DNA from: Solimonas soli DSM 21787
GTDB lineage: Bacteria; Pseudomonadota; Gammaproteobacteria; Nevskiales; Nevskiaceae
Length of the DNA: 64,000 bases
Direction: 5' to 3'
Assembly: GCF_000474945.1 (NCBI RefSeq)
Contig: NZ_KI440836.1
Location: 419,917 to 483,916 of the forward strand
Position 1 is the stretch's first letter. The number at the start of each line of letters is the position of its first letter. The notes beneath the pieces are model-generated. The model saw nothing but the letters and a program-made list of their open reading frames with translations. It made no database searches and was not told the DNA's origin. This document shows positions 1 to 64,000 of this stretch, in pieces. A program made the position numbers and the translations under genes.

Positions 1-1
1 C

Positions 2-220
2 GTGATCCTGCATCCGGCCGTGCAGGAATGGATGGAAGCGGCGACGCTCGAGCAGGCCGATTCGCCGATGGAGCGCACCCAGGAAGTGCAGTACGACGAC
101 CAGGCGGAACCGCCGCCCGAGAGTCTGCCGCCGAGCAGTCCGATCGCCGCCGCCGCCGCCGCCATCAACGGCAAGGCCGAGCTGCCGAAGGTGCGTTCGT
201 TCCAGCTGCCGAGCGACTGA
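2..220 (+). CDS. C-terminal end of a glutathione S-transferase-like protein (5' truncated by window)
   Basis: The frame is open to the left edge and stops at 218-220, so only the last ~72 residues are visible. The start HPAVQEWMEAATLEQ resembles the final helix of bacterial GST C-terminal domains. It is followed by an unusual ~50-residue tail that is acidic, proline-rich and poly-alanine and matches no domain I know. Family assignment rests on this one short segment and is tentative. The 128-nt gap to the next gene shows no clear terminator. Confidence 0.45.
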   Translation: MILHPAVQEWMEAATLEQADSPMERTQEVQYDDQAEPPPESLPPSSPIAAAAAAINGKAELPKVRSFQLPSD

Positions 221-348
221 ACAGCCCGTCCGCCGCGCCGGCGGGGCACGAGGATCGGGCGCGGCGTCGCACACGCCGCGCGCCGCGATTCGCCGAATCC
301 TCAGCCCGGTCCTGCCGCCGCCCAGGAACCGGCAGCCGGACCTGACCG

Positions 349-1320
349 ATGCTCGCCGGAATACTCTACGCGCTCGCCGCCGGCCTCATGTGGGGCCTGG
401 TCTTCGTCAATCCCCTGCTGCTGGCGGACTATCCGGCGGCGCTGCTGTCGGTCGGCCGCTACCTCGCCTTCGGCCTGCTCGCGCTCGGCCTCGCCTGGTT
501 CGACCGCGCGACGCTGCGCCGGCTGCGGCGCGCCGACTGGAGCGAGGCCCTGAAGCTCGCCGCGATCGGCAACCTGCTCTACTACCTGTGCCTGGCCAGT
601 GCCATCCAGCGCGCCGGCGCGCCGCTGCCGACCATGATCATCGGCACCCTGCCGGTGGTCATCGCCATCTGCGCGAACCTGCGCGACGCGCGGCGTGACG
701 GCCGCCTGCCCTGGGCGCGGCTGGCGCCCTCGCTGCTGCTGATCGCCGCCGGCATCGCCTGCGTCAACCGTGCCGAATGGCAGGCGCTGCGCGCCGCGCC
801 GCACGCCGATCCCGGACCTTACCTCTCCGGCGCGCTGCTGGCCGGCGTCGCCGTCGCCTGCTGGACCTGGTATCCGCTGCGCAACGCCGACTGGCTGCGC
901 CGCCATCCCGACCGCAGTCCGCGCGGCTGGGCGACGGCACAGGGCCTCGCGACCCTGCCGCTGGCCCTGCTCGGCTATGGCCTGCTGTGGTTGTTCATGC
1001 CGGCGCTGCGCGCCGATTTCGCGATGCCGCTCGGCCCGCGGCCGCTGTTCTTCGTGGCGATGATGCTGGCGATCGGTCTGTGCGCGTCCTGGCTCGGCAC
1101 GCTGTGCTGGAACGCCGCGAGCCAGCGCCTGCCGACGGCGCTCGCCGGCCAGCTGATCGTCTTCGAGACGCTTGCCGCGCTGGCTTACGCCTATCTGCTG
1201 CGGCGCGAATGGCCGCCGGCGCTGACCCTGCTCGGCATCGCGCTGCTGGTGTGCGGCGTGCTGTGGGCGACGACGCGCCTCAAGCCGCCGCCGCCGCCGG
1301 CGACGCTCAGCGAGCCGTAG
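349..1320 (+). CDS. DMT-superfamily (EamA-type) transporter
   Basis: A 323-residue, strongly hydrophobic protein with about ten predicted transmembrane helices in two five-helix halves. The opening LAGILYALAAGLMWGLVFV and the closing ALLVCGVLWATTRLKPPPPP are typical of EamA/RhaT-family inner-membrane permeases. The length fits the family (about 290-320). Substrate cannot be told from sequence; relatives move amino acids, sugars or metabolites. The 3' end overlaps the 3' end of the convergent TraB/GumN gene by 14 nt, so the two transcripts collide with no terminator between them. Confidence 0.85.
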   Translation: MLAGILYALAAGLMWGLVFVNPLLLADYPAALLSVGRYLAFGLLALGLAWFDRATLRRLRRADWSEALKLAAIGNLLYYLCLASAIQRAGAPLPTMIIGTLPVVIAICANLRDARRDGRLPWARLAPSLLLIAAGIACVNRAEWQALRAAPHADPGPYLSGALLAGVAVACWTWYPLRNADWLRRHPDRSPRGWATAQGLATLPLALLGYGLLWLFMPALRADFAMPLGPRPLFFVAMMLAIGLCASWLGTLCWNAASQRLPTALAGQLIVFETLAALAYAYLLRREWPPALTLLGIALLVCGVLWATTRLKPPPPPATLSEP

Positions 1321-2326
1321 GCGGCGCTGCCTCGACGGGCGCCGGCGCCTCGCCCTTCAGCTCCACCGCCTGCGTCGCGCCGTAAGGTCGCACGTCGAAG
1401 CCGCGCTGGCGCAGCGCCGGCACCAGGCCGTCGGGGCCGACGAGATGGGCGGCGCCGACGATGACGAACTGTGGCTCCGGCCGTTGCAGCCGCGCGCCCA
1501 GCGCGGTCAGCCAGTTGCGGTTGCGCTCGGCGAGCAGGCGTTCGTAGAGACGCGGGTGCTCGCGCTGCATGTCGGTGACCAGCGACTCGACGAAACTCCA
1601 GTCGCCGTTCTGCCAGGCCCTGAACAGCGCTGCGGGCTGCTCGTCGGGATCGCTGTCCTCGTCGAGCGTGGCGGTCAGGAACTCGCGACCGAGCTCGGCG
1701 CCCATGCCGGCGAACAGCTTGAGGTGATCGCGCGGCGCCTCGAACCAGGTGATGGTCTTGTTGTCGGCCGCGGCGCGCGCGTAGAAATGCTGGTCGAGGC
1801 CGAGCGCCGCGTCGAAGCCCTGCGCCTGGAAGCTGAAGACGTCGAGCGTCATCGCGCAGAACCAGGCCGCGTAGGGATCGCAGATGTTGTCGGGCAGGCC
1901 GTACTGGCGGGCACGCGCCTGCACGCGGGCGTACAGCTCCGGCGAGACCTCCTCGTGCAGGTTCTTGCTGCGCGCCACGGCGAGCAGCTCCTTCTGCATT
2001 TCCGGCGCGTCGAGCGAGGCGAGATCGCTCTCGAACACCAGCGTGTCGGCTTTCGCATAGGCCGCTTCCAGTCCCGGCGGCAGCGGATGCGCGGCCTGCG
2101 GCAGCAGGTGCACCGAGCCGAGCAGGTAATGGGTGATGGCGCCGACATGCACTTCCCAGAGAAACGGCGCGGCGACCCGCGCGGCCGGAGCGGGCGCCGC
2201 CGGCACCGGCGCGGCCGCGGCCGCCGGCGCGCCGAGGCACAGCGCCAGGATCAGGCCCAGAAGGACGAAACCCCCGCGGCCGCGACGGCAACGGGGGCTC
2301 GATGTCGCGCGCAGCGCGCGCTTCAT
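1307..2326 (-). CDS. TraB/GumN family protein
   Basis: A 339-residue protein with a basic N-terminus and a hydrophobic signal segment (about residues 20-45, ending AAAAA), so probably exported. Two GxxH signatures typical of the TraB/GumN (Tiki-like, putative metalloprotease) family are present: LLGSVHLLP near the N-terminus and IVGAAHLVG near the C-terminus, with conserved FxSDL-type acidic residues between. The ATG at 2326 overlaps the ttcA stop as ATGA, implying translational coupling with ttcA. The frame is open much further upstream, but that part is a shadow of ttcA. Biological role is unknown. Confidence 0.85.
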
Positions 2327-3222
2327 GCCCCGGCCCCGGCCGCGTCGCCGATCAGCCAGTTCGCGCCGGCCGGTCCGTCGCCGCCGAGCGCGGCGAAGTC
2401 GAACAGCCGGGTGTCGGCGAGCTGCGAGGGCGCGACGTTGGTCAGCGAGGCGAACACCTGCTCGATGCGGGCCGGGTGCTCCTTTTCCCAGGCTTCCATC
2501 ATCCGCCGCACCTGCTTGCGCTGCAGCTGCTCCTGCGAGCCGCACAGATTGCAGGGGATGATCGGGAACTCGCGGAGACGCGCGTATTCGGCGATGTCGC
2601 GCTCGCGGCAGTAGGCGAGCGGGCGGATGACGACGTTGCGGCCGTCGTCGGACTGCAGCTTCGGCGGCATCGCCGCGAGCTTGCCGCCGTGGAACAGATT
2701 GAGAAAGAAGGTCGCGACGATGTCGTCCTTGTGATGGCCGAGCGCGATCTTGGTGTAGCCGTGTTCGGCGGCGTAGCTGTACAGCGCGCCGCGGCGCAGG
2801 CGCGAGCACAGCGAGCACATGGTCTTGCCTTCCGGGATCACGCGCTTGACCACCGAATACGTGTCCTGCTCGATGATGTGCCAGTCGACGCCGAGCGACC
2901 TCAGGTATTGCGGCAGCACGTGCTCGGGAAAGCCCGGCTGCTTCTGGTCGAGGTTGACGGCGGTGAGCTGGAACTTCACCGGTGCCTTGGCCTGCAGCTG
3001 CAGCAGCAGGTCGAGCATGGTGTAGCTGTCCTTGCCGCCGGACAGCGCGACCATCACCTTGTCGCCGTCGCGGATCATGTTGTAGTCCATGATCGCCTGG
3101 CCCACCTGGCGGCGCAGACGCTTGGCGAGCTTGTTCTGCTCGCGGCGGTCTTCCGGCGCGAGCGGCGCCATGGCGTCGGCGAGCGGTGGCGTGGCGAGGG
3201 CTTCGGCGGCGACAGCGGACAT
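2323..3222 (-). CDS. ttcA: tRNA 2-thiocytidine(32) synthetase TtcA
   Basis: Cytosolic ATP-dependent enzyme that thiolates cytidine 32 in certain tRNAs using a 4Fe-4S cluster. The sequence has the PP-loop [15 protein letters not shown] and the two CxxC pairs of the TtcA family, [10 protein letters not shown] and CNLCGSQ. The HHKDD segment and the C-terminal LFDF match the family. Length (299 aa) is normal. I chose the ATG at 3222 (MSAVAAEA); an in-frame ATG at 3252 would add ten residues, and neither has a strong ribosome-binding site. The gene leads a two-gene unit with the TraB/GumN gene. Confidence 0.93.
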
Positions 3223-3410
3223 CGTGCAACCCGGTGACAAGGCGATGCGCATTGTCGCACGACGCGCCGCACGTCAAAAATTTGGCGCGATACCGGGATT
3301 GTCCCGATGCGGCCACGGCGGCGGCATGCACACATCCGGGGCGGACTGCAGGGAACGTCGCGAGGCGAGCGGCCGCAACCCATCCCCCGGGGGAGTCGTC
3401 GCATGCGTGA

Positions 3411-3703
3411 GGGAAGAGACTGCGCGCCCTGCCGCCGCCGGCCGGCGGACCCCCGCTGCGCCCGGCGCCGCGGCGCCGGGCGCGTGCCGCGCAGCTCGAA
3501 CGCGAGAAGGCGCAGTGCAAGACGCATCTGTCCGAACTGCTCGGCGGGCGTCCGCTCACCTAGGCCGATCTGGCGGCGATGAAGGGGGTCGAGAAGCGCG
3601 GCGACGGCAAGCTGTATCTGTCGCGCGTCGCCACCGACGACGGCCGCAAGGTCAGCCTCGTCATCGATCCGCGCGGCTGCGTCGTCACCGTGCGCGTCAA
3701 ATG
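3411..3703 (+). pseudogene. Small ORF interrupted by an in-frame TAG
   Basis: One frame runs from about 3411 to the TGA at 3701-3703 and reads like a real protein on both sides of a TAG at 3561-3563. Before it comes AQLEREKAQCKTHLSELLGG, after it ADLAAMKGVEKRGDGKLY and LVIDPRGCVVTVRVK. The tail alone could start at ATG 3579 (41 aa), but no good ribosome-binding site precedes it. Family not recognised. It could be a decayed gene, a short gene using the internal start, or chance. This is the only gene-like content in the 543-nt gap between ttcA and opgD. Confidence 0.4.
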
Positions 3704-3795
3704 AGGTGCCGCCGCTCATGGCCGGTTCATCGCGCGATCTGTAAAAATCGGCCGCCCTCGCCGGCACCCCGGACCGTCATACAGGATCGCGACGC

Positions 3796-5406
3796 ATGCT
3801 CAGCCGCCGCCGTTTCATCGCTGCCTCTTCCTCGTTCGCCACGCTCGCCGCACTCGGACTGACGCCGGAGGCCTTCGCCGCGCAGGGCCTGCGCCTCGGC
3901 AAGGCCCGGGCTTTTTCGTATGACGCGCTCGTTGCGCAGGCGCGCGCGCTGGCGGCCGCGCCATACGCGCCGCCGCCGAAGCTGCCGCGCGAGGTGCTCG
4001 AGAAGATCGACTACGAAGCGCACGGCAAGATCCACTTCAAGACCGACGAGGCCCTGTTCGCCCACGGCCCCGGCCCGTTTCCCGTGACCTTCTTCCATCT
4101 CGGCCGCTACTTCCAGACGCCGGTGCACATGCACCTGCTCGACGCGGCCGGCACGGCGGCGCAGGAGATCGTCTACGACCCGCGCTACTTCGACATGCCG
4201 GCCGACAGCCCGGCGCGGCTGTTGCCGAAGGGCGCCGGCTTCGCCGGCTTCCGTTTTCAGGAGAGCAGGCTCGGCGACCAGGCCAGGCTGCCCTGGCAGA
4301 AGAACGACTGGGTCGCCTTCCTCGGCGCCTCGTACTTCCGCGCCATCGGCGCGCTCTACCAATACGGCCTGTCGGCGCGCGGCATCGCGCTCGAGGTGGC
4401 GCAGCCGGATCGCCCGGAGGAGTTCCCGAGCTTCACGCAGTTCTATTTCCTGCCGCCCAAGGACGGCAGCGATACGGTGACCGTCTTCGCGCTGCTCGAA
4501 GGCGCGAGCCTCGCCGGCGCCTATCGCTTCGTCATGCGGCGCGACGCGGCGGTGGTCATGGACATCGAGTGCGCGCTGTTCCTGCGCCGTGACGTGGCGC
4601 GCTTCGGCATCGCGCCGGCCACCTCGATGTACTGGTTCTCCGAGACGGTGAAGGCCACCGGCATCGACTGGCGGCCGGAAGTGCACGATTCCGACGGCCT
4701 CGCCATCTGGAACGGCAACGGCGAGCGCATCTGGCGGCCGCTCAACAATCCGCCGCGCACCATGGCCTCGGCGTTCGGCGACAAGAACCCGCGCGGCTTC
4801 GGTCTCTTGCAGCGCGACCGCAACTTCGATCACTACCAGGACGGCGTGAACTACGACCGCCGTCCGAGCCTGTGGGTCGAGCCGCTCGGCGACTGGGGCG
4901 AAGGCAGCGTGCAGCTGATCGAGATCCCGACCGACGACGAGATCCACGACAACATCGTCGCCATGTGGGTGCCGAAGGCGCCGGCCAGCGCCGGCAGCGA
5001 ATACCGGCTGAAGTACCGCCTGCACTGGCTCGCCGATGAACCCTACCCGACGCCGCTCGCCCGCTGCGTGGCGACGCGCCTCGGCAACGGCGGCGAACCC
5101 GGCAAGCCGCGTCCGCTCGGCGTGCGCAAGTTCATGGTCGAGTTCCTCGGCGGACCGCTCGAAAAGCTGCCGTTCGGCGTCAGGCCGGAAGCGGTGCTGA
5201 GCAGCTCGCGCGGCTCGTTCTCCTACGTGTTCTGCGAAGCGGTGCCGGACGGCGTGCCCGGCCACTGGCGCGCGCAGTTCGATCTGACGACGACCGGCGA
5301 CGAGCCGGTCGACATGCGCCTGTACCTGAAGAGCGGCGAGCAGACGCTATCGGAGACCTGGCTCTACCAGTACCACCCGTTCGCGCCGAGCAAGAGTCAC
5401 GGCTGA
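3796..5406 (+). CDS. opgD: Glucan biosynthesis protein D (MdoG/OpgG family)
   Basis: Periplasmic protein that shapes osmoregulated periplasmic glucans. It begins with a twin-arginine signal (SRRRF at residues 3-7 followed by a hydrophobic stretch ending AFAAQ), the feature that separates OpgD from Sec-exported OpgG. The MdoG domain follows: KIDYEAHGKIHFK, then GASYFRAIG, and ISVEWLP-like segments near the C-terminus. 536 aa is the normal length. No opgH glucosyltransferase lies nearby, so the pathway must be completed elsewhere. Confidence 0.93.
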   Translation: MLSRRRFIAASSSFATLAALGLTPEAFAAQGLRLGKARAFSYDALVAQARALAAAPYAPPPKLPREVLEKIDYEAHGKIHFKTDEALFAHGPGPFPVTFFHLGRYFQTPVHMHLLDAAGTAAQEIVYDPRYFDMPADSPARLLPKGAGFAGFRFQESRLGDQARLPWQKNDWVAFLGASYFRAIGALYQYGLSARGIALEVAQPDRPEEFPSFTQFYFLPPKDGSDTVTVFALLEGASLAGAYRFVMRRDAAVVMDIECALFLRRDVARFGIAPATSMYWFSETVKATGIDWRPEVHDSDGLAIWNGNGERIWRPLNNPPRTMASAFGDKNPRGFGLLQRDRNFDHYQDGVNYDRRPSLWVEPLGDWGEGSVQLIEIPTDDEIHDNIVAMWVPKAPASAGSEYRLKYRLHWLADEPYPTPLARCVATRLGNGGEPGKPRPLGVRKFMVEFLGGPLEKLPFGVRPEAVLSSSRGSFSYVFCEAVPDGVPGHWRAQFDLTTTGDEPVDMRLYLKSGEQTLSETWLYQYHPFAPSKSHG

Positions 5407-5760
5407 GGCCGGCGCCGGCTGTCGCGTGGCGCCCGGCCAGGCGGTTGCGCGCAGATCGCCTGCATCGGGATGCTCGGGCCGAAGGTGACGGTGCCGCACC
5501 GATCGCGCGCTCGCTGAGCGAGACGTCGCTGAGGCCGCGCCGGTCCACGCCCTTGACGGCGCGCCGCAACAGGCGGCTGATGATCAGCACGCGCTCGGTG
5601 GTGAGGCCGTAATACGTGCGCGAGCGCTGATACGCATCGACGAAGAAGCGACCGACGATCATGTAGGCGCCGATCAGCACGAACGGAATGCCCCATAGCG
5701 CGAAGGCGCCCAGCTCGGACGCGGGATTTTTTCGGTTTCAAAAGTCTGCGGGTCCGTCAT
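5397..5760 (-). pseudogene. PH-domain membrane protein remnant (frameshifted)
   Basis: Reading leftward, MTDPQTFETEKIP starts at 5760. The frame then must shift near 5715-5725 to continue ELGAFALWGIPFVLIGAYMI and RFFVDAYQRSRTYYGLTTERV down to SDVSLSERAI. A second shift near 5490 is needed to recover GTVTFGPSIPMQ. These blocks match a known family of small two-helix bacterial PH-like proteins. The usual N-terminal GE-x-LLW part is missing and the C-terminus is scrambled. At least two indels plus an N-terminal deletion make a functional product unlikely. Confidence 0.75.
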
Positions 5761-5995
5761 GGGGGAATCGCTCGCGGTGCGCCGCCGAAGACGGCGATGC
5801 ATCCTGCCATGCGCCACGGCGCTTCGCTGCGACCGGCAGCGGCTCGCCTGCGCGTATCGGCGGCGACATGCGACCATTCGTCACGCGCTGGCTGCCGCAG
5901 GCCGCCATGCCGCGCAGCGGTCATGCGGACCGCGCATGCTGACGCGATCGTCGCCTGCCCGGGACCCGCGCCGCGACCGCCGACCACGGAACACC

Positions 5996-6769
5996 ATGCC
6001 TGCCGCCATTCGCTGCCTGCTGCTGCTCTCTTTCGCCGCCTGCCTGCCGGCGCACGCCCTCGACGCCGAGGCGGCACCGTCCGCGAATTTCGCGCTCGGC
6101 CACTGGAAGCTGACCTTGCCGGTCGACGGCATGGGCGGCAAGCATGGCGTCGCCGCCGAGATTCCGCCGTCGATGCTCGCTGCCGGCTACCGTTCGACCT
6201 GGTTCCATACCGCGCTCGACGGCGGCCTCGAATTCCGCGCGCCGGTCGACGGCGCGACCACCGCGGGCTCCGACTATCCGCGCTCGGAACTGCGCGAGAT
6301 GCTGAACCCGGACGACGACAACCAGAACTGGTCCGCCGCCGGCAAGGCGGAGCTCGCGGCCAATTGCGCGATCCTGCGGGTGCCCTCGAGCACCGGCAAG
6401 CTCGTCATCGGCCAGATCCACGCCTTCGACGGCCCGCCGCTGCTCAAGCTGCGCTACCAGTATCAGGGGGCCGGCAAGGGCGGCCGCCTCGACGCGCTGG
6501 TCAACACGCATCCGACCGATGCCGGCAGCACGGCCTACGCGCTCGCCGAGGGCATCGCCCTGCGCGAGGCCTTCGACTATCGCATCGCCGTCGAGGGCGG
6601 CGTGATGACCTTGCAGGCGGCGGGTGGCGAAACGGTGCGCCTGCCGATCGCCGGCGACTGGTCCGCCTACCGCTTCTACTTCAAGGCCGGCGTCTATGTG
6701 CAGGCCAGCGGCAACAGCAGCCTCGATGGCGCCGTGGCGCGCTTCTACCGGCTCGCCGTCGCGCACTGA
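5996..6769 (+). CDS. Polysaccharide lyase family 7 (alginate lyase)
   Basis: A 257-residue protein with a Sec-type signal peptide (about residues 1-21, cut near AHA-L), so secreted to periplasm or outside. All three PL7 signatures are present: RSELRE (96-101), QIHA, and YFKAGVYVQ near the C-terminus, carrying the catalytic Gln, His and Tyr. PL7 enzymes cleave alginate by beta-elimination. QIH rather than QVH is usually linked with G-block or mixed preference, but I do not assign specificity. No other alginate gene is nearby. The ATG at 5996 was chosen because it gives the signal peptide directly. Confidence 0.92.
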   Translation: MPAAIRCLLLLSFAACLPAHALDAEAAPSANFALGHWKLTLPVDGMGGKHGVAAEIPPSMLAAGYRSTWFHTALDGGLEFRAPVDGATTAGSDYPRSELREMLNPDDDNQNWSAAGKAELAANCAILRVPSSTGKLVIGQIHAFDGPPLLKLRYQYQGAGKGGRLDALVNTHPTDAGSTAYALAEGIALREAFDYRIAVEGGVMTLQAAGGETVRLPIAGDWSAYRFYFKAGVYVQASGNSSLDGAVARFYRLAVAH

Positions 6770-6789
6770 GCGTCCATCGCAAGCCGCGC

Positions 6790-7056
6790 TCAGCGCAGCG
6801 CTTCGTCGATGCGGTGCCGCGCCGTCGCGTCGTCGAGCCCGGCGATCTCGAACAACTTCTGACTCTGCGTGTCGCCGCGCCGCAGGCTGATCGCCGACTT
6901 CGGCAGGCGCAGCGTCTCGGCGAGCAGCGCCTGCACGGCGGCATTGGCCTTGCCGCGTTCGGGCACGGCGGTGACGGCGAGCTTCAGGGCCTCGCCATGC
7001 CAGCCGAGCAGCGCATTGCGCGAAGCCCCGGGCGTGACCTTGACGGCGAGCTTCAC
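6790..7056 (-). CDS. DUF167 / YggU family protein
   Basis: An 88-residue protein with the DUF167 pattern: VKVTPGASRNALLG, then AVPERGKANAAVQALLAE, and SAISLRRGDTQSQKLFEI. This small alpha/beta family is widespread and has no firmly known function. Its start overlaps the stop of the upstream M20 peptidase as ATGA (7053-7056), so the two form a coupled operon. The 3' end converges on the alginate lyase with a 20-nt gap. Confidence 0.9.
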   Translation of the reverse strand: MKLAVKVTPGASRNALLGWHGEALKLAVTAVPERGKANAAVQALLAETLRLPKSAISLRRGDTQSQKLFEIAGLDDATARHRIDEALR

Positions 7057-8510
7057 GACGCCGACGCGCGACGCAGCAGGTCCGCGTAGAAGCGCACCAT
7101 GCCGGCGAACTCGCTGACCGCGATGCGTTCGTCCGTGCCGTGGATGCGTTCGAGATCGCGCGCGTCGAGGCGGCCCGGCAGGAAGTTGCAGCGCTCGTCG
7201 ACCACCTCCGCGTAGTGACGCAGATCGGTCGCGCCGACCACGAGGCCGGGCACGGTCACCGCGTCCGGATACACGGCGGCGATGCTGTCGCGCAGCAGCG
7301 CGAAGCCCGGGCCGTGGCCGTCCGACGCCGGCGAGGCTTCGTTGGCGAACTTCTGCTGCGCGCGGACGTCGACGGCCGGATCGGCGATCGTGCCGACGAT
7401 GTGCCGCTCGACGTCGGCGATCGTGTCGCCCGGCAGCAGGCGGAAGTTGACGATGGCCAGCGCCTCGCCGGGCAGCACGTTGTCCTTGACGCCGGCGCGG
7501 AACACGGTCGGCGCGGTCGTGGTGCGGATCAGCGCATCGGTGACCGGCTGCCGTGCGAACTGGCGCAGCAGCAGCGGCTCGAACAGCCAGCGGTTGGCGA
7601 TCGCCAGGCGCTGCACGAAGGGCAGCCGCGGCGCCAGGGTTTCCAGCATCGTCGCGGTGGCCGGCGTCAGATGCGCCGGCATCGGCTGCGCTTCGAGACG
7701 GGCGACGGCGCGCGCGAGCCGGCCGATCGCCGTCACCGCCGGCGGCATCGAGGAATGCCCGCCGCGTTCGTGCGTGCGCAGTTCGAAGGACACGTAGCCC
7801 TTCTCGGCGACCATGATCGACGCCACTGGCGCGCTGACACCGGCGACCACGCCGCGCGTGATCGCGCCGCCCTCGTCGACCGCGAAACGCGCGCGGATGC
7901 CGCGGTCCTTCAGCAGCGCGGCGATGCGCCCGGCGCCGTCATCGCCGCCGCTTTCCTCGTCGTGGCCGAAGGCGAAGTACAGCGTGCGCCGCGGAACGTA
8001 GCCCTGCGCGAGCAGCGCCTCGACCGCTTCGAGCTGCGCGATCAGGCTGCCCTTGTCGTCGAGCGTGCCGCGGCCCCAGATGTAGCCGTCGGCGATGTCG
8101 CCGGAGAACGGTGCGTGCTGCCAGCGCGATGCGCCGTCGACCGGCACCACGTCCTGGTGCGCGAGCATGAGCACCGGCGGCAGGCTCGCGTCGCGGCCGG
8201 CCCAGCGATACAGCAGGCCGTGCGCGCCGACCGTCTCGACGCCGAGCGTCGCGTGCACGCGCGGATACTGGCTGCGCAGCAGCGCCGCCAGCGCCGCGAA
8301 GGCCGCATCGTTCGCTGCGTCGGCGCTCGGCGAGACGGTGGCGATGCGCACGGCGGCGGCGAGTCGCGCCGCCGCGGCATCGGCGTCGACGGCCAGGGGC
8401 GTCGCCGTGACGCTGCTGCCGACCGCCGCCGGCAGGCGCAGCAGGCCGACGCCGAGAACCGCGGCAAGGCCGAGCAGAATGATCGCGAAGGCGGTGATGA
8501 GGGCGCGCAT
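7053..8510 (-). CDS. M20 family carboxypeptidase, membrane-anchored
   Basis: A 485-residue zinc peptidase of the M20 family, closest in style to the carboxypeptidase S / N-acyl amino-acid hydrolase group. One N-terminal transmembrane helix (LITAFAIILLGLAAVLGVGL) anchors it. Metal ligands are visible in MLAHQDVVPVD, GRGTLDDKGS and GHDEESGGDDG, and the dimerisation domain follows around RTHERGGHSSMPPAVTAIG. It likely cleaves peptides or N-acyl amino acids on the outer face of the inner membrane. ATG at 8510 chosen because the anchor follows directly. Confidence 0.9.
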   Translation of the reverse strand: MRALITAFAIILLGLAAVLGVGLLRLPAAVGSSVTATPLAVDADAAAARLAAAVRIATVSPSADAANDAAFAALAALLRSQYPRVHATLGVETVGAHGLLYRWAGRDASLPPVLMLAHQDVVPVDGASRWQHAPFSGDIADGYIWGRGTLDDKGSLIAQLEAVEALLAQGYVPRRTLYFAFGHDEESGGDDGAGRIAALLKDRGIRARFAVDEGGAITRGVVAGVSAPVASIMVAEKGYVSFELRTHERGGHSSMPPAVTAIGRLARAVARLEAQPMPAHLTPATATMLETLAPRLPFVQRLAIANRWLFEPLLLRQFARQPVTDALIRTTTAPTVFRAGVKDNVLPGEALAIVNFRLLPGDTIADVERHIVGTIADPAVDVRAQQKFANEASPASDGHGPGFALLRDSIAAVYPDAVTVPGLVVGATDLRHYAEVVDERCNFLPGRLDARDLERIHGTDERIAVSEFAGMVRFYADLLRRASAS

Positions 8511-8551
8511 GCGCCGAGTATAGGCAGCGCCTGCCGCGCCGCGCGGCGGGC

Positions 8552-8881
8552 CTAGCCGAGCAGGCCGCCGATCACGGCGCCGAGCAGCAGACCGCCGACC
8601 TGCAGCGCAACCAGCACCGGCGCGCCCATGCTGGCGACGACGCCGATCAGCGGCAGGCCGGCGAACAGGCTGGCGGTAAAGAACAGCAGACTGCCGATCA
8701 AGAGCGCCGGCAGCAGCGCCGCGCACAGCGCGGCGAGCGGCCCGTTGGCGATCTTGCCGCCGACGACGCCGGCGCACAGCGTGCCCAGACCCGGAATCCA
8801 GCTGAGCAGGATGCTCAGCATCAGCATCAGCGACATGCCCGCGGCGATGTCGCCGCGATGCGTGAAGGTGATCGTGCCCAT
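8552..8881 (-). CDS. Small hydrophobic membrane protein
   Basis: A 109-residue protein with about three predicted helices and glycine-rich ends (GLGTLCAGVVGGKIANGPLA and GGLLLGAVIGGLLG). The ATG at 8881 is preceded by a good GGAGGG ribosome-binding site, which argues for this start rather than the longer upstream frame. No named family recognised; general look is of a glycine-zipper or Tim44-like small inner-membrane protein. It lies 41 nt upstream of the M20 peptidase on the same strand and may share its transcript. Confidence 0.7.
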   Translation of the reverse strand: MGTITFTHRGDIAAGMSLMLMLSILLSWIPGLGTLCAGVVGGKIANGPLAALCAALLPALLIGSLLFFTASLFAGLPLIGVVASMGAPVLVALQVGGLLLGAVIGGLLG

Positions 8882-9166
8882 TCCCAACCCTCCGCTGTTC
8901 GTCACAAGTCCCTGTGACGATCCGCTCGCGCGGCCCTTGCCCATGCCCGCGCCCTTTGCAGGCCGCGGCCGCCGAGTTCCTTGCCGGCGGGCACGCCGTG
9001 TGCGACGTGCGGAATGGGTCCCCGCGGCGATCTTCGGCGAGAAGACCGAGGCACCGCAAGGCCGGCCAGCGTAGGCATTTGCCGCGCGCGCCGTCGGGGC
9101 ATGCCCGGGCGGCGCGGACCCATCTGCTACCATGCCCCTCCTTTTTCACGCAGATTCGGTCCCATC

Positions 9167-9649
9167 ATGGAAATCGCAGACCAGCGCGTCGTCTACATCC
9201 ACTACACGCTCACCAACGACAAGGGCGAAGTGCTCGACAGCTCGCAGGGCAGCGAGCCGCTGGCCTATCTGCACGGTGCCGGCAACATCATTCCGGGTCT
9301 CGAAAAGGCGCTGATCGGCAAGACGATCGGCGACAAGCTGACGGTCAAGGTGTCGCCGGCCGAAGGTTACGGCGAGCGCAGCGAGCAGCTGATCCAGCAG
9401 GTGCCGCGCCGCGCCTTCCAGGGCGTCAAGGACATCCAGCCGGGCATGAGCTTCCACGCGCAGGGCGCCAATGGCCCGATGCAGGTCACGGTGACGCGCG
9501 TGGTCGGCGACATGGTCACGGTCGACGGCAACCATCCGCTGGCCGGCGAGACGCTGAACTTCGATGTCGAAGTCACCGAAGTCCGCGCCGCGACCGCCGA
9601 GGAGATGTCGCACGGCCACGTGCACGGCGCCGGCGGCCATCACCACTGA
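9167..9649 (+). CDS. FKBP-type peptidyl-prolyl isomerase, SlyD-like
   Basis: A 160-residue cytosolic prolyl isomerase and chaperone. The FKBP core VVYIHYTLTNDKGEVLDSS, then YLHGAGNIIPGLEKALIG, is followed by the inserted IF/flap domain (PAEGYGERSEQLIQQVPR) typical of SlyD. The C-terminus HGHVHGAGGHHH is a short histidine-rich tail like the metal-binding tail of SlyD, though shorter. A strong hairpin terminator follows 20 nt after the stop. Confidence 0.92.
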   Translation: MEIADQRVVYIHYTLTNDKGEVLDSSQGSEPLAYLHGAGNIIPGLEKALIGKTIGDKLTVKVSPAEGYGERSEQLIQQVPRRAFQGVKDIQPGMSFHAQGANGPMQVTVTRVVGDMVTVDGNHPLAGETLNFDVEVTEVRAATAEEMSHGHVHGAGGHHH

Positions 9650-9666
9650 GGGGCAAGCCGCGGCAG

Positions 9667-9700
9667 CGAAAAGGGCGCCTGGCGGCGCCCTTCTTCGTTT
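9667..9700 (+). terminator. Intrinsic terminator after FKBP gene
   Basis: Perfect 9-bp stem AAGGGCGCC (9671-9679) / GGCGCCCTT (9684-9692) with a TGGC loop and a T-rich run after it. A short A-run before the left arm lets it also act on the convergent gene ending at 9717. Confidence 0.85.
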
Positions 9701-9716
9701 GAGGCGCGGCCCGCGC

Positions 9717-10544
9717 TCAGGGCGCCACTTCGCGCGCGAACTGGTAGTTCCAGTCGTCGCGCTGACGCACGAGACGCAGGTCCTGCCAGAGCACGAACGG
9801 GCGCGTGTGCAGGATCTGCCCCACTTCGCTGACCGAGAGGTCGAGGCTGCTGGCGATGCGCAGGGCGCCGCTGACGTATTCCGAGCGGCCGCTCTTCTCG
9901 TGGCGCAGCTGCGGCCACTGGCGGCGGAACAGCGGCCGGTAGGCGTCCGGATCGCGCGGCTGGAATTCGATCTGGTAGAGGCGGTCGTTGAAGAACTGCA
10001 GTTCGAGCTTGCCGGGCTGATCGAGGTGCTGGTAATCGTCGACCTCGATGAGGTCGAGGTCGCTCGGCGGCACGCCTTCCGGCACCTTGGCGTGGCGCGA
10101 ACTCAGCTGCGGCGCGTAGTGCGCCTGCTCCAGCGCCTTGTAGACCTCGTCGACGCCGGCGTAGCTGCGGAACGGCGGGAAGAAGCTCAGGCGCTGCGCT
10201 TCGGGCACCACGCCCATGTACGCCGCGCGCACGCCGTCGACGGTGATCGGTTCTTCGGCCGGCGGCGCCGCGCCGGGCGCGGGCCCGGCGGCCGGTGCCG
10301 ATGGAGTCGGCGCGGCGACGCTGGCGGACGCCGGCGCGGTCGGGGCCGGCGCTTTCTGCGGCCACCAGGCGCGCGCCAGCAGGCCGATGACGACCAGCGC
10401 CAGCAGCGCGGCCAGCCAGCGCAGCGGCCGCCAGCGCGCCCACCAGGCCGGCGGTTGGTTCGGCGTGCCGCGCGTCGCCGCGCTCTGCGGCGGTTTCCCC
10501 TGCGTCGTCAAGGCGCTCTCCCCTCGCGTTCGGTCATCGAGCAT
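9717..10544 (-). CDS. Membrane-anchored protein of unknown function
   Basis: A 275-residue protein: a proline-rich cytosolic head, one transmembrane helix (LRWLAALLALVVIGLLARAWW), a long Pro/Ala linker, then a soluble ~170-residue domain with repeated aromatic residues (LSFFPPFRSYAGVDEVYKAL, DDYQHLDQPGKLELQFFNDR). No known domain recognised. The ATG at 10544 has no ribosome-binding site, while a TTG at 10511 is preceded by AGGGGAG at good spacing, so the true start may be 11 codons later. It follows metH by 40 nt on the same strand and may be co-transcribed. Confidence 0.7.
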   Translation of the reverse strand: MLDDRTRGESALTTQGKPPQSAATRGTPNQPPAWWARWRPLRWLAALLALVVIGLLARAWWPQKAPAPTAPASASVAAPTPSAPAAGPAPGAAPPAEEPITVDGVRAAYMGVVPEAQRLSFFPPFRSYAGVDEVYKALEQAHYAPQLSSRHAKVPEGVPPSDLDLIEVDDYQHLDQPGKLELQFFNDRLYQIEFQPRDPDAYRPLFRRQWPQLRHEKSGRSEYVSGALRIASSLDLSVSEVGQILHTRPFVLWQDLRLVRQRDDWNYQFAREVAP

Positions 10545-10584
10545 AGCGAAGGGGCGTGGCCCGCACTACCGGCGCGGCGCCGCT

Positions 10585-14388
<3,804 letters not shown>

Positions 14389-14418
14389 GGCGGCGGACGG
14401 ATCGCGGCGGAGGAAGCG

Positions 14419-14452
14419 GCCGAGTATATCTGCTTATGCGGATGAACGGATC
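14419..14452. promoter_or_regulatory. Candidate metH operator
   Basis: Inverted repeat ATCTGC-TTAT-GCGGAT at 14428-14443 (5 of 6 arm positions pair), next to a further ATCCG half-site copy on the minus strand at 14447-14451. It sits about 40 nt upstream of the metH ATG in a locally AT-rich patch. ArsR-type SahR and LysR-type MetR regulators are known to act upstream of metH/metE in proteobacteria; which, if any, binds here is not decided. Confidence 0.45.
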
Positions 14453-14535
14453 GTAAGCGGCCGCCGTAGCCGTTCGTCCGCCGGCAAGGACCTCGCATCC
14501 CGTGCGGGCGCCATCGCGTCCGCCGCGCCCGTAAG

Positions 14536-14645
14536 TTACCGATGCCGGCGTTTGCCGACGCCGGCACGGTTCCCCCAACCCGGATTTCCCCAACCTTTCC
14601 GGGTTACTGAGGGCCAGGTCTTCGATCTGGTCCTTTCTTTTTCCC
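14536..14645 (+). ncRNA. Candidate three-hairpin small RNA or leader ending in a terminator
   Basis: Three consecutive perfect or near-perfect hairpins on the + strand. Hairpin 1 is TGCCGGCGT (14543-14551) / ACGCCGGCA (14558-14566). Hairpin 2 is AACCCGG (14577-14583) / CCGGGTT (14599-14605), with a C-rich loop holding TTTCCCCAACC. Hairpin 3 is GGGCCAGGTC (14611-14620) / GATCTGGTCC (14624-14633) followed by TTTCTTTTT. A related TTCCCCCAACC lies just before hairpin 2. No ORF is inside. It lies between divergent metH and alkB, so it is either a free-standing sRNA or a terminated leader. No known RNA family recognised and no clear promoter seen upstream. Confidence 0.5.
14611..14643 (+). terminator. 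Intrinsic terminator of the candidate small RNA
   Basis: Ten-pair stem (two G-U pairs) with a TTC loop at 14621-14623, followed by TTTCTTTTTC. No protein gene ends upstream of it on this strand. Confidence 0.75.
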
Positions 14646-14699
14646 GCCGCCTTTTTCCGGCCTTGCCCGGCCGCGCCGCGACCGCCCGTCGCCGACCTT

Positions 14700-14726
14700 T
14701 TGACTTTAATTAAACGATCGGATAAT
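14700..14726 (+). promoter_or_regulatory. Candidate sigma70 promoter of alkB
   Basis: TTGACT at 14700-14705 and GATAAT at 14721-14726, separated by 15 nt inside an AT-rich stretch that stands out in this GC-rich DNA. It lies about 55 nt before the alkB start. The spacer is shorter than the ideal 17. Confidence 0.5.
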
Positions 14727-14778
14727 TTCGCCTCCGTCACCTTGCCGTGACCGAACCGAACCGTATGAGGAGAGAACC

Positions 14779-15954
14779 ATGCATACAGCCAGCCTCGCAC
14801 CGGCGTGGCGCGACAACAAGCGCTACCTGTGGCCGCTCGGCGGCATCATCATGCTGCTGGTGCCGATCGCCGGCGTGCTGTACCAGGCGACCGGCTGGGG
14901 CGGCTGGTGGTGGCTCGGCCCGATGGTGGTCTACGGCCTGATTCCGCTCGCCGATCTGCTGGTCGGCTCCGACACCAACAATCCGCCCGAGGCGCGCGTG
15001 CCCTCGCTCGAGAAGGAGCGCTACTACCGCTGGGCGGTGTATCTCGCCGTCGCCTGCGAATACGTGTCGGTGATCTGGGGCGCATGGATGGCGGCCAACG
15101 GCGGCCTGCCCTGGTACCACATCGTCGGCCTGGCAATGACCATCGCCATGGTCACCGGCGTGTCGATCAACACCGGCCACGAACTCGGCCACAAGACCGA
15201 CAAGCTCGAGCAGTGGCTCGCCAAGATCGCGCTCGCGCCGACCGCCTACGGCCATTTCTTCGTCGAGCACAACCGCGGCCACCACGTGCGCGTGGCGACG
15301 CCGGAGGATCCGGCCAGTTCGCGCTTCGGCGAGAGCTTCTGGGCCTTCCTGCCGCGCACCATGGTCGGCAGCCTGAAGTCGGCCTGGGAGATCGAGGCCC
15401 GGCGCCTGCGGCGCAACGGCAAGCCGGTATGGTCGCTGCAGAACAACAACCTCAATGCCTGGGCGATGACGGTCGTGCTGTTCGGCGGCCTGGCGGCCTG
15501 GCTGGGCGGGCAGGTGCTGCCGTTCCTGCTGCTGCAGGCCTTCGTCGGCGCCTCGCTGCTGGAGGTCGTCAACTACCTCGAGCACTACGGCCTCATGCGC
15601 GAGCGGCGCGCCGACGGCAGCTACGAGCGCTGCCAGCCGCGGCATTCGTGGAACAGCAACCAGATCGTCACCAATGTGTTCCTCTACCAGCTGCAGCGGC
15701 ACTCGGATCACCACGCCAATCCGACGCGCTCCTACCAGTCGCTGCGCCACTTCGACGAGGCGCCGCAGCTGCCGACGGGCTACGCCGGCATGATCCTGCT
15801 CGCCTACCTGCCGCCGCTGTGGTTTAAAATCATGAACCCCCGGGTCGTCGCGCACTACGAAGGCGACATGAGCCGGGCCAACATCAAGCCGGAGATCCGC
15901 GACGCCGTGATCGCCCGGTATGCGCCGCAACGCCGCGGCGGAGCCGTGGCATAG
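14779..15954 (+). CDS. alkB: Alkane 1-monooxygenase AlkB
   Basis: Integral-membrane di-iron enzyme that hydroxylates the terminal carbon of medium-chain n-alkanes, with electrons from rubredoxin. The 391-residue sequence shows the four AlkB histidine motifs: HELGHK, EHNRGHH, the alkane-hydroxylase signature NYLEHYG, and LQRHSDHH. About six transmembrane helices are visible. The ribosome-binding site AGGAGAG lies well placed before the ATG. Rubredoxin follows 102 nt later, but beyond a strong terminator. Confidence 0.96.
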   Translation: MHTASLAPAWRDNKRYLWPLGGIIMLLVPIAGVLYQATGWGGWWWLGPMVVYGLIPLADLLVGSDTNNPPEARVPSLEKERYYRWAVYLAVACEYVSVIWGAWMAANGGLPWYHIVGLAMTIAMVTGVSINTGHELGHKTDKLEQWLAKIALAPTAYGHFFVEHNRGHHVRVATPEDPASSRFGESFWAFLPRTMVGSLKSAWEIEARRLRRNGKPVWSLQNNNLNAWAMTVVLFGGLAAWLGGQVLPFLLLQAFVGASLLEVVNYLEHYGLMRERRADGSYERCQPRHSWNSNQIVTNVFLYQLQRHSDHHANPTRSYQSLRHFDEAPQLPTGYAGMILLAYLPPLWFKIMNPRVVAHYEGDMSRANIKPEIRDAVIARYAPQRRGGAVA

Positions 15955-15985
15955 CGGCTCGTCCGTCGCGTTAACACCCTGATCG

Positions 15986-16022
15986 AGGGCGGCGCATCGG
16001 CTAAGATGCGCCGCCTTTTTTT
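15986..16022 (+). terminator. Strong terminator between alkB and rubredoxin
   Basis: Perfect 10-bp stem GGCGGCGCAT (15988-15997) / ATGCGCCGCC (16006-16015), loop CGGCTAAG, followed by seven T. It separates two genes expected to work together. Confidence 0.92.
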
Positions 16023-16055
16023 GTGCAACCAGCAACCGAAGCTAGCGAGAGAGTT

Positions 16056-16229
16056 ATGCCGTTCAAGAAGTGGCGCTGCGTGATCTGCGACTGGGTCTAT
16101 GACGAAGAACTCGGTGCGCCGAACGACGGCATCCCGCCGGGCACGCGCTGGGCCGACGTGCCGGCCGACTGGAGCTGTCCGGATTGCGGCGCGTCCAAGG
16201 CCGACTTCGAGATGGTCGAGACCGACTGA
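16056..16229 (+). CDS. rubA: Rubredoxin
   Basis: A 57-residue one-iron electron carrier with both CxxC knuckles, [14 protein letters not shown] and [15 protein letters not shown], and the conserved aromatic residues of AlkG2/RubA-type rubredoxins that pass electrons to AlkB. No rubredoxin reductase gene is seen in the window. Its stop overlaps the ppnP start (TGATG at 16227-16231), so the two are co-translated. The terminator just upstream means it needs its own promoter or readthrough from alkB. Confidence 0.95.
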
Positions 16230-16543
16230 TGAGCACGCAATTCGACGCTGTTTCGGTCGTCAAGAAGGCCAACGTCTATTTCGACGGCAAGTGCGTCAGC
16301 CACACCGTGCTGTTCGCCGACGGCACCAAGAAATCGGTCGGCGTGATCCTGCCGTCGACCCTCAACTTCGGCACCGGCGCGCCGGAGCGCATGGAGCTGC
16401 TCGACGGCCGCTGCCGCGTGCGCCTGGCCGGCCATCAGGACTGGAACGAGTACCGCGGCGGCCAGAGCTTCGACGCGCCCGGCAACTCGTCGTTCGACAT
16501 TGAAACGCTCGAAACCCTGCACTACGTCTGCCACTTCGGCTGA
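16229..16543 (+). CDS. ppnP: Pyrimidine/purine nucleoside phosphorylase PpnP (DUF1255)
   Basis: A 104-residue single-cupin protein. [20 protein letters not shown], then [20 protein letters not shown] and the end HYVCHFG match the PpnP/YaiE family, which splits nucleosides with phosphate in E. coli. Length is standard. Start chosen at the ATG overlapping the rubredoxin stop, which gives the normal N-terminus. The pairing with rubredoxin is probably one of position only. Confidence 0.92.
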
Positions 16544-16573
16544 CGCCATGCGCCGCGAGTCGGAACGCTCGCG

Positions 16574-18022
16574 GTGAACGCCGGCAGGCTGGCAGGCTGG
16601 CGGAGGCATCTGGCGCGCAACTGGCTGCTGTGGCGGCCACGCGTGCGCTACTGGACGGCGGCAGCGGCGATCGGCCTGATCGCCGCGCTGTTCGCGCGCG
16701 GCGCCGACTGGGCGCACGCGCGCATCGTCGAGGCGACGCAGTGGCTGCCGCTGCTGTCGCTGCTCACCGTGCCGATCGGCCTCGTCGCCATCGTCGGCTT
16801 CACGCGCCGCTTCGTGCCGAGCGCCGCCGGCAGCGGCATTCCGCAGGTGCTCGCCGTGCTGCGGCACCACGACGCCGAACTGCGACGCCGCATGCTGGCC
16901 CTGCCGGTCGCGCTGCTGAAACCGCTGCTGACGGTGATCGCCATTCTCTGCGGCGCCTCGGTCGGCCGTGAGGGGCCGACCGTGCAGATCGGCGCGGCGA
17001 TCGCCAATCTCGCCGGCGCGCGCTACAGCCCGCGCGTGCAGCGCAGCCTGATCCTCGCCGGCGGTGCGGCCGGCATCGCCGCGGCGTTCAACACGCCGAT
17101 CGCCGGCATCGTCTTCGCGTTCGAGGAGCTCGCCTCGAGCCTCGAGGAAAAGGCCAGCGGCACCCTGCTGATGCTGGTCATCATCGCCGCCATGGTGGCG
17201 ATCGCCGTGCTCGGCGACCGCGTCTATCTCGGCATCGTCGACACCCACGTCACGCATCTTTCGCAGTGGCGCGCGGTGCTGATCTGCGGCCTCGCCGGCG
17301 GGCTCTGCGGCGGCCTGTTCAGCCGCTTCCTGTTCGCCGGCACGCGCGCCGCGCGACATTACCTGCAGCGCATCGGCCTGCGCTGGGCGCTGCTGTGCGG
17401 GCTGCTCGTCGGCCTGATCGGGCTGGTCGCCGGCGGCGCCACCTACGGCAGCGGCTACGGCGAGACGCGCGCGCTGCTCGGCGCGCCCGACGCGCTGTCG
17501 GCCTGGTTTCCGCTGCTCAAGGCGGCGGCGACCTGGCTGTCCTACGTCAGCGGCATTCCCGGCGGCATCTTCTCGCCCTCGCTGGCGATCGGTGCCGGGC
17601 TCGGCGCCGACATCGCACGCTGCGTGGACTTCGCGCCGGCCGCCGCCATCGTCCTGCTGACCATGGCGGCGTACTTCGCCGGCGCCACGCAGGCGCCGCT
17701 GACGGCGGCGGTGATCGTCGCCGAGATGACGCTGGGCCAGAAGATGATCCTGCCGCTGATGGGCGCCGCGCTGCTCGGCGCCGGCACCGCCAGGCTGGTC
17801 TGGCGCAACTCGCTGTACCAGGCCCTGATGGGCGATCTGCTGGCGCCCCCCGGCGAGCGCGCGCCGGCTCCGGCCGCGCATGCGCAGGAGGCAGATACCG
17901 CCTCGGCGGCGGCAACAGCCGTGCCGGCGCCGCCCGCCGGCGAGGCTGCGTCTTCCGGCGATACGCCCTCGGCGTTCAGCGGCGATACGGGTCGCGCATC
18001 CAGAATCGACGGCGGCCCGTAA
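16574..18022 (+). CDS. CLC-family chloride transporter
   Basis: A 482-residue inner-membrane protein with the CLC selectivity motifs in order: GSGIPQVLAV, GREGPTVQIG (carrying the gating glutamate), GGAAGIAAAFNTPIAGIVFAFEEL, and GGIFSPSLAIGAGLG. About ten to twelve membrane helices are followed by an Ala/Pro-rich, low-complexity cytosolic tail (about residues 430-482) with no CBS domain. It starts with GTG; no ATG is in frame nearby and a short hairpin (CGCGAG/CTCGCG) abuts the start. Channel or proton exchanger mode cannot be told from this. Confidence 0.9.
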   Translation: MNAGRLAGWRRHLARNWLLWRPRVRYWTAAAAIGLIAALFARGADWAHARIVEATQWLPLLSLLTVPIGLVAIVGFTRRFVPSAAGSGIPQVLAVLRHHDAELRRRMLALPVALLKPLLTVIAILCGASVGREGPTVQIGAAIANLAGARYSPRVQRSLILAGGAAGIAAAFNTPIAGIVFAFEELASSLEEKASGTLLMLVIIAAMVAIAVLGDRVYLGIVDTHVTHLSQWRAVLICGLAGGLCGGLFSRFLFAGTRAARHYLQRIGLRWALLCGLLVGLIGLVAGGATYGSGYGETRALLGAPDALSAWFPLLKAAATWLSYVSGIPGGIFSPSLAIGAGLGADIARCVDFAPAAAIVLLTMAAYFAGATQAPLTAAVIVAEMTLGQKMILPLMGAALLGAGTARLVWRNSLYQALMGDLLAPPGERAPAPAAHAQEADTASAAATAVPAPPAGEAASSGDTPSAFSGDTGRASRIDGGP

Positions 18023-18074
18023 GAGCTCGCAGGGGCGCCCGCATCGGGGCGCCGCCACTGCGCGAGGAGGACGT

Positions 18075-18431
18075 ATGAAGATTCCGCACGCCGCCAGCCT
18101 GCTGGCCGCCGCCGCCCTGCTGCTGTGCGCCGGCGCGCAGGCCGGGGACCTCCGGGCCCATCCGGACACCGTCTACGTGCGACCCGGCACGTTCTATACC
18201 CACCCGCTGCCGCGTTCGAGCGCCGAGGACATGGCGATCACCGAGCGCGTCGTCGCGCTGCTCGCGCAGGATCATCGCCTGCAGGACGAGACGATCGGCG
18301 TCACCACGGTCAACGGCGTGGTCATGCTCAGCGGCCACGTCAGCTCGCCGACGCGCGTCTACCGCGCCGTCGAGCTGGCGCGCCGGGTCGCCGGCGTGCG
18401 CGCCGTCAAGGACGACCAGCTCGAGGCCTGA
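18075..18431 (+). CDS. BON-domain periplasmic protein
   Basis: A 118-residue protein with a Sec signal peptide (about residues 1-23, ending AQAG) and one BON domain (AITERVVALLAQDHRLQDET, then GVTTVNGVVMLSGHVSS, and VAGVRAVKDDQL). BON domains bind membranes or other envelope components, as in OsmY. Here the single domain makes it a small OsmY-like protein. A strong GAGGAGG ribosome-binding site precedes the ATG. A terminator follows within 90 nt. Confidence 0.88.
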   Translation: MKIPHAASLLAAAALLLCAGAQAGDLRAHPDTVYVRPGTFYTHPLPRSSAEDMAITERVVALLAQDHRLQDETIGVTTVNGVVMLSGHVSSPTRVYRAVELARRVAGVRAVKDDQLEA

Positions 18432-18480
18432 AACCGGGCACTCGAAACGGCACCCTTGCCCCGCTCCTTCACCGGAGCCC

Positions 18481-18518
18481 TGAGGCGGCCGTCGGCATCG
18501 GCGGCCGCCTGATTTTTG
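18481..18518 (+). terminator. Terminator after BON gene
   Basis: Stem AGGCGGCCG (18483-18491) / CGGCCGCCT (18502-18510), 10-nt loop, then GA and five T. Confidence 0.8.
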
Positions 18519-18568
18519 CCCGCCGCGCGCAGCCGCTACGATGGCGGCCCCCGTCCGCCGGTGCACGC

Positions 18569-19324
18569 ATGTCCGATTTCTCGTTGCGCGATCGCGTCGC
18601 CGTCGTGACCGGCGCTTCGCGCGGGCTCGGCCTGCAGATCGCGCTGGCCCTGGCGCGGGCCGGCGCGCAGGTCTGCGTGCACGGCCGTGACCGTGCGCGC
18701 GTCGACGCGGCGGTGCGGGCGATCGTGGCCGAAGGCGGCTCGGCGGCGCCCCTGGTCTTCGCGCTCGATGACGAAGCCGCCGCCGAAGGCGCCCTGCGCG
18801 GCGTCGCCGAGCGGCACGGCCGCCTCGACGTCCTCGTCAACAACGCCAGCGCGCGCGACCGCCGCGCCCTCGACGCGCTCGATGCGGCCGCGCTGCGCCG
18901 GCTGCTCGAGATCGACCTGGTCGCGCCCTTCCATCTCGCGCGCTGCGCGGCGGCACTGATGCGCAGCGGCGGCCGCATCGTCAACATCACGTCGATCGCC
19001 GGACCGATCGCGCGCGGCGGCGACGCCGCCTATACCGCCGCCAAGGGCGGGCTCGACGCGCTGACGCGCGCGCTCGCCGCCGAACTCGGCCCGCGCGGCA
19101 TCGGCGTCAACGCCGTCGCGCCCGGCTATTTCGCCACCGAGGCGAATGCCGCGATGGTGGCCGACGCCGGCGTCGCCGGCTGGCTGGCGCGACGCACCTC
19201 GTTCGGTCGCTGGGGCGAGCCGCGGGAGATCGCCGGCGCGGTGGTCTTCCTCGCCTCGCCGGCGGCCTCCTACATCACCGGCCAGACGCTCGCGGTCGAC
19301 GGCGGCTACCTCGCGCATTTCTGA
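18569..19324 (+). CDS. SDR-family oxidoreductase
   Basis: A 251-residue NAD(P)-dependent short-chain dehydrogenase. The cofactor motif TGASRGLG lies near residue 14, NNAS near 92, and the catalytic Ser-Tyr-Lys appear as ITSIAG and YTAAKGG. The end YITGQTLAVDGGYLAHF is the classical SDR C-terminus. Substrate is not predictable; FabG-like and gluconate 5-dehydrogenase-like enzymes share this outline. An Arg after the first glycine motif (GRDRAR) suggests NADP(H) preference. Confidence 0.88.
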   Translation: MSDFSLRDRVAVVTGASRGLGLQIALALARAGAQVCVHGRDRARVDAAVRAIVAEGGSAAPLVFALDDEAAAEGALRGVAERHGRLDVLVNNASARDRRALDALDAAALRRLLEIDLVAPFHLARCAAALMRSGGRIVNITSIAGPIARGGDAAYTAAKGGLDALTRALAAELGPRGIGVNAVAPGYFATEANAAMVADAGVAGWLARRTSFGRWGEPREIAGAVVFLASPAASYITGQTLAVDGGYLAHF

Positions 19325-19362
19325 GCGGACCTTTTCCGGCGGACATCGGCCGCCGCAGGGCA

Positions 19363-19376
19363 TTGATCCGGGTCAT
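19363..19376. promoter_or_regulatory. FNR/ANR-type box upstream of the universal stress gene
   Basis: TTGAT-CCGG-GTCAT matches the TTGAT-N4-ATCAA consensus at 8 of 10 positions. Its centre is about 65 nt before the ATG at 19435. Confidence 0.6.
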
Positions 19377-19434
19377 GGCGGGGCCGCGCCGCGCTGGCGA
19401 TGCTGCGGCGTCCCTGCCTGTCGCCGCGTCCGCC

Positions 19435-20394
19435 ATGAAACCGTATGAACGCATCCTCCTGATCGCCCGACCGGACCTGCAGCGCTCGCCGGCCCTGCGC
19501 CAGGCGGCGGTCCTGGCGCGCGCCACCGGCGCGGCGCTGCACATTGCCGTGTTCGACCACAGCGCGACGCTCGATCTGGTCGCGCGCCTGCGCGCCGAGG
19601 ACCAGCGCGGGCTGCGCGACACCTTCCTGCGCCAGCGCCGCGACTGGCTCGCCGGGCAGGCCGCCGACCTGCGCGCCGACGGCATCGAGGTGACGACCGA
19701 GGCGGTGTGGAGCCGGCACGCGCTCGACGAAATCCTCGCGCACGTCGTCGAATCCGGCGCCGCGCTGGTCGTCAAGGACGTCGAGATGCGCAGCGGCCTG
19801 CGCCGCGTGCTGATGCACGCGCTGGACTGGCAGCTGTTGCGCGAGTGTCCGGTCCCGCTGCTGCTGGTGCACAGCGAGCAGATCACGCCGCGCCGCGTCA
19901 TCGTCGCCGCCGACGCCCTGCGCGGCGCCGACGATGCGCTGAACAACAAGCTGTTCGACCACGCGCTCGGCCTCGCCTATGCGACGCAGGCGCGCCTGCA
20001 CCTGGCCTACGCCTTCGCGCTGCCGGCGGCGGCCGCCGCCGATCCCGCGGTGATGGTCACGCAGGAGCTGTACGAGACCTTGCGCGAGACGCATCTCGAT
20101 GCCTTCACGGCGCTCGCCGACGCGCACGGCGTGCCGCCCGAACGTCGCCACTTCCTCGGCGGACCGCCGGCCGCGGCGCTGGCGCGCTTCGCGCGGCAGT
20201 GCGACGCCGATCTGCTGGTGCTCGGCGCGGCGCAGCACAGCGGCTTGGAACGGCTGCTGTTCGGCAGCACCGCGGCGGCCGTGCTCGACGAGCTGAGCTG
20301 CAGCGTGCTGGTCATCAAGCCGGACGCAACGGAGCGGGCGCTGCGCGACGCGATCGCCGCCCGCCGCGCCGCCGCGATGCGCGAGGCGGCCTAG
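19435..20394 (+). CDS. Tandem-domain universal stress protein (UspA family)
   Basis: A 319-residue cytosolic protein made of two Usp domains, UspE-like. The first (residues 1-145, starting YERILLIARPDLQ) lacks a clear ATP-binding motif. The second (about 146-305) keeps the LGAAQHSGLERLLFGSTAAA nucleotide-binding loop and the closing SCSVLVIKP strand. Such proteins support survival under oxygen limitation in pseudomonads under ANR control, which fits the FNR box in front and the fnr gene behind. The ATG at 19435 was chosen over 19363, which would place the start inside the box. Confidence 0.9.
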   Translation: MKPYERILLIARPDLQRSPALRQAAVLARATGAALHIAVFDHSATLDLVARLRAEDQRGLRDTFLRQRRDWLAGQAADLRADGIEVTTEAVWSRHALDEILAHVVESGAALVVKDVEMRSGLRRVLMHALDWQLLRECPVPLLLVHSEQITPRRVIVAADALRGADDALNNKLFDHALGLAYATQARLHLAYAFALPAAAAADPAVMVTQELYETLRETHLDAFTALADAHGVPPERRHFLGGPPAAALARFARQCDADLLVLGAAQHSGLERLLFGSTAAAVLDELSCSVLVIKPDATERALRDAIAARRAAAMREAA

Positions 20395-20726
20395 GCCCGT
20401 TGACGCGTTGCGCGTGGGCGTGAAGCCGTCCGGCACCGGGTCCCCGTCCAAGGGCAAGCCGCCGGGCGACTTTCCGAGGGCCGGACCATTTTGGGCCCAG
20501 CGCGGCGTCTCTCGCCGTTCATGCACATCGCGCACATGGCGCGCCGCGTGCCTTGCGCCGGGCCGAAACGATCCCGGTCACGGCGACGCTCATCACGGCA
20601 ACAGACCCCTGGCAGGCGACAGGCGCCCACGTAGTTGCCGCAAGAGCTGTACGCGGAATTCCGTATGGGCGGCGAGCGGCCCCGAGCCTACCTTAGCTGC
20701 ACATTCGAGGTTCGGGAGAAACCGCC
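20395..20726. other. Intergenic gap, no supported feature
   Basis: 332 nt between the stress-protein gene and fnr. No gene-like frame, FNR box or convincing hairpin terminator was found. The fnr promoter must lie at its right end (a GAGAAACC stretch serves as ribosome-binding region). Confidence 0.6.
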
Positions 20727-21476
20727 ATGACGCAAGACATTGACCACGCCGGCAGCGCGGATCCCTGCCGCAATTGCCTGCGCCACGGCGGCTGCCTGGG
20801 CGCCGCCCTGCAGGAAGCCGAGCACCATGCCGACGCCGGCGTGATCGGCGTGCTGACGCTGCAGCGCGGGCAGAGCCTGCATCGCATCGGCGACAACGCC
20901 AACGCGGTCTACATCGTGCAGAGCGGCGCCCTGAAGTCACGGCGCCATTCCCTGCAGGGCGACGAGGAGATCGTCGCCTTCCGTCTGCCGGGCGACGCCA
21001 TCGGCCTCGACGAGATCGGCCAGAAGGTGCGCGGCACCGAGGCCGTGGCGCTGTGCACGACGCGCGTCTGCCGCCTGCCGCTCGACGTGCTGCGCGCGGA
21101 AATGCAGCAGTCGGAGCGTGTCGCCGAACATCTCTACGACGATCTCGGCCACGAGTTCGAGCGCCTGCACGAACGCCTGCAGAACGAACGGCGTTCGGCG
21201 CCGTCGCGCATCGCCGGCTTCCTGCTCGCCCAGCTGCAGCGCCGCCAGCGCCTGTTCGGCACGCAGATCGACCGCTTCACGCTGCCGATGACGCGCGTCG
21301 ATCTCGGCCGCTTCCTGGGCCTGGCCACGGAAACCGTGTCGCGCATGTTCACGCGCCTGCAGCTGGATGGCGTGATCGTCTGCGACGGTGCTTCGGTGCA
21401 GGTTCTCGACGCCGAGGCGCTGCGGCGCTGCGCGCAGGACCGGCCGGCCGCCGACAAGATGGCGCGCGCCGCCTGA
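20727..21476 (+). CDS. fnr: FNR/ANR-type oxygen-sensing transcription regulator
   Basis: A 249-residue Crp/Fnr-family regulator. Iron-sulfur ligands are present: Cys14, Cys17 and Cys23 (CRNCLRHGGC) plus Cys115 (RVCRLP), matching the four of E. coli FNR. The cyclic-nucleotide-like beta roll spans about 40-125 and the long dimer helix 130-170. The recognition helix holds ETVSR, whose Glu, Ser and Arg contact TTGAT half-sites in FNR. It should activate genes when oxygen is low, and several matching boxes lie in this window, including those before ccoN and hemN. Convergent with fixJ, 10 nt apart. Confidence 0.95.
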   Translation: MTQDIDHAGSADPCRNCLRHGGCLGAALQEAEHHADAGVIGVLTLQRGQSLHRIGDNANAVYIVQSGALKSRRHSLQGDEEIVAFRLPGDAIGLDEIGQKVRGTEAVALCTTRVCRLPLDVLRAEMQQSERVAEHLYDDLGHEFERLHERLQNERRSAPSRIAGFLLAQLQRRQRLFGTQIDRFTLPMTRVDLGRFLGLATETVSRMFTRLQLDGVIVCDGASVQVLDAEALRRCAQDRPAADKMARAA

Positions 21477-21486
21477 GGCCCGGCGG

Positions 21487-22092
21487 TCAGCCGCGCAGCG
21501 ACAGCAGCATCTGCACCAGCGGGCCGAGCGCGCGCACGTCCATCTTCTGCATGATGTGCGCGCGATGCAGTTCCACCGTGCGCTCCGACAGGCCGAGCTC
21601 GATGGCGATCACCTTGTTGGCGTGGCCGTCGACGAGGCGCTGCGCGATCTCGCGCTCGCGCGGCGTCAGCGCGGCATAGCGCCGCTCGATGTCGGCGCGC
21701 TGGCGGCCGGCCTCGGCCTGCTTGGCGTCGCTGCTCAGCGCACGCCGCACGCGGCTGAGCAGATCCTCGTCGTGAAACGGCTTCTGCAGGAAGTCGAAGG
21801 CGCCGGCGCGCATCGCCTCGACCGCCATCGGCACGTCGCCGTGGCCGGTCATGAAGATGATCGGCAGGCGGTTGCCGCGCTCGCGGAGCAGGCGCTGCAC
21901 GTCGAGGCCGCTCATGCGCGGCATGCGCACGTCGAGCAGCAGGCAGCCGCGCCAGTCGGCGCGCCAGTCGGCAAGAAAGGCGTCGGGATCGCTGAAGCTG
22001 CGGGCCGGCAGGCGCACGCTCTTGAGCAGCAGCGTCACGCTGTCGCAGACCGCCTCCTCGTCGTCGAGGATGTAGACCAGGCCATCGCTCAT
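21487..22092 (-). CDS. fixJ: FixJ-type response regulator
   Basis: A 201-residue two-domain regulator. The receiver domain (1-120) has the acidic pair DDEE near residue 10, the phosphorylation Asp in LLLDVRMP, and Thr and Lys in IFMTGHGD and LQKPF. A LuxR-type helix-turn-helix follows (LTPREREIAQRLVDGHANKV, then ELGLSERTVELHRAHIM). The FixJ/NarL subgroup call is supported by the FixL-like kinase 18 nt upstream on the same strand. Targets are unknown; cbb3 or fnr genes are natural guesses. Confidence 0.93.
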   Translation of the reverse strand: MSDGLVYILDDEEAVCDSVTLLLKSVRLPARSFSDPDAFLADWRADWRGCLLLDVRMPRMSGLDVQRLLRERGNRLPIIFMTGHGDVPMAVEAMRAGAFDFLQKPFHDEDLLSRVRRALSSDAKQAEAGRQRADIERRYAALTPREREIAQRLVDGHANKVIAIELGLSERTVELHRAHIMQKMDVRALGPLVQMLLSLRG

Positions 22093-22110
22093 GAATCCCC
22101 CCGCTCCACC

Positions 22111-23598
22111 TCAGTCGAGGCGCGGCAGGCGCAGAGCAAAGGTGGCGCCGGCGCGTTCGTTGACGTAATAGCTTAGTTCGCCGCCATGGGCGATGGCGAT
22201 CGACTGGCAGATCGACAGGCCCAGGCCCATGCCCTGCGGCTTGGTGGTGTAGAACGGCTCGAACAGGCGGTCCGCCGCTTCCGGCGCGATGCCGGGGCCG
22301 CTGTCCATGACCACGATCTCGACGAAGCGCGGCTCTTGCGTCGAGGTGACGATGTCGATGACATCGCTGCTGCGCGCGCCGTTCATGGCCTCGACCGCGT
22401 TGCGCACCAGGTTGAGCACCACCTGCTGGATCTGCACCTCGTCGCAATGCACCGGCGGCAGGCCGGTGGCGAGCTGCATGCGCAGGCGGATGCCGGCCTG
22501 GCGCGCGTCGAACTCGATCAGCGGCAGCACCTCGCGCACCAGCTGGTTGACCTGCAGGGTCTGGCGCGGCGTCTCGCCGCGGCGCGCCAGCGTGCGCAGG
22601 CCGCGGATCACCTGCCCGGCACGTTCGGCCTGCGTGGCGATCTTCTCGAGCGGCGCGATCAGGTCGGCCGGCGTCGCGTCGCCGGACTGCAGCAGGCGCC
22701 GGCAGGCATGCGCGTAGTTGGCGATCGCCGTCAGCGGCTGGTTCACCTCGTGCGCGATGCCGCTGACCATCTCGCCGAGCTGGCCGACGCGCGCCGCGTG
22801 CGTCAGCCTGCCGCGCAGCGCCTCCGCCTCGCGGTTGGCGGCCAGCAGCGCGCTGCGGTCGACGAGCTCGCTGATGATCATCTGCTGCCGGCCGTCGTCG
22901 GCGACCGCCGCGCTGTAGAGCAGCGCCTGCATCTCGGTGCCGTCGCGGCGCGGATAGCGGAATTCCTGGCGGAACTCGCCGCCCTCCTCGCGCAGTTGCG
23001 CGTAGGCGGCGAGCAGCCGCGGCCGATCCTCGGCGTGCACCAGATCGCTGTGGCGCTTGCCGACCAGCTCCTCGATGCGGCAGCCGAGCAGCTCGGCGCA
23101 GGCGCGGTTGGCGCGCAGGATGTGGCCTTCGAGGTCGGTCGTCGTCATCGCCGTCGGCGCGTACTCGAAAATGCGGCGCAGCTCCTCGCCGTTCTGCCGC
23201 AGCATGGCCTCGTGACGCTTGCGCTCGGAGATGTCGCGCAGGATGCCGACGTAGCCGCGCACGCCGGCGTTGCTGAACTCGCCGACCGAAAGATCGATCG
23301 GGAAGGTGCTGCCGTCCTTGCGCTGCGCCACCACCTCGCGGCCGATGCCGATGATGCGGCGTTCGCCGGTGTGCGCGTAGCGGTCGATGTAGGCATCGTG
23401 CTCGCCGCGGTACGGCTGCGGCATCAGCATGCTGACGTTGCAGCCGTGCACTTCGGCCGCGCGGTAGCCGAACAGCTGCTCGGCCGAGCGGTTGAAGCCG
23501 ACCACGAGCCCCTGCGCGTCGATCAGCACGATGGCGTCGACCGCCGCGTCGAGCAGGGCGCGCAGCGGATCGTCGGCAATGGAAGGGTATGACGCCAT
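22111..23598 (-). CDS. fixL: FixL-type heme PAS sensor histidine kinase
   Basis: A 495-residue soluble kinase with no membrane helix. Two PAS domains: PAS-A (about 10-125) has the FixL heme-pocket pattern, EHDAYIDRY with His67 as the likely proximal heme ligand, and RRIIGIGR with Arg87. PAS-B spans about 135-250. The kinase core carries the H-box GIAHEVNQPLTAIANYAH, then N, G1 (DSGPGIAPE) and G2 (GMGLGLSI). In rhizobia FixL is inhibited by bound oxygen and drives cbb3 genes. The same logic is likely here, since the cbb3 genes are adjacent. Start ATG 23598. Confidence 0.92.
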   Translation of the reverse strand: MASYPSIADDPLRALLDAAVDAIVLIDAQGLVVGFNRSAEQLFGYRAAEVHGCNVSMLMPQPYRGEHDAYIDRYAHTGERRIIGIGREVVAQRKDGSTFPIDLSVGEFSNAGVRGYVGILRDISERKRHEAMLRQNGEELRRIFEYAPTAMTTTDLEGHILRANRACAELLGCRIEELVGKRHSDLVHAEDRPRLLAAYAQLREEGGEFRQEFRYPRRDGTEMQALLYSAAVADDGRQQMIISELVDRSALLAANREAEALRGRLTHAARVGQLGEMVSGIAHEVNQPLTAIANYAHACRRLLQSGDATPADLIAPLEKIATQAERAGQVIRGLRTLARRGETPRQTLQVNQLVREVLPLIEFDARQAGIRLRMQLATGLPPVHCDEVQIQQVVLNLVRNAVEAMNGARSSDVIDIVTSTQEPRFVEIVVMDSGPGIAPEAADRLFEPFYTTKPQGMGLGLSICQSIAIAHGGELSYYVNERAGATFALRLPRLD

Positions 23599-23659
23599 GA
23601 ACGTCCCGAAACTCGGCGGACCGGACCGGCGCATCTTAACGCCCGGCGGCGCCGCGCCG

Positions 23660-24097
23660 TCAGCGGGCGGCGACCAGCGCATCGGTCTGGAAGGCGATCC
23701 AGTCGAGCAGCGCCGACAGGCGCATGGTGCCGCTGATCCGCGCCCGCTCGCGGCCGCCGGCATAGACGACGATCGTCGGCAGGTTGGCGATGTGCTGGGC
23801 CTCGGCGAGCAGCGGATCGGCGTCGACGTCGCAGACCGCGAAGCGCAGATGGCGCCGGCAGGCCGCCGCCTGGTCGAAGACCGGCGCGAGCTTGCGGCAG
23901 GGCGCGCAGTCGTCGGAGCGGTAGAGGGCGATGGTCACCGCCGTCGCACGCAGCTCGGCGACGAAGTTGTCGGCGCGCAGGGCGAACGGCGGCACGGCGG
24001 GCGCCTCGGCCCCGCAGCGCTCGCAGCGCTCGGTGAGCGGTGCGGCATCGGTGGCCGCGCAGGCCAGGCAGGGGTCCGCCGGCTTGAGCGCGCTCAT
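23660..24097 (-). CDS. Thioredoxin-fold protein with N-terminal zinc-ribbon-like Cys pairs
   Basis: A 145-residue protein. Residues 1-35 hold CLAC and CERCG, a likely zinc ribbon. A thioredoxin fold follows with the redox motif DDCAPCRKLAPVF and the cis-Pro segment NLPTIVVYAGG. No signal peptide, so cytosolic. Its start overlaps the TauE/SafE stop (ATGA at 24094-24097), so it is translated with that permease at the end of the cbb3 accessory set. A role in redox or copper handling during oxidase assembly is inference only. Confidence 0.85.
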   Translation of the reverse strand: MSALKPADPCLACAATDAAPLTERCERCGAEAPAVPPFALRADNFVAELRATAVTIALYRSDDCAPCRKLAPVFDQAAACRRHLRFAVCDVDADPLLAEAQHIANLPTIVVYAGGRERARISGTMRLSALLDWIAFQTDALVAAR

Positions 24098-24729
24098 CGC
24101 GGCAGGCACCAGGCGGGATGCAGCAGCGGCAACAGCGCCGAGGCGACGAAGCCGACGAGGCCGACGCCGATCATCAGCGCGGCCGCCAGGCCCGGCGCCT
24201 GGCGCAGGCGATCCATGCCGGCGAAGCTGTAGCCGCTGGCCGCCAGCAAGGGGCTGCCGCCGATCGCGAACGCGGCGAGCAGCGCGCCGCCGTGCCGCGC
24301 CGAACCGGCGAGCGCGGCGGCCGACAGCGCGAAGTAGAGCTGCGCGCAGGGCAGCAGCGCCCAGCCGAGGCCGGCGACGAACTGCCGGGCGACGCCGGGC
24401 GCCGGCTTCGGCCCGCAGCAGGCCGGCACGCGGCGCCGCAGCTGGCGGATGCCGAAGACGATGAGCAGCGCGGCGCCGGCCAGCTGCAGGCCGAGTCCGA
24501 GCGCCGGCGACGGCAGCGCGCGCGTCAGCAGCGGTCCGCTGCCGCCGGCCAGCGCGCCGAACGATGCGTAACCGGCGACACGGCCGGCGTGCAGCGGCAG
24601 CAGCGCGCGCCACAGCGAACGCCGCGACGGCGGCAGCGCCAGGCGTTGCACGGCGCCGCACATCAGGCTGCAGTGCGGCGACAGCGCCAGGCCCGCGGCC
24701 AGCATGCCGGGTACGCCGAGTTCCAGCAT
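24094..24729 (-). CDS. TauE/SafE-family (UreH-like) permease in the cbb3 cluster
   Basis: A 211-residue protein with about six membrane helices. The N-terminal LSPHCSLMCGAVQ is the HCxxMCG signature of the UreH/SafE branch found next to ccoIS in many proteobacteria, and a further CCGP and LPCAQ are seen. The cysteines suggest metal (copper) transport or transfer for cytochrome oxidase assembly, which is inference from context. It is coupled downstream to the thioredoxin-like gene and follows the DksA-like gene by one base. Confidence 0.88.
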   Translation of the reverse strand: MLELGVPGMLAAGLALSPHCSLMCGAVQRLALPPSRRSLWRALLPLHAGRVAGYASFGALAGGSGPLLTRALPSPALGLGLQLAGAALLIVFGIRQLRRRVPACCGPKPAPGVARQFVAGLGWALLPCAQLYFALSAAALAGSARHGGALLAAFAIGGSPLLAASGYSFAGMDRLRQAPGLAAALMIGVGLVGFVASALLPLLHPAWCLPR

Positions 24730-24730
24730 C

Positions 24731-25072
24731 TCAGGCCTTGCCTGCGCAGTGCTGGCAGCGCGTCGCTTCCGGGAGATGCCGCAGGCGCGCCTCGGCGATG
24801 CGCTCGCCGCATTGTTCGCAAAGCCCCCAGAGGCCGGCGTCGAGGCGCTGCAGCGCGTGGTCGATCTGCCCGAGGATGGCGCGCGCCGCGTCGGCGAGCG
24901 CGGTCAGCGTTTCGTCGTTCTCGGTGGCGACCGCCTGTTCGGCGAAGCCGGCCGGCAGCGGCGCGTCGCGGTGCGCGCCGTCACGTTCGAGACGTTCGAG
25001 GCGCGCCGCGTAGTCGGCGCGCAAGGCCAGCAGGCGGGCGCGGGGGTCGGGAATCCGGGTCGATGTGCACAT
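24731..25072 (-). CDS. DksA/TraR-family zinc-finger protein
   Basis: A 113-residue protein with a predicted N-terminal coiled coil (LLALRADYAARLERLERDGA onward) and the C-terminal four-cysteine finger CEQCGERI-x-CQHC of the DksA/TraR family, which bind the RNA polymerase secondary channel. The ATG at 25072 has GGAGG upstream; an in-frame ATG at 25090 is possible but lacks a site. It lies inside the cbb3 accessory gene string and just downstream of an FNR-type box. Confidence 0.88.
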   Translation of the reverse strand: MCTSTRIPDPRARLLALRADYAARLERLERDGAHRDAPLPAGFAEQAVATENDETLTALADAARAILGQIDHALQRLDAGLWGLCEQCGERIAEARLRHLPEATRCQHCAGKA

Positions 25073-25124
25073 GGGAAACAATGCCTCCATGCTGGCAGTG
25101 TCGCCGCGCGCCCCCCCGCGCGCC

Positions 25125-25138
25125 TTGATCTGCGTCAG
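25125..25138. promoter_or_regulatory. FNR/ANR-type box between ccoS and the dksA-like gene
   Basis: TTGAT-CTGC-GTCAG, 8 of 10 consensus positions. It overlaps the ccoS stop codon and is centred about 59 nt before the ATG at 25072, so it could start a transcript for dksA-like, SafE and thioredoxin-like genes. Confidence 0.55.
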
Positions 25139-25269
25139 TCGTCGGGCATGCGCCGCGCGACGCCGTCGAGATCGTCGTACTGGCCGTCGCGCACCGCCCA
25201 GATCAGCGCCGCGCCGGCGGCGGCGACCAGCACCACGCCGAGCGGAATCATCAGGTACAGGATTTCCAT
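25135..25269 (-). CDS. ccoS: CcoS, cbb3 oxidase maturation protein
   Basis: A 44-residue single-helix protein: MEILYLMIPLGVVLVAAAGA, then LIWAVRDGQYDDLDG. The start MEILYLMIP and the WAxRxGQYDDLD motif are diagnostic of CcoS, needed for cofactor insertion into CcoN. It starts 4 nt after the end of ccoI on the same strand. It is short and easily missed by gene callers. Confidence 0.95.
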   Translation of the reverse strand: MEILYLMIPLGVVLVAAAGAALIWAVRDGQYDDLDGVARRMPDD

Positions 25270-25273
25270 GACC

Positions 25274-27478
25274 TCATCCCTCCACGCGCGGCAGGCGCAG
25301 CGCGTTCAACACCACGAGCAGCGAGGACAGCGACATGCCGAGCGCCGCCATCCACGGCAGCAGCACGCCGCCCATGGCCAGCGGCAGCACGAAGGCGTTG
25401 TAGGCCAGTGCCCAGGCGATGTTCTGCACGATGCGGCGGCGGATGACGCGCGCCAGCGCCGGCGCCGCGGTCAGCGGCCGCAGCGAATCGCCGACCAGCA
25501 GCAGATCGGCCTGCGCCTGCGCCAGCGCCGCGCCCTGCGGCATCGCGCAGGCGACGTCGGCGCCGGCCAGCAGCGGTGCGTCGTTGATGCCGTCGCCGAC
25601 CGCCATCACCACGTGTCCGGTGCCCTGCAGCTGGCGCAGATGCGCGAGCTTGCCCTGCGGGCTCATGCGCGCGCGCAGGTGATCGATGCCGACCGCCTGC
25701 GCCAGCGCCCGCGCCGGGGCTTCGGCGTCGCCGGTCAGCAGCTGCACGTCGCAGCCCTGCTCGCGCAGCGCGGCGACCGCGGCGACGGCGTCCTCGCGCG
25801 CCGGCGCGCGCAGCGCGAAGCGCGCCAGGGGCCGGCCGTCGCGACGCAGCACGATGGCGGTCGCGGCCGGATCGGCGAGCGGCGCCAGCATGCCGTCGTC
25901 GGCGCCGATGCTGTAGGCGACGTCCTCGACGCGGCCGCTGATGCCGCGCCCGGCGACGCTGTGCAGGGCGGCGACCGGCAACTGCCGGTCGTAGGCGCGA
26001 AAGGCCAGGGCGATGGGATGCGTGAAGGGTCGTTCGAGCGCGGCGGCGATCGCCAGGCAGCGCGCGGCGCTGTCGCCGGCGCGCGCGCCGCCCAGCAGCT
26101 CGGTGTCCTCCACCACCGGCTGCATGCGCGTCAGCGTGCCGGTCTTGTCGAAGATCACGGTGTCGACGGCGGCGAGCCGGCCGAGCACGCGCGGCCGTGC
26201 CACCAGCACGCCGAGGCGGGCAAGGCGGCCGCTGCCGGCGGCGAAGGCCAGGGGCCCGGCCAGCGACAGCGCGCACGGGCAGCTGGCGACCAGCACGGCG
26301 AGCGCCGCCGACAGGGCGTGCTCGGGACTCAGCGGCCACCACAGCGCGGCCGTCAGCGCGGCGAGCCCGAGGATCAGCAGCGAGAACACGCCGGCGATGC
26401 GGTCGAGGGTCTGCTGGAATGGCGGGCGTTCGCGCGCCGCGCGGTTGAGCACGGCGGTGATCTGCGCCAGCCAGGTGTCGTGACCGAGCGCCTCGGCGCG
26501 CACGCGGATCGCCGTCGCGCCGACGTTGAGGCTGCCGGCGAGCAGCGTCGCGCCGGCGTGGCGTTGCACCGGCCGTGCCTCGCCGCTGAGCAGCGCTTCG
26601 TCGAGCTCGGCGTCGTCGTCGAGCAGGCGGCCGTCGACCGGCACCGCCTCGCCGGGCGCGATCCTGAGGATGTCGTCGCGCGCGATCTGCGCGAGCGCGA
26701 CGGTTTCGTCGCCGGCCGCGCCGACGCGGGTCGCGGTCAGCTTGCGCGCGCCGAGCAGGCGCCGCAGATGGCCGGTGGCGACGCCGCGCGAGCGGCCTTC
26801 GAGCCAGCGCGCGCCGGACAGCAGCATGACGAACATGGTCGCCGAGTCGAAATACAGCTCGCCGCCGCCGGCCAGCACGCGCCAGGCGGAGACCCCGTAG
26901 GCGATCGCCAGCGACACGGCGATCGGCACGTCCATGTCGACGCGGCGCGCGCGCAGCGAGCGCGCGGCATGGACGAAGAACGGCCAGCCGGCGTAGAGCA
27001 CGCCCGGCGTCGCCAACAGCCATTGCGTCCAGCGCAGCAGCGCCAGCATCGGCGCCATGATGCCGCTCGCCTCGCGGCCGTAAGTGGGCCAGGCCAGCAT
27101 CATGACCTGCATCGCGCACAGCACGGCGACGCCGATGCGCGCCAGCTCCTCGCGCGCGGCGCGGCGGTCGCGGTTCAGCGACGCGTCCTGCGCGAACACC
27201 CTGGGCTTGAAGCCGGCCGCCTCGATGGCGCCGAGCAGCGCCGACAGTGAACTCTGCCGCGGATCGAAGCGCAGCTGCGCGGTGCGCGCGGCGACGTCGA
27301 TCTGCACCTGGGCGGCGAGCGGCGCCAGCGCGCGCTCGATGCTGGCGGCGCACGACGCGCAATGCATGCCGTCGATGCCGAGCAGCACCTCGCGCAGGCC
27401 GTCGCCGGCCATCGCGCTGACGCTGTCGCGCAGCTCCGGGCGGTCGTAGACCGACCAGTCGGCGGCGGCCGACGTCAT
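25274..27478 (-). CDS. ccoI: CcoI/FixI copper P1B-type ATPase
   Basis: A 734-residue inner-membrane copper ATPase that supplies copper for cbb3 oxidase. The N-terminal HMA domain has GIDGMHCASC. The membrane metal site is SCPCALSLAGP. The P-domain has FDKTGTLTRM, and GDGINDAPLL closes the hydrolysis domain. The start ATG (27478) overlaps the stop of the preceding b561-like fragment (TGATG). The longer upstream frame is a shadow. ccoS follows directly. Confidence 0.95.
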   Translation of the reverse strand: MTSAAADWSVYDRPELRDSVSAMAGDGLREVLLGIDGMHCASCAASIERALAPLAAQVQIDVAARTAQLRFDPRQSSLSALLGAIEAAGFKPRVFAQDASLNRDRRAAREELARIGVAVLCAMQVMMLAWPTYGREASGIMAPMLALLRWTQWLLATPGVLYAGWPFFVHAARSLRARRVDMDVPIAVSLAIAYGVSAWRVLAGGGELYFDSATMFVMLLSGARWLEGRSRGVATGHLRRLLGARKLTATRVGAAGDETVALAQIARDDILRIAPGEAVPVDGRLLDDDAELDEALLSGEARPVQRHAGATLLAGSLNVGATAIRVRAEALGHDTWLAQITAVLNRAARERPPFQQTLDRIAGVFSLLILGLAALTAALWWPLSPEHALSAALAVLVASCPCALSLAGPLAFAAGSGRLARLGVLVARPRVLGRLAAVDTVIFDKTGTLTRMQPVVEDTELLGGARAGDSAARCLAIAAALERPFTHPIALAFRAYDRQLPVAALHSVAGRGISGRVEDVAYSIGADDGMLAPLADPAATAIVLRRDGRPLARFALRAPAREDAVAAVAALREQGCDVQLLTGDAEAPARALAQAVGIDHLRARMSPQGKLAHLRQLQGTGHVVMAVGDGINDAPLLAGADVACAMPQGAALAQAQADLLLVGDSLRPLTAAPALARVIRRRIVQNIAWALAYNAFVLPLAMGGVLLPWMAALGMSLSSLLVVLNALRLPRVEG

Positions 27479-27726
27479 CAGCGCGCTCCGTCCCGGCGGC
27501 GCGCCGACGGCATGCGGCGCAGGGCGAGCCGCGGCAGGCCGGGCACGAGCACGCCGAGGCCGAGCATGAAGTGCCGGGTCTTCAGCAGCCGGCGCATGTC
27601 GCTGCCCTCCGGATAGTCCTCGCGCAACTCGCCGCACGTGTAGACCGCGGCGAGCAGCAGCAAGGTCAGCCAGTGCAGGGCCAGGCTCGGGCCGCTGTAG
27701 CGACGCGCGGCATCCGGCGTGGACAT
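27478..27726 (-). CDS. Truncated cytochrome b561-like small membrane protein
   Basis: An 82-residue protein with two predicted helices. RYSGPSLALHWLTLLLLAAV and RRLLKTRHFMLGLGVLVPGL match the first half of the cytochrome b561 domain, including LHW and a second His, but the other two helices are absent. It lies where ccoH might be expected and overlaps the ccoI start by one base (TGATG). It is either a gene fragment kept for coupling or a small protein with its own role. Heme binding by a two-helix half would need dimerisation. Confidence 0.65.
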   Translation of the reverse strand: MSTPDAARRYSGPSLALHWLTLLLLAAVYTCGELREDYPEGSDMRRLLKTRHFMLGLGVLVPGLPRLALRRMPSARRRDGAR

Positions 27727-27745
27727 GGCGATGCCTGCACCGCGC

Positions 27746-27904
27746 TCAGCGCGGATTGACGAGGTGCTGGCTCTCCGGCAACGGCGTGAAGCCGCCGTTG
27801 TAGGCCAGCGTCATGGTCGCCGCGCCGGCGATGATGACCGCGAGCGGCAGGGCGATGAGCAGAAAGAATTCGATGCCGAAGCGTGAGGCTTGTGCGCGTT
27901 CCAT
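27746..27904 (-). CDS. 52-aa single-helix protein, possible minimal CcoH/FixH
   Basis: Translates as MERAQASRFGIEFFLLIALP, then LAVIIAGAATMTLAYNGGFT, ending ESQHLVNPR. One membrane helix with a short periplasmic tail resembles the N-terminal anchor of CcoH/FixH (helix followed by a short conserved loop) without the rest of that ~160-residue protein. It starts 2 nt after the ccoG stop, so position and topology fit ccoH. The assignment is by place and shape, not by clear homology. Confidence 0.6.
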   Translation of the reverse strand: MERAQASRFGIEFFLLIALPLAVIIAGAATMTLAYNGGFTPLPESQHLVNPR

Positions 27905-27906
27905 GG

Positions 27907-29406
27907 TCAGTCTCCGGGGTGTTCGTGAGGCTCGTCGGCGTCGGCGTCGTGTTCACGACCGTCCGACAGGAAAGTGGCGGTGCGGCTGCGCCGCGTACCG
28001 GGACCGTCGTCGGCGGTCACCGTGAAGCGCAGCCGGGCGACGCTCGGATGCGCGCCGTGTGCGCGCGCGGCGACCGTCATCGACACGTGCTGGCCGGGGC
28101 CGGCGCTGAAGCGGTCCGGCTCGACGCTGGCCGGCGTGCCGTCGATGAACTCGGCGCGGATCGCGTAGCGGCGCTCGCGCTCCTGCTTGTTGGAGAGCTT
28201 GACCGCGTAGACGTTCTCGATGCTGCCGTCGGCGAGCTCGCGATAGAGCTGCTTGCGGTCGCGCACCACGTCGAGATCGAAGGGGCTGCGCGTGACGATC
28301 AGCGTCGCCGTGGCGATCAGCACCGCGAGCCACACGGCGCCGTAGCCGAGCGCGCGGCCGCGCACGATATGGAACCGGCCGCCGGCGTCGTGGCGGGCGC
28401 TGCTGTAGCGGATCAGGCCGCGCGGCCTGTGCACCTGGTCCATCACTTCGTTGCAGGCGTCGATGCAGGCGGCGCAGGCGATGCATTCGTACTGCAGGCC
28501 CTTGCGGATGTCGATGCCGACCGGGCAGGCCTGCACGCACAGCGAGCAGTCGATGCAGTCGCCCTGCTTGAGCGTCGCAGCGTCGAACTCGTGCTCGGCG
28601 CGCTCGCCGGCCAGCACCGCGGCGGCGCTCGGCGCGCGCTGCTGCAGGAGCTTCCTGAACACGCTCTTGCGCGGTTCGCCGCGCTTCTCGTCATAGGCGA
28701 TGATCAGCGTGTCGCGATCGAACATCGCGCTCTGGAAGCGCGCATACGGGCACATGTACTTGCAGACCTGTTCGCGCATGAAGCCGGCGTTGCCCCAGGT
28801 CGCGAAGGCGTAGAACAGCACCCAGAACAGCGACCAGCCGGACAGCGCGCCGTGCGCGATCTCGTCGATCAGGGTCGTGGTCGGCACGAAGTAGGCGACG
28901 AAGCTGAAGCCGGTGAACAGCGCGAACGCCGCCCACGCCAGATGCTTGCCGCCCTTGCGCAGCAGCTTGTTGGCGTCCCACGGCCCGCGGTCGAGCTTCA
29001 TGCGGATGTGGCGGTCGCCCTCGAACAGGCGCTCGATCCACAGGAACGCTTCGGTCCACACCGTCTGCGGGCAGGCGTAGCCGCACCACAGGCGGCCGGC
29101 CAGCGTGGTGAAGAAGAACAGCGTCAGCGCGGCGGCCAGCAGCAGCGCCGCGAGCAGATAGAAATCCTGCGGCACGATGGTGAGGCCGAAGACGTGGAAG
29201 CGGCGCGCCGGCAGGTCGAACAGCACCAGCGGCGTGCCGCCGAAGCGCAGCCACGGCAGGCCGTAGAACAGGCCGAGCAGCGCCAGCATCGCCGCCACGC
29301 GCAGGCGCGCGTAGCGGCCGTGCACGTCGCGCGGGTAGATCTTGCCCGACGACTGATAGAGCAGGACCGGCTGCTCCGCCGGCGCGCCGCGCTCACCGTG
29401 TGCCAT
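27907..29406 (-). CDS. ccoG: CcoG, cbb3 oxidase accessory ferredoxin-like protein
   Basis: A 499-residue inner-membrane protein with about five helices and two 4Fe-4S binding sites, CIDCSLCVQACP and CIACAACIDACN. GRLWCGYACPQTVWTEAFLW and EQVCKYMCPYARFQ are also typical. CcoG (RdxA/FixG) reduces copper(II) for delivery to CcoN. The C-terminal third is the periplasmic immunoglobulin-like FixG domain. The start overlaps the end of the preceding small membrane protein by 14 nt. Confidence 0.95.
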   Translation of the reverse strand: MAHGERGAPAEQPVLLYQSSGKIYPRDVHGRYARLRVAAMLALLGLFYGLPWLRFGGTPLVLFDLPARRFHVFGLTIVPQDFYLLAALLLAAALTLFFFTTLAGRLWCGYACPQTVWTEAFLWIERLFEGDRHIRMKLDRGPWDANKLLRKGGKHLAWAAFALFTGFSFVAYFVPTTTLIDEIAHGALSGWSLFWVLFYAFATWGNAGFMREQVCKYMCPYARFQSAMFDRDTLIIAYDEKRGEPRKSVFRKLLQQRAPSAAAVLAGERAEHEFDAATLKQGDCIDCSLCVQACPVGIDIRKGLQYECIACAACIDACNEVMDQVHRPRGLIRYSSARHDAGGRFHIVRGRALGYGAVWLAVLIATATLIVTRSPFDLDVVRDRKQLYRELADGSIENVYAVKLSNKQERERRYAIRAEFIDGTPASVEPDRFSAGPGQHVSMTVAARAHGAHPSVARLRFTVTADDGPGTRRSRTATFLSDGREHDADADEPHEHPGD

Positions 29407-29701
29407 CGTCGTCCTCCGCCACGGACGGCGCCGCCAGCACGGCGGCGATCAGCGCCGGAATCAGCGCCAGCAGCCACAGCACGATGAAGCCGATCGCCAG
29501 CTTCGGCGGCGTGTTGAGCGGCAGCCAGCCTTCGCCGGGCAGCAGCAGCAGGGTGCAGAGCGAGGCCGTGGCGCCGAGGAACGAAGCCCACAGCACGGCG
29601 CTGATCTGGCGGAACTCGCGGCTGCCGCCGAGCGCGCGCCGCCGCGCCGCGGCGACGATCGCCGCGGCGTCCTCGGGGCCGTGCTCGTGCGGCTCGCTCA
29701 A
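29393..29701 (-). CDS. Small two-helix membrane protein between ccoP and ccoG
   Basis: A 102-residue protein with two predicted helices (AVLWASFLGATASLCTLLLL and FIVLWLLALIPALIAAVLAA), a charged N-terminus and an acidic tail. The only plausible start is TTG at 29701, overlapping the ccoP stop as TTGA, so it is translationally coupled to ccoP. No known family recognised. Its place inside the oxidase operon suggests an assembly or accessory role, but that is inference. Confidence 0.7.
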   Translation of the reverse strand: MSEPHEHGPEDAAAIVAAARRRALGGSREFRQISAVLWASFLGATASLCTLLLLPGEGWLPLNTPPKLAIGFIVLWLLALIPALIAAVLAAPSVAEDDDGTR

Positions 29702-30597
29702 GGCTGTGTCCCGTTCTGCGACAGGCTGTACACGTAGGCGGAGACGACCTTGATCTCGTCCGCGGTCAGGATCTTCTCGTGCGCCGGCATCGCGCTCTTG
29801 CGGCCGAACAGGATGGTCTCGCGGATGCGCTCGCTGCTGCCGCCGTGCAGCCAGATGTCGTCGGTGAGATTGGCCGAGCCGAGCGCCGGGTTGCCGTGGC
29901 CGTCCGGGCCGTGGCAGGCGGCGCAGGTGATCGCGAACTGCTTCTGCGCCTGCTCGCGCGTCGCCGCGTCGAGCGCCGGATCGTTCCAGTGGCCGACGTA
30001 GCGCACCAGCGCCTTCACCGTCGCGGCGTCGATCGCGCCGTTGAACGGCGGCATGGTGCCGTTGCGACCGAAGGTGACCGAGGCAACGATCGCTTCCGGC
30101 GTGCCGCCGTACAGCCAGTCCTTGTCGGTGAGGTTCGGAAAACCGAGCGCGCCCTTGGCATCGGCGCCGTGGCAGCCGGCGCAGTTGTTGAGGAACACGC
30201 TGCGGCCGGCGGCACGCGCCGCCGGATCGCCGGCCAGCGTCGCCACATCGCGCTCGTGGAAGGCCGCGAACTGGTGGTCACGCTGCGCGCGGTAGCCATC
30301 GAGGCTCTGCTGCATCTGCTGCTGCGAGGTCCAGCCGAGACGCCCGGCGAAGTTGCCGAGCCCCGGATAGAGCGCGAAGTAGCCGACGCCGAAGACGATG
30401 GTGATGACGAACAGGTTCAGCCACCAGCGCGGCAGCGGATTGTTGTACTCGCGCAGGTCGTCGTCCCAGACGTGGCCGGTGTCGGCTTCGCCGGGCTTGC
30501 CGCGCGCGTTGGCGAACAGCAGCCACAGCGCGCCGACGATCGAGGCGACCGTGATGACGATGACGGTCCAGTGCCAGACGAGATCGAGGCCGCTCAT
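29698..30597 (-). CDS. ccoP: cbb3 oxidase diheme subunit CcoP
   Basis: A 299-residue membrane-anchored diheme cytochrome c. The N-terminal part has two membrane helices (HWTVIVITVASIVGALWLLF and WWLNLFVITIVFGVGYFALY, with YNNPLPRWW between). Two heme motifs follow, NNCAGCHG and ITCAACHG, each with a distal Met segment (GTMPPFNG and SAMPAHEK). Passes electrons from the bc1 complex or soluble cytochromes toward CcoO. Start overlaps the ccoQ stop (ATGA). Confidence 0.96.
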   Translation of the reverse strand: MSGLDLVWHWTVIVITVASIVGALWLLFANARGKPGEADTGHVWDDDLREYNNPLPRWWLNLFVITIVFGVGYFALYPGLGNFAGRLGWTSQQQMQQSLDGYRAQRDHQFAAFHERDVATLAGDPAARAAGRSVFLNNCAGCHGADAKGALGFPNLTDKDWLYGGTPEAIVASVTFGRNGTMPPFNGAIDAATVKALVRYVGHWNDPALDAATREQAQKQFAITCAACHGPDGHGNPALGSANLTDDIWLHGGSSERIRETILFGRKSAMPAHEKILTADEIKVVSAYVYSLSQNGTQP

Positions 30598-30866
30598 GAG
30601 CGCTCTCCCTGCCGCGCCGGCGGGCAGCAGGCGGATTCGACGCCGAGCGGCACGTCGTCCCCCTCGCCCCACCGCCTGCGTCCGCGCGCCGTCCGCCTCT
30701 CTCCCGCTACGCGGGCGAGGGACGATGGCCGCCCTGCGGGCGTTTCGTCCGTCAAGGGCAGTGAAGCGGCGTCGGCGAAGCGCTCGCGGTTGCGCGCCGA
30801 GTACGCCCAGGCCGCGATGCCGAGGAAGGACAGCAGGAGCGCCGCGGTGATGATGCCGCTGATCAT
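30594..30866 (-). CDS. ccoQ: CcoQ with a long atypical C-terminal extension
   Basis: A 90-residue protein. The first ~30 residues ([20 protein letters not shown], then AYSARNRERFADAA) are a normal one-helix CcoQ. The rest is a basic, Arg-rich tail of about 45 residues (ERRTARGRRRWGEGD) that no CcoQ needs. It is encoded by DNA containing a hairpin-forming repeat-like sequence. The start overlaps ccoO (ATGA) and the stop overlaps ccoP, so the extension keeps coupling intact. Confidence 0.85.
   Translation of the reverse strand: MISGIITAALLLSFLGIAAWAYSARNRERFADAASLPLTDETPAGRPSSLARVAGERRTARGRRRWGEGDDVPLGVESACCPPARQGERS
30655..30760. repeat. Possible palindromic repeat insertion in the ccoQ 3' end
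   Basis: Contains CTCTCCCGC-TAC-GCGGGCGAG (30702-30721) and further GC-rich short palindromes, in the style of dispersed REP/ERIC-like units of GC-rich proteobacteria. It coincides with the part of ccoQ that has no counterpart in normal CcoQ. No second copy was identified in this window, so the repeat label is tentative. Confidence 0.35.
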
Positions 30867-31495
30867 GACGCATCTCCTTGTGTGGAAGCGGCGGCCGGCG
30901 GCACCGGCGCCTTGAGGGATTGCAGGAAGGCGATCAGCGCCTCCAGCCTGGTCTTGCCGGCGACGGCCTGCGGCGCGGCGGCGATGTCGGCCTCGCTGAA
31001 CGGCACGCCGACGCGCGACAGCGCGCGCATCTCGGCCTGCACGTCGGCGCCGTCGAGCGCCTGTTCGGCAAGCCAGGGGTAGCCCGGCATGTTCGATTCC
31101 GGCACCACGTCGCGCGGGTTCATCAGGTGGATGCGGTGCCAGTCGTCCGAGTAGCGGCCGCCGACGCGCGACAGGTCGGGGCCGGTGCGCTTGCTGCCCC
31201 ACTGGAACGGATGGTCCCAGACCGATTCGGCGGCCTGAGCGGCCGGGCCGTAGCGCAGCACCTCCTCGGCGAGCGAGCGCACCATCTGCGAGTGGCAGTT
31301 GTAGCAGCCCTCGCGGATGTAGATGTCGCGGCCGGCGACTTCGAGCGGCGTGCGCGTCTTCATGCCGGCGGCCGGCTGCGTCTTGGCCTGTTCCGACATC
31401 AGCGGCACGATCTCGACGAAACCGCCGAAGCTGATGGCGACCGCCGTGAGCACGGCGAGCAGGCCGACGTTCTTCTCGATCTTTTCGTGGTTCAT
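30863..31495 (-). CDS. ccoO: cbb3 oxidase monoheme subunit CcoO
   Basis: A 210-residue membrane-anchored cytochrome c with one N-terminal helix ([20 protein letters not shown]) and the heme motif [30 protein letters not shown] and [10 protein letters not shown] (Met ligand) are the standard CcoO landmarks. Slightly shorter than some homologues but complete. Coupled to ccoN upstream (ATGA overlap at 31492-31495) and to ccoQ downstream. Confidence 0.96.
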
Positions 31496-32925
31496 GCGTG
31501 CGCCTCCGCGGTGACGCCGACGCTCGCGACCGTCGGCGACATGATGGTTTTCCAGGTGTTCCAGACCATGATCACCATGCCCGCCAGGAAGATCAGGCCG
31601 CCGGCGAGGCGCATCGCGTAGAAGGGATACGTCGCTTTCAGGCTCTCGATGAAGCTGTAGGTCAGCGAGCCGTCGGCCTCGGTGGCGCGCCACATCAGGC
31701 CCTGCATGACGCCGGCGATCCACATGGCGACGATGTAGAGCACGGTGCCGATGGTCGCCAGCCAGAAGTGCAGGTTGATGGCCGGCACGCTGTACATCGC
31801 CGGCTTGTTCCACAGCTTCGGAATCAGTGCGTAGACCGAGCCGAAGGTGATCATCGCCACCCAGCCGAGCGCACCGCTGTGCACGTGGCCGATGGTCCAG
31901 TCGGTGTAGTGCGACAGCGCGTTGACGGTCTTGATCGACATCATCGGACCTTCGAAGGTCGACATGCCGTAGAACGACAGCGAGACGATCAGGAACTTGA
32001 GGATCGGGTCCTCGCGCAACTTATGCCAGGCGCCCGACAGCGTCATGATGCCGTTGATCATGCCGCCCCAGCTCGGCGCCAGCAGGATCAGCGAGAACAC
32101 CATGCCGAGCGACTGCACCCAGTCCGGCAGCGCCGTGTAGTGCAGATGGTGCGGGCCGGCCCACATGTAGACGCTGATCAGCGCCCAGAAGTGCACGACC
32201 GAGAGGCGGTAGGAGTAGATCGGCCGGCCGGCCTGCTTCGGCACGAAGTAATACATCATGCCGAGGAAGCCGGCGGTGAGGAAAAAGCCGACCGCGTTAT
32301 GGCCGTACCACCACTGCACCATGGCGTCGACGGCGCCGCCGTAGGCCGAGTACGACTTGGTCAGCGAGATCGGGATCGCCGCGCTGTTGACGATGTGCAG
32401 CACCGCCACGGCGATGATGAACGAACCGTAGAACCAGTTGGCGACGTAGATGTGGCTCACCGTGCGCTTGGCGATGGTGCCGAAGAACACCACCGCGTAG
32501 GCGACCCAGACGACGGCGATCAGCAGGTCGATCGGCCATTCCAGCTCGGCGTATTCCTTGCCCTGGGTGATGCCCAGCGGCAGCGTGATCGCCGCGGCGA
32601 CGATCACCGCCTGCCAGCCCCAGAAGGTGAACATGGCGAGCTTGGGCAGGAACAGCGGCGCGCGGCAGGTGCGCTGCACGACCCAGTAGGACGTGGCGAT
32701 CAGCCCGGAGCCGCCGAACGCGAAGATCACCGCATTGGTGTGCAGCGGGCGCAGGCGGCTGTAGGTCAGCCAGGGAATGTCGAAGTTGAGGAGCGGCCAC
32801 AGCAGTTCGGCGGCGATGAACACGCCCACCGTCATGCCGACCAGTCCCCAGACCACGGTCATCACCGTGAAGCGCCGCACGACCTCGTCGTGGTACTGCG
32901 GCGTGACAGCGAGCGTTGTACTCAT
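31492..32925 (-). CDS. ccoN: cbb3 oxidase catalytic subunit CcoN
   Basis: A 477-residue, twelve-helix heme-copper oxidase subunit, class C. Heme and CuB ligands are seen in [47 protein letters not shown] and [14 protein letters not shown]. The cross-linked Tyr typical of the cbb3 type lies in the [10 protein letters not shown] helix region. High-affinity terminal oxidase for growth at low oxygen. First gene of a tightly overlapped ccoNOQP operon, with an FNR box about 70 nt upstream. Confidence 0.97.
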
Positions 32926-32987
32926 CTCGGGTTATCCCTTTAATACGAATTGCCGCGGCAGTGTCGGGGACGGCGCGGGGGGCGGCA

Positions 32988-33001
32988 TTGATCGCCGTCA
33001 A
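32988..33001. promoter_or_regulatory. FNR/ANR-type box upstream of ccoN
   Basis: TTGAT-CGCC-GTCAA, 9 of 10 consensus positions, in the 93-nt gap between hemN and ccoN and centred about 70 nt before the ccoN ATG. Confidence 0.8.
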
Positions 33002-33018
33002 TCTGTGTGCCTGCGCAC

Positions 33019-34422
33019 TCAGATCGCCGACGAGTGGCGCGCCGGCCCGCTGGCGTAGCGGTCGAAGACGCGGGCGATGTTGCGCACCAGCGGCCGGCCG
33101 CGCGGCGTCACGGTGAGGCCGTCGGCGTCGACGCGCAGCAGGCCGTCGCGCTCGAAGTCGAGCAGCTGCGGCAGACAGTCCGCGAAATAGGCCCACAGCT
33201 CGACGCCGTGGGCGCCGGAGATCGCCTCCGCGTCGACCACGCCGCCGCACATCACGCGATCGATCACGTCGCGGCGCAGGAGATCGTCGGCGTCGAGCCG
33301 CAGGCCGCGCTCGGTCGGCAGCACGCCGTCGTCGATGCAGGCGATGTAGCGGTCGAGCTGCTTGCTGTTCTGCGCGTAGCAGTCGCCGATGCGGCTGATC
33401 GCGCTCATGCCGAGGCCGATCAGGTCCTGGCCGGCCTGCGTCGAATAGCCCTGGAAATTGCGCTGCAGCGTGCCGTCGTCGAGGGCGCGCGCCAGCTCGT
33501 CGCCGGGCAGCGCGAAATGGTCCATGCCGATGCGCCGGTAGCCGGCCGCGCCGAACACCTCGACGGCGCGCCTGAACAGCGCCAGGCGCGCCGCCGCGTT
33601 CGGCAGCTGCTCCGGGCGGATCTGCCGCTGCGCGCCGAACTGCGCGGGCAGATGCGCGTAGGCGTAGACGGCGATGCGGTCCGGCTGCATCGCCGCCACT
33701 TCGGCGAGCGTGCGCGCGAAGGACTCCGGCGTCTGCAGCGGCAGACCGTAGATCAGATCGACCGAGACCGAGCGGAAGCCGGCCGCGCGCGCCGCGTCGA
33801 TCGCCGCCGCGCTCAGCGCCGCCGGCTGTTCACGGTTGATCGCCGCCTGCACGCGCGCGTCGAGATCCTGCACGCCGAAGCTGATGCGGTTGAAGCCGAG
33901 CCGGGCGAGCACCTGCAGGCGTTCCGCGTCCACCGTGCGCGGATCGACCTCCACGGAAAACTCGCGCGCCTCGCCGGCATCGAAGCCGAACTGCCGGTCG
34001 AGCGCCGTCATCACCCGCGCCAGCTGCGTATCGTCGAACGAGGTCGGTGTGCCGCCGCCGAAGTGCAGCTGGCGCACGCCGCGCGGCAGGCCGTCCCACA
34101 AGGCGCCCCACAGCACGGCTTCGCGCAGCAGCCGCTCGGCGTAACGCTCGACGATCTCGCGCTGCCGCGTGATGACGCGCGTGCAGGCGCAGTAGAAGCA
34201 GGGATTCGCGCAGAACGGCACGTGCACATAGAGCGACGGCGGACGCGCCGCGGGATCCGCGCGCCGGCGGTCGAGCGCCTCGCGCAGGGCCGCCACGCCG
34301 AACGACGGCGTGAACTGCAGCGCGGTCGGATACGAGGTGTAGCGCGGCAGCGAGCCGCCGTAGCGATAGATCAGTTCCGCGTCGAGATCGGCATCGCGGC
34401 GGGAATCTGGAACGGGTTTCAT
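33019..34422 (-). CDS. hemN: Oxygen-independent coproporphyrinogen III oxidase HemN
   Basis: A 467-residue radical-SAM enzyme that makes protoporphyrinogen IX without oxygen. Radical-SAM cysteines lie in PFCANPCFYCACTRVIT near residue 60. GGGTPTSFD and the SVDLIYGLPLQTPESF block follow, with the HemN C-terminal domain to the end. N-terminal RYGGSLPRYTSYPTA is the typical HemN start, not that of HemW. Supplies heme for the cbb3 oxidase when oxygen is low. A perfect FNR box lies 56 nt before its ATG. Confidence 0.96.
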   Translation of the reverse strand: MKPVPDSRRDADLDAELIYRYGGSLPRYTSYPTALQFTPSFGVAALREALDRRRADPAARPPSLYVHVPFCANPCFYCACTRVITRQREIVERYAERLLREAVLWGALWDGLPRGVRQLHFGGGTPTSFDDTQLARVMTALDRQFGFDAGEAREFSVEVDPRTVDAERLQVLARLGFNRISFGVQDLDARVQAAINREQPAALSAAAIDAARAAGFRSVSVDLIYGLPLQTPESFARTLAEVAAMQPDRIAVYAYAHLPAQFGAQRQIRPEQLPNAAARLALFRRAVEVFGAAGYRRIGMDHFALPGDELARALDDGTLQRNFQGYSTQAGQDLIGLGMSAISRIGDCYAQNSKQLDRYIACIDDGVLPTERGLRLDADDLLRRDVIDRVMCGGVVDAEAISGAHGVELWAYFADCLPQLLDFERDGLLRVDADGLTVTPRGRPLVRNIARVFDRYASGPARHSSAI

Positions 34423-34477
34423 GACGGCGTCCGGTGGGAAAACGCCGCGATTCTCGAAGCGTGTTCAAGCCGGCGCC

Positions 34478-34491
34478 TTGATCGCGATCAA
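34478..34491. promoter_or_regulatory. Perfect FNR/ANR box between hemN and ompW
   Basis: TTGAT-CGCG-ATCAA, a full 10 of 10 consensus match and fully palindromic. Its centre is about 62 nt from the hemN ATG (leftward) and about 115 nt from the ompW ATG (rightward), so it can serve either or both. Confidence 0.88.
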
Positions 34492-34598
34492 GCACGGCGC
34501 GCGTACGCGGCAATGCCCGATATCGCACTGATGCGCGTCAATGCGGTGCATGGCGTCGACATGAAGACTGCGCCCACACTGCAAAGGAGCAAACCAGC

Positions 34599-35204
34599 AT
34601 GAACAGAACACTGACCGCCGTCGCCGCCGCCTGCGCCGCGCTGCTCGCCTCCACCGTCGCCACCGCCGCCGAGACGCCGTGGGCGGTGCGCGTCGGCGGG
34701 CATTACGTCGATCCCAAGAGCGACAACAGCGACGTCGTCAGCGTCGACGGCGCCTTCAGCCTCACCGGCAGCGTCGACTACTTCGTGACGCCGCAGCTCG
34801 CCGTCGACCTGCTCGTCGCCGTGCCGTTCAAGCACGACATCAAGCTCAAGGACGGCGGCGACAAGGTCGCCAGCACGCGCCACCTGCCGCCGACGCTGTC
34901 GCTCGTCTGGTATCCGAACGTCAGCCAGACCGTGCATCCGTTCATCGGCGCCGGCCTCAACTACACGATGTTCTTCGACGAGAAAACGCGCGGCGCGCTG
35001 GAAGGCGCCAAGCTCGAGCTCGACGATTCCTTCGGCCTCGCCGGCGTGGTCGGCCTCGCCGTCGATGTCGCGCCGCGCTGGAGCGTGGTCGCCGACGTGC
35101 GCTACTTCGACATCGACACCAAGGCGAAGGTCAACGGCGAATCGATCGGCGACGTCGCGATCGATCCGCTCGGCTACGGCATCAGCGTCGGCTATCGCTT
35201 CTGA
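34599..35204 (+). CDS. ompW: OmpW-family outer-membrane protein
   Basis: A 201-residue protein with a Sec signal peptide (about residues 1-24, ending ATAA) and an eight-stranded barrel ending in YGISVGYRF, whose C-terminal Phe is the outer-membrane sorting signal. WAVRVGGHYVDPKSDNSDVV and HPFIGAGLNYTMFF are OmpW landmarks. OmpW forms a hydrophobic channel for small apolar molecules and is FNR-controlled in enteric bacteria. The perfect FNR box upstream fits. Good AAGGAGC ribosome-binding site. Confidence 0.93.
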   Translation: MNRTLTAVAAACAALLASTVATAAETPWAVRVGGHYVDPKSDNSDVVSVDGAFSLTGSVDYFVTPQLAVDLLVAVPFKHDIKLKDGGDKVASTRHLPPTLSLVWYPNVSQTVHPFIGAGLNYTMFFDEKTRGALEGAKLELDDSFGLAGVVGLAVDVAPRWSVVADVRYFDIDTKAKVNGESIGDVAIDPLGYGISVGYRF

Positions 35205-35214
35205 GGATCACGAC

Positions 35215-35241
35215 GCAGGCGGCGTCCGCAACGCCGCCTGC
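35215..35241. terminator. Inverted repeat between convergent ompW and nrdJ
   Basis: Perfect 11-bp arms GCAGGCGGCGT (35215-35225) / ACGCCGCCTGC (35231-35241), loop CCGCA. No T-run on either side, so it may work as a Rho-aided or bidirectional stop. Confidence 0.45.
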
Positions 35242-35300
35242 GCCGCATGCCGTCGCGCGCCGCAGCGGCGACGCCACGGCGCGGAAGCCGACGTCGAGCC

Positions 35301-36047
35301 TCAGCCGCACTTCGAATAGCCGCAATCCAGGCAGGTCGGGCAGCCGTCCTTCATCGCCATCTCGCCGCGGCATTGCGGGCAGCGCTCGGCGAGGGTGAAC
35401 GGCGTGTGCGGCGCGGCGTCGGGTGCCGCGGCGGCGCTCGGATTGTCGAGCGGCAGCGTGTCGCGGTAGCGGCGGGTTCTCGCGTACTGCGCGATCAGCT
35501 CGGCGAGCGGGCGCTCGTCGCCGCTTTCGTCGAGATAGCCGCGCTTGTAGAGTTCCTGCTCGATCGCCCAGGCGATGGCCGCGACTTCGGAATCGTGCAC
35601 CATGCCCTTGCCGCTGCGGCTCTTGCCGTACCACACCGGGCCGCGGTCCCAGGACACCTTGCGCAGATCGGCGAGCGCCTTGACGAGGAAGCCGCCGCGC
35701 GCGGCGAGCGAGAGCGTGCGCATGGTCGCCGACACCCATTGATGCTCGGCGGCGGTCTGTCCGGCCGGCACGAAGAATTCCAGCGGCCGCTCGATGCAGA
35801 CGCGCTCGCCGTTCTGGCGCCCGCAGACCACGCCGAAGCCGATGACGAAGTAGAGCGTCTTGCTGCCGCTCGACGAGGTCAGGTTGATCTTGGTCGTCAC
35901 CGATTCCCAGCTGCCTTCCTCGCGCCGCTCGATGCGCAGCGTGCGCGGATCGACGTCGGCGGCGGCGTCGTTGGCCGGCGCCTTGTGCCGCACCGACCAG
36001 CCGACGATCTTCTGCGCGATTTGCACCGGGGCTTTTTCTTCGGCCAT
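35301..36047 (-). CDS. Class II ribonucleotide reductase, C-terminal part (NrdJb type)
   Basis: A 248-residue protein matching the second polypeptide of split class II reductases as in Pseudomonas NrdJb. It opens with KIVGWSVRHKAP, and ends with a zinc-finger-like redox tail (CPQCRGEM, then CPTCLDCGYSKCG) whose cysteines re-reduce the active site in NrdJa. It starts 2 nt after the nrdJa stop, so the two are made together. Confidence 0.9.
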   Translation of the reverse strand: MAEEKAPVQIAQKIVGWSVRHKAPANDAAADVDPRTLRIERREEGSWESVTTKINLTSSSGSKTLYFVIGFGVVCGRQNGERVCIERPLEFFVPAGQTAAEHQWVSATMRTLSLAARGGFLVKALADLRKVSWDRGPVWYGKSRSGKGMVHDSEVAAIAWAIEQELYKRGYLDESGDERPLAELIAQYARTRRYRDTLPLDNPSAAAAPDAAPHTPFTLAERCPQCRGEMAMKDGCPTCLDCGYSKCG

Positions 36048-36049
36048 GG

Positions 36050-38155
36050 CTAGAGCTTCCCGTAGAACCCTTCCTTGAGGGCGTCGTAGAGATTGGCGGC
36101 GCTGTAGCGCCCGCCTTCGTATTCGACGAGCGCGTCGCCCGGCAGCTGCACGCGGCTGCCGTCGGCGAGCTGGAATTCGTAGGTCGTCGCCGCCAGGTCG
36201 GCCTCGCGCACCAGCACGCCCTGGTGCACCTCGGGATTGAAGCGGAAGGTAGTGCAGCCCTTCAGGCCCTGGGCGACGGCGTGCAGATAGAGATCCTTGA
36301 AGGCATCGAAGCCGATGTCCGAAGGCACGTTGATGGTCTTGGAGATCGACGAGTCGATCCAGGCCTGCGCCGCCGCCTGCACGGCGATGTGCGCTTGCGG
36401 CGCGATCTCTCCGGCCGCCGCAAACGCGCGCGGCAACCGTTCGGCATCGACATTCGCGTCGACCAGCGCGCGGTAGGCGAGCAGCTCATACGACTCCATG
36501 CGCACGGCGCGCTTGGCCTTCTCGCCGGGCACGATCATGTTGCGCACGTAGCTGTGCGCGAACGACGGTTCGATGCCGTTGCTGGCGTTGTTGCCGACCG
36601 ACGCGGCCATGGTGCCGGTCGGCGCGATCGACGTGGCGTGCGTGTAGCGCGCGCCGACCTGCGCGAGATCGTCGATCAGCGCGGCGTCGAGCGTGGCGAT
36701 CGCCTGCAGGTGCGGCGCGTAGCGCGCGTGCAGCAGGCGCGCCGGCAGCCGCTCGCCGGCCTTGTGGCCGTCGCGCGCCAGCGCCGGGTTCTGCGCGAGG
36801 TGGCGCGGCGTCAGTTCGATGTCTTCGCGCAGCGCCGGTGCCGGCCCCTTCTCGCGCGCGATCGCCAGCGCCGCGCGCCAGTTCTCCAGTGCCAGCGTCT
36901 GCGTGACCGCCGTGGTGAAGGCCAGCGACGGCGTGTCGCCGTAGACGTGGCCGAGCATGGTGAGCGACGAGCCGAGCCCGAAGTAGCCCATGCCGTGACG
37001 GCGCTTGCGGGCGATCTCGGCACGCTGCTCGGGCAGCGGCAGGCCGCTGATCTCGCAGACGTTGTCGAGCAGGCGCGCGAACACGCGCACCACCTTCGCG
37101 TAATGCTCGAAGTCGAAGTGCGCCTGTGCGGTGAACGGCTTGCGCACGAAGGCGGCGAGGTTGACGGACCCGAGCAGGCAGGCGCCGTGCGGCGGCAAGG
37201 GCTGTTCGCCACAAGGATTGGTCGCACGAATGTCCTCGCTGAACCACAGCGGGTTCATGCGATTGCAGGCGTCGATCAGGATGAAGCCGGGATCGGAGTA
37301 CGCATACGTCGAGCGCATGATCAGATCCCACAGGGCGCGGGCGCGCAGCGTGCGGTACACGCGGCAGCAGGTTTCGCCGCGCTCGTTGACGGTGTGCAGC
37401 GCGTCGCGCGCCGGCCAGCGCCGCCAGATGGTCGGCACCGCGCCGATCTCGTGCCGGAACGCCGGGAACACCAGCGGCCAGTCGGTGTCGTCGAGCACCG
37501 CCTGCACGAAGGCGTCGGTGACCAGCACCGACAGATTGAAGGCGCGCAGGCGACCGGCCTCGCGCTTGGCGGTGACGAAGCTCTCGATATCCGGATGGCT
37601 GATTTCGAGACAGCCCATCTGCGCGCCGCGGCGGCCGCCGGCACTGGATACCGTGCGGCAGATCGCGTCGAACACGTCCATGAACGGCAGCGGGCCGGAC
37701 GTCGTCGCGCCGGCGCCGGCGACGTGGGCGCCCTGCGGACGCAGGGTCGTGAAGTCGTAGCCGATGCCGCAGCCGGCCTTCAGCGTCAGCGCCGCCTCGC
37801 GTGCGGCCTCCATGATGCCGGCCATGGAATCGTCGAGCGTGCGCGACACCGTGCAGTTGATGGTCGAGACATTGGCCTTGAAGGATTCGGCGCCGGCGTT
37901 GGCCATGATGCGGCCGCCGGGAAAGGCGTAGTGCAGCGCGTGATAGAAGGCTTCCTCCCAGCGCTGCGGCTGCGCTTCGACGGCGGCCAGCGTGCGCGCG
38001 AGACGGCGGCGCAGGCCGTCGAGATCCTCGCCGGGCAGGAAATACTTGCTCTGCGCGATGGCCGCCGAGGCGTCCTGCAGCGGCAGCGGTGGCAGGGCTT
38101 GCGAGGCTTCGCGTGTCTTCACGTTGCGGGCCGGGCTGAAGGGGCGTCGCGGCAT
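36050..38155 (-). CDS. nrdJ: Class II (adenosylcobalamin) ribonucleotide reductase, catalytic part (NrdJa type)
   Basis: A 701-residue cytosolic enzyme making deoxynucleotides with adenosylcobalamin, oxygen-independent. Active-site landmarks: STINCTVSRT (first redox Cys), NPCGEQPLPPHGACLLGSVN (NPCGE catalytic triad and Cys), and SIAPTGTMAASVGNNASNGI. The usual C-terminal Cys pair is carried by the separate partner downstream. ATG at 38155 chosen; no ribosome-binding site is obvious and the upstream open frame is a shadow. Works with low-oxygen growth suggested by the cbb3/hemN block. Confidence 0.94.
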   Translation of the reverse strand: MPRRPFSPARNVKTREASQALPPLPLQDASAAIAQSKYFLPGEDLDGLRRRLARTLAAVEAQPQRWEEAFYHALHYAFPGGRIMANAGAESFKANVSTINCTVSRTLDDSMAGIMEAAREAALTLKAGCGIGYDFTTLRPQGAHVAGAGATTSGPLPFMDVFDAICRTVSSAGGRRGAQMGCLEISHPDIESFVTAKREAGRLRAFNLSVLVTDAFVQAVLDDTDWPLVFPAFRHEIGAVPTIWRRWPARDALHTVNERGETCCRVYRTLRARALWDLIMRSTYAYSDPGFILIDACNRMNPLWFSEDIRATNPCGEQPLPPHGACLLGSVNLAAFVRKPFTAQAHFDFEHYAKVVRVFARLLDNVCEISGLPLPEQRAEIARKRRHGMGYFGLGSSLTMLGHVYGDTPSLAFTTAVTQTLALENWRAALAIAREKGPAPALREDIELTPRHLAQNPALARDGHKAGERLPARLLHARYAPHLQAIATLDAALIDDLAQVGARYTHATSIAPTGTMAASVGNNASNGIEPSFAHSYVRNMIVPGEKAKRAVRMESYELLAYRALVDANVDAERLPRAFAAAGEIAPQAHIAVQAAAQAWIDSSISKTINVPSDIGFDAFKDLYLHAVAQGLKGCTTFRFNPEVHQGVLVREADLAATTYEFQLADGSRVQLPGDALVEYEGGRYSAANLYDALKEGFYGKL

Positions 38156-38275
38156 CGTGCGCCGCCCGGGCGGCGCCGTCCACCCGCCCAGATCAATGAC
38201 AAGCGGCGCGATTTGCGATCGCGGCGCGGGGCTTCGGTTAGGCTGCGGTTCATCCTCCCCCCGCACGATGGCCGC

Positions 38276-39136
38276 ATGCGTCCGTTTCGTCTCGCCGCGT
38301 CCCTTGCCTGCGCCGCGCTCGTCGTGGCCTGCAGCGCCGCGCAGTTCGCCTACAACCGGCTGGACTTCATCGCGCGCTGGGAACTCGGCAAGTACGTGGA
38401 CATGGACAAGGCGCAGCGCGCGCGCTTCGACGCCGACTTCCGCACGTTCTGGGACTGGCACCGCCGCAGCGAGCTGCCGCGCTACGCCGCGGCGCTGCGG
38501 CGCATCGCCGCGCGCGTCGACACGCCGCCGGACGACGCCGAGCTCGAACGCTGGGCGGACGAATACGGCGCGCTGTGGACGCCTGCGCTCGAGCACCTGA
38601 TGCCGGTGCTGTGCCCGCTGGGCGCGAGCCTGGGCGCGGCGCAGGTGAAATCGCTGCTCGAACAGGCCGACGACGATCTGCGCGACTACGCCGAGGAAGC
38701 GGTCGACGCGCCGGAAGACGCGTTGCGTGACAAGGCCGAGCGCTCGCTGCGCAAGAGCCTGGGGCACTGGCTCGGCGAGCTGAGGCCGGCGCAGAAACAG
38801 ATGGTGCACGACTGGAACGCGACGCGGCCCTGGGTCGCCGGCCCGTGGCTGGCGTTCCGCCAGCGCTGGCGCGACGCCCTGGCGGCCACGCTCGCGCAGC
38901 GCGGCGCCGCGGATTTCTGCGCGCGGCTGACGCCGCTGGTCACCGCCGGCGACCGGCTGTGGACGGCCGAGCAGCGCCGCGCCTTCGCGGCCAACCGCGA
39001 GCGCTGGCTGCAGCTGTTCGCGCAGCTGGCGCCGACACTGGACGCCGCGCAGCGCGAGCACCTGCGGCAACGCCTGCTCGAACTGGCCGAGCAGCTCGAA
39101 GCCCTTTCGCGATCGCCGGGCGCCGCCGCGACCTGA
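38276..39136 (+). CDS. DUF6279-like lipoprotein
   Basis: A 286-residue lipoprotein: the signal segment ends in VVACS, a valid lipobox with Cys19. The mature part is helical and charged, rich in Arg, Glu and Trp. The start QFAYNRLDFIARWELGKYVD and WDWHRRSELPRYAAALRRIA match the uncharacterised DUF6279 lipoproteins of gammaproteobacteria. Function unknown. Divergent from nrdJ over a 120-nt gap. Confidence 0.82.
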   Translation: MRPFRLAASLACAALVVACSAAQFAYNRLDFIARWELGKYVDMDKAQRARFDADFRTFWDWHRRSELPRYAAALRRIAARVDTPPDDAELERWADEYGALWTPALEHLMPVLCPLGASLGAAQVKSLLEQADDDLRDYAEEAVDAPEDALRDKAERSLRKSLGHWLGELRPAQKQMVHDWNATRPWVAGPWLAFRQRWRDALAATLAQRGAADFCARLTPLVTAGDRLWTAEQRRAFAANRERWLQLFAQLAPTLDAAQREHLRQRLLELAEQLEALSRSPGAAAT

Positions 39137-39334
39137 ACCTCCGGGGGCGTGTCGTCGGCCGGCCGACTTGCGCTCCGGCACGGCCGTCGGGGCGCGTTCC
39201 GTCGTCCGCGTCTGGGTGTTATTCCCCCATCGTTCCGCTAGACTTGGCGGCCGTTCGCGTGCTCGAACCTGCCACAAGATAGGTATGGACGCGGATTTGC
39301 CGATTCCGTTTTAGCGCTCTGGGAGCCATCAGAT

Positions 39335-40459
39335 ATGCCGGTCAAAATCGCCGTGCTGAAGGAGACTCGCGCCAACGAACGCCGCGTGGCGCTCGTTCCC
39401 GCCGTCGCCGACAAGCTCGTCAAGCTGGGTTGCGAGATTCACATGCAGTCGGAGGCGGGCGCCGCCAGCCGCATTCCGGACTCGGCGTTCAAGAACGTCA
39501 CCTTCGCCGCCAACCCGCAGGGGCTGGTCAGCGACGCCGACATCGTCGTGGCGGTGCAGCCGCCGGACGCCTCGGTCGTCAACGCCATGAAGGACGGCAG
39601 CGTGCTGCTGTCGTTCGTCTACGCGCACAAGGAAGCCGATCTCACCCGGCTGCTGCGCGACAAGAAGATCACCACCCTGGCGATGGAGCTGGTGCCGCGC
39701 ATCACGCGCGCGCAGGCCATGGACGCGCTGTCCTCGCAGGCGGCGCTGGCCGGCTACTACGGCGCGCTGCTCGGCGCGACCAACCTCGCGCGCATCCTGC
39801 CGATGATGACCACCGCGGTCGGCTCGATCCGTCCGGCCAAGGTGCTGGTCATGGGCCTCGGCGTCGCCGGCCTGCAGGCACTGGCCACCGCGCGCCGCCT
39901 CGGCGCGATGACGGAAGGCTACGACGTGCGTCCGGAAACCAAGGAACAGGCCGAATCGCTCGGTGCCAAGTTCGTCGACACCGGCGTCGATGCGCGCGGT
40001 GAAGGTGGTTACGCGCGCGAGCTGACGCCGGCGGAGAAGGACAAGGTCGCCGCGGTCATCACCAAGCACATCCAGCAGGCCGACGTGGTCATCACCACCG
40101 CGTCGATCCCGGGCCGTCCGTCGCCGAAGCTGGTCAGCAAGGCGCAGGTCGACGGCATGAAGAACGGCGCGGTCATCATCGACCTCGCCGCGGAAGGCGG
40201 CGGCAACTGCGAATACTCGCAACCGGGCCAGACCGTGCAGATCGGCCAGGTGACGATCGCCGCGCCGCTCAACGTGCCTTCGCTGCTCGCCGAGCATGCT
40301 TCGGAGCTGTACGCGAAGAACCAGTTCAACCTGATCGAGCTGTTCGTCAAGGACGGCAAGATCGCGTTCGACTGGAACGACGAAGTGCTCGCCAAGACGG
40401 CGCTGACGCACGGCGGCGAGATCAAGAACGAAGCCGCCAAGAAAGCCGTTGAAACGTGA
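39335..40459 (+). CDS. pntA: NAD(P) transhydrogenase subunit alpha part 1 (PntAA)
   Basis: A 374-residue cytosolic NAD(H)-binding subunit of the proton-pumping transhydrogenase. KIAVLKETRANERRVALVP opens it, VLVMGLGVAGLQALATARR is the nucleotide-binding fold, and GYAREL followed by SIPGRPSPKLVS match dI of the split three-subunit form found in many alpha- and gammaproteobacteria. First gene of a three-gene operon making NADPH from NADH using the proton gradient. Confidence 0.95.
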   Translation: MPVKIAVLKETRANERRVALVPAVADKLVKLGCEIHMQSEAGAASRIPDSAFKNVTFAANPQGLVSDADIVVAVQPPDASVVNAMKDGSVLLSFVYAHKEADLTRLLRDKKITTLAMELVPRITRAQAMDALSSQAALAGYYGALLGATNLARILPMMTTAVGSIRPAKVLVMGLGVAGLQALATARRLGAMTEGYDVRPETKEQAESLGAKFVDTGVDARGEGGYARELTPAEKDKVAAVITKHIQQADVVITTASIPGRPSPKLVSKAQVDGMKNGAVIIDLAAEGGGNCEYSQPGQTVQIGQVTIAAPLNVPSLLAEHASELYAKNQFNLIELFVKDGKIAFDWNDEVLAKTALTHGGEIKNEAAKKAVET

Positions 40460-40520
40460 TTCGCGATGGGTGATTGGCAAAGCCGATCTGCGAATCACGA
40501 ATCATCGATCACGAATCACG
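40455..40520. repeat. Inverted/direct repeat cluster between pntAA and pntAB
   Basis: CGTGATTCG (40455-40463) is inverted as CGAATCACG at 40491-40499 and again at 40512-40520, with GATTGG, GAATCATCGATC in between. It begins on the pntAA stop codon and ends about 10 nt before the pntAB start. This style of GATTC/GAATC repeat is seen as dispersed intergenic elements in GC-rich gammaproteobacteria. Confidence 0.6.
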
Positions 40521-40529
40521 GAGTTGAAC

Positions 40530-40841
40530 ATGGAATACACGACCACCATCCTGACGGGCTTCGTGGCCCTCTACATCTTCATGCTCGCCGCCTTCACCGG
40601 CTTCGAGATCATCGGCCGCGTGCCGGCGATCCTGCACACGCCGCTGATGTCGGGCTCGAACTTCATCCACGGCATCGTCGTGGTCGGCGCGCTGTGGGCG
40701 CTGATCAATGCCTCGAGCACGACGCAGCAGGTGATCGGCTTCGTCGGCGTGCTGCTCGGCGCCGGCAATGCCGCCGGCGGCTACGTCGTCACCGAGCGCA
40801 TGCTCGAAATGTTCAAGCCTTCCGACAAGAAGAAGGGCTAA
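40530..40841 (+). CDS. NAD(P) transhydrogenase subunit alpha part 2 (PntAB)
   Basis: A 103-residue membrane subunit with three helices. TGFVALYIFMLAAFTGFEII, then VVGALWALINAS and FVGVLLGAGNAAGGYVVTER match the C-terminal membrane part of PntA that is a separate gene in this operon type. It sits between the NAD-binding subunit and pntB, 10 nt before pntB. Confidence 0.94.
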   Translation: MEYTTTILTGFVALYIFMLAAFTGFEIIGRVPAILHTPLMSGSNFIHGIVVVGALWALINASSTTQQVIGFVGVLLGAGNAAGGYVVTERMLEMFKPSDKKKG

Positions 40842-40851
40842 GGGGACCGCC

Positions 40852-42270
40852 ATGAATGCCGCATTGATCATCGACTCGGCGTACTTCGTCGCCGCGTTCC
40901 TTTTCATCTTTGGCCTCAAGCGCATGTCGAGCCCGGTCACGGCTTCGACCGGCATCCGCTGGGCCGGCCTCGGCATGGTCGTCGCCGTGCTCGCCAGCTT
41001 CCTCTACGTCGTCGACGTCGAGCCGGACGCCAGGCCGTTCCTCACCACCAACGTCATTCTTGCCGTGATCGCGCTCGTGCTCGGCCTCGGCTGGGCCTGG
41101 TGGAGCGGCAAGAAGGTGGCGATGACCGCGATGCCGCAGATGGTCGCGCTGTACAACGGCATGGGCGGCGGCGCCGCCGCGGCGATCGCCGCGATCGAGC
41201 TGTTCGGCGGCAAGGCGCACGTCGGCGTCGGCCTCGCGCTCGCCGTGCTCGGCGGCCTGATCGGCTCGATCTCGCTGTCCGGCTCGCTGATCGCCTGGGG
41301 CAAGCTCGATGGCCGCATCAACAAGACGCTGCGCCTCGCTGGCCTGCAGGCCATCAACGGCACGCTGCTGCTGGTCCTCGTCGGCATCGGCGCCTACGTC
41401 GTCTACGCGCACGGCCAGGTGCCGGTCGCGGTGCTCGCGGTGTTCTTCGCGCTGGCACTGTTCTACGGCGTGATGATGACCATGCCGATCGGCGGCGCCG
41501 ACATGCCGGTCGTGATCTCGCTGTACAACGCCTTCACCGGCCTCGCCGTCGGCTTCGAAGGCTACGTGCTGAACAACCCGGCGCTGATGATCGCCGGCAT
41601 GGTGGTCGGCTCGGCCGGCACGCTGCTGACGCTGCTGATGGCCAAGGCCATGAACCGCTCGGTGTCGAACGTGCTGTTCTCCAACTTCGGCGCCGCCGGC
41701 GACGAGCAGCAGGGCGAGATCAGCGGCAGCATGAAGCCGGTCGATGCGGGCGACGCCGGCATCAACATGCGCTACGCCTCGAAGGTCATCATCGCGCCGG
41801 GCTACGGCCTCGCGGTGGCGCAGGCGCAGCACAAGCTCTACGAGTTCGTGAAGCTGATCCAGGACGCCGGCGTCGAGGTGAAGTTCGCCATCCATCCGGT
41901 CGCCGGGCGCATGCCCGGTCACATGAACGTGCTGCTCGCCGAAGCCGGCGTGCCTTACGACATCATCTACGACATGGAAGACATCAACAACGAGTTCAAG
42001 GAAGCCGACGTCGCCATCGTCATCGGCGCCAACGACACCGTGAACCCGGCGGCGCGCACCAACAAGAGCTCGCCGATCTACGGCATGCCGATCCTCAACG
42101 TCGACCAGGCCAAGCAGGTCTACGTCGTCAAGCGCGGTCAGGGCAAGGGCTACTCGGGCGTCGAGAACGAGCTGTTCTTCCGCGACAACTGCAACATGGT
42201 CTACGGCGACGCGCAGAAGGTGATGGTCGCGATGATCCAGGCGGTGAAGTCGCTCGAAGGCGGCCACTGA
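40852..42270 (+). CDS. pntB: NAD(P) transhydrogenase subunit beta (PntB)
   Basis: A 472-residue protein with eight or nine membrane helices forming the proton channel (residues 1-270), then the NADP(H)-binding domain dIII. Landmarks: MPQMVALYNGMGGGAAA, GADMPVVISLYNAFTGLAVG, VIIAPGYGLAVAQAQH, VIGANDTVNPAAR and ENELFFRDNCNMVYGDAQK. Complete. A strong terminator follows. Confidence 0.96.
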   Translation: MNAALIIDSAYFVAAFLFIFGLKRMSSPVTASTGIRWAGLGMVVAVLASFLYVVDVEPDARPFLTTNVILAVIALVLGLGWAWWSGKKVAMTAMPQMVALYNGMGGGAAAAIAAIELFGGKAHVGVGLALAVLGGLIGSISLSGSLIAWGKLDGRINKTLRLAGLQAINGTLLLVLVGIGAYVVYAHGQVPVAVLAVFFALALFYGVMMTMPIGGADMPVVISLYNAFTGLAVGFEGYVLNNPALMIAGMVVGSAGTLLTLLMAKAMNRSVSNVLFSNFGAAGDEQQGEISGSMKPVDAGDAGINMRYASKVIIAPGYGLAVAQAQHKLYEFVKLIQDAGVEVKFAIHPVAGRMPGHMNVLLAEAGVPYDIIYDMEDINNEFKEADVAIVIGANDTVNPAARTNKSSPIYGMPILNVDQAKQVYVVKRGQGKGYSGVENELFFRDNCNMVYGDAQKVMVAMIQAVKSLEGGH

Positions 42271-42287
42271 GCGTTTGCTGCAGCTGA

Positions 42288-42318
42288 AGAAAAGGCCGCC
42301 CTCGGGCGGCCTTTTTGT
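42288..42318 (+). terminator. Terminator of the pnt operon
   Basis: Perfect 10-bp stem AAAGGCCGCC (42291-42300) / GGCGGCCTTT (42305-42314), CTCG loop, run of five T. A-rich left flank allows use from the other strand too. Confidence 0.92.
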
Positions 42319-42339
42319 TGATGCGGCGCGCGGCGCGCA

Positions 42340-43140
42340 TCAGCCCGCGCGCGGATCGCCCGGCAGGTACGAACCCGTCAGCGCGCGCCAGGCGTCCGAG
42401 GTACGCGGGCCCGGCGCGCCGTCGACGCGCACGTAGATGCCGGGGTGCGTGTTGAGCCATTCCTGCAGGGCGACGGCGCGCGCGTACTCCACGGGGTTGC
42501 GCAGCTTGGTCGGCGAGTAGCGCACGAGCTGCGGCGTCGCCGGCGCCTCGTTCGGCCGCGGCGGGAAGACGACCTGCTGCAGCTCGGCGAGACGGCGCAA
42601 CAGGGTCGCCGCACCGCACTGGTCGGACACCGCGCTCGCGCTCCACTTGCCGTCGGCGACGTACTTGCCGCGTTCGTACTGGTTCGAAAAGCTCCAGAGA
42701 TACGGGCTCAGCACGTCGGGATGCTGCTTGCGATAGCCCCAGCCGTTGTAGCCCTCGAGGCGATACAGCGTCGCCGACAGGCTCCAGTCGTCGAGGCCGT
42801 TCATGCCTTCAAGCGTCAGGGCGTCGCGTGCGCTGTCTTCCCAGCTGAACGGCGGCGCGCCGCTGGCCGGCCGCCCGGCCGGCACGTGCACGGTGCGCGC
42901 GGTCAGCGGATCGCCGTTGTGCAGATGCGTGCGGAACGACAGGCTCGCTTCGAGATTGTGGATCGCGCCGACCACGTACCAGGGGATGCCGAGCGGCGCG
43001 CCGACGGCTTCGTAGCGCGGCCGGTTGTCGAGCACCTGGCCGGCGATGCGCTCGACCTGCGTGCGCCGCTCCGGGCGGATCTGGCAGGCGGCGAACAACT
43101 GCTCGTATTCATCGCGCAGCTTCGATGTGAGCTTCGGCAT
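42340..43140 (-). CDS. Lysozyme-like protein with C-terminal peptidoglycan-binding segment
   Basis: A 266-residue protein. IPWYVVGAIHNLEASLSFRT and HNGDPLTARTVHVPAGRP match a bacterial lysozyme-like family in which the Glu of NLE is the likely catalytic acid. EGYNGWGYRK and LSPYLWSFSNQYERGKYVAD follow. The last ~70 residues (VALQEWLNTHPGIYVRVDGA) look like a PG-binding-1 type repeat. No signal peptide is visible, so export would need another route. Function is inferred from this family likeness only. Confidence 0.72.
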   Translation of the reverse strand: MPKLTSKLRDEYEQLFAACQIRPERRTQVERIAGQVLDNRPRYEAVGAPLGIPWYVVGAIHNLEASLSFRTHLHNGDPLTARTVHVPAGRPASGAPPFSWEDSARDALTLEGMNGLDDWSLSATLYRLEGYNGWGYRKQHPDVLSPYLWSFSNQYERGKYVADGKWSASAVSDQCGAATLLRRLAELQQVVFPPRPNEAPATPQLVRYSPTKLRNPVEYARAVALQEWLNTHPGIYVRVDGAPGPRTSDAWRALTGSYLPGDPRAG

Positions 43141-43376
43141 GGCGGTCCCCTCGTGCGACAGCGAAGCGATGACGGTACGCCGGTACGGCGCCGGCGCTCG
43201 TGAACCGCTTCACAGGCAGGCCCCCCCTGAACGCGGCGTGCGCCGGCCGATGCCGGGGCGCGGCGGCGAATCGCGCGGAGTGCGCCGGCATCGTCGTCGA
43301 CCGCGGCGCTTGCGCTATGCTGCGGCGCCGACGGCCAGGCCGCCGCTTTCGTTTCATCGCACCGGATCATCCGCCC

Positions 43377-44120
43377 ATGACTGCCCGCGCCCAGCCGACG
43401 CACGGCTTCCGCTACTACGACTTCCTGCTCGGCGGCACGGTCGCCGTGCTGCTGTGCTCGAACCTGATCGGCCCCGGCAAGATCTGCGAGATCCATCTGC
43501 CGCTGTTCGGCATGTTCTCCTTCTCGGCCGGCAATCTGTTCTTCCCGATCGGCTACATCTTCGGCGACGTGCTCACCGAGGTGTACGGCTACGCGCGTGC
43601 ACGCCGCGCGATCTGGGCGGGCTTCGGGGCGATGCTGTTCGCCACCTTCATGACCTACGCCGTGCTCAACATGCCGGCCGCCAACGACGACTACAACCGC
43701 GCGCTGCAGCCGGCGCTGGAAACCGCGCTCGGCAACACCTGGCGCGTGGTCGTCGGCAGCATGGTCGCCTACTGGGTCGGCGACTTCCTCAACTCATACG
43801 TGATGGCGAAGATGAAGGTGTGGACGCAGGGCAAGCACCTGTGGACGCGCACCATCGGCTCGACGATCTGCGGCCAGTTCGCCGACTCCGCGCTGTTCTA
43901 TCCGATCGCCTTCGCCGGTCTGTGGAGCTTCGACGCGATGATCGGCGTGATCCTCTTCAACTTCGTGTTCAAGGTCTGCGTCGAGGTCGTGATGACGCCG
44001 GTGACCTACAAGATCGTCGCCGCGCTGAAGCGCGCCGAAGGGGTCGACACCTACGACACCGACACGCGCTTCACGCCGTTCTCGCTGCGCGACGAAGGCG
44101 ACGTGCGCACGCGCGCATGA
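43377..44120 (+). CDS. yhhQ: Queuosine-precursor transporter (YhhQ family)
   Basis: A 247-residue inner-membrane protein with about six helices. YDFLLGGTVAVLLCSNLIGP, FSAGNLFFPIGYIFGDVLTE (the FPIxYIxxDVLTEVYG signature) and TRTIGSTICGQFADSALFYP identify the QueT/YhhQ (DUF165) transporters that import queuine precursors for tRNA modification. No preQ1 riboswitch was recognised upstream. The stop overlaps the start of the AraC regulator (ATGA), so they are co-translated. Confidence 0.92.
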   Translation: MTARAQPTHGFRYYDFLLGGTVAVLLCSNLIGPGKICEIHLPLFGMFSFSAGNLFFPIGYIFGDVLTEVYGYARARRAIWAGFGAMLFATFMTYAVLNMPAANDDYNRALQPALETALGNTWRVVVGSMVAYWVGDFLNSYVMAKMKVWTQGKHLWTRTIGSTICGQFADSALFYPIAFAGLWSFDAMIGVILFNFVFKVCVEVVMTPVTYKIVAALKRAEGVDTYDTDTRFTPFSLRDEGDVRTRA

Positions 44121-44929
44121 GCGTGGCGGGCGAGCGGCCGCCCGCGGCGGCGCGCGCCGGACTGGGCGGTTATCTGCAGATCAGCACGCGCGCCCGGCAC
44201 CTGCTGCGCAGCGTGCGCTTCGCGGCGCCGGCCCTGATCGCGGTGCAGAGCGGCCGCAAGCAGCTGCGCCGCGGCGACGCATGCACGGTATTCGAAGCCG
44301 GGCAATGGTTCGCGGTGCCGGCGGGCGAGCAGATCGACGTCGAGAACATTCCGCCGGGTGACGGCGCGCCCTACGAAGCGCTGTGCATCGAGTTCGACGC
44401 CCGGCTGCTGCGCGGCGAGCGCCGCGATGTGGAACCGTCGCCCTGGCTGCGGCTGCGGCCGGACGCGGCGCTGGTGCAGGCCGTGCTGCATCTGCGCGAC
44501 GGCCTGGCGACCGCGCCGGCGCTGCCCGACAGCCTGCTGCGCCACCGCTTCGAGGAGGTGTGGCTGGCGCTCGCCGAGCAGGGCTTCATCGCCGGCCTGC
44601 GCGCCGAAGCGGGCATCGCCGAGCGCGTGCGCATGCTGATCGCGGCCGATCCGGCGCGCGCCTGGCGCAGCGCCGAGATCGCCGCGCGCCTCGCCATGAG
44701 CCCGGCGACGCTGCGCCGCCGTCTCGCCGACGAGCACAGCAGCCTGCGCGCGCTGCTCGACGATCTGCGCCTCGGCCAGGCGCTCGCGCAGCTGCAGAGC
44801 ACGACGCGGCCGATCGAGCGCATCGCCTTCGACGCCGGCTATCGCTCCGCCTCGCGCTTTGCCGCCGCCTTTCGCCGTCGCTACGGCCTCGCGCCGTCGG
44901 CGGTCCGTGTGCCGCAGCGCGCACGCTGA
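44117..44929 (+). CDS. AraC-family transcription regulator
   Basis: A 270-residue regulator with an N-terminal cupin-like sensing domain (residues ~10-140, with FEAGQWFAVPAGEQIDVEN) and a C-terminal double helix-turn-helix (RSAEIAARLAMSPATLRRRL, then IERIAFDAGYRSASRFAAAF and RRRYGLAPSAVR). It is read with yhhQ but more likely controls the next gene, since a two-turn direct repeat lies between them. Ligand unknown. Confidence 0.9.
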   Translation: MSVAGERPPAAARAGLGGYLQISTRARHLLRSVRFAAPALIAVQSGRKQLRRGDACTVFEAGQWFAVPAGEQIDVENIPPGDGAPYEALCIEFDARLLRGERRDVEPSPWLRLRPDAALVQAVLHLRDGLATAPALPDSLLRHRFEEVWLALAEQGFIAGLRAEAGIAERVRMLIAADPARAWRSAEIAARLAMSPATLRRRLADEHSSLRALLDDLRLGQALAQLQSTTRPIERIAFDAGYRSASRFAAAFRRRYGLAPSAVRVPQRAR

Positions 44930-44962
44930 GCGTATCGGCGCCGCGCTTGCGCGTTTCGGCGC
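44930..44962 (+). promoter_or_regulatory. Candidate AraC-type operator (21-bp-phased direct repeat)
   Basis: GCGTATCGGCGC at 44930-44941 and GCGTTTCGGCGC at 44951-44962 differ at one base. Their start-to-start distance is 21 bp, two helical turns, the spacing usual for AraC dimer sites. The site lies directly between the araC-type gene and the YbhB gene. Confidence 0.65.
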
Positions 44963-45020
44963 ACCGGCGCCGGACGCGCCGCGCCACACTGGCGGCCGTT
45001 TCCGGAGAAGGAGCCTGCCA

Positions 45021-45587
45021 ATGTCGAAGCACCCCCTGTCCGCCATCGCGATCGCGCTGAGCGCGGTCACCGCCGTGTGCACGGCCGCGCCGGCCGCAAG
45101 GCCGTTTCGCCTGACGAGTCCGGACATCGCCGAACAGCGGACGCTGGCCGACGCGCAGGTGCTCGAAGGCTTCGGCTGCCACGGCGGCAATCGCTCGCCG
45201 GCGCTGACCTGGAGCGCCGGCCCGGTCGGCACCAAGAGTTACGCGCTGACCGTCTACGATCCCGACGCGCCGACCGGCAGCGGCTGGTGGCACTGGGTCG
45301 TCGTCAACCTGCCGGCGGACACCGTGCAACTGCCCGCCGCGGCCGGCGGCGCCGACGGCGCGATGCTGCCCGCCGGTGCCCGCCAGCTGTCGACCGACTT
45401 CGGCGCGCCGGGTTACGGCGGCGCCTGTCCGCCGCCGGGCGACAAGCCGCATCGCTACGTGTTCACGGTCTATGCGCTCGACAGCGTGCTGGAGCTGCCG
45501 GCGAACGCGACGCCGGCGCTGGCCGGCTTCATGATCCACGCGCACACCCTGGCTTCGGCGCGCATCACCGCGCGCTACGGGCGCTGA
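45021..45587 (+). CDS. YbhB/YbcL-family (PEBP-like) periplasmic protein
   Basis: A 188-residue protein with a signal peptide (about residues 1-23, ending CTAAPA) and the PEBP/Raf-kinase-inhibitor-like fold. GFGCHGGNRSPALTWSAGPV, YDPDAPTGSGWWHWVVVNLP and GPPPGDKPHRYVFTVYALD-type segments (PPPGDKPHRY here) are the family signature. Cellular role in bacteria is not settled. Good GAAGGAG ribosome-binding site. Likely controlled by the neighbouring AraC regulator. Confidence 0.92.
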   Translation: MSKHPLSAIAIALSAVTAVCTAAPAARPFRLTSPDIAEQRTLADAQVLEGFGCHGGNRSPALTWSAGPVGTKSYALTVYDPDAPTGSGWWHWVVVNLPADTVQLPAAAGGADGAMLPAGARQLSTDFGAPGYGGACPPPGDKPHRYVFTVYALDSVLELPANATPALAGFMIHAHTLASARITARYGR

Positions 45588-45596
45588 GCGCCGGGC

Positions 45597-46859
45597 TCAG
45601 CCGGCGTCCCGCGAGGGACGCCGGCTGCGCTGCAGCAGCCAGCCGGCGATGATGAACAGGGCGGCGGCGCTGGCGGCGAGCGAGGCATGGATGCCGACGC
45701 GCGCGCCGGCGAGGCCGATGGTCACGCCGCTGAAGGTGCGCATGCCCATCGCGAACATGTTGTAGACGCCGATCGCGCGGCCGCGCATCGCGGCCGGCGC
45801 GTGCAGCTGCACCAGGGTCTGCGCCATCGAGTTGAACGACAGCTCGACGAAGCCGGCGACGAACAAGAGCGGCAGCGCCAGCGCGTAGTACGGATTCAGC
45901 GCGAAGCTGCCGAGCGCCGCGCACCAGATCATGGCGAGGATGCAGGCGCTGCGCGGATGCGGCGGCAGCAGGCCGCGGCTTTCCAGCACGAAGCCGGCGA
46001 TCAGCGCGCCGGCCGCATCGGCGCCGAGCAGCGCGCCGTACGAAGAATCGACGTGCGCGAGCCCGAAATCGTGGGCGAAGCCCGGCATCTGCGCCTGGTA
46101 GGCGTTGCCGATGCACAGCGAGGCGCCGCCGGCCAGCACCGTCATCATGAGGATCACGCGATGCTGCGCGATCTCGCGGATCGCCCGGCCGATGTCGCCG
46201 AGGCTGCGCACCGCGCGCCGCGCGACGCCGGTGCCGGCGGCGCGGAAGCGCGGCCCGTACGGCGCGGTCGCCAGCCAGACGATGAAGGGCAGATAGAGCG
46301 CGGCATTGATCAGGATGCCGAGTCTCGGGCCGAAGACCAGCAGCAGGCCGCTGCCGACCGCCGGCCCGAACAGCAGGCCGAGCTGGCGCGAGGTCGCGTT
46401 GAGCCGCACCGCGCTCTGCAGATGCTCGCGGCCGACGATGTCGTGCAGCAGCACCTGCGACGGCGGCCCCCACAGCACGCCGGCGCAGCCGTGCACCACC
46501 AGCAGCAGCGCGGCGTGCCAGACCTGCAGCGTGTCGGTGATGAACAGCAGGCCCCAGGCCAGCGACACGCCGCAGAACAGCACCATGCCGAGCTGGATCA
46601 TGCGCCGCGGATCGAAGCGGTCGGCGAGCGCGCCGGACAGCACCGAGAACAGCAGGTACGGCAGCCAGTGCGAGACGACCGCGAAGCCGCCGAGCGCCGG
46701 CGAATGGAATTTCTGGAAGAGGACCCAGTAGCTGATCACGTGCTCGATGCTGTCGGCCATCATGACGATCGCCGACAGCGCGAAATAGACGCGGTAGCCG
46801 GGGTGGCGCAGGGCGGCGAACGATACGTGCGCGCCGGCGCTGGGAGACGGGGCGGACAA
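45597..46859 (-). CDS. MFS transporter
   Basis: A 420-residue inner-membrane protein with about twelve helices. SHWLPYLLFSVLSGALADRF with the following DPRRMIQLG is the MFS loop 2-3 motif, and AAMRGRAIGVYNMFAMGMRT is typical of the DHA3/EntS-like drug or siderophore exporters. Substrate cannot be told. Convergent with the YbhB gene, 9 nt apart. Confidence 0.86.
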   Translation of the reverse strand: MSAPSPSAGAHVSFAALRHPGYRVYFALSAIVMMADSIEHVISYWVLFQKFHSPALGGFAVVSHWLPYLLFSVLSGALADRFDPRRMIQLGMVLFCGVSLAWGLLFITDTLQVWHAALLLVVHGCAGVLWGPPSQVLLHDIVGREHLQSAVRLNATSRQLGLLFGPAVGSGLLLVFGPRLGILINAALYLPFIVWLATAPYGPRFRAAGTGVARRAVRSLGDIGRAIREIAQHRVILMMTVLAGGASLCIGNAYQAQMPGFAHDFGLAHVDSSYGALLGADAAGALIAGFVLESRGLLPPHPRSACILAMIWCAALGSFALNPYYALALPLLFVAGFVELSFNSMAQTLVQLHAPAAMRGRAIGVYNMFAMGMRTFSGVTIGLAGARVGIHASLAASAAALFIIAGWLLQRSRRPSRDAG

Positions 46860-47246
46860 GAGGGCGGCTCGGGCGGGGGAAAGCGCGGCATTCTAGAGCC
46901 TGTGGGTGCCCGCCACAGCTGGGCGATGCGCGGCAAGCGGCCGGGTGGCCGCGCCGGGCAAGCGCCAGCGCGCCGCTCGCGCGGCCGATAAGATGCCGCG
47001 CCGGAGCGTGCCGCGACGCCGCGTGCAGGACACGCCTGAGAAATCCTTATGCACAAGCGGCGCTCAGCAAAAAATGGCGACACAATCAAGCCACGCTTCA
47101 TTAACATTCTATTCATGTCGTCACAATGAATTGATCGGGAAAGGAATATTTTCCTGCTCCCACGTCTTTGCGCGGCCTGGCGGAGACGGCGAAGCGCTCG
47201 GCCAAGCGCCAAAGCGGTGCGCCATTCACATGCTTATCCACAACTC
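46860..47246. other. AT-rich intergenic gap before priA with two DnaA-box matches
   Basis: 387 nt. The segment 47041-47165 is clearly AT-rich (for example CATTAACATTCTATTCATG) in contrast to its surroundings. TTATGCACA (47047-47055) and TTATCCACA (47234-47242) both match the DnaA box TTATNCACA; the second is the strong form and ends 4 nt before the priA ATG. No gene-like frame is in it. Confidence 0.6.
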
Positions 47247-49418
47247 ATGCGCCAGCTGCTGACCAGCGTCGCGGTGCCGGTGCCGCTCTACCGGCACTTC
47301 GACTATCGCGTCGTCGCCGGACAGGCCGCGCAGCTGCGGCCGGGCCTGCGCGTGCGCGTGCCGTTCGGCCGCCGCCAGCTGACCGGCGTCGTCGTGCGCG
47401 CGCCGTTCGAGGCGCCCGACGACGGCCAGGACTACCGCCCGCTCGGCGCCGTGCTCGACGAGGCGCCGCTGCTCGATCCGGACCTGCTGGGGCTCTGCGA
47501 ATGGGCCGCCGAGTACTACCGGCATCCGCTCGGCGAGGTGATCGCCGCCGCGCTGCCCGGCAGCCTCAAGCACGAGGGCCGCGCCGAGCTGCACCTGCCG
47601 CAGCAGTGGCAGCTGACGGCGGCCGGCCGCGAGGCGCTCGCCGCGCTGCCGGAGCGCCATCGCGCCCAGCGCGCCGCGCTGGAAGCGCTGCGCTCGCGGG
47701 CGCTGCCGTCCGCCGACTGGAGCGCCGCCGCGGCCATGCGCGCGCGCCTCGGTGCACGCGGCTGGGTCGAATGCCGCGCCGTCGATACGCAAGCGGCGCC
47801 TTGCGCCGCGGCGCCGACGCTCACCGCCGCGCAGGCGCGGGCGCTCGCCGAACTGGAGTGCGGCGGCGAGGCCGGCTTCCGCGTCAGCCTGCTCGAAGGC
47901 GTGACCGGCAGCGGCAAGACCGAGCTCTATCTGCGCCGCATCGAGGCGATGCTCGCGCAAGGCCGGCAGGCGCTGGTGCTGGTGCCCGAGATCAGCCTGA
48001 CGCCGCAGCTGACCGAGCGCCTGCGCGAACGGCTCGGGCCGCGTGTGCTGAGCTTCCATTCCGGCATGAGCGAGGGCGAGCGCGAGCAGGCCTGGCTGGC
48101 CGCGCGCGCCGGTGTCGCGCCGGTCATCGTCGGCACGCGCTCGGCGGTGTTCGTGCCGTTCGCGCGCCTCGGCCTCATCATCGTCGACGAGGAGCACGAT
48201 CCCTCGTACAAGCAGCAGGACGGCTTCCGCTATTCGGCGCGCGATCTGGCCATCGTGCGCGCGCGGCGCCTGCAGGCGGAAGTCATCCTCGGCAGCGCGA
48301 CGCCCTCGCTCGAATCGCTGCACAACGCGCGCAGCGGCCGCTACCGCGCGGTGCGCCTGCGCGAGCGCGTGCACGCGCAGCCGCCGCCGCGGATCGGCCT
48401 GCTCGACGTGCGCGGCCAGGCGCTGGCGCACGGCCTGTCGCCGGCCCTGCTCGGCGCGCTGGACGCCTGCCTCGAACGCGGCGAGCAGGCGCTGCTCTTC
48501 ATCAATCGTCGCGGCTACGCGCCGATGCTGCTGTGCCATGCCTGCGGCTGGCGCGCCGCCTGCACCGCCTGCGATGCGCGCCTGACGCTGCATCGCGGTC
48601 GCGGCCGCCTGATCTGCCATCACTGCGGGGCGCAGCAGAGCGTGCCGAAGGTCTGCCCGTCCTGCGGCCAGAGCGAACTGATGCCGCTCGGCCAGGGCAC
48701 CGAGCGCATCGAGCAGGCGCTCGCCAACCGTTATCCGCGCAAGCGCATCGAACGGCTCGACTCCGACCGCCTCGGCAAGCGCCATGAACTGGAGCGCCTG
48801 CTCGCCGACGTGCGCGCGCAGACGATCGACGTGCTGGTCGGCACGCAAATCCTCGCCAAGGGTCACGATTTCCCGAATCTGTCGCTGGTCGGCATCGTTT
48901 CCGCCGACCAGGCGCTGTACGGGGCCGACTTCCGCGCGATCGAACGCATGGGCCAGCTGGTCACGCAGGTCGCCGGCCGCGCCGGCCGCGCGGGTCAGGC
49001 CGGCGAGGTCTGGCTGCAGACGCACGAGCCGCAGCACCCCTTGCTGCGCACGCTGGTCGAGCGCGGCTACGATGCGCTCGCCGACGCGTTGCTCGAGGAG
49101 CGCGCGATGGCCAGGCTGCCGCCGTATGCGCACCTCGCGCTGCTGCGCGCCGAGTCCGAAGACGCCGCGCTGCCGCTGCGCTTCCTGCGCGGCGCGCGGG
49201 CACTGTACGCGCCGTTCACCGACGTGCAGGCGATGGAGCCGATCCCCTCCGGCATGGAGCGCCGTGCCGGCTACACCCGCGCACAGCTGCTGCTGCAGGC
49301 CGACAGCCGCGCCGCGCTGCAGCGCGCGCTCGCCGCCACCGTGCCGCGCCTCGGCGAACTGCCCGAATCCCGCCGCGTGCGCTGGTCGGTCGACGTCGAT
49401 CCGGCGGATCTGTTTTGA
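47247..49418 (+). CDS. priA: Primosomal protein N' (PriA helicase)
   Basis: A 723-residue superfamily-2 helicase that restarts stalled replication forks. N-terminal DNA-binding part opens VAVPVPLYRHFDYRV. Walker A is GVTGSGKTELYL, Walker B is IVDEEHDPSYKQ. The zinc-binding cysteines lie in LCHACGWRAACTACDARLTL and ICHHCGAQQ, CPSCGQ. Then GTERIEQAL and GTQILAKGHDFP. The ATG at 47247 fits homologues; the GTG at 47217 would span the DnaA box. Confidence 0.97.
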   Translation: MRQLLTSVAVPVPLYRHFDYRVVAGQAAQLRPGLRVRVPFGRRQLTGVVVRAPFEAPDDGQDYRPLGAVLDEAPLLDPDLLGLCEWAAEYYRHPLGEVIAAALPGSLKHEGRAELHLPQQWQLTAAGREALAALPERHRAQRAALEALRSRALPSADWSAAAAMRARLGARGWVECRAVDTQAAPCAAAPTLTAAQARALAELECGGEAGFRVSLLEGVTGSGKTELYLRRIEAMLAQGRQALVLVPEISLTPQLTERLRERLGPRVLSFHSGMSEGEREQAWLAARAGVAPVIVGTRSAVFVPFARLGLIIVDEEHDPSYKQQDGFRYSARDLAIVRARRLQAEVILGSATPSLESLHNARSGRYRAVRLRERVHAQPPPRIGLLDVRGQALAHGLSPALLGALDACLERGEQALLFINRRGYAPMLLCHACGWRAACTACDARLTLHRGRGRLICHHCGAQQSVPKVCPSCGQSELMPLGQGTERIEQALANRYPRKRIERLDSDRLGKRHELERLLADVRAQTIDVLVGTQILAKGHDFPNLSLVGIVSADQALYGADFRAIERMGQLVTQVAGRAGRAGQAGEVWLQTHEPQHPLLRTLVERGYDALADALLEERAMARLPPYAHLALLRAESEDAALPLRFLRGARALYAPFTDVQAMEPIPSGMERRAGYTRAQLLLQADSRAALQRALAATVPRLGELPESRRVRWSVDVDPADLF

Positions 49419-49493
49419 GGCGAGCCGCAAGAACCAAAGGCTAACGGGCCTCCGCAGAACTCGGCAATATGCCGATATCTCAGGGGAGATGGC

Positions 49494-50483
49494 ATGGCGA
49501 GAATGTGGATGGTTCGCGGCGATGGCGGAAGCCTGTACGACGCTTTCCGGGAGAATGAGGTCATTGCGATTGGCTGGGATCAACTGGCCGAACACGCCAA
49601 GCCTGGCGTTTCTCGCGAAGGCTTGATTGCCTTGTACGAAAAGGCTCAGCCGCAAATGAAGCGTGGCGCCGTGGTTTCGGGAGCATCGCAGGTATGGCGC
49701 TTCGTCAACGAGATTCAGAATGGCGACTGGATCATCACGTATTCGCCATTCAACCGCATGTACCGGCTCGGAACCGTTGCCGGCCCAGCGGAGCACCATC
49801 CCGAATGGGGCGAGCAAGACATGCCTCTGGCGCGCAAGGTGCAATGGTATGTATCCGAGCTCGCTCGCGATAGCCTCAGCACGGGCACTAAGAATATTTT
49901 GGGATCGACCCTGACCGTGTTCGAGGTTTCGCCGAGTGCCATGGCCGAAATCCTGGCCATACACAAAGGCCGCCCGGCGCCTGCGAAAGATGAAAGTGAC
50001 GAAGTCGTCGCCGACCCATTGGCCAGCATAGATTTACAAGCGATCGAGAGGATCAAGGACCGCGTTAATGAACTGGACTGGAACGAAATGCAGCAACTAG
50101 TCGCGGGCATCTTGCGCGCGATGGGCTACAAAACTCAGGTCTCACCGCCCGGGTCAGATCGCGGCAAGGATATTGTTGCTTCCCCCGACGGTTTTGGTTT
50201 CGAGCATCCCCGCATCGTCGTCGAGGTTAAGCATCGCCAGGAATCGATGGGCAGCCAGCAAATTCGCAGTTTTCTCGGCGGAAGGCATAAGGACGATCGC
50301 GGGCTCTATGTCAGCACAGGAGGCTTCAGCAAGGACGCCCAATACGAGGCTGATCGCGCGTCTATCCCAGTTACCCTGTGGACACTTGACAATGTGGTTC
50401 GCGCACTCATCGAGCACTACGATTCGACCGATGCCGAAACCAAACGCATTGTCCCGTTGAAGCGAATCTACTGGCCGGCATAG
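49494..50483 (+). CDS. Mrr-type restriction endonuclease with N-terminal EVE/PUA-like domain
   Basis: A 329-residue protein. Residues 1-150 (MWMVRGDGGSLYDAFRENEV, then AIGWDQL) look like the EVE/PUA-like domain that reads modified bases. Residues 195-325 form the Mrr-cat nuclease: DWNEMQQLVAGILRAMGYKT, then GSDRGKDIVA and IVVEVKHRQ giving the D-ExK active site with Q. This suggests a type IV-like defence enzyme against modified DNA. Base composition and codon use are visibly less GC-rich than neighbours, a sign of transfer. Good AGGGGAG ribosome-binding site. No methylase or partner gene adjacent. Confidence 0.88.
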   Translation: MARMWMVRGDGGSLYDAFRENEVIAIGWDQLAEHAKPGVSREGLIALYEKAQPQMKRGAVVSGASQVWRFVNEIQNGDWIITYSPFNRMYRLGTVAGPAEHHPEWGEQDMPLARKVQWYVSELARDSLSTGTKNILGSTLTVFEVSPSAMAEILAIHKGRPAPAKDESDEVVADPLASIDLQAIERIKDRVNELDWNEMQQLVAGILRAMGYKTQVSPPGSDRGKDIVASPDGFGFEHPRIVVEVKHRQESMGSQQIRSFLGGRHKDDRGLYVSTGGFSKDAQYEADRASIPVTLWTLDNVVRALIEHYDSTDAETKRIVPLKRIYWPA

Positions 50484-50523
50484 CAGCCAAGCAGCTGCTT
50501 TCTATGCCCGTGCTTCTCAGCCT

Positions 50524-51099
50524 CTAACCGCCGACCGCGTGCCGGAAGACCAGGGTCGTCACGCCGAGCGTGATGAACAGGCCGGCGGCGACGATGCGGA
50601 TCGCCTTCAGCGGCAGTTTCGCGGCGAGCGCGCTGCCGATGAAGATCACCGGCACGTCGGCGAGCATCATGCCGGTCGTGGTGCCGGCGACGACGGCGAG
50701 CAGCGAATCGAAGCGCGCGGCGAGCAGGGTGGTGGCGATCTGCGTCTTGTCGCCGATCTCGGCGAGGAAGAAGGCCAGCGCCGTCACCAGGAAGGCGCTG
50801 CCGTCGCCGGCCGGCTTCGCCTCGTCCTCGTCGATCTTGTCCGGCACCAGCGCCCACAGGCCGACGGCGATGAACAGCCCGCCGACGATCCACGGCAGCC
50901 ATCCGGACGGCAGCACCGTGCGCACCCAGCCGCCGATCAGGCCGGCGAGCGCGTGATTGAGCAGGGTCGCGACGAGGATGCCGGCGATCACCGGCAGCGG
51001 CCTGCGGAAGCGCGTGGCGAGCAGCAGCGCGAGCAGCATGGTTTTGTCGCCGATTTCGCCGAGCAGCACGACACCGGTCGAGACGAGAAAAGCTTCCAT
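50524..51099 (-). CDS. TMEM165/GDT1-family cation (manganese) exporter
   Basis: A 191-residue inner-membrane protein with six helices in two repeats, each carrying the family motif: LLGEIGDKTMLLALLLATRF and FLAEIGDKTQIATTLLAARF. GDT1/MneA-type proteins export manganese (and calcium). The yybP-ykoY type riboswitch directly upstream supports manganese. The ATG at 51099 was chosen as the first one that gives the normal N-terminal helix. Confidence 0.92.
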   Translation of the reverse strand: MEAFLVSTGVVLLGEIGDKTMLLALLLATRFRRPLPVIAGILVATLLNHALAGLIGGWVRTVLPSGWLPWIVGGLFIAVGLWALVPDKIDEDEAKPAGDGSAFLVTALAFFLAEIGDKTQIATTLLAARFDSLLAVVAGTTTGMMLADVPVIFIGSALAAKLPLKAIRIVAAGLFITLGVTTLVFRHAVGG

Positions 51100-51184
51100 G
51101 GTCTGATGTCTTGTTCGGAAACTGCGTGAGCCGGGCGTTGCGCAAGACCGGACGCGCGAAGCCGACCGGCGACCGCCTCGCAAG

Positions 51185-51308
51185 TCCTGGTCTCGCCACA
51201 CCGCGGGTCCGAAGACCTCGCTGCTGGCCGCGCCATGCCGCTCGAAGGGCCGGCAAGTATGTTGACGCGGCTTTCCGCCTTGCGCGGAACGGCTACTCCC
51301 CAAAAACG
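51185..51308 (-). promoter_or_regulatory. yybP-ykoY manganese riboswitch
   Basis: On the minus strand, GGGGAGTAGCC (51301-51291), then GTCAACATAC (51266-51257), and GGCGAGACC (51197-51189) appear in the order and form of E. coli mntP and alx leaders. Stem sequences lie between them (TTCCGCGCAAGGCGGAA among others). The element ends about 90 nt before the exporter ATG. Known members sense Mn(II) and turn on exporters. Confidence 0.92.
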
Positions 51309-51406
51309 ACGCGCAGCCTACCCGATTGCGCCGGCCGGCAAAAGACGGCGGAGAGGCCCCCCGGCTACAATCCGCGCCCAAAAACTTTTGCCCGCCGGCT
51401 TCTTCG

Positions 51407-53185
51407 ATGAAAACGCAGCTGCAGGAATTGCTTGCCCACGCCCTCGACCAGATCCTTGCTGGATCGGACGCGGCGCGACCGGCGATCAACCTCGACGCGA
51501 CGAAGGACGCGAAGTTCGGCGACTTCCAGACCAATCTGGCGCTGCAGCTGGCCAAGCCGCTCGGCAAGCCGCCGCGCGCCGTCGCCGAGGCATTGGTCGC
51601 GGCGCTGCCGGCCTCGGCGAGCGTCACCAAGGTCGAGATCGCCGGGCCGGGTTTCATCAATTTCTTCCTGAACCGCACGGCATTCCAGAACGTCATCGCC
51701 GACGTGCTCGCGCAGGGCGCGCAGTACGGCCGCGACGATTCCGGCACCAAGGGCCGCATCATGGTCGAGTTCGTCTCGGCCAATCCGACCGGGCCTATGC
51801 ACGTCGGCCACGGCCGCAACGCCGCCTACGGCGATTCGATCGCCAAGCTGCTCGCGGCGACTGGCTGGACGGTGTGGCGCGAGTACTACATCAACGACGC
51901 CGGCCGCCAGGTCGACATCCTCGCGATCTCGGTGTGGCTGCGCTATCTGGAACTGTGCGGCGAGACGCTGCCGTTCCCCAAGCGCGGCTATCCGGCCGAC
52001 TACATCCGGCGCACCGCGGCGGCGCTGCGCGCGACGGTCGGCGACACGCTCAAGCGCAGCGCCGCCGCGGTGCTCGACGGCGTCTACGCCGAGCCGCAGG
52101 TTCCGGACGGCGCCAGCGATGCCGACAAGGACCGCATCAAGCTGCAGCAGGAAGCCTATGCCGACGTGCTGATCACGCGCGCGCGCGCGCTGCTCGGCGA
52201 CGCCGGCTGGGAAACCGTCAAGCAGACCGCGCTCGCCGAACAGCTCGGCGTCATCAAAAAGACGCTCGCCGATTTCAACGTCGGCTTCGACCAGTGGTCG
52301 TCGGAAGCGGCGCTGGTGAAATCCGGCTTCGTGCAGAAGGCGCTCAAGCGGCTTGCCGACAAGGGCCTGACTTACGAGAAGGACGGCGCGCTGTGGATGC
52401 GCACCGAGGCCTTCGGCGACGAGAAGGACCGCGTGCTGATCAAGGCCGACGGCGCCGCCACGTATTTCTGCAACGACCTCGCCTACCACGTCGACAAGCT
52501 CGATCGCGGCTGGCCGATCCTGATGGACGTGTGGGGCGCCGACCACCACGGCTACATCGCCCGCGTGCGCGCGGCGATCGAGGCGCTGACGGAACGCAAG
52601 GACGCGCTGAACGTGCAGCTGATCCAGTTCGTCACGCTGTCGAGCGGCCGCATGGGCAAGCGCAGCGGCAACTTCGTGACGCTGCAGGATCTGATCGACG
52701 AGGCCGGCACGGACGCGACGCGTTTCTTCTACCTGACGCGCTCGCACGACCAGCATCTGGAATTCGACATCGACCTCGCGCGCTCGCAGTCGAACGACAA
52801 TCCGGTCTACTACGTGCAGTACGCGCACGCGCGCATCTGCCGCGTATTCGAGCAGCTCGCCGAGAAGGGCGGCCGCTGGAAGGCGGAGGACGCCGCGTCG
52901 ACGCTGCACCGCCTCGACACCGAGCACGAGAAGGCGCTCCTGACGCTGCTCACGCGCTATCCGGAAGTGCTGCGCAAGGCGGCGGCGGCGTACACGCCGC
53001 ATACCGTGGTGTTCTATCTCAAGGATCTCGCCGAAGCGCTGCACAGCTACTACAACGTGCATCGTTTCCTGGTCGACGACGACACCGAGCTGCAGAACGC
53101 GCGCCTCGCGCTGATCGCCGCGACGCGGCAGGTGCTGAAGAACGGCCTGACCATTCTCGGCGTCAGCGCGCCCGAGAAGATGTAG
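51407..53185 (+). CDS. argS: Arginyl-tRNA synthetase
   Basis: A 592-residue class I synthetase charging tRNA-Arg. The N-terminal Add-1 domain (residues 1-110) is followed by FVSANPTGPMHVGHGRNAAY with the HIGH-like HVGH, and a KMSKS-like degenerate GRMGKRSGNFVTL. The end KNGLTILGVSAPEKM is the usual C-terminus (DALRP domain ahead of it). Complete. The gene is divergent from the manganese exporter; its promoter shares the ~300-nt gap with the riboswitch. Confidence 0.97.
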   Translation: MKTQLQELLAHALDQILAGSDAARPAINLDATKDAKFGDFQTNLALQLAKPLGKPPRAVAEALVAALPASASVTKVEIAGPGFINFFLNRTAFQNVIADVLAQGAQYGRDDSGTKGRIMVEFVSANPTGPMHVGHGRNAAYGDSIAKLLAATGWTVWREYYINDAGRQVDILAISVWLRYLELCGETLPFPKRGYPADYIRRTAAALRATVGDTLKRSAAAVLDGVYAEPQVPDGASDADKDRIKLQQEAYADVLITRARALLGDAGWETVKQTALAEQLGVIKKTLADFNVGFDQWSSEAALVKSGFVQKALKRLADKGLTYEKDGALWMRTEAFGDEKDRVLIKADGAATYFCNDLAYHVDKLDRGWPILMDVWGADHHGYIARVRAAIEALTERKDALNVQLIQFVTLSSGRMGKRSGNFVTLQDLIDEAGTDATRFFYLTRSHDQHLEFDIDLARSQSNDNPVYYVQYAHARICRVFEQLAEKGGRWKAEDAASTLHRLDTEHEKALLTLLTRYPEVLRKAAAAYTPHTVVFYLKDLAEALHSYYNVHRFLVDDDTELQNARLALIAATRQVLKNGLTILGVSAPEKM

Positions 53186-53257
53186 CCGCGTTTGGAGCCG
53201 CACCGGCGGCGTGACAGACTTGCCGCCGGACACGAAGCTTTTCGAGAACGCCCCCGC

Positions 53258-53947
53258 ATGGCCCGCGATTACGCACAACGCAGCAGCGGCAACCGCCGTC
53301 AGACCCGCAGCACCGGCAAGCGCGGCGGTGGTGGCGTGCCCGGCTGGATCTGGCTGATCGCCGGACTGTCCTTCGGATTGGCGGTCGCCGCCTTCGTCTA
53401 CATCAAGCGGCCGGTCGACAACAGCCATCTCGTGCCGCAGGCGCACGAGGCCGATGGCGAGGCGGCGGCAGGCACCGCCGGCGACGATGCCAGGCCGGCG
53501 CCGCGCAAGGGCGGCAAGCCGCAGGCGCTGGCCTTGCCGCCGAAGGAGAAGGAGCGCTTCACCTTCTACGAAATTCTCAAGAACCAGGAAGTCGTGCTGC
53601 CGAACGAGGCGGTGAAGTCGGCGCAGCCGCCGGCCACGCCGAAGCCGCAGGCGCCGCCGAACGCCGATGGCACGCCGCCGCCGTCGCCGGCGGCAAACGC
53701 CGACGCCAACAGCGGCAGCTACATCATCCAGGTCGCCTCGTACCGCTCGCAGGCCGAAGCCGAGAAGCAGAAGGCGAGCCTGGCGCTGATCGGTGTCGAG
53801 GCGCGCATCGAGAGCGTGACGATCGACAACAAGGACACCTTCTACCGCGTGCGCATCGGGCCGGACAAGAACTGGCAGCACGTGCAGCAGACCATGGCGC
53901 GCCTCGAATCGAACGGCATCCAGGCGCTGCTGGTGAAGCTCCAGTAG
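53258..53947 (+). CDS. SPOR-domain membrane protein
   Basis: A 229-residue bitopic protein: short basic N-terminus (GNRRQTRSTGKRGGG), one membrane helix (PGWIWLIAGLSFGLAVAAFV), a Pro/Ala-rich linker, a short conserved-looking block (ERFTFYEILKNQEVVLP) and a C-terminal SPOR domain (GSYIIQVASYRSQAEAEKQK onward). SPOR domains bind denuded glycans at the division septum, so a FtsN-like or DedD-like role is likely. Often found after argS. Confidence 0.92.
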   Translation: MARDYAQRSSGNRRQTRSTGKRGGGGVPGWIWLIAGLSFGLAVAAFVYIKRPVDNSHLVPQAHEADGEAAAGTAGDDARPAPRKGGKPQALALPPKEKERFTFYEILKNQEVVLPNEAVKSAQPPATPKPQAPPNADGTPPPSPAANADANSGSYIIQVASYRSQAEAEKQKASLALIGVEARIESVTIDNKDTFYRVRIGPDKNWQHVQQTMARLESNGIQALLVKLQ

Positions 53948-53952
53948 CGCGC

Positions 53953-53982
53953 ATGAAAAAGGCCGGCGCAGGCCGGCCTTCG
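53953..53982 (-). terminator. Terminator for the DUF3185 gene
   Basis: Perfect 9-bp stem AAGGCCGGC (53959-53967) / GCCGGCCTT (53972-53980), GCAG loop. The T-run is on the minus strand (five T after the stem), so it mainly stops leftward transcription; a stem this strong may also slow the argS-side transcript. Confidence 0.82.
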
Positions 53983-53996
53983 CGGCGCGCAGCGCC

Positions 53997-54218
53997 TCAG
54001 CTTTTGCGCGCCGGCAGCACGAGCAGCACGATGCCGAGCACCACGGCGCCGCCGCCGAGCCAGGTCGGCACCGAGACGCTTTCCTTTTCCTTCAGCGACA
54101 GATGCAGATCGCCGATGTTGGCGTCGTGCGTTTCCTTGGTGTACGAGAACTGCTTGTACGCGAGGCCGGCCGCGCCGAGCACGATCAGCGCGATGCCGAT
54201 GATCCGGGTGATGCCCAT
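53997..54218 (-). CDS. DUF3185-family small membrane protein
   Basis: A 73-residue protein with two helices (RIIGIALIVLGAAGLAYKQF and VVLGIVLLVLPA). FSYTKETHDANIGDLHLSLK with the following KEKESVSVPTWLG between them is the DUF3185 pattern. Function unknown. The AAGGAA ribosome-binding site supports the ATG at 54218 rather than an upstream extension. Confidence 0.85.
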   Translation of the reverse strand: MGITRIIGIALIVLGAAGLAYKQFSYTKETHDANIGDLHLSLKEKESVSVPTWLGGGAVVLGIVLLVLPARKS

Positions 54219-54297
54219 GGTTCGTTCCTTGTCCCCAAACCGCGTGGTGCGGCGGCGCAATTGTGCGCCCGCTGCGGCCGAACGTCGCCTGAACGAA

Positions 54298-55113
54298 TCA
54301 CGGCCATGGCGGCGGGCGCGCCGCCGGGTCGAGACGGTAGTAGGCGGCGAGCAGCGCGTACAGCTCGGCGTGATGGCGGCGCAGGGCCTGCGGCTGCTGG
54401 AAGAAAGCTTCGCTGACCACGCCGAAGAATTCGCCCGGACTCTCGGCGCCGTAGGGATCGAGCACCGGCGGCCGGCGGTGGCGCTGCAGGCGTTCGTACT
54501 CGCGCTGCATGACCTGCGACCACGCCGCGTAATCGCCGACCTCGGCGAGCCGCGGCGCGCCTTCGCTCCAGGGATTCTCGTCGTCGAGCTGGTGCGCGAA
54601 CTCGTGCACGACGACGTTGACCGCGTCGCCGCGCAGTGCCGCCTCGACGTCCTGCCAGGACAGGATCACGCGATCGCCCTGCCAGGATTCGCCGATCTGC
54701 TCGACCGGCTCGTCGTCGACGAGGCCCAGCTCGTCGGGTTCGTCGTGCGGCACGAGGAAGGCGGCCGGATAGAGCAGCACGCTGCGCAGCGGCGGAAACA
54801 CCTCGGCGTCGTCGCGCAGCAGCAGCAGGCCGACGAGGCCGGCGACGATCAGCCGATGCTCGTCGTCGACCACGAAACCGTCGCAGCCGACGAAGCGCTT
54901 GTCGCGCAGGAAGGCCTGCACGCGCTGCGCGTAGAGGGCTTCGAGGGCCGGCGGCACGTAGGCCGCCTGCGGCACGCGCGCGGCGATGCGCTCGCGCCAG
55001 CGTTCGGGAACGGCGGCGATCTTGCGTTGCCGCGCGCGATGGCGGCCGTAGCCATGGAGGACGGCGGCGAGAACGAGAAGGCAGGCGACGATCAGCGGCG
55101 AGAGCACCGCCAC
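54298..55113 (-). CDS. mtfA: MtfA-like M90 metallopeptidase
   Basis: A 271-residue zinc aminopeptidase-like protein with an N-terminal helix (SPLIVACLLVLAAVLHGYG). The gluzincin motif VVHEFAHQLDDENPWSEGAP gives HExxH and the downstream EGA, and SEAFFQQP carries the further Glu. E. coli MtfA binds the Mlc repressor and adjusts the glucose PTS. Here an N-terminal membrane anchor is present and no Mlc/PTS genes are near, so the partner may differ. Confidence 0.9.
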   Translation of the reverse strand: MAVLSPLIVACLLVLAAVLHGYGRHRARQRKIAAVPERWRERIAARVPQAAYVPPALEALYAQRVQAFLRDKRFVGCDGFVVDDEHRLIVAGLVGLLLLRDDAEVFPPLRSVLLYPAAFLVPHDEPDELGLVDDEPVEQIGESWQGDRVILSWQDVEAALRGDAVNVVVHEFAHQLDDENPWSEGAPRLAEVGDYAAWSQVMQREYERLQRHRRPPVLDPYGAESPGEFFGVVSEAFFQQPQALRRHHAELYALLAAYYRLDPAARPPPWP

Positions 55114-55138
55114 AGCTTAGAGCGTCCGACAAAATGAT

Positions 55139-55175
55139 TCCCCTCTGCGCCGACATTCATCGGCGCAGAGGGAGT
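55139..55175. terminator. Long perfect hairpin between esterase and mtfA
   Basis: 13-bp perfect arms CCCTCTGCGCCGA (55141-55153) / TCGGCGCAGAGGG (55160-55172), loop CATTCA. The minus-strand exit reads GAATCATTTTGTC and the plus-strand exit AGTTCGTTTTG, so it most likely ends the leftward esterase transcript. Confidence 0.65.
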
Positions 55176-55222
55176 TCGTTTTGATCAGGCGCGCGTGAGA
55201 AACGCGACGCCGCGCGCCGCGC

Positions 55223-56716
55223 TCAGCCGCCGAACCAGCCGCCGGGGCCGAAGTATTTCGTCACGCCGTCGAGCGCCGCGCCGTCGGGCAGCGCGCCTTC
55301 GCGTGCGTCGTCGCCGATCAGCAGCGCGCGATCGGCGCTGCGGCGATACGGCGACCAGGCGAGGCCGCAGTCGGGACGCGCGGCCTTGGCGAACGACACC
55401 CAGCAGTCGGCGAGCTGCGTCGCCTGGCGGCGGTCCTCGTCGTCGAGCGCGATCTTGAAGACAGCGAGGCTGTCGAGCGTGTCGAACACGTAGGCGATCT
55501 CGGCGGCGTGGCCGGCGCCCGGCGCCTTGCCGCGCTGGCCGGCGCTGAGGTGCGCGTAGCGATAGAGCCAGGCCGGCGCGTGGTGTGCGGCGATCCAGCG
55601 CGCCGGCGCCGCGAACACGGCGTCGCGGAACAGCAGCGGCGCGCGCGCATCGGCCTCGACGTCCGGGTACCAGCCGGACACCATGGGCAGGCGGATCAGC
55701 AGGCGGTCGCGCCAGCCCGGCTGGCGGAACCTCAGCAGGCTGCCTTCGCCGTCGTTGCTGCCGATGATCAGCGGCAGCTTCTGCTGGCGGCCTTCGGCGA
55801 AGACCTTGGCCGGCGCTTCGAACACCGTGCGGCCGTCGAGGAAGGGGCCGAAGCCGAGATTGCGATCGGCGGCCTGCGCGTCGATCAGCTTCTGCGCCGG
55901 CAGCGCGCGCAGCGCGGCGGCGTCGAGATCCCGGGCGACGCCGACGCCGGCCAGCGCGGCGACCACCTTGTCCTGCATCTTGTCGCGCGGCAGCGGCTTG
56001 CCCCAGCCGCCGCCGGATTCGACGATCGCCGCGCGAAACAGGCCGCGGCCGGCCGGATGGGTCATCAGATAGAGAATGTCGGCGCCGCCGGCACTCTCGC
56101 CGAACACCGTGACCTGCGCCGGATCGCCGCCGAACGCGGCGATGTTGTCGCGCACCCATGCGAGCGCCGCGATCTGGTCCATCAGGCCGAAGTTGCCGCC
56201 GTCGGCGCCGAGCGCCGGATGCGCGAAGTAGCCGAGATAGCCGAGCCGGTAGTTCAGGGTGACGACGACGACGCCACGCGCGGCGAGGCGCGCGCCGTCG
56301 TAGGCGGCGAGCGAGGCGGCGCCCATGCGATGCGCGCCGCCGTGCAGCCAGACCATCACCGGCAGCGCCTGCGCCGCGTGCGGCGGCGTCCAGACATTGA
56401 GATAGAGACAGTCCTCGCCACGCCGCTGCGGCGTGAGGCCGAAGAAGCGATCGTCGCCCTGCGCGCAGGCGCTGCCGAAGCGCGTCGCGTCGCGCACGCC
56501 GCTCCACGCCGCCGGCGCCTGCGGCGCCTGCCAGCGCAGCGCGCCGACCGGCGGCGCCGCGTAGGGAATGCCGAGGAAGGCCTGCACGCCGTCGGCGCTG
56601 CTGCCGCGCAGCGCGCCGCCGCGCACGGTGACCTGCGCTTCGGCGGCGGGCGCGGCGGGCGCGCTGCCGGTCCACAGCGCGACGAGCGCGGCGATCACGA
56701 TGCGGCGAGCGTGCAT
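55223..56716 (-). CDS. Type-B carboxylesterase, exported
   Basis: A 497-residue alpha/beta-hydrolase with a signal peptide (about residues 1-25, ending SAPAA). Nucleophile elbow FGESAGGADI, oxyanion segment VMVWLHGGAHRMG, and EDCLYLNVWTP are the carboxylesterase/lipase type-B signatures. It should hydrolyse esters in the periplasm. Strong AAGGAGGA ribosome-binding site before ATG 56716. The start overlaps the end of the DUF1254 gene by 22 nt, so it belongs to the receptor operon. Confidence 0.93.
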   Translation of the reverse strand: MHARRIVIAALVALWTGSAPAAPAAEAQVTVRGGALRGSSADGVQAFLGIPYAAPPVGALRWQAPQAPAAWSGVRDATRFGSACAQGDDRFFGLTPQRRGEDCLYLNVWTPPHAAQALPVMVWLHGGAHRMGAASLAAYDGARLAARGVVVVTLNYRLGYLGYFAHPALGADGGNFGLMDQIAALAWVRDNIAAFGGDPAQVTVFGESAGGADILYLMTHPAGRGLFRAAIVESGGGWGKPLPRDKMQDKVVAALAGVGVARDLDAAALRALPAQKLIDAQAADRNLGFGPFLDGRTVFEAPAKVFAEGRQQKLPLIIGSNDGEGSLLRFRQPGWRDRLLIRLPMVSGWYPDVEADARAPLLFRDAVFAAPARWIAAHHAPAWLYRYAHLSAGQRGKAPGAGHAAEIAYVFDTLDSLAVFKIALDDEDRRQATQLADCWVSFAKAARPDCGLAWSPYRRSADRALLIGDDAREGALPDGAALDGVTKYFGPGGWFGG

Positions 56717-57207
56717 ACATCCTCCTTGCGCAAGCGTTCCACGTTCTGCCAGCCGGCGTCGTCGGTCGCCAGGCGGCGGATCAGCGCGACGCCGCGCGTG
56801 TCCGGCGCCCGCAGCGCGGCGGCCGGCGCGGCCTCGCCGGCGGCGAGCAGCAGTTCGAGTCCGTCGCGATGATCGACATCGCGCAGGGTGAGGAAGTTGT
56901 CGCTGTTGCCGGCGTAGAACGACAGCGACCAGTAGTCCGGCGAGGCCGGCAGGCGGATGCGCAGCGCGCCGCGCGAGAGATCGTAGACGCAGGCCGAGTA
57001 GGCGAACTCCGGCGCCGGGCGCACGATGCGCCGCGCCGCCGGCGTCACGCGCGGCGCCGCCAGCCAGCGGTGCAGGCGCTCGCCGCCGCCGCCGAGCTGG
57101 CGCAGGGTCGCGCGCATCAGCAGCGTCGGATAGGCGTGCACGAAGGCGATGTGCGCGAGGACCGCGACGACGACGGCGACGAGCAGGGGCGCGCGCCAGG
57201 GCTTCAT
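56695..57207 (-). CDS. DUF1254-like envelope protein
   Basis: A 170-residue protein with one N-terminal helix (APLLVAVVVAVLAHIAFVHA). FAYSACVYDLSRGALRIRLP and YWSLSFYAGNSDNFLTLRD match the DUF1254 domain. It normally pairs with DUF1214, which is encoded by the preceding gene, coupled through an ATGA overlap (57204-57207). Function of this pair is unknown. Confidence 0.82.
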   Translation of the reverse strand: MKPWRAPLLVAVVVAVLAHIAFVHAYPTLLMRATLRQLGGGGERLHRWLAAPRVTPAARRIVRPAPEFAYSACVYDLSRGALRIRLPASPDYWSLSFYAGNSDNFLTLRDVDHRDGLELLLAAGEAAPAAALRAPDTRGVALIRRLATDDAGWQNVERLRKEDVCTLAAS

Positions 57208-57767
57208 CGGCAGCTCCGCCGCGTGATCGTCGGCAAGGCGTCGGCGCGCAGCGCGGCCTTGGGCCGGTAGAGGCGCAGCGTCAGGCTCGGCGTGCCGGTG
57301 GCCGTCGAATCCAGCCAGTTGGCGGACGCCTCGCGCGTCGTCGCCAGACGCGCGCGCCAGCGCCCGTCGCCGTCGCGCCGGAGGTGCGCGGCGTCGATGG
57401 CGTAGGCGGCGCTGCCGTTGCGCGGCAGGAATTCGTCGGCCGCGTACACGGTGAGCGACCACCACGCCGCCGGCAGCGTGCCACCGCGAATCTCGTAGTC
57501 GCAGCGCTCGGACAGCGGCGCGCCGCCGTCGTCCTGCGCGGCGATCAGGTATAGCGCCTCCTCGCGATTCAGCGCGAGCAGGCCATGGCGCGCGCTGCGC
57601 GCGCGCGTGTAGGCATCGGCGGCGGTGCTGCCGGTCAGCGGATCGCTCCGCCAGGCGCCGTAACGCTCGCCGTCCGGCAGGCGGCCGATCGCCCACCAGG
57701 CCGAGGCGACGCCGAGCGCGATGCCGCCGACGATCGCAAGGCCATGGCGAAGCGCGGCGCCCGGCAT
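57204..57767 (-). CDS. DUF1214-domain envelope protein
   Basis: A 187-residue protein with one N-terminal helix (GLAIVGGIALGVASAWWAIG). LPAAWWSLTVYAADEFLPRN and AIDAAHLRRDGDGRW match DUF1214. It starts 3 nt after the TonB receptor stop, so receptor, DUF1214, DUF1254 and esterase form one leftward operon. Confidence 0.85.
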   Translation of the reverse strand: MPGAALRHGLAIVGGIALGVASAWWAIGRLPDGERYGAWRSDPLTGSTAADAYTRARSARHGLLALNREEALYLIAAQDDGGAPLSERCDYEIRGGTLPAAWWSLTVYAADEFLPRNGSAAYAIDAAHLRRDGDGRWRARLATTREASANWLDSTATGTPSLTLRLYRPKAALRADALPTITRRSCR

Positions 57768-57770
57768 CGG

Positions 57771-60026
57771 TCAGAAGAAGCGCTTGCGCACTTCGATGCC
57801 GCAGGCGCGCGGCTGGCCGACGTAGCCGTTGTAGCTGCCGCTCTGCGCCGGGCTGTCGAAAATGATCAAGTTGTAGTGCTTGTCGGTGAGATTGGCGCCC
57901 CACAGCGAGACCTCGAACGCGGCCGGCAGCTGCAGGCCGGCGCGCGCGTTGAGCAGGGTGTAGCCGCCCTGGCGCTTGTTCGGATCGAGATCGACGCCGG
58001 TGTTGACCTCGCTCTGGTAGCGCGCGACGACGTTGGCGAAGGCGCTGGCGCTCCAGAACGGCAGCGCGTGCGCGTAGCCGGCGCCGAGCTGGCCGGTCCA
58101 GCGCGGCGCGTTGGTCATCTGCGCGCCGTCGTTCGCGCCCTTGGTGAACTCCGCGTCGGCATAGGTGACGGCGGCGCGCAGGTCGAGCCCCTTCGCCGGA
58201 TACAGGGTCGATTCGAACTCGACGCCGCGCGAGCGCACGGTCGCGTTCTGCACCTGCCAGGCGAGGCCGTCGTAGCCGGCCAGCTGGAAGTCGTCGATGT
58301 CCATCCAGAACAGCGCGGTGCGCGTCTGCAGGCGGCGTCCGAAGAACGGCGCCTTCAGGCCGAGCTCGTAGGCGTCGACGGTTTCCGGACGGAAGGTCCG
58401 GTCGCCGTCGTTGGCGGTGGTCGGCGGATTGAGGTTGATGCCGCCGGACTTGAAGCCGGAGGAATAGCTCGCGTATGTGTACAGATCGCCGGCGAACTTC
58501 CAGCCGAGCGAGGCGGTGCCGGTGAAGCGATCGTCGTCGTAGTGCGCGCGATAGGGATCGGCGCCGCAGAGGAAACGGGCGCTGGCCGGCAAGGTCACGG
58601 CCGGATTGCAGGACGGGCTGTCCGAGGTGGCGTGGCCGCCGCCGGCTTTCTGCTCGTGCAGCCAGCGCAGGCCGAGCGTCAGATCGAAGCCGGCGCCGAG
58701 ATCGACGATGTCGTGCGTGAACAGCGACCAGCTGCTGCCGCTTTGCGCGGCGCGCACGTCGGTCTGTCCGCGCCCGCTCGGATACAGCACCGCCGGTACC
58801 GCGCCGCCGCTGATTGCATGGACGTAGGCGCCGGCATCGTCGCCGAGCAGCGTCGCCATGTTCAGGTTCAGATCCTCGTCGGCGCCGTAGACGCCGATCA
58901 GCCAGTCGAGGCGGCCGGCGACGCCGTGCAACGACAGTTCGGCGGTCTTGGTGCGGATGCCGCCGTTCTGCACCGGGATGTAGACGAGGTCGATGTCGCT
59001 GTAGTCGCCGTCGGATTGATCGCGCCCGGTGCTGTCGCGATAGCTGACGAGGCCGCGCAGCTGTGCCCAGTCGAAATCCCAGTCAAGATGCAGCGACACG
59101 CCGCTGTCCTCGGCCTTGCTGGCCACGGGCCGATTGAAGGCGGCCGTGTCCTCGGACGGTGGCTCGAACACGGTGCCGCCGAGCGCCGTGATCGCCGGCG
59201 CGGTCGGCCCGTATTGCGTGTACGGCGCCGCGCAGCAGCGCTCGTCCTTGACGATGCGGTCGGCGATCAGGCGCAGCGAGAGACCCTCGAGCGGCTGGTA
59301 CAGCAGCTGGCCGCGCAGCGTGTAGCGGTCGCGGTCGTTGTAGTCCTTGCCGTCGTACTGGTTGTGGATGAAGCCGTCGCGCTCGTTGATCTGCGCGGCG
59401 AAGCGCACGGCGAGCGTATGGTCGACCAGCGGCAGGTTGATCATGCCCTGCGCTAGGCGCGCGTTGTCGTTGCCGTAGCTGACGCTCAGCGCGGCGTCCG
59501 GCGTGAAGCCCGGCGCGTTGCTGACCAGGCGGATCGCGCCGACCGAGGTGTTCTTGCCGAACAGCGTGCCCTGCGGGCCGCGCAGCACTTCGATGCGGTC
59601 GATGTCGATCAGGTCGGTCAGCGCGAGACTGGAGCGCGACAGGTAGACATCGTCGACGAACACGCCGACCGAGCTTTCGAAGCCGACGTTGCCGCCCGAG
59701 GTGCCGATGCCGCGGATGCGGATCACCGAGCCGGCGTTCTCGCTGCCCGACACGGTGACGACCAGCGACGGCACCTGCATCTGCAGCGCCTGCGTGTCGC
59801 GCAGGACCGATTGCTCGAGCGTCTCGCCGCTGACCTCGCTGACCGCGATCGGCACCTGGTCGAGACTCTGGCTGCGCCGCGTCGCGGTGACCACGACCGT
59901 GGCGGTCTCGTCATCGGCCGGCGCCGCCGGCGCCGGCTCCTGGGCCGTGGCGGCGCCCGCCAGCAGCAGCGCTGCAAGGCCGCGCCACGCCGTTCCGAAG
60001 CCTGCCACTCCGAGCATCTTGCGCAT
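57771..60026 (-). CDS. TonB-dependent outer-membrane receptor
   Basis: A 751-residue receptor with signal peptide (about residues 1-28, ending ATAQ) and a short TonB-box-like segment (ETATVVVTATRR). The plug domain has VLRGPQGTLFGKNTSVGAIR, and the 22-strand barrel ends IEVRKRFF with a terminal Phe. The style is that of carbohydrate/hydrophobic-substrate receptors of sphingomonad and Nevskiales type rather than a clear siderophore receptor. GGGGAGA ribosome-binding site. Directly divergent from the GntR regulator, with a matching operator in front. Confidence 0.95.
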   Translation of the reverse strand: MRKMLGVAGFGTAWRGLAALLLAGAATAQEPAPAAPADDETATVVVTATRRSQSLDQVPIAVSEVSGETLEQSVLRDTQALQMQVPSLVVTVSGSENAGSVIRIRGIGTSGGNVGFESSVGVFVDDVYLSRSSLALTDLIDIDRIEVLRGPQGTLFGKNTSVGAIRLVSNAPGFTPDAALSVSYGNDNARLAQGMINLPLVDHTLAVRFAAQINERDGFIHNQYDGKDYNDRDRYTLRGQLLYQPLEGLSLRLIADRIVKDERCCAAPYTQYGPTAPAITALGGTVFEPPSEDTAAFNRPVASKAEDSGVSLHLDWDFDWAQLRGLVSYRDSTGRDQSDGDYSDIDLVYIPVQNGGIRTKTAELSLHGVAGRLDWLIGVYGADEDLNLNMATLLGDDAGAYVHAISGGAVPAVLYPSGRGQTDVRAAQSGSSWSLFTHDIVDLGAGFDLTLGLRWLHEQKAGGGHATSDSPSCNPAVTLPASARFLCGADPYRAHYDDDRFTGTASLGWKFAGDLYTYASYSSGFKSGGINLNPPTTANDGDRTFRPETVDAYELGLKAPFFGRRLQTRTALFWMDIDDFQLAGYDGLAWQVQNATVRSRGVEFESTLYPAKGLDLRAAVTYADAEFTKGANDGAQMTNAPRWTGQLGAGYAHALPFWSASAFANVVARYQSEVNTGVDLDPNKRQGGYTLLNARAGLQLPAAFEVSLWGANLTDKHYNLIIFDSPAQSGSYNGYVGQPRACGIEVRKRFF

Positions 60027-60080
60027 CGTCTTCTCCCCTTGCGCGCCAGGTCTCGCGGCCTGGAGTCGAACGTCATTCGC

Positions 60081-60107
60081 CGTGCAGAAAGCGTCGATTT
60101 CTGCACG
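60081..60107. promoter_or_regulatory. Perfect inverted repeat in the TonB receptor leader
   Basis: CGTGCAGAAA (60081-60090) / TTTCTGCACG (60098-60107), 10-bp perfect arms with a 7-nt loop. It lies 55-80 nt before the receptor start and next to the TGTCGAC operator copy. Could be a second operator or an RNA hairpin. Confidence 0.6.
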
Positions 60108-60110
60108 GAG

Positions 60111-60126
60111 TGTAGTCGACAATTCC
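60111..60126. promoter_or_regulatory. GntR-type operator copy upstream of the TonB receptor
   Basis: TAGTCGACAATT (60113-60124), which shares the GTCGACAAT core with the perfect palindrome at the gntR start. On the minus strand it reads AATTGTCGACTA and abuts TACACT, a possible -10 element of the receptor promoter. Confidence 0.55.
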
Positions 60127-60382
60127 GGCGATGCAAGCGCCGATTTCCGATCCTGCCGTAGCCGCCCGCCGACCGCGGCGGCGGCCTGCGCAGCCTGCCC
60201 GTCTTTTACGCGGACGCTCGTTATGCGAGAAATACCTATGAATTATTTGGATATACGGGAAACGGAACGGTTGCGGACGCGCCCGTCGCCACAGTGTGGC
60301 GCCGGCGCGGCCGGCGGGCCGCGCGCGCTTGCCGGACGAAGAGGCACGGCGTAGATTCCCGGAAAATGCACGGTAAGCACAC

Positions 60383-61120
60383 ATGATTGTCGACAATCAA
60401 AGCTCGCACGGAGCGGCCAGCGCCGAGCTGGTCGGTGGCGACGGCGATGCCGCTGCGGAGCTGCCGCTGATCCAGCAGACCGTGCGCCGCCTGCTGCGCG
60501 ACATTCTCGTCGGGGTCTACCAGCCGGGCGCGCGCATACGCGAGGCCGACGTCGCGCAGCGGCTCGGCATCAGCCGGGCGCCGGTGCGCGAGGCGCTGCG
60601 CGTGCTGGAACGGGACGGCCTCATCGAGCTGGCGCCGTGGCGCGGCGCGCGCGTCATCGATCCCGCGCCGGCGGAAATCGCCGATCTGTTCGATCTGCTC
60701 GGCGTCGCGCACGGCGCGGTCGCGCGCTTCGCGGTGCGCCACGCCTCGGACGAGCAGCTGCGGCAGTACGCCGAGGCGATCGACGCGCTCGAGGCGCTGA
60801 TCCGCGGCGGCCGCAAGAACGTCGAGCTGGTCGACGCCGCCTATCGCGCCGGCACCCTGCTCGCCGAGGCTTGCGGCAGTCGCCAGGCGGCGGCGATGCA
60901 GCGCCGCGTCGGCCGCGTCGCGTACTGGCTGCACCGTTTCCTGCAGCCGGCGCCGTCGCGCTGGCGGCAGCAGTCGCTGGCGCGGCATCGCAAGCTGGTG
61001 ACGGCGCTGCGCGCCCGTTCGGAGATCGCCGCCGAGAAGGCGGCGCGCCGCGTCGTCGAGCACACGCGGACGCTGGTGCTGCAGCGTGCGCAGGCGCACG
61101 CCGCCGGGCCCGCGCGATGA
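60383..61120 (+). CDS. GntR-family (FCD domain) transcription regulator
   Basis: A 245-residue regulator: winged helix (LLRDILVGVYQPGARIREAD, then LGISRAPVREALRVLERDGL) followed by an all-helical FCD effector domain (residues ~100-230), usually binding carboxylic-acid or acyl ligands. ATG 60383 overlaps a perfect palindrome, pointing to self-repression. Coupled by ATGA to the biotin-carrier gene, so it heads the carboxylase operon. Confidence 0.93.
   Translation: MIVDNQSSHGAASAELVGGDGDAAAELPLIQQTVRRLLRDILVGVYQPGARIREADVAQRLGISRAPVREALRVLERDGLIELAPWRGARVIDPAPAEIADLFDLLGVAHGAVARFAVRHASDEQLRQYAEAIDALEALIRGGRKNVELVDAAYRAGTLLAEACGSRQAAAMQRRVGRVAYWLHRFLQPAPSRWRQQSLARHRKLVTALRARSEIAAEKAARRVVEHTRTLVLQRAQAHAAGPAR
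60384..60399. promoter_or_regulatory. Perfect 16-bp palindrome at the gntR start (operator)
   Basis: TGATTGTCGACAATCA, fully symmetric, with the TTGTnnACAA core typical of FCD-type GntR operators. It covers codons 1-6 of gntR, so binding would block translation start or early elongation region. Confidence 0.75.
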
Positions 61121-61332
61121 GCACGCTGTTGCGCTCGCCGGCGACCGGCACCGTCTGGCAATTCGCCGCGCGTCTCGACGAGCCGCTCGCGGCCGGAACC
61201 GTGGCGCTGTACGTCGAATCGATGAAGATGGAGATTCCCGCCACCCTGCCGCGCGCGGGCCGCATCAAGGCCTGGCTGGTGCGCGAGGGCGACGCCGTCG
61301 AAGAAGGTCAGCCGCTCGCCGAGCTCGGCTGA
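61117..61332 (+). CDS. Biotin carboxyl carrier-like protein
   Basis: A 71-residue biotinyl/lipoyl domain with the biotinylation motif YVESMKMEIPA (Lys of MKM). SPATGTVWQFAARLDEPLAA opens and GDAVEEGQPLAELG closes it. It is about the size of stand-alone carriers in acyl-CoA carboxylases, lacking the long N-terminal part of AccB. ATGA overlap with gntR. No biotin carboxylase gene is in view; it may lie beyond the right edge. Confidence 0.92.
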   Translation: MSTLLRSPATGTVWQFAARLDEPLAAGTVALYVESMKMEIPATLPRAGRIKAWLVREGDAVEEGQPLAELG

Positions 61333-61355
61333 GCCCTGCGCTGGAGAAGCGACGC

Positions 61356-62915
61356 ATGGATGACGAGGCGCTGCGCGAACTGCACCGCCGCCGTGAGGCG
61401 GCCGAGCGCATGGGCGGCGCAGAGGCGGTCGCCGCCTGGCATGCGCAGGGCCGCCTGACGGCGCGCGAGCGCATCGCCGCCTTCGTCGATCCCGGCTCCT
61501 TCCAGGAACTCGGCAAGCTCGCCGGCGCCGGGCGCTACGACGCGCAGGGCCGCTATCTCGACTTCACGCCCTCGAACAGCGTCATGGGCCGCGGCGAAGT
61601 CGACGGCCGGCCGCTGATGGTGGTCGCCGACGATTTCACGATCCGTGGCGGTTCCTCCGAAGCGGCGGTCGCCGAGAAGTGGATTTATGCCGAGCGCATG
61701 GCGCTGGAATTTCGCATGCCGCTGGTGCGGCTCGTCGACTCGGCCGGCGGCAGCGTCAAACTGCTCGCCCGGAGCGGGCGCACCAAGCTGCCCGGCTATC
61801 CGCTGTGGCCGAGCACGGCGCTGATGGGCGCGGTGCCGGTGCTCAGCGCCGCCTTCGGTTCCTGCGCCGGGCTCGGCGCGGTGCGCGCGATCGCCGCGCA
61901 TTTCTCGGTGATGGTGCGCGGCCAGGCGCAGGTCTTCGCGGCCGGTCCGCCGGTGGTGAAGCAGGGCCTGGGCCTCGACGTCGACAAGGAAGCGCTCGGC
62001 GGCGCCGATCTGTGCACGCGCGTCAGCGGCGCGATTCTCAACGCGGCCGATGACGAGCGCGCCGCGCTCGCGCAGCTGCGGCGCGTTCTGTCCTATCTGC
62101 CGGGCCATGCCTGGGAAGCGCCGCCGCGCGCGGCGAACGACGACGATCCCGGGCGCCGCGAGCCGGCGCTCGATACGGCGATTCCCGCCAACCGCCGCCG
62201 CGTCTACGCGGCGCGGCCGATCGCCGAGGCGATCTGCGACCGCGGCTCGTTGTTCGAGCTCGCGCCGGACTTCGGCGCCTCGCTGCGCACGTATCTGGCA
62301 CGGCTCGACGGCCACGCGGTCGGCTTCATGATCAACGATCCGGCGCAGAGCGGCGGCGCGCTGACGCGCGCGGCGGCGCAGAAGCTGGAGCGCTTCGTCG
62401 ATCTGTGCGACAGCTTTCATCTGCCGGTCGTGCATCTCGTCGACCAGCCGGGCGTGATGATCGGCCCGGAAGCCGAGCGCGCCGGCACGCTGATCGCCGC
62501 GGCGCGCGCCGGCGCGGCGATCGAGCAGGCCAGCGTGCCCTGGGTCAGCGTCGTGCTGCGCCGCGCCTACGGCGTCGGCGGCTCGATGCTCGGGCCGTGG
62601 AGCGGGCCGCACGGCACCTCGCTCAATCACCGCTTCGCCTGGCCGAGCGCGCGCTGGGGCTCGATCCCGATCGAGGGCGGCGTCGCCGCCGCGCACAAGC
62701 GCGAGATCGAGGCGGCCGGCGATCCGGACGCGAAACGCCGCGAACTCGAGGCGTACTACGAGCATCTCGGCTCGCCGTTCCGCACCGCCGAGGCTTTCGG
62801 CGTCGTCGACATCATCGAGCCGGCCGAGACGCGGCCGCTGCTGTGCCGTTGGGTACGCGACGCCGTGCGTCTCACGCAGCTGCAGCCGGCGCCGAAGCGC
62901 CGCACGCTGCGATGA
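61356..62915 (+). CDS. Acyl-CoA carboxylase carboxyltransferase subunit
   Basis: A 519-residue fused N- and C-lobe carboxyltransferase of the PccB/MmdA/GcdA type. Landmarks: MGRGEVDGRPLMVVADDFTI, LVRLVDSAGGSVK, FGSCAGLGAVRA, and GVMIGPEAERAGTLIAAAR in the C-lobe, each matching the family's acyl-CoA and biotin sites. It transfers CO2 from biotin to an acyl-CoA (or the reverse). Substrate is not clear. Overlaps the CoA-transferase start (ATGA). Confidence 0.9.
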   Translation: MDDEALRELHRRREAAERMGGAEAVAAWHAQGRLTARERIAAFVDPGSFQELGKLAGAGRYDAQGRYLDFTPSNSVMGRGEVDGRPLMVVADDFTIRGGSSEAAVAEKWIYAERMALEFRMPLVRLVDSAGGSVKLLARSGRTKLPGYPLWPSTALMGAVPVLSAAFGSCAGLGAVRAIAAHFSVMVRGQAQVFAAGPPVVKQGLGLDVDKEALGGADLCTRVSGAILNAADDERAALAQLRRVLSYLPGHAWEAPPRAANDDDPGRREPALDTAIPANRRRVYAARPIAEAICDRGSLFELAPDFGASLRTYLARLDGHAVGFMINDPAQSGGALTRAAAQKLERFVDLCDSFHLPVVHLVDQPGVMIGPEAERAGTLIAAARAGAAIEQASVPWVSVVLRRAYGVGGSMLGPWSGPHGTSLNHRFAWPSARWGSIPIEGGVAAAHKREIEAAGDPDAKRRELEAYYEHLGSPFRTAEAFGVVDIIEPAETRPLLCRWVRDAVRLTQLQPAPKRRTLR

Positions 62916-64000
62916 GCGCGGAGGCCAAGACGCGCGCGGGCGACGACGGCGAGCGCCGCGCGCCGCTGGCCGGCTATCGCGTGCTGGAGCTGTGCAGCAC
63001 GATCGCCGGGCCGGCCTGCACGCGTCTGCTTGCCGATTTCGGCGCCGAGGTGATCAAGATCGAGCCGCCGGAAGGCGATTCGGTGCGGCAGATCGGCATT
63101 CCGGACGATGGCATCGCGCTGTACGCGGCGTCGATCCTGCGCAACAAGCGCGCGGTGACGATCGATCTCAAGACCGCGCGCGGTCGCGAACTGGTGCTGC
63201 AGCTCGCCGCGCACTGCGACATCGTCGTCGAGAATTTCCGGCCCGGCACGCTGGAGAGGCTGGGCCTCGACTACGAAGCGCTGACGCGCGACAACCCCGG
63301 CCTCGTGTTGGTACGCATCAGCGGTTACGGCCAGAGCGGACCGCGTCGCGCGCAGCCGGGCTACGGCGCCATCTGCGAGGCTTTCGGCGGCGTGCGTCAC
63401 CTGATCGGCGAGCCCGGCCAGCCGCCGCCGCGCGTCGCCGTCCCGGTGATCGACTATCTCTCCGCCGCCTACGCCGCTTACGGCGCCGCGCTCTCCCTGC
63501 TCGAACGGCAGAAGAGCGGCCGCGGCCAGGTCATCGACTGCGCGCTGTACGAGGCGGCGTTCTCGATGCTCGAGGCGGCCATTCCGTCCTACGACCGTTT
63601 TGGTTACGTGCCGAACCGCGAGGGCTCGCGCCTGCCGTACATGGCGCCGAACAATCTCTATCCGACGCGCGACGGCGGCTACGTGCTGATCGCCGCCAAC
63701 AACGACGCGACCTTCAAACGCCTGATGACGGCGATCGGCCGCGCCGATTCGCTAGCCGATTCGCGCTACGCGACGATCAACTCGCGCTGGGCGAACGTCG
63801 ACGCGCTCGACGCCGAGATCGGCGCCTGGACCGCGACGCGCGACGCCGGCGACATCGAAGCCGTGCTCGAAGCGGCCGCCGTGCCCTGCGCGCGCGTCTA
63901 CACGCTCGCCGACGCCGCCGCCGATCCTCACTACGCGGCGCGCGAGATGCTGCTGCGTGCGCCGCATCCGCATTTCGGCGAGCTGCTGCAGGTCGGCATC
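62912..64000 (+). CDS. CaiB/BaiF family CoA-transferase (3' end beyond the window)
   Basis: Reads MSAEAKTRAGDDGERRAPLA, then GYRVLELCSTIAGPACTRLL, ADFGAEVIKIEPPEGDSVRQ and continues open for 363 codons to the right edge. Family III CoA-transferases move CoA between carboxylic acids; the conserved Asp is likely in VPVIDYLSAAYAAYG, and LRNKRAVTIDLKTARGRELV is typical. The start overlaps the carboxyltransferase stop (ATGA). It would activate an acid to its CoA ester for the carboxyltransferase. Confidence 0.93.
   Translation, partial: MSAEAKTRAGDDGERRAPLAGYRVLELCSTIAGPACTRLLADFGAEVIKIEPPEGDSVRQIGIPDDGIALYAASILRNKRAVTIDLKTARGRELVLQLAAHCDIVVENFRPGTLERLGLDYEALTRDNPGLVLVRISGYGQSGPRRAQPGYGAICEAFGGVRHLIGEPGQPPPRVAVPVIDYLSAAYAAYGAALSLLERQKSGRGQVIDCALYEAAFSMLEAAIPSYDRFGYVPNREGSRLPYMAPNNLYPTRDGGYVLIAANNDATFKRLMTAIGRADSLADSRYATINSRWANVDALDAEIGAWTATRDAGDIEAVLEAAAVPCARVYTLADAAADPHYAAREMLLRAPHPHFGELLQVGI

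Follow-up and report, generated by a model that had tools for sequence, protein, structure and literature searches.

In Solimonas soli DSM 21787, a 64,000-nt stretch of which was analysed here (the window), a row of strong hairpins ending in a terminator lies between metH and alkB, and the question raised by this locus is what such a structure does at a site where no gene ends. The two neighbours, metH (start 14388, minus strand) and alkB (start 14779, plus strand), are transcribed in opposite directions with the hairpins in between, and the site is therefore the 3′ end of no gene. The name alkB is based on the adjoining rubredoxin and on the assignment in the first-pass annotation; the product matches Pfam FA_desaturase only and has no NCBIfam match. 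As shown below, the site is very probably the gene of a small regulatory RNA, which occurs in 15 of the 15 genomes of Solimonas and its closest kin that were examined. We infer that it is transcribed from near 14544 to near 14642, which would give an RNA of ∼100 nt. The features of the locus are as follows.

10585–14388, minus strand: metH, the divergent neighbour (NF007024 and TIGR02082 above cut-off, NCBIfam)
14428–14443, no strand: operator-like palindrome of metH, ATC-N10-GAT (comparison of the sequences before metH)
14470–14480, plus strand: conserved upstream box 1, CCGTTCGTCCG, a candidate factor site (six invariant columns)
14491–14500, plus strand: conserved upstream box 2, CCTCGCATCC (four invariant columns)
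14532–14537, plus strand: −10-like TAAGTT (TANNNT; invariant columns)
14538–14570, plus strand: hairpin 1 (HP1), strong in the window, sequence unconserved (fold; comparison)
14570–14576, plus strand: C-rich unpaired link TTCCCCC, a candidate target-pairing segment (CCCCC in 15/15 Solimonas loci)
14577–14605, plus strand: hairpin 2 (HP2), stem AACCCGGA/TCCGGGTT, loop TTTCCCCAACCTT (CCCCAA in the loop in 15/15 Solimonas loci; models R1 and R2; pair counts)
14609–14642, plus strand: intrinsic terminator and T run (9/9 pairs changed on both sides)
14700–14726, plus strand: promoter-like stretch for alkB (TTGAC...GGATAAT), 3′ of the terminator (sequence pattern)
14779–15954, plus strand: alkB, the downstream neighbour (Pfam FA_desaturase; adjacent rubredoxin)

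The first-pass annotation had placed three hairpins here, ending in a terminator where no gene ends, and its coordinates proved right. The interval 14500–14670 (171 nt) folds at −82.1 compared with a dinucleotide-shuffle mean of −59.1 (sd 3.8, z −6.14), and 14544–14645 folds at −48.6 compared with a mean of −30.2 (sd 3.6, z −5.17), with none of 200 shuffles as stable as the native fold for either interval. The terminator stem spans 14609–14635 and is followed by TCTTTTT on the plus strand. A consensus scan of 14380–14790 found this terminator where 0.5 terminator-like sites are expected by chance, so that the terminator by itself is unremarkable and its conservation is the remarkable part. Two unpaired copies of TTCCCC(C)AACC had also been described; the HP2 loop copy (14586–14595) is indeed wholly unpaired, whereas in the link copy only TTCCCCC is unpaired and AACC forms the 5′ side of stem 2. 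C-rich segments in the window RNA are confined to the link and the HP2 loop, and neither the HP1 loop (TGCC) nor the terminator loop (TTC) is C-rich; the S. aquatica RNA carries CCCCC in its HP1 loop and terminator loop as well.

The ten-locus alignment exhibits an invariant CCCCCAACCCGGA, followed by CCCCAA and then by a terminator with changed sequence but kept pairing. The unpaired CCCCC of the link and CCCCAA of the HP2 loop persist in 15/15 Solimonas loci, while the sequence of the terminator varies. The three stacked hairpins do not hold as a conserved unit, as the sequence of HP1 is unconserved and what is conserved is the C-rich link, HP2 and the pairing of the terminator. In 17 model-aligned sequences (16 distinct), 97.6% of the cells are paired and 11 of the 16 pairs have changes on both sides, a count reached in 0/500 shuffles; fitting the alignment to the structure favours this outcome, and the shuffles ignore relatedness. 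When the structure is slid along the alignment, paired cells fall to 55% or less. The covariation resides mostly in the terminator, in which all nine pairs have changed on both sides; four of the seven pairs of stem 2 never vary and two change on both sides, these two-sided changes appearing only in the other genus, with the stem nearly invariant within Solimonas.

The distribution of the RNA was followed by DNA search and with R1, a covariance model built on 10 loci. The DNA search of 100 relatives gave matches in 11, namely the own genome of the window (G000), nine of the ten other genus members and G012, the last a match of 24 nt that is taken as chance. R1 finds the core throughout the GTDB genus (11/11 genomes, of which 10 supplied the training loci and the untrained G001 scores 69 bits, E 1.1e-14), and in 4/4 genomes of a second Solimonas clade (S. 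fluminis, SE-A11, BWSM_106 and G036, the last placed with the other three by its GTDB genus) at E 1.8e-10 to 4.9e-10. The covariance model from relatives that the first-pass annotation had looked to thus recovers 15/15 Solimonas genomes, with the two-sided changes described above. Across the order, R1 matched 40 of 85 genomes at E 0.05, the 15 Solimonas being strongest and the matches outside Solimonas all lying at E 3e-6 or weaker, many of them read as chance. An exact core pattern gave 25 matches in the genome_contigs collection (84,980 species), of which seven fall in Solimonas (variicoloris, flava, terrae, fluminis, aquatica, SE-A11 and BWSM_106); judged by eye, the return stem and the terminator are present in 7/7 of these and both together in 0/18 of the others.

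Beyond Solimonas, in another genus, R1 detects two relatives next to metH, in G013 and G034. The best R1 match of G013 has an E of 1.3e-5 and lies ∼250 bp from metH, with no alkB inside the fetched flank. G034 gives 30 bits beside metH when its locus alone is searched, and a third relative, a C-rich three-hairpin RNA beside metH in G024, was recognised by eye only, R1 giving no match at that locus; the genome-wide R1 search left G024 and G034 without a match. A survey of metH gave matches in 54/58 genomes, 30 with loci, and 23 upstream stretches were read. The RNA lies at most 900 nt from metH in four of the 23 (G001, G013, G034 and G024), is displaced by 1.8–2.9 kb in five (G006, G007, G017, G028 and G040) and was not seen in the remaining 14. 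The ATC-N10-GAT palindrome precedes metH in 22 of the 23 family stretches read, and it agrees with the common SahR/SamR consensus of PMC4239095.

Several matches were set aside on reading (L018 and L019; L032–L034, L044, L045, L050 and L052–L054; L184 and L185), as were L183 and L186, each with a tRNA in the locus, and L105 (16.3 bits); L048 and L051, whose loci are cut, stand outside this reading. Four more (L031, L035, L046 and L047) belong to another recurring hairpin element, in which repeats of the GATCAATTG/AATCAGTTG type and of TTGC are followed by a CTCCTCCAGATCCCGC hairpin and then by a terminator. G001 has two copies of this element, and G051 and G033 have one each.

Conserved elements also precede the RNA. 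Six columns of box 1 (C, C, T, T, C and G) are invariant in 10/10 loci of an unanchored alignment, and box 1 is present in 16/16 loci of a second line-up (for G036, the first of two box 1 matches was used), a count that is partly built in because the search pattern itself requires five of its bases. In box 2 (CC.CGCATCC), C, C, T and C are invariant in 10/10 loci of the unanchored alignment, and positions 21, 22, 28 and 29 are retained in 14–16 of the 16 loci. The A and final T of TANNNT are likewise invariant in 10/10 loci of the unanchored alignment, with the first T in at least nine; at position 62 of the second line-up, at a fixed spacing from box 1, the T and A are found in 12/16 loci and the last T in 14/16, none of these bases being required by the box 1 search pattern. 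Three of the second clade's four loci have this element one base closer to box 1. A sigma-70 consensus scan of the locus returned no promoter, and box 1 with one mismatch was found six times in the whole window compared with 5.0 expected, i.e. at chance level. A tie between box 1 and the metH operator half-site (CGGAY-N3-CGG) was considered and dropped, as the window contains that motif at 17 places and the likeness is therefore no evidence; for G017 and G028, moreover, an incorrect box had entered the comparison.

The upstream elements do not depend on the neighbourhood of metH. In S. flava and S. variicoloris (L009 and L010) a second alkB-rubredoxin pair is located between metH and the RNA. 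The distance from the RNA to metH is 1.8 kb in these two species and ∼2.9 kb in the second clade, and in both cases the upstream elements remain with the RNA. At L036, the sole second-clade locus read for neighbours, a DUF1631 gene adjoins the RNA, and the next one after it has the opposite orientation. The gene downstream of the RNA in the 11 genus loci is alkB in eight, rubredoxin in two and neither in one. Because the upstream elements accompany the RNA away from metH, the site is very probably an independent small-RNA gene, and on synteny a leader of either metH or alkB was rejected. The proposal of a small RNA with C-rich unpaired motifs thus gains support from conservation, covariation and the upstream elements. 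A coding reading (a 144-aa ORF from 14279) was rejected, as the spacings between conserved blocks differ among loci by numbers of nucleotides not divisible by three.

Four other explanations were weighed. If the RNA were a cis-acting leader or attenuator of alkB and rubredoxin, with an upstream start and a conditional terminator, the presence of one or the other gene downstream of it in 10 of the 11 genus loci would be accounted for; but alkB and rubredoxin are both missing from the flanks of all four second-clade loci, the next genes in the one locus read there are oppositely oriented, G013 is without alkB inside the fetched flank, and a promoter-like stretch separates the terminator from alkB in four of the five loci inspected (L001, L009, L010 and L011, with no match in L030). 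We therefore consider such a leader decidedly unlikely. A 5′ leader of metH, which would act in cis on the minus strand, is more doubtful still and in our view very improbable: the RNA is close to and divergent from metH in 9 of the 11 genus genomes, but the T run of the window follows the stem on the plus strand, and the RNA persists with its upstream elements 1.8 kb (S. flava and S. variicoloris) and ∼2.9 kb (second clade) away.

It is similarly hard to credit that these are chance hairpins or a dead terminator with no function. Stable hairpins are common at high G+C, and half a terminator-like site is expected here by chance, but a fold z of −6.1, the occurrence of the RNA in 15/15 Solimonas genomes searched and the covariation all speak against this. 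Alternatively, the RNA might act as a sponge, its C-rich segments titrating an RNA-binding protein instead of pairing with mRNA, and the retention of two near-identical C-rich motifs in 15/15 loci agrees with this; we nevertheless regard it as unlikely, since no known protein motif was recognised on reading the RNA and the closest precedent, sX13, acts through mRNA pairing (PMC3771888). A trans-acting small RNA gene of ∼100 nt, whose C-rich segments pair with G-rich ribosome-binding sites, is what the site probably represents.

As such, the link CCCCCAACC and the loop CCCCAACC would pair with GGUUGGGG or GGGUUGGG stretches at ribosome-binding sites and, as for sX13, this pairing would block translation, with the HP2 stem presenting the loop and the terminator forming the 3′ end. 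Target prediction with the C-rich motifs, which the first-pass annotation had put forward, yielded one recurring candidate, and an excess of motif matches that may have a simpler explanation. The pattern GGTTGGGG-N2-14-ATG gave 61 matches compared with 25 for the reversed pattern (six genomes), and GGGTTGGG-N3-13-ATG gave 81 compared with 40 (eight genomes); Shine-Dalgarno bias alone could be sufficient for the forward excess of both. The 136 fetched loci hold 140 distinct motif-plus-ATG places, of which 32 passed a crude ORF filter, and two frames recur between genomes: a pair at L143 and L151, taken as non-coding, and a gene whose product has a bMG1-like domain (PF17970 at 24.6 bits, where the cut-off is 26.4), identified with the first pattern in G000 and G006 and, judged by position, with the second in G002 and G009.

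The ribosome-binding site of this gene would be the first target lead. In 10 of 14 orthologues (a fifteenth is cut, and start codons were hand-chosen) it includes at least 7 nt that are perfectly complementary to the RNA found in that genome, compared with 4/42 long-ORF starts of the window as control (7/42 for at least 6 nt). The gene was chosen because it recurs in G000 and G006, and three of the ten matching orthologues are one clade; without G000, G006 and G007, the basis of the choice, at least 7 nt are complementary in 7/11 orthologues. G009, which has an altered loop, shows a 10-nt match to the link, and G003 a 9-nt match to its own loop and stem edge. The 7-nt match of G005 is plain GGAGG plus stem bases and not the C-rich motif, and the complement reaches 5–6 nt only in G008, G010, G001 and G004. 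The gene is thus put forward as a lead, no proof, from sequence complementarity.

A second kind of C-rich RNA is found at polA. Among 369 genomes of the class, 15 have a match to model R2 at E 1e-4. Besides the own genome, one of these belongs to the order, and 13 lie outside it. Nine of the 13 (L174–L182) show several hairpins in series, of which hairpin 2, the terminator and in most cases also hairpin 1 have C-rich loops, and the other four were read as chance. The flanks of the nine contain engB in eight and polA in seven, each having at least one of the two, and none reaches an Rfam threshold. Additional families of Gammaproteobacteria have C-rich multi-hairpin RNAs at this polA-engB locus (L174–L182, L040 and L043), and no polA-linked RNA reached an Rfam threshold where tested. 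L040, from a relative within the order, has tandem copies between polA and engB. With the sX13 model they reach 38 and 35.7 bits (threshold 50), with anti-hemB 35.7 and 37.2 bits (threshold 49.5) and with 6C 34.7 (threshold 47); the likeness to sX13 is not exclusive, because anti-hemB and 6C score nearly as much.

C-rich multi-hairpin RNAs are likewise located downstream of polA in Solimonas and relatives (L200–L216, including L208 of the own genome, G000:C2, near 407 kb on the contig). R2 scores in 18/18 polA loci, at 16–30 bits, and a common ACTCCCTGG[GA] hairpin is present in 17/17 examined (G034 left out), twice in four, which by this marker have the RNA in two copies. GAACTT-N16-17-TCTAA/TCTGA, which we take to be a sigmaE-like motif, lies upstream of the polA-linked RNA in 16/17 Nevskiaceae loci. 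Solimonas thus has two separate RNAs of the C-rich kind, one downstream of polA and one linked to metH. They have in common a series of hairpins, C-rich loops and a terminator, and R2 detects both; the polA-linked RNAs differ in locus and in the sequence that precedes them, which is GAACTT-N16-17-TCTAA/TCTGA, whereas the metH-linked RNA has its boxes there. The metH-linked RNA may be a paralogue or a convergent relative of the polA RNA, likeness to a C-rich model being no proof of descent. We tentatively entertain the possibility that, in Solimonas and near relatives, the two separate RNAs have a common target language. The polA-locus RNA would then lie under a sigmaE-like promoter and the metH-linked RNA, with its different upstream elements, would be an old duplicate of it re-wired to another signal, the polA-locus type being far wider in Gammaproteobacteria than Xanthomonadaceae, the family that sX13 is reported to be restricted to. 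The polA-locus RNAs would allow the sX13 mode of action to be tested outside plant pathogens.

Among known RNAs, no Rfam family reaches threshold in the window, and the first-pass annotation had likewise matched the RNA to no known family. A literature search found no paper pairing Solimonas with a small RNA, and the literature on sX13, sX14 and the polA locus gave no title on the metH-linked RNA among the matches listed. The RNA very probably constitutes, on its sequence features, a small-RNA family without an Rfam match at threshold but of a known functional kind, and it adds to Solimonas a well-conserved family that lies below every Rfam threshold. In an Rfam search of the window up to E 10, the best sub-threshold families were sX14 and ncS035, and sX13 was absent from the matches. 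The sX13 gathering score (50 bits) is not reached at the window, and RF02232 has three sub-threshold matches elsewhere in the genome, at 29, 25.7 and 17.8 bits; the first two were read as terminators behind genes that we take to be dapD-like and rplS-like. The same model also matches below cut-off in 3/14 control genomes.

The metH-linked RNA is a candidate member of the trans-acting C-rich class, with an intrinsic terminator, upstream elements that are conserved and a C-rich motif that is kept unpaired. sX14 (RF02233) provides the best sub-threshold match, over the full model and with its three hairpins in register, at 19.6 bits compared with a gathering score of 80 (E 0.18), and has no CCCCAACC in its printed consensus. 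ncS035 (RF02870, Burkholderia) has a loop with CAACCCCCA in the hairpin preceding the terminator, as does the metH-linked RNA, and its weak full-length match has 14.6 bits compared with a gathering score of 79 (E 0.41). According to PMC3771888, sX13 is always downstream of polA, is found only in Xanthomonadaceae and has 4C/5C loops that require G-rich motifs in their targets. sX13 (RF02232) and the metH-linked RNA are both strongly structured with unpaired C-rich motifs; sX13, however, lies downstream of polA and has a C-rich apical loop (4C/5C) on all three of its stems, whereas the RNA of the window lies beside metH and departs from this design in being C-rich only in the link and the HP2 loop. 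sX13 represses mRNAs that carry G-rich motifs close to the start codon, and it does so independently of Hfq. By analogy, the metH-linked RNA most likely works like Xanthomonas sX13 and, like it, would be expected to act on G-rich motifs near start codons.
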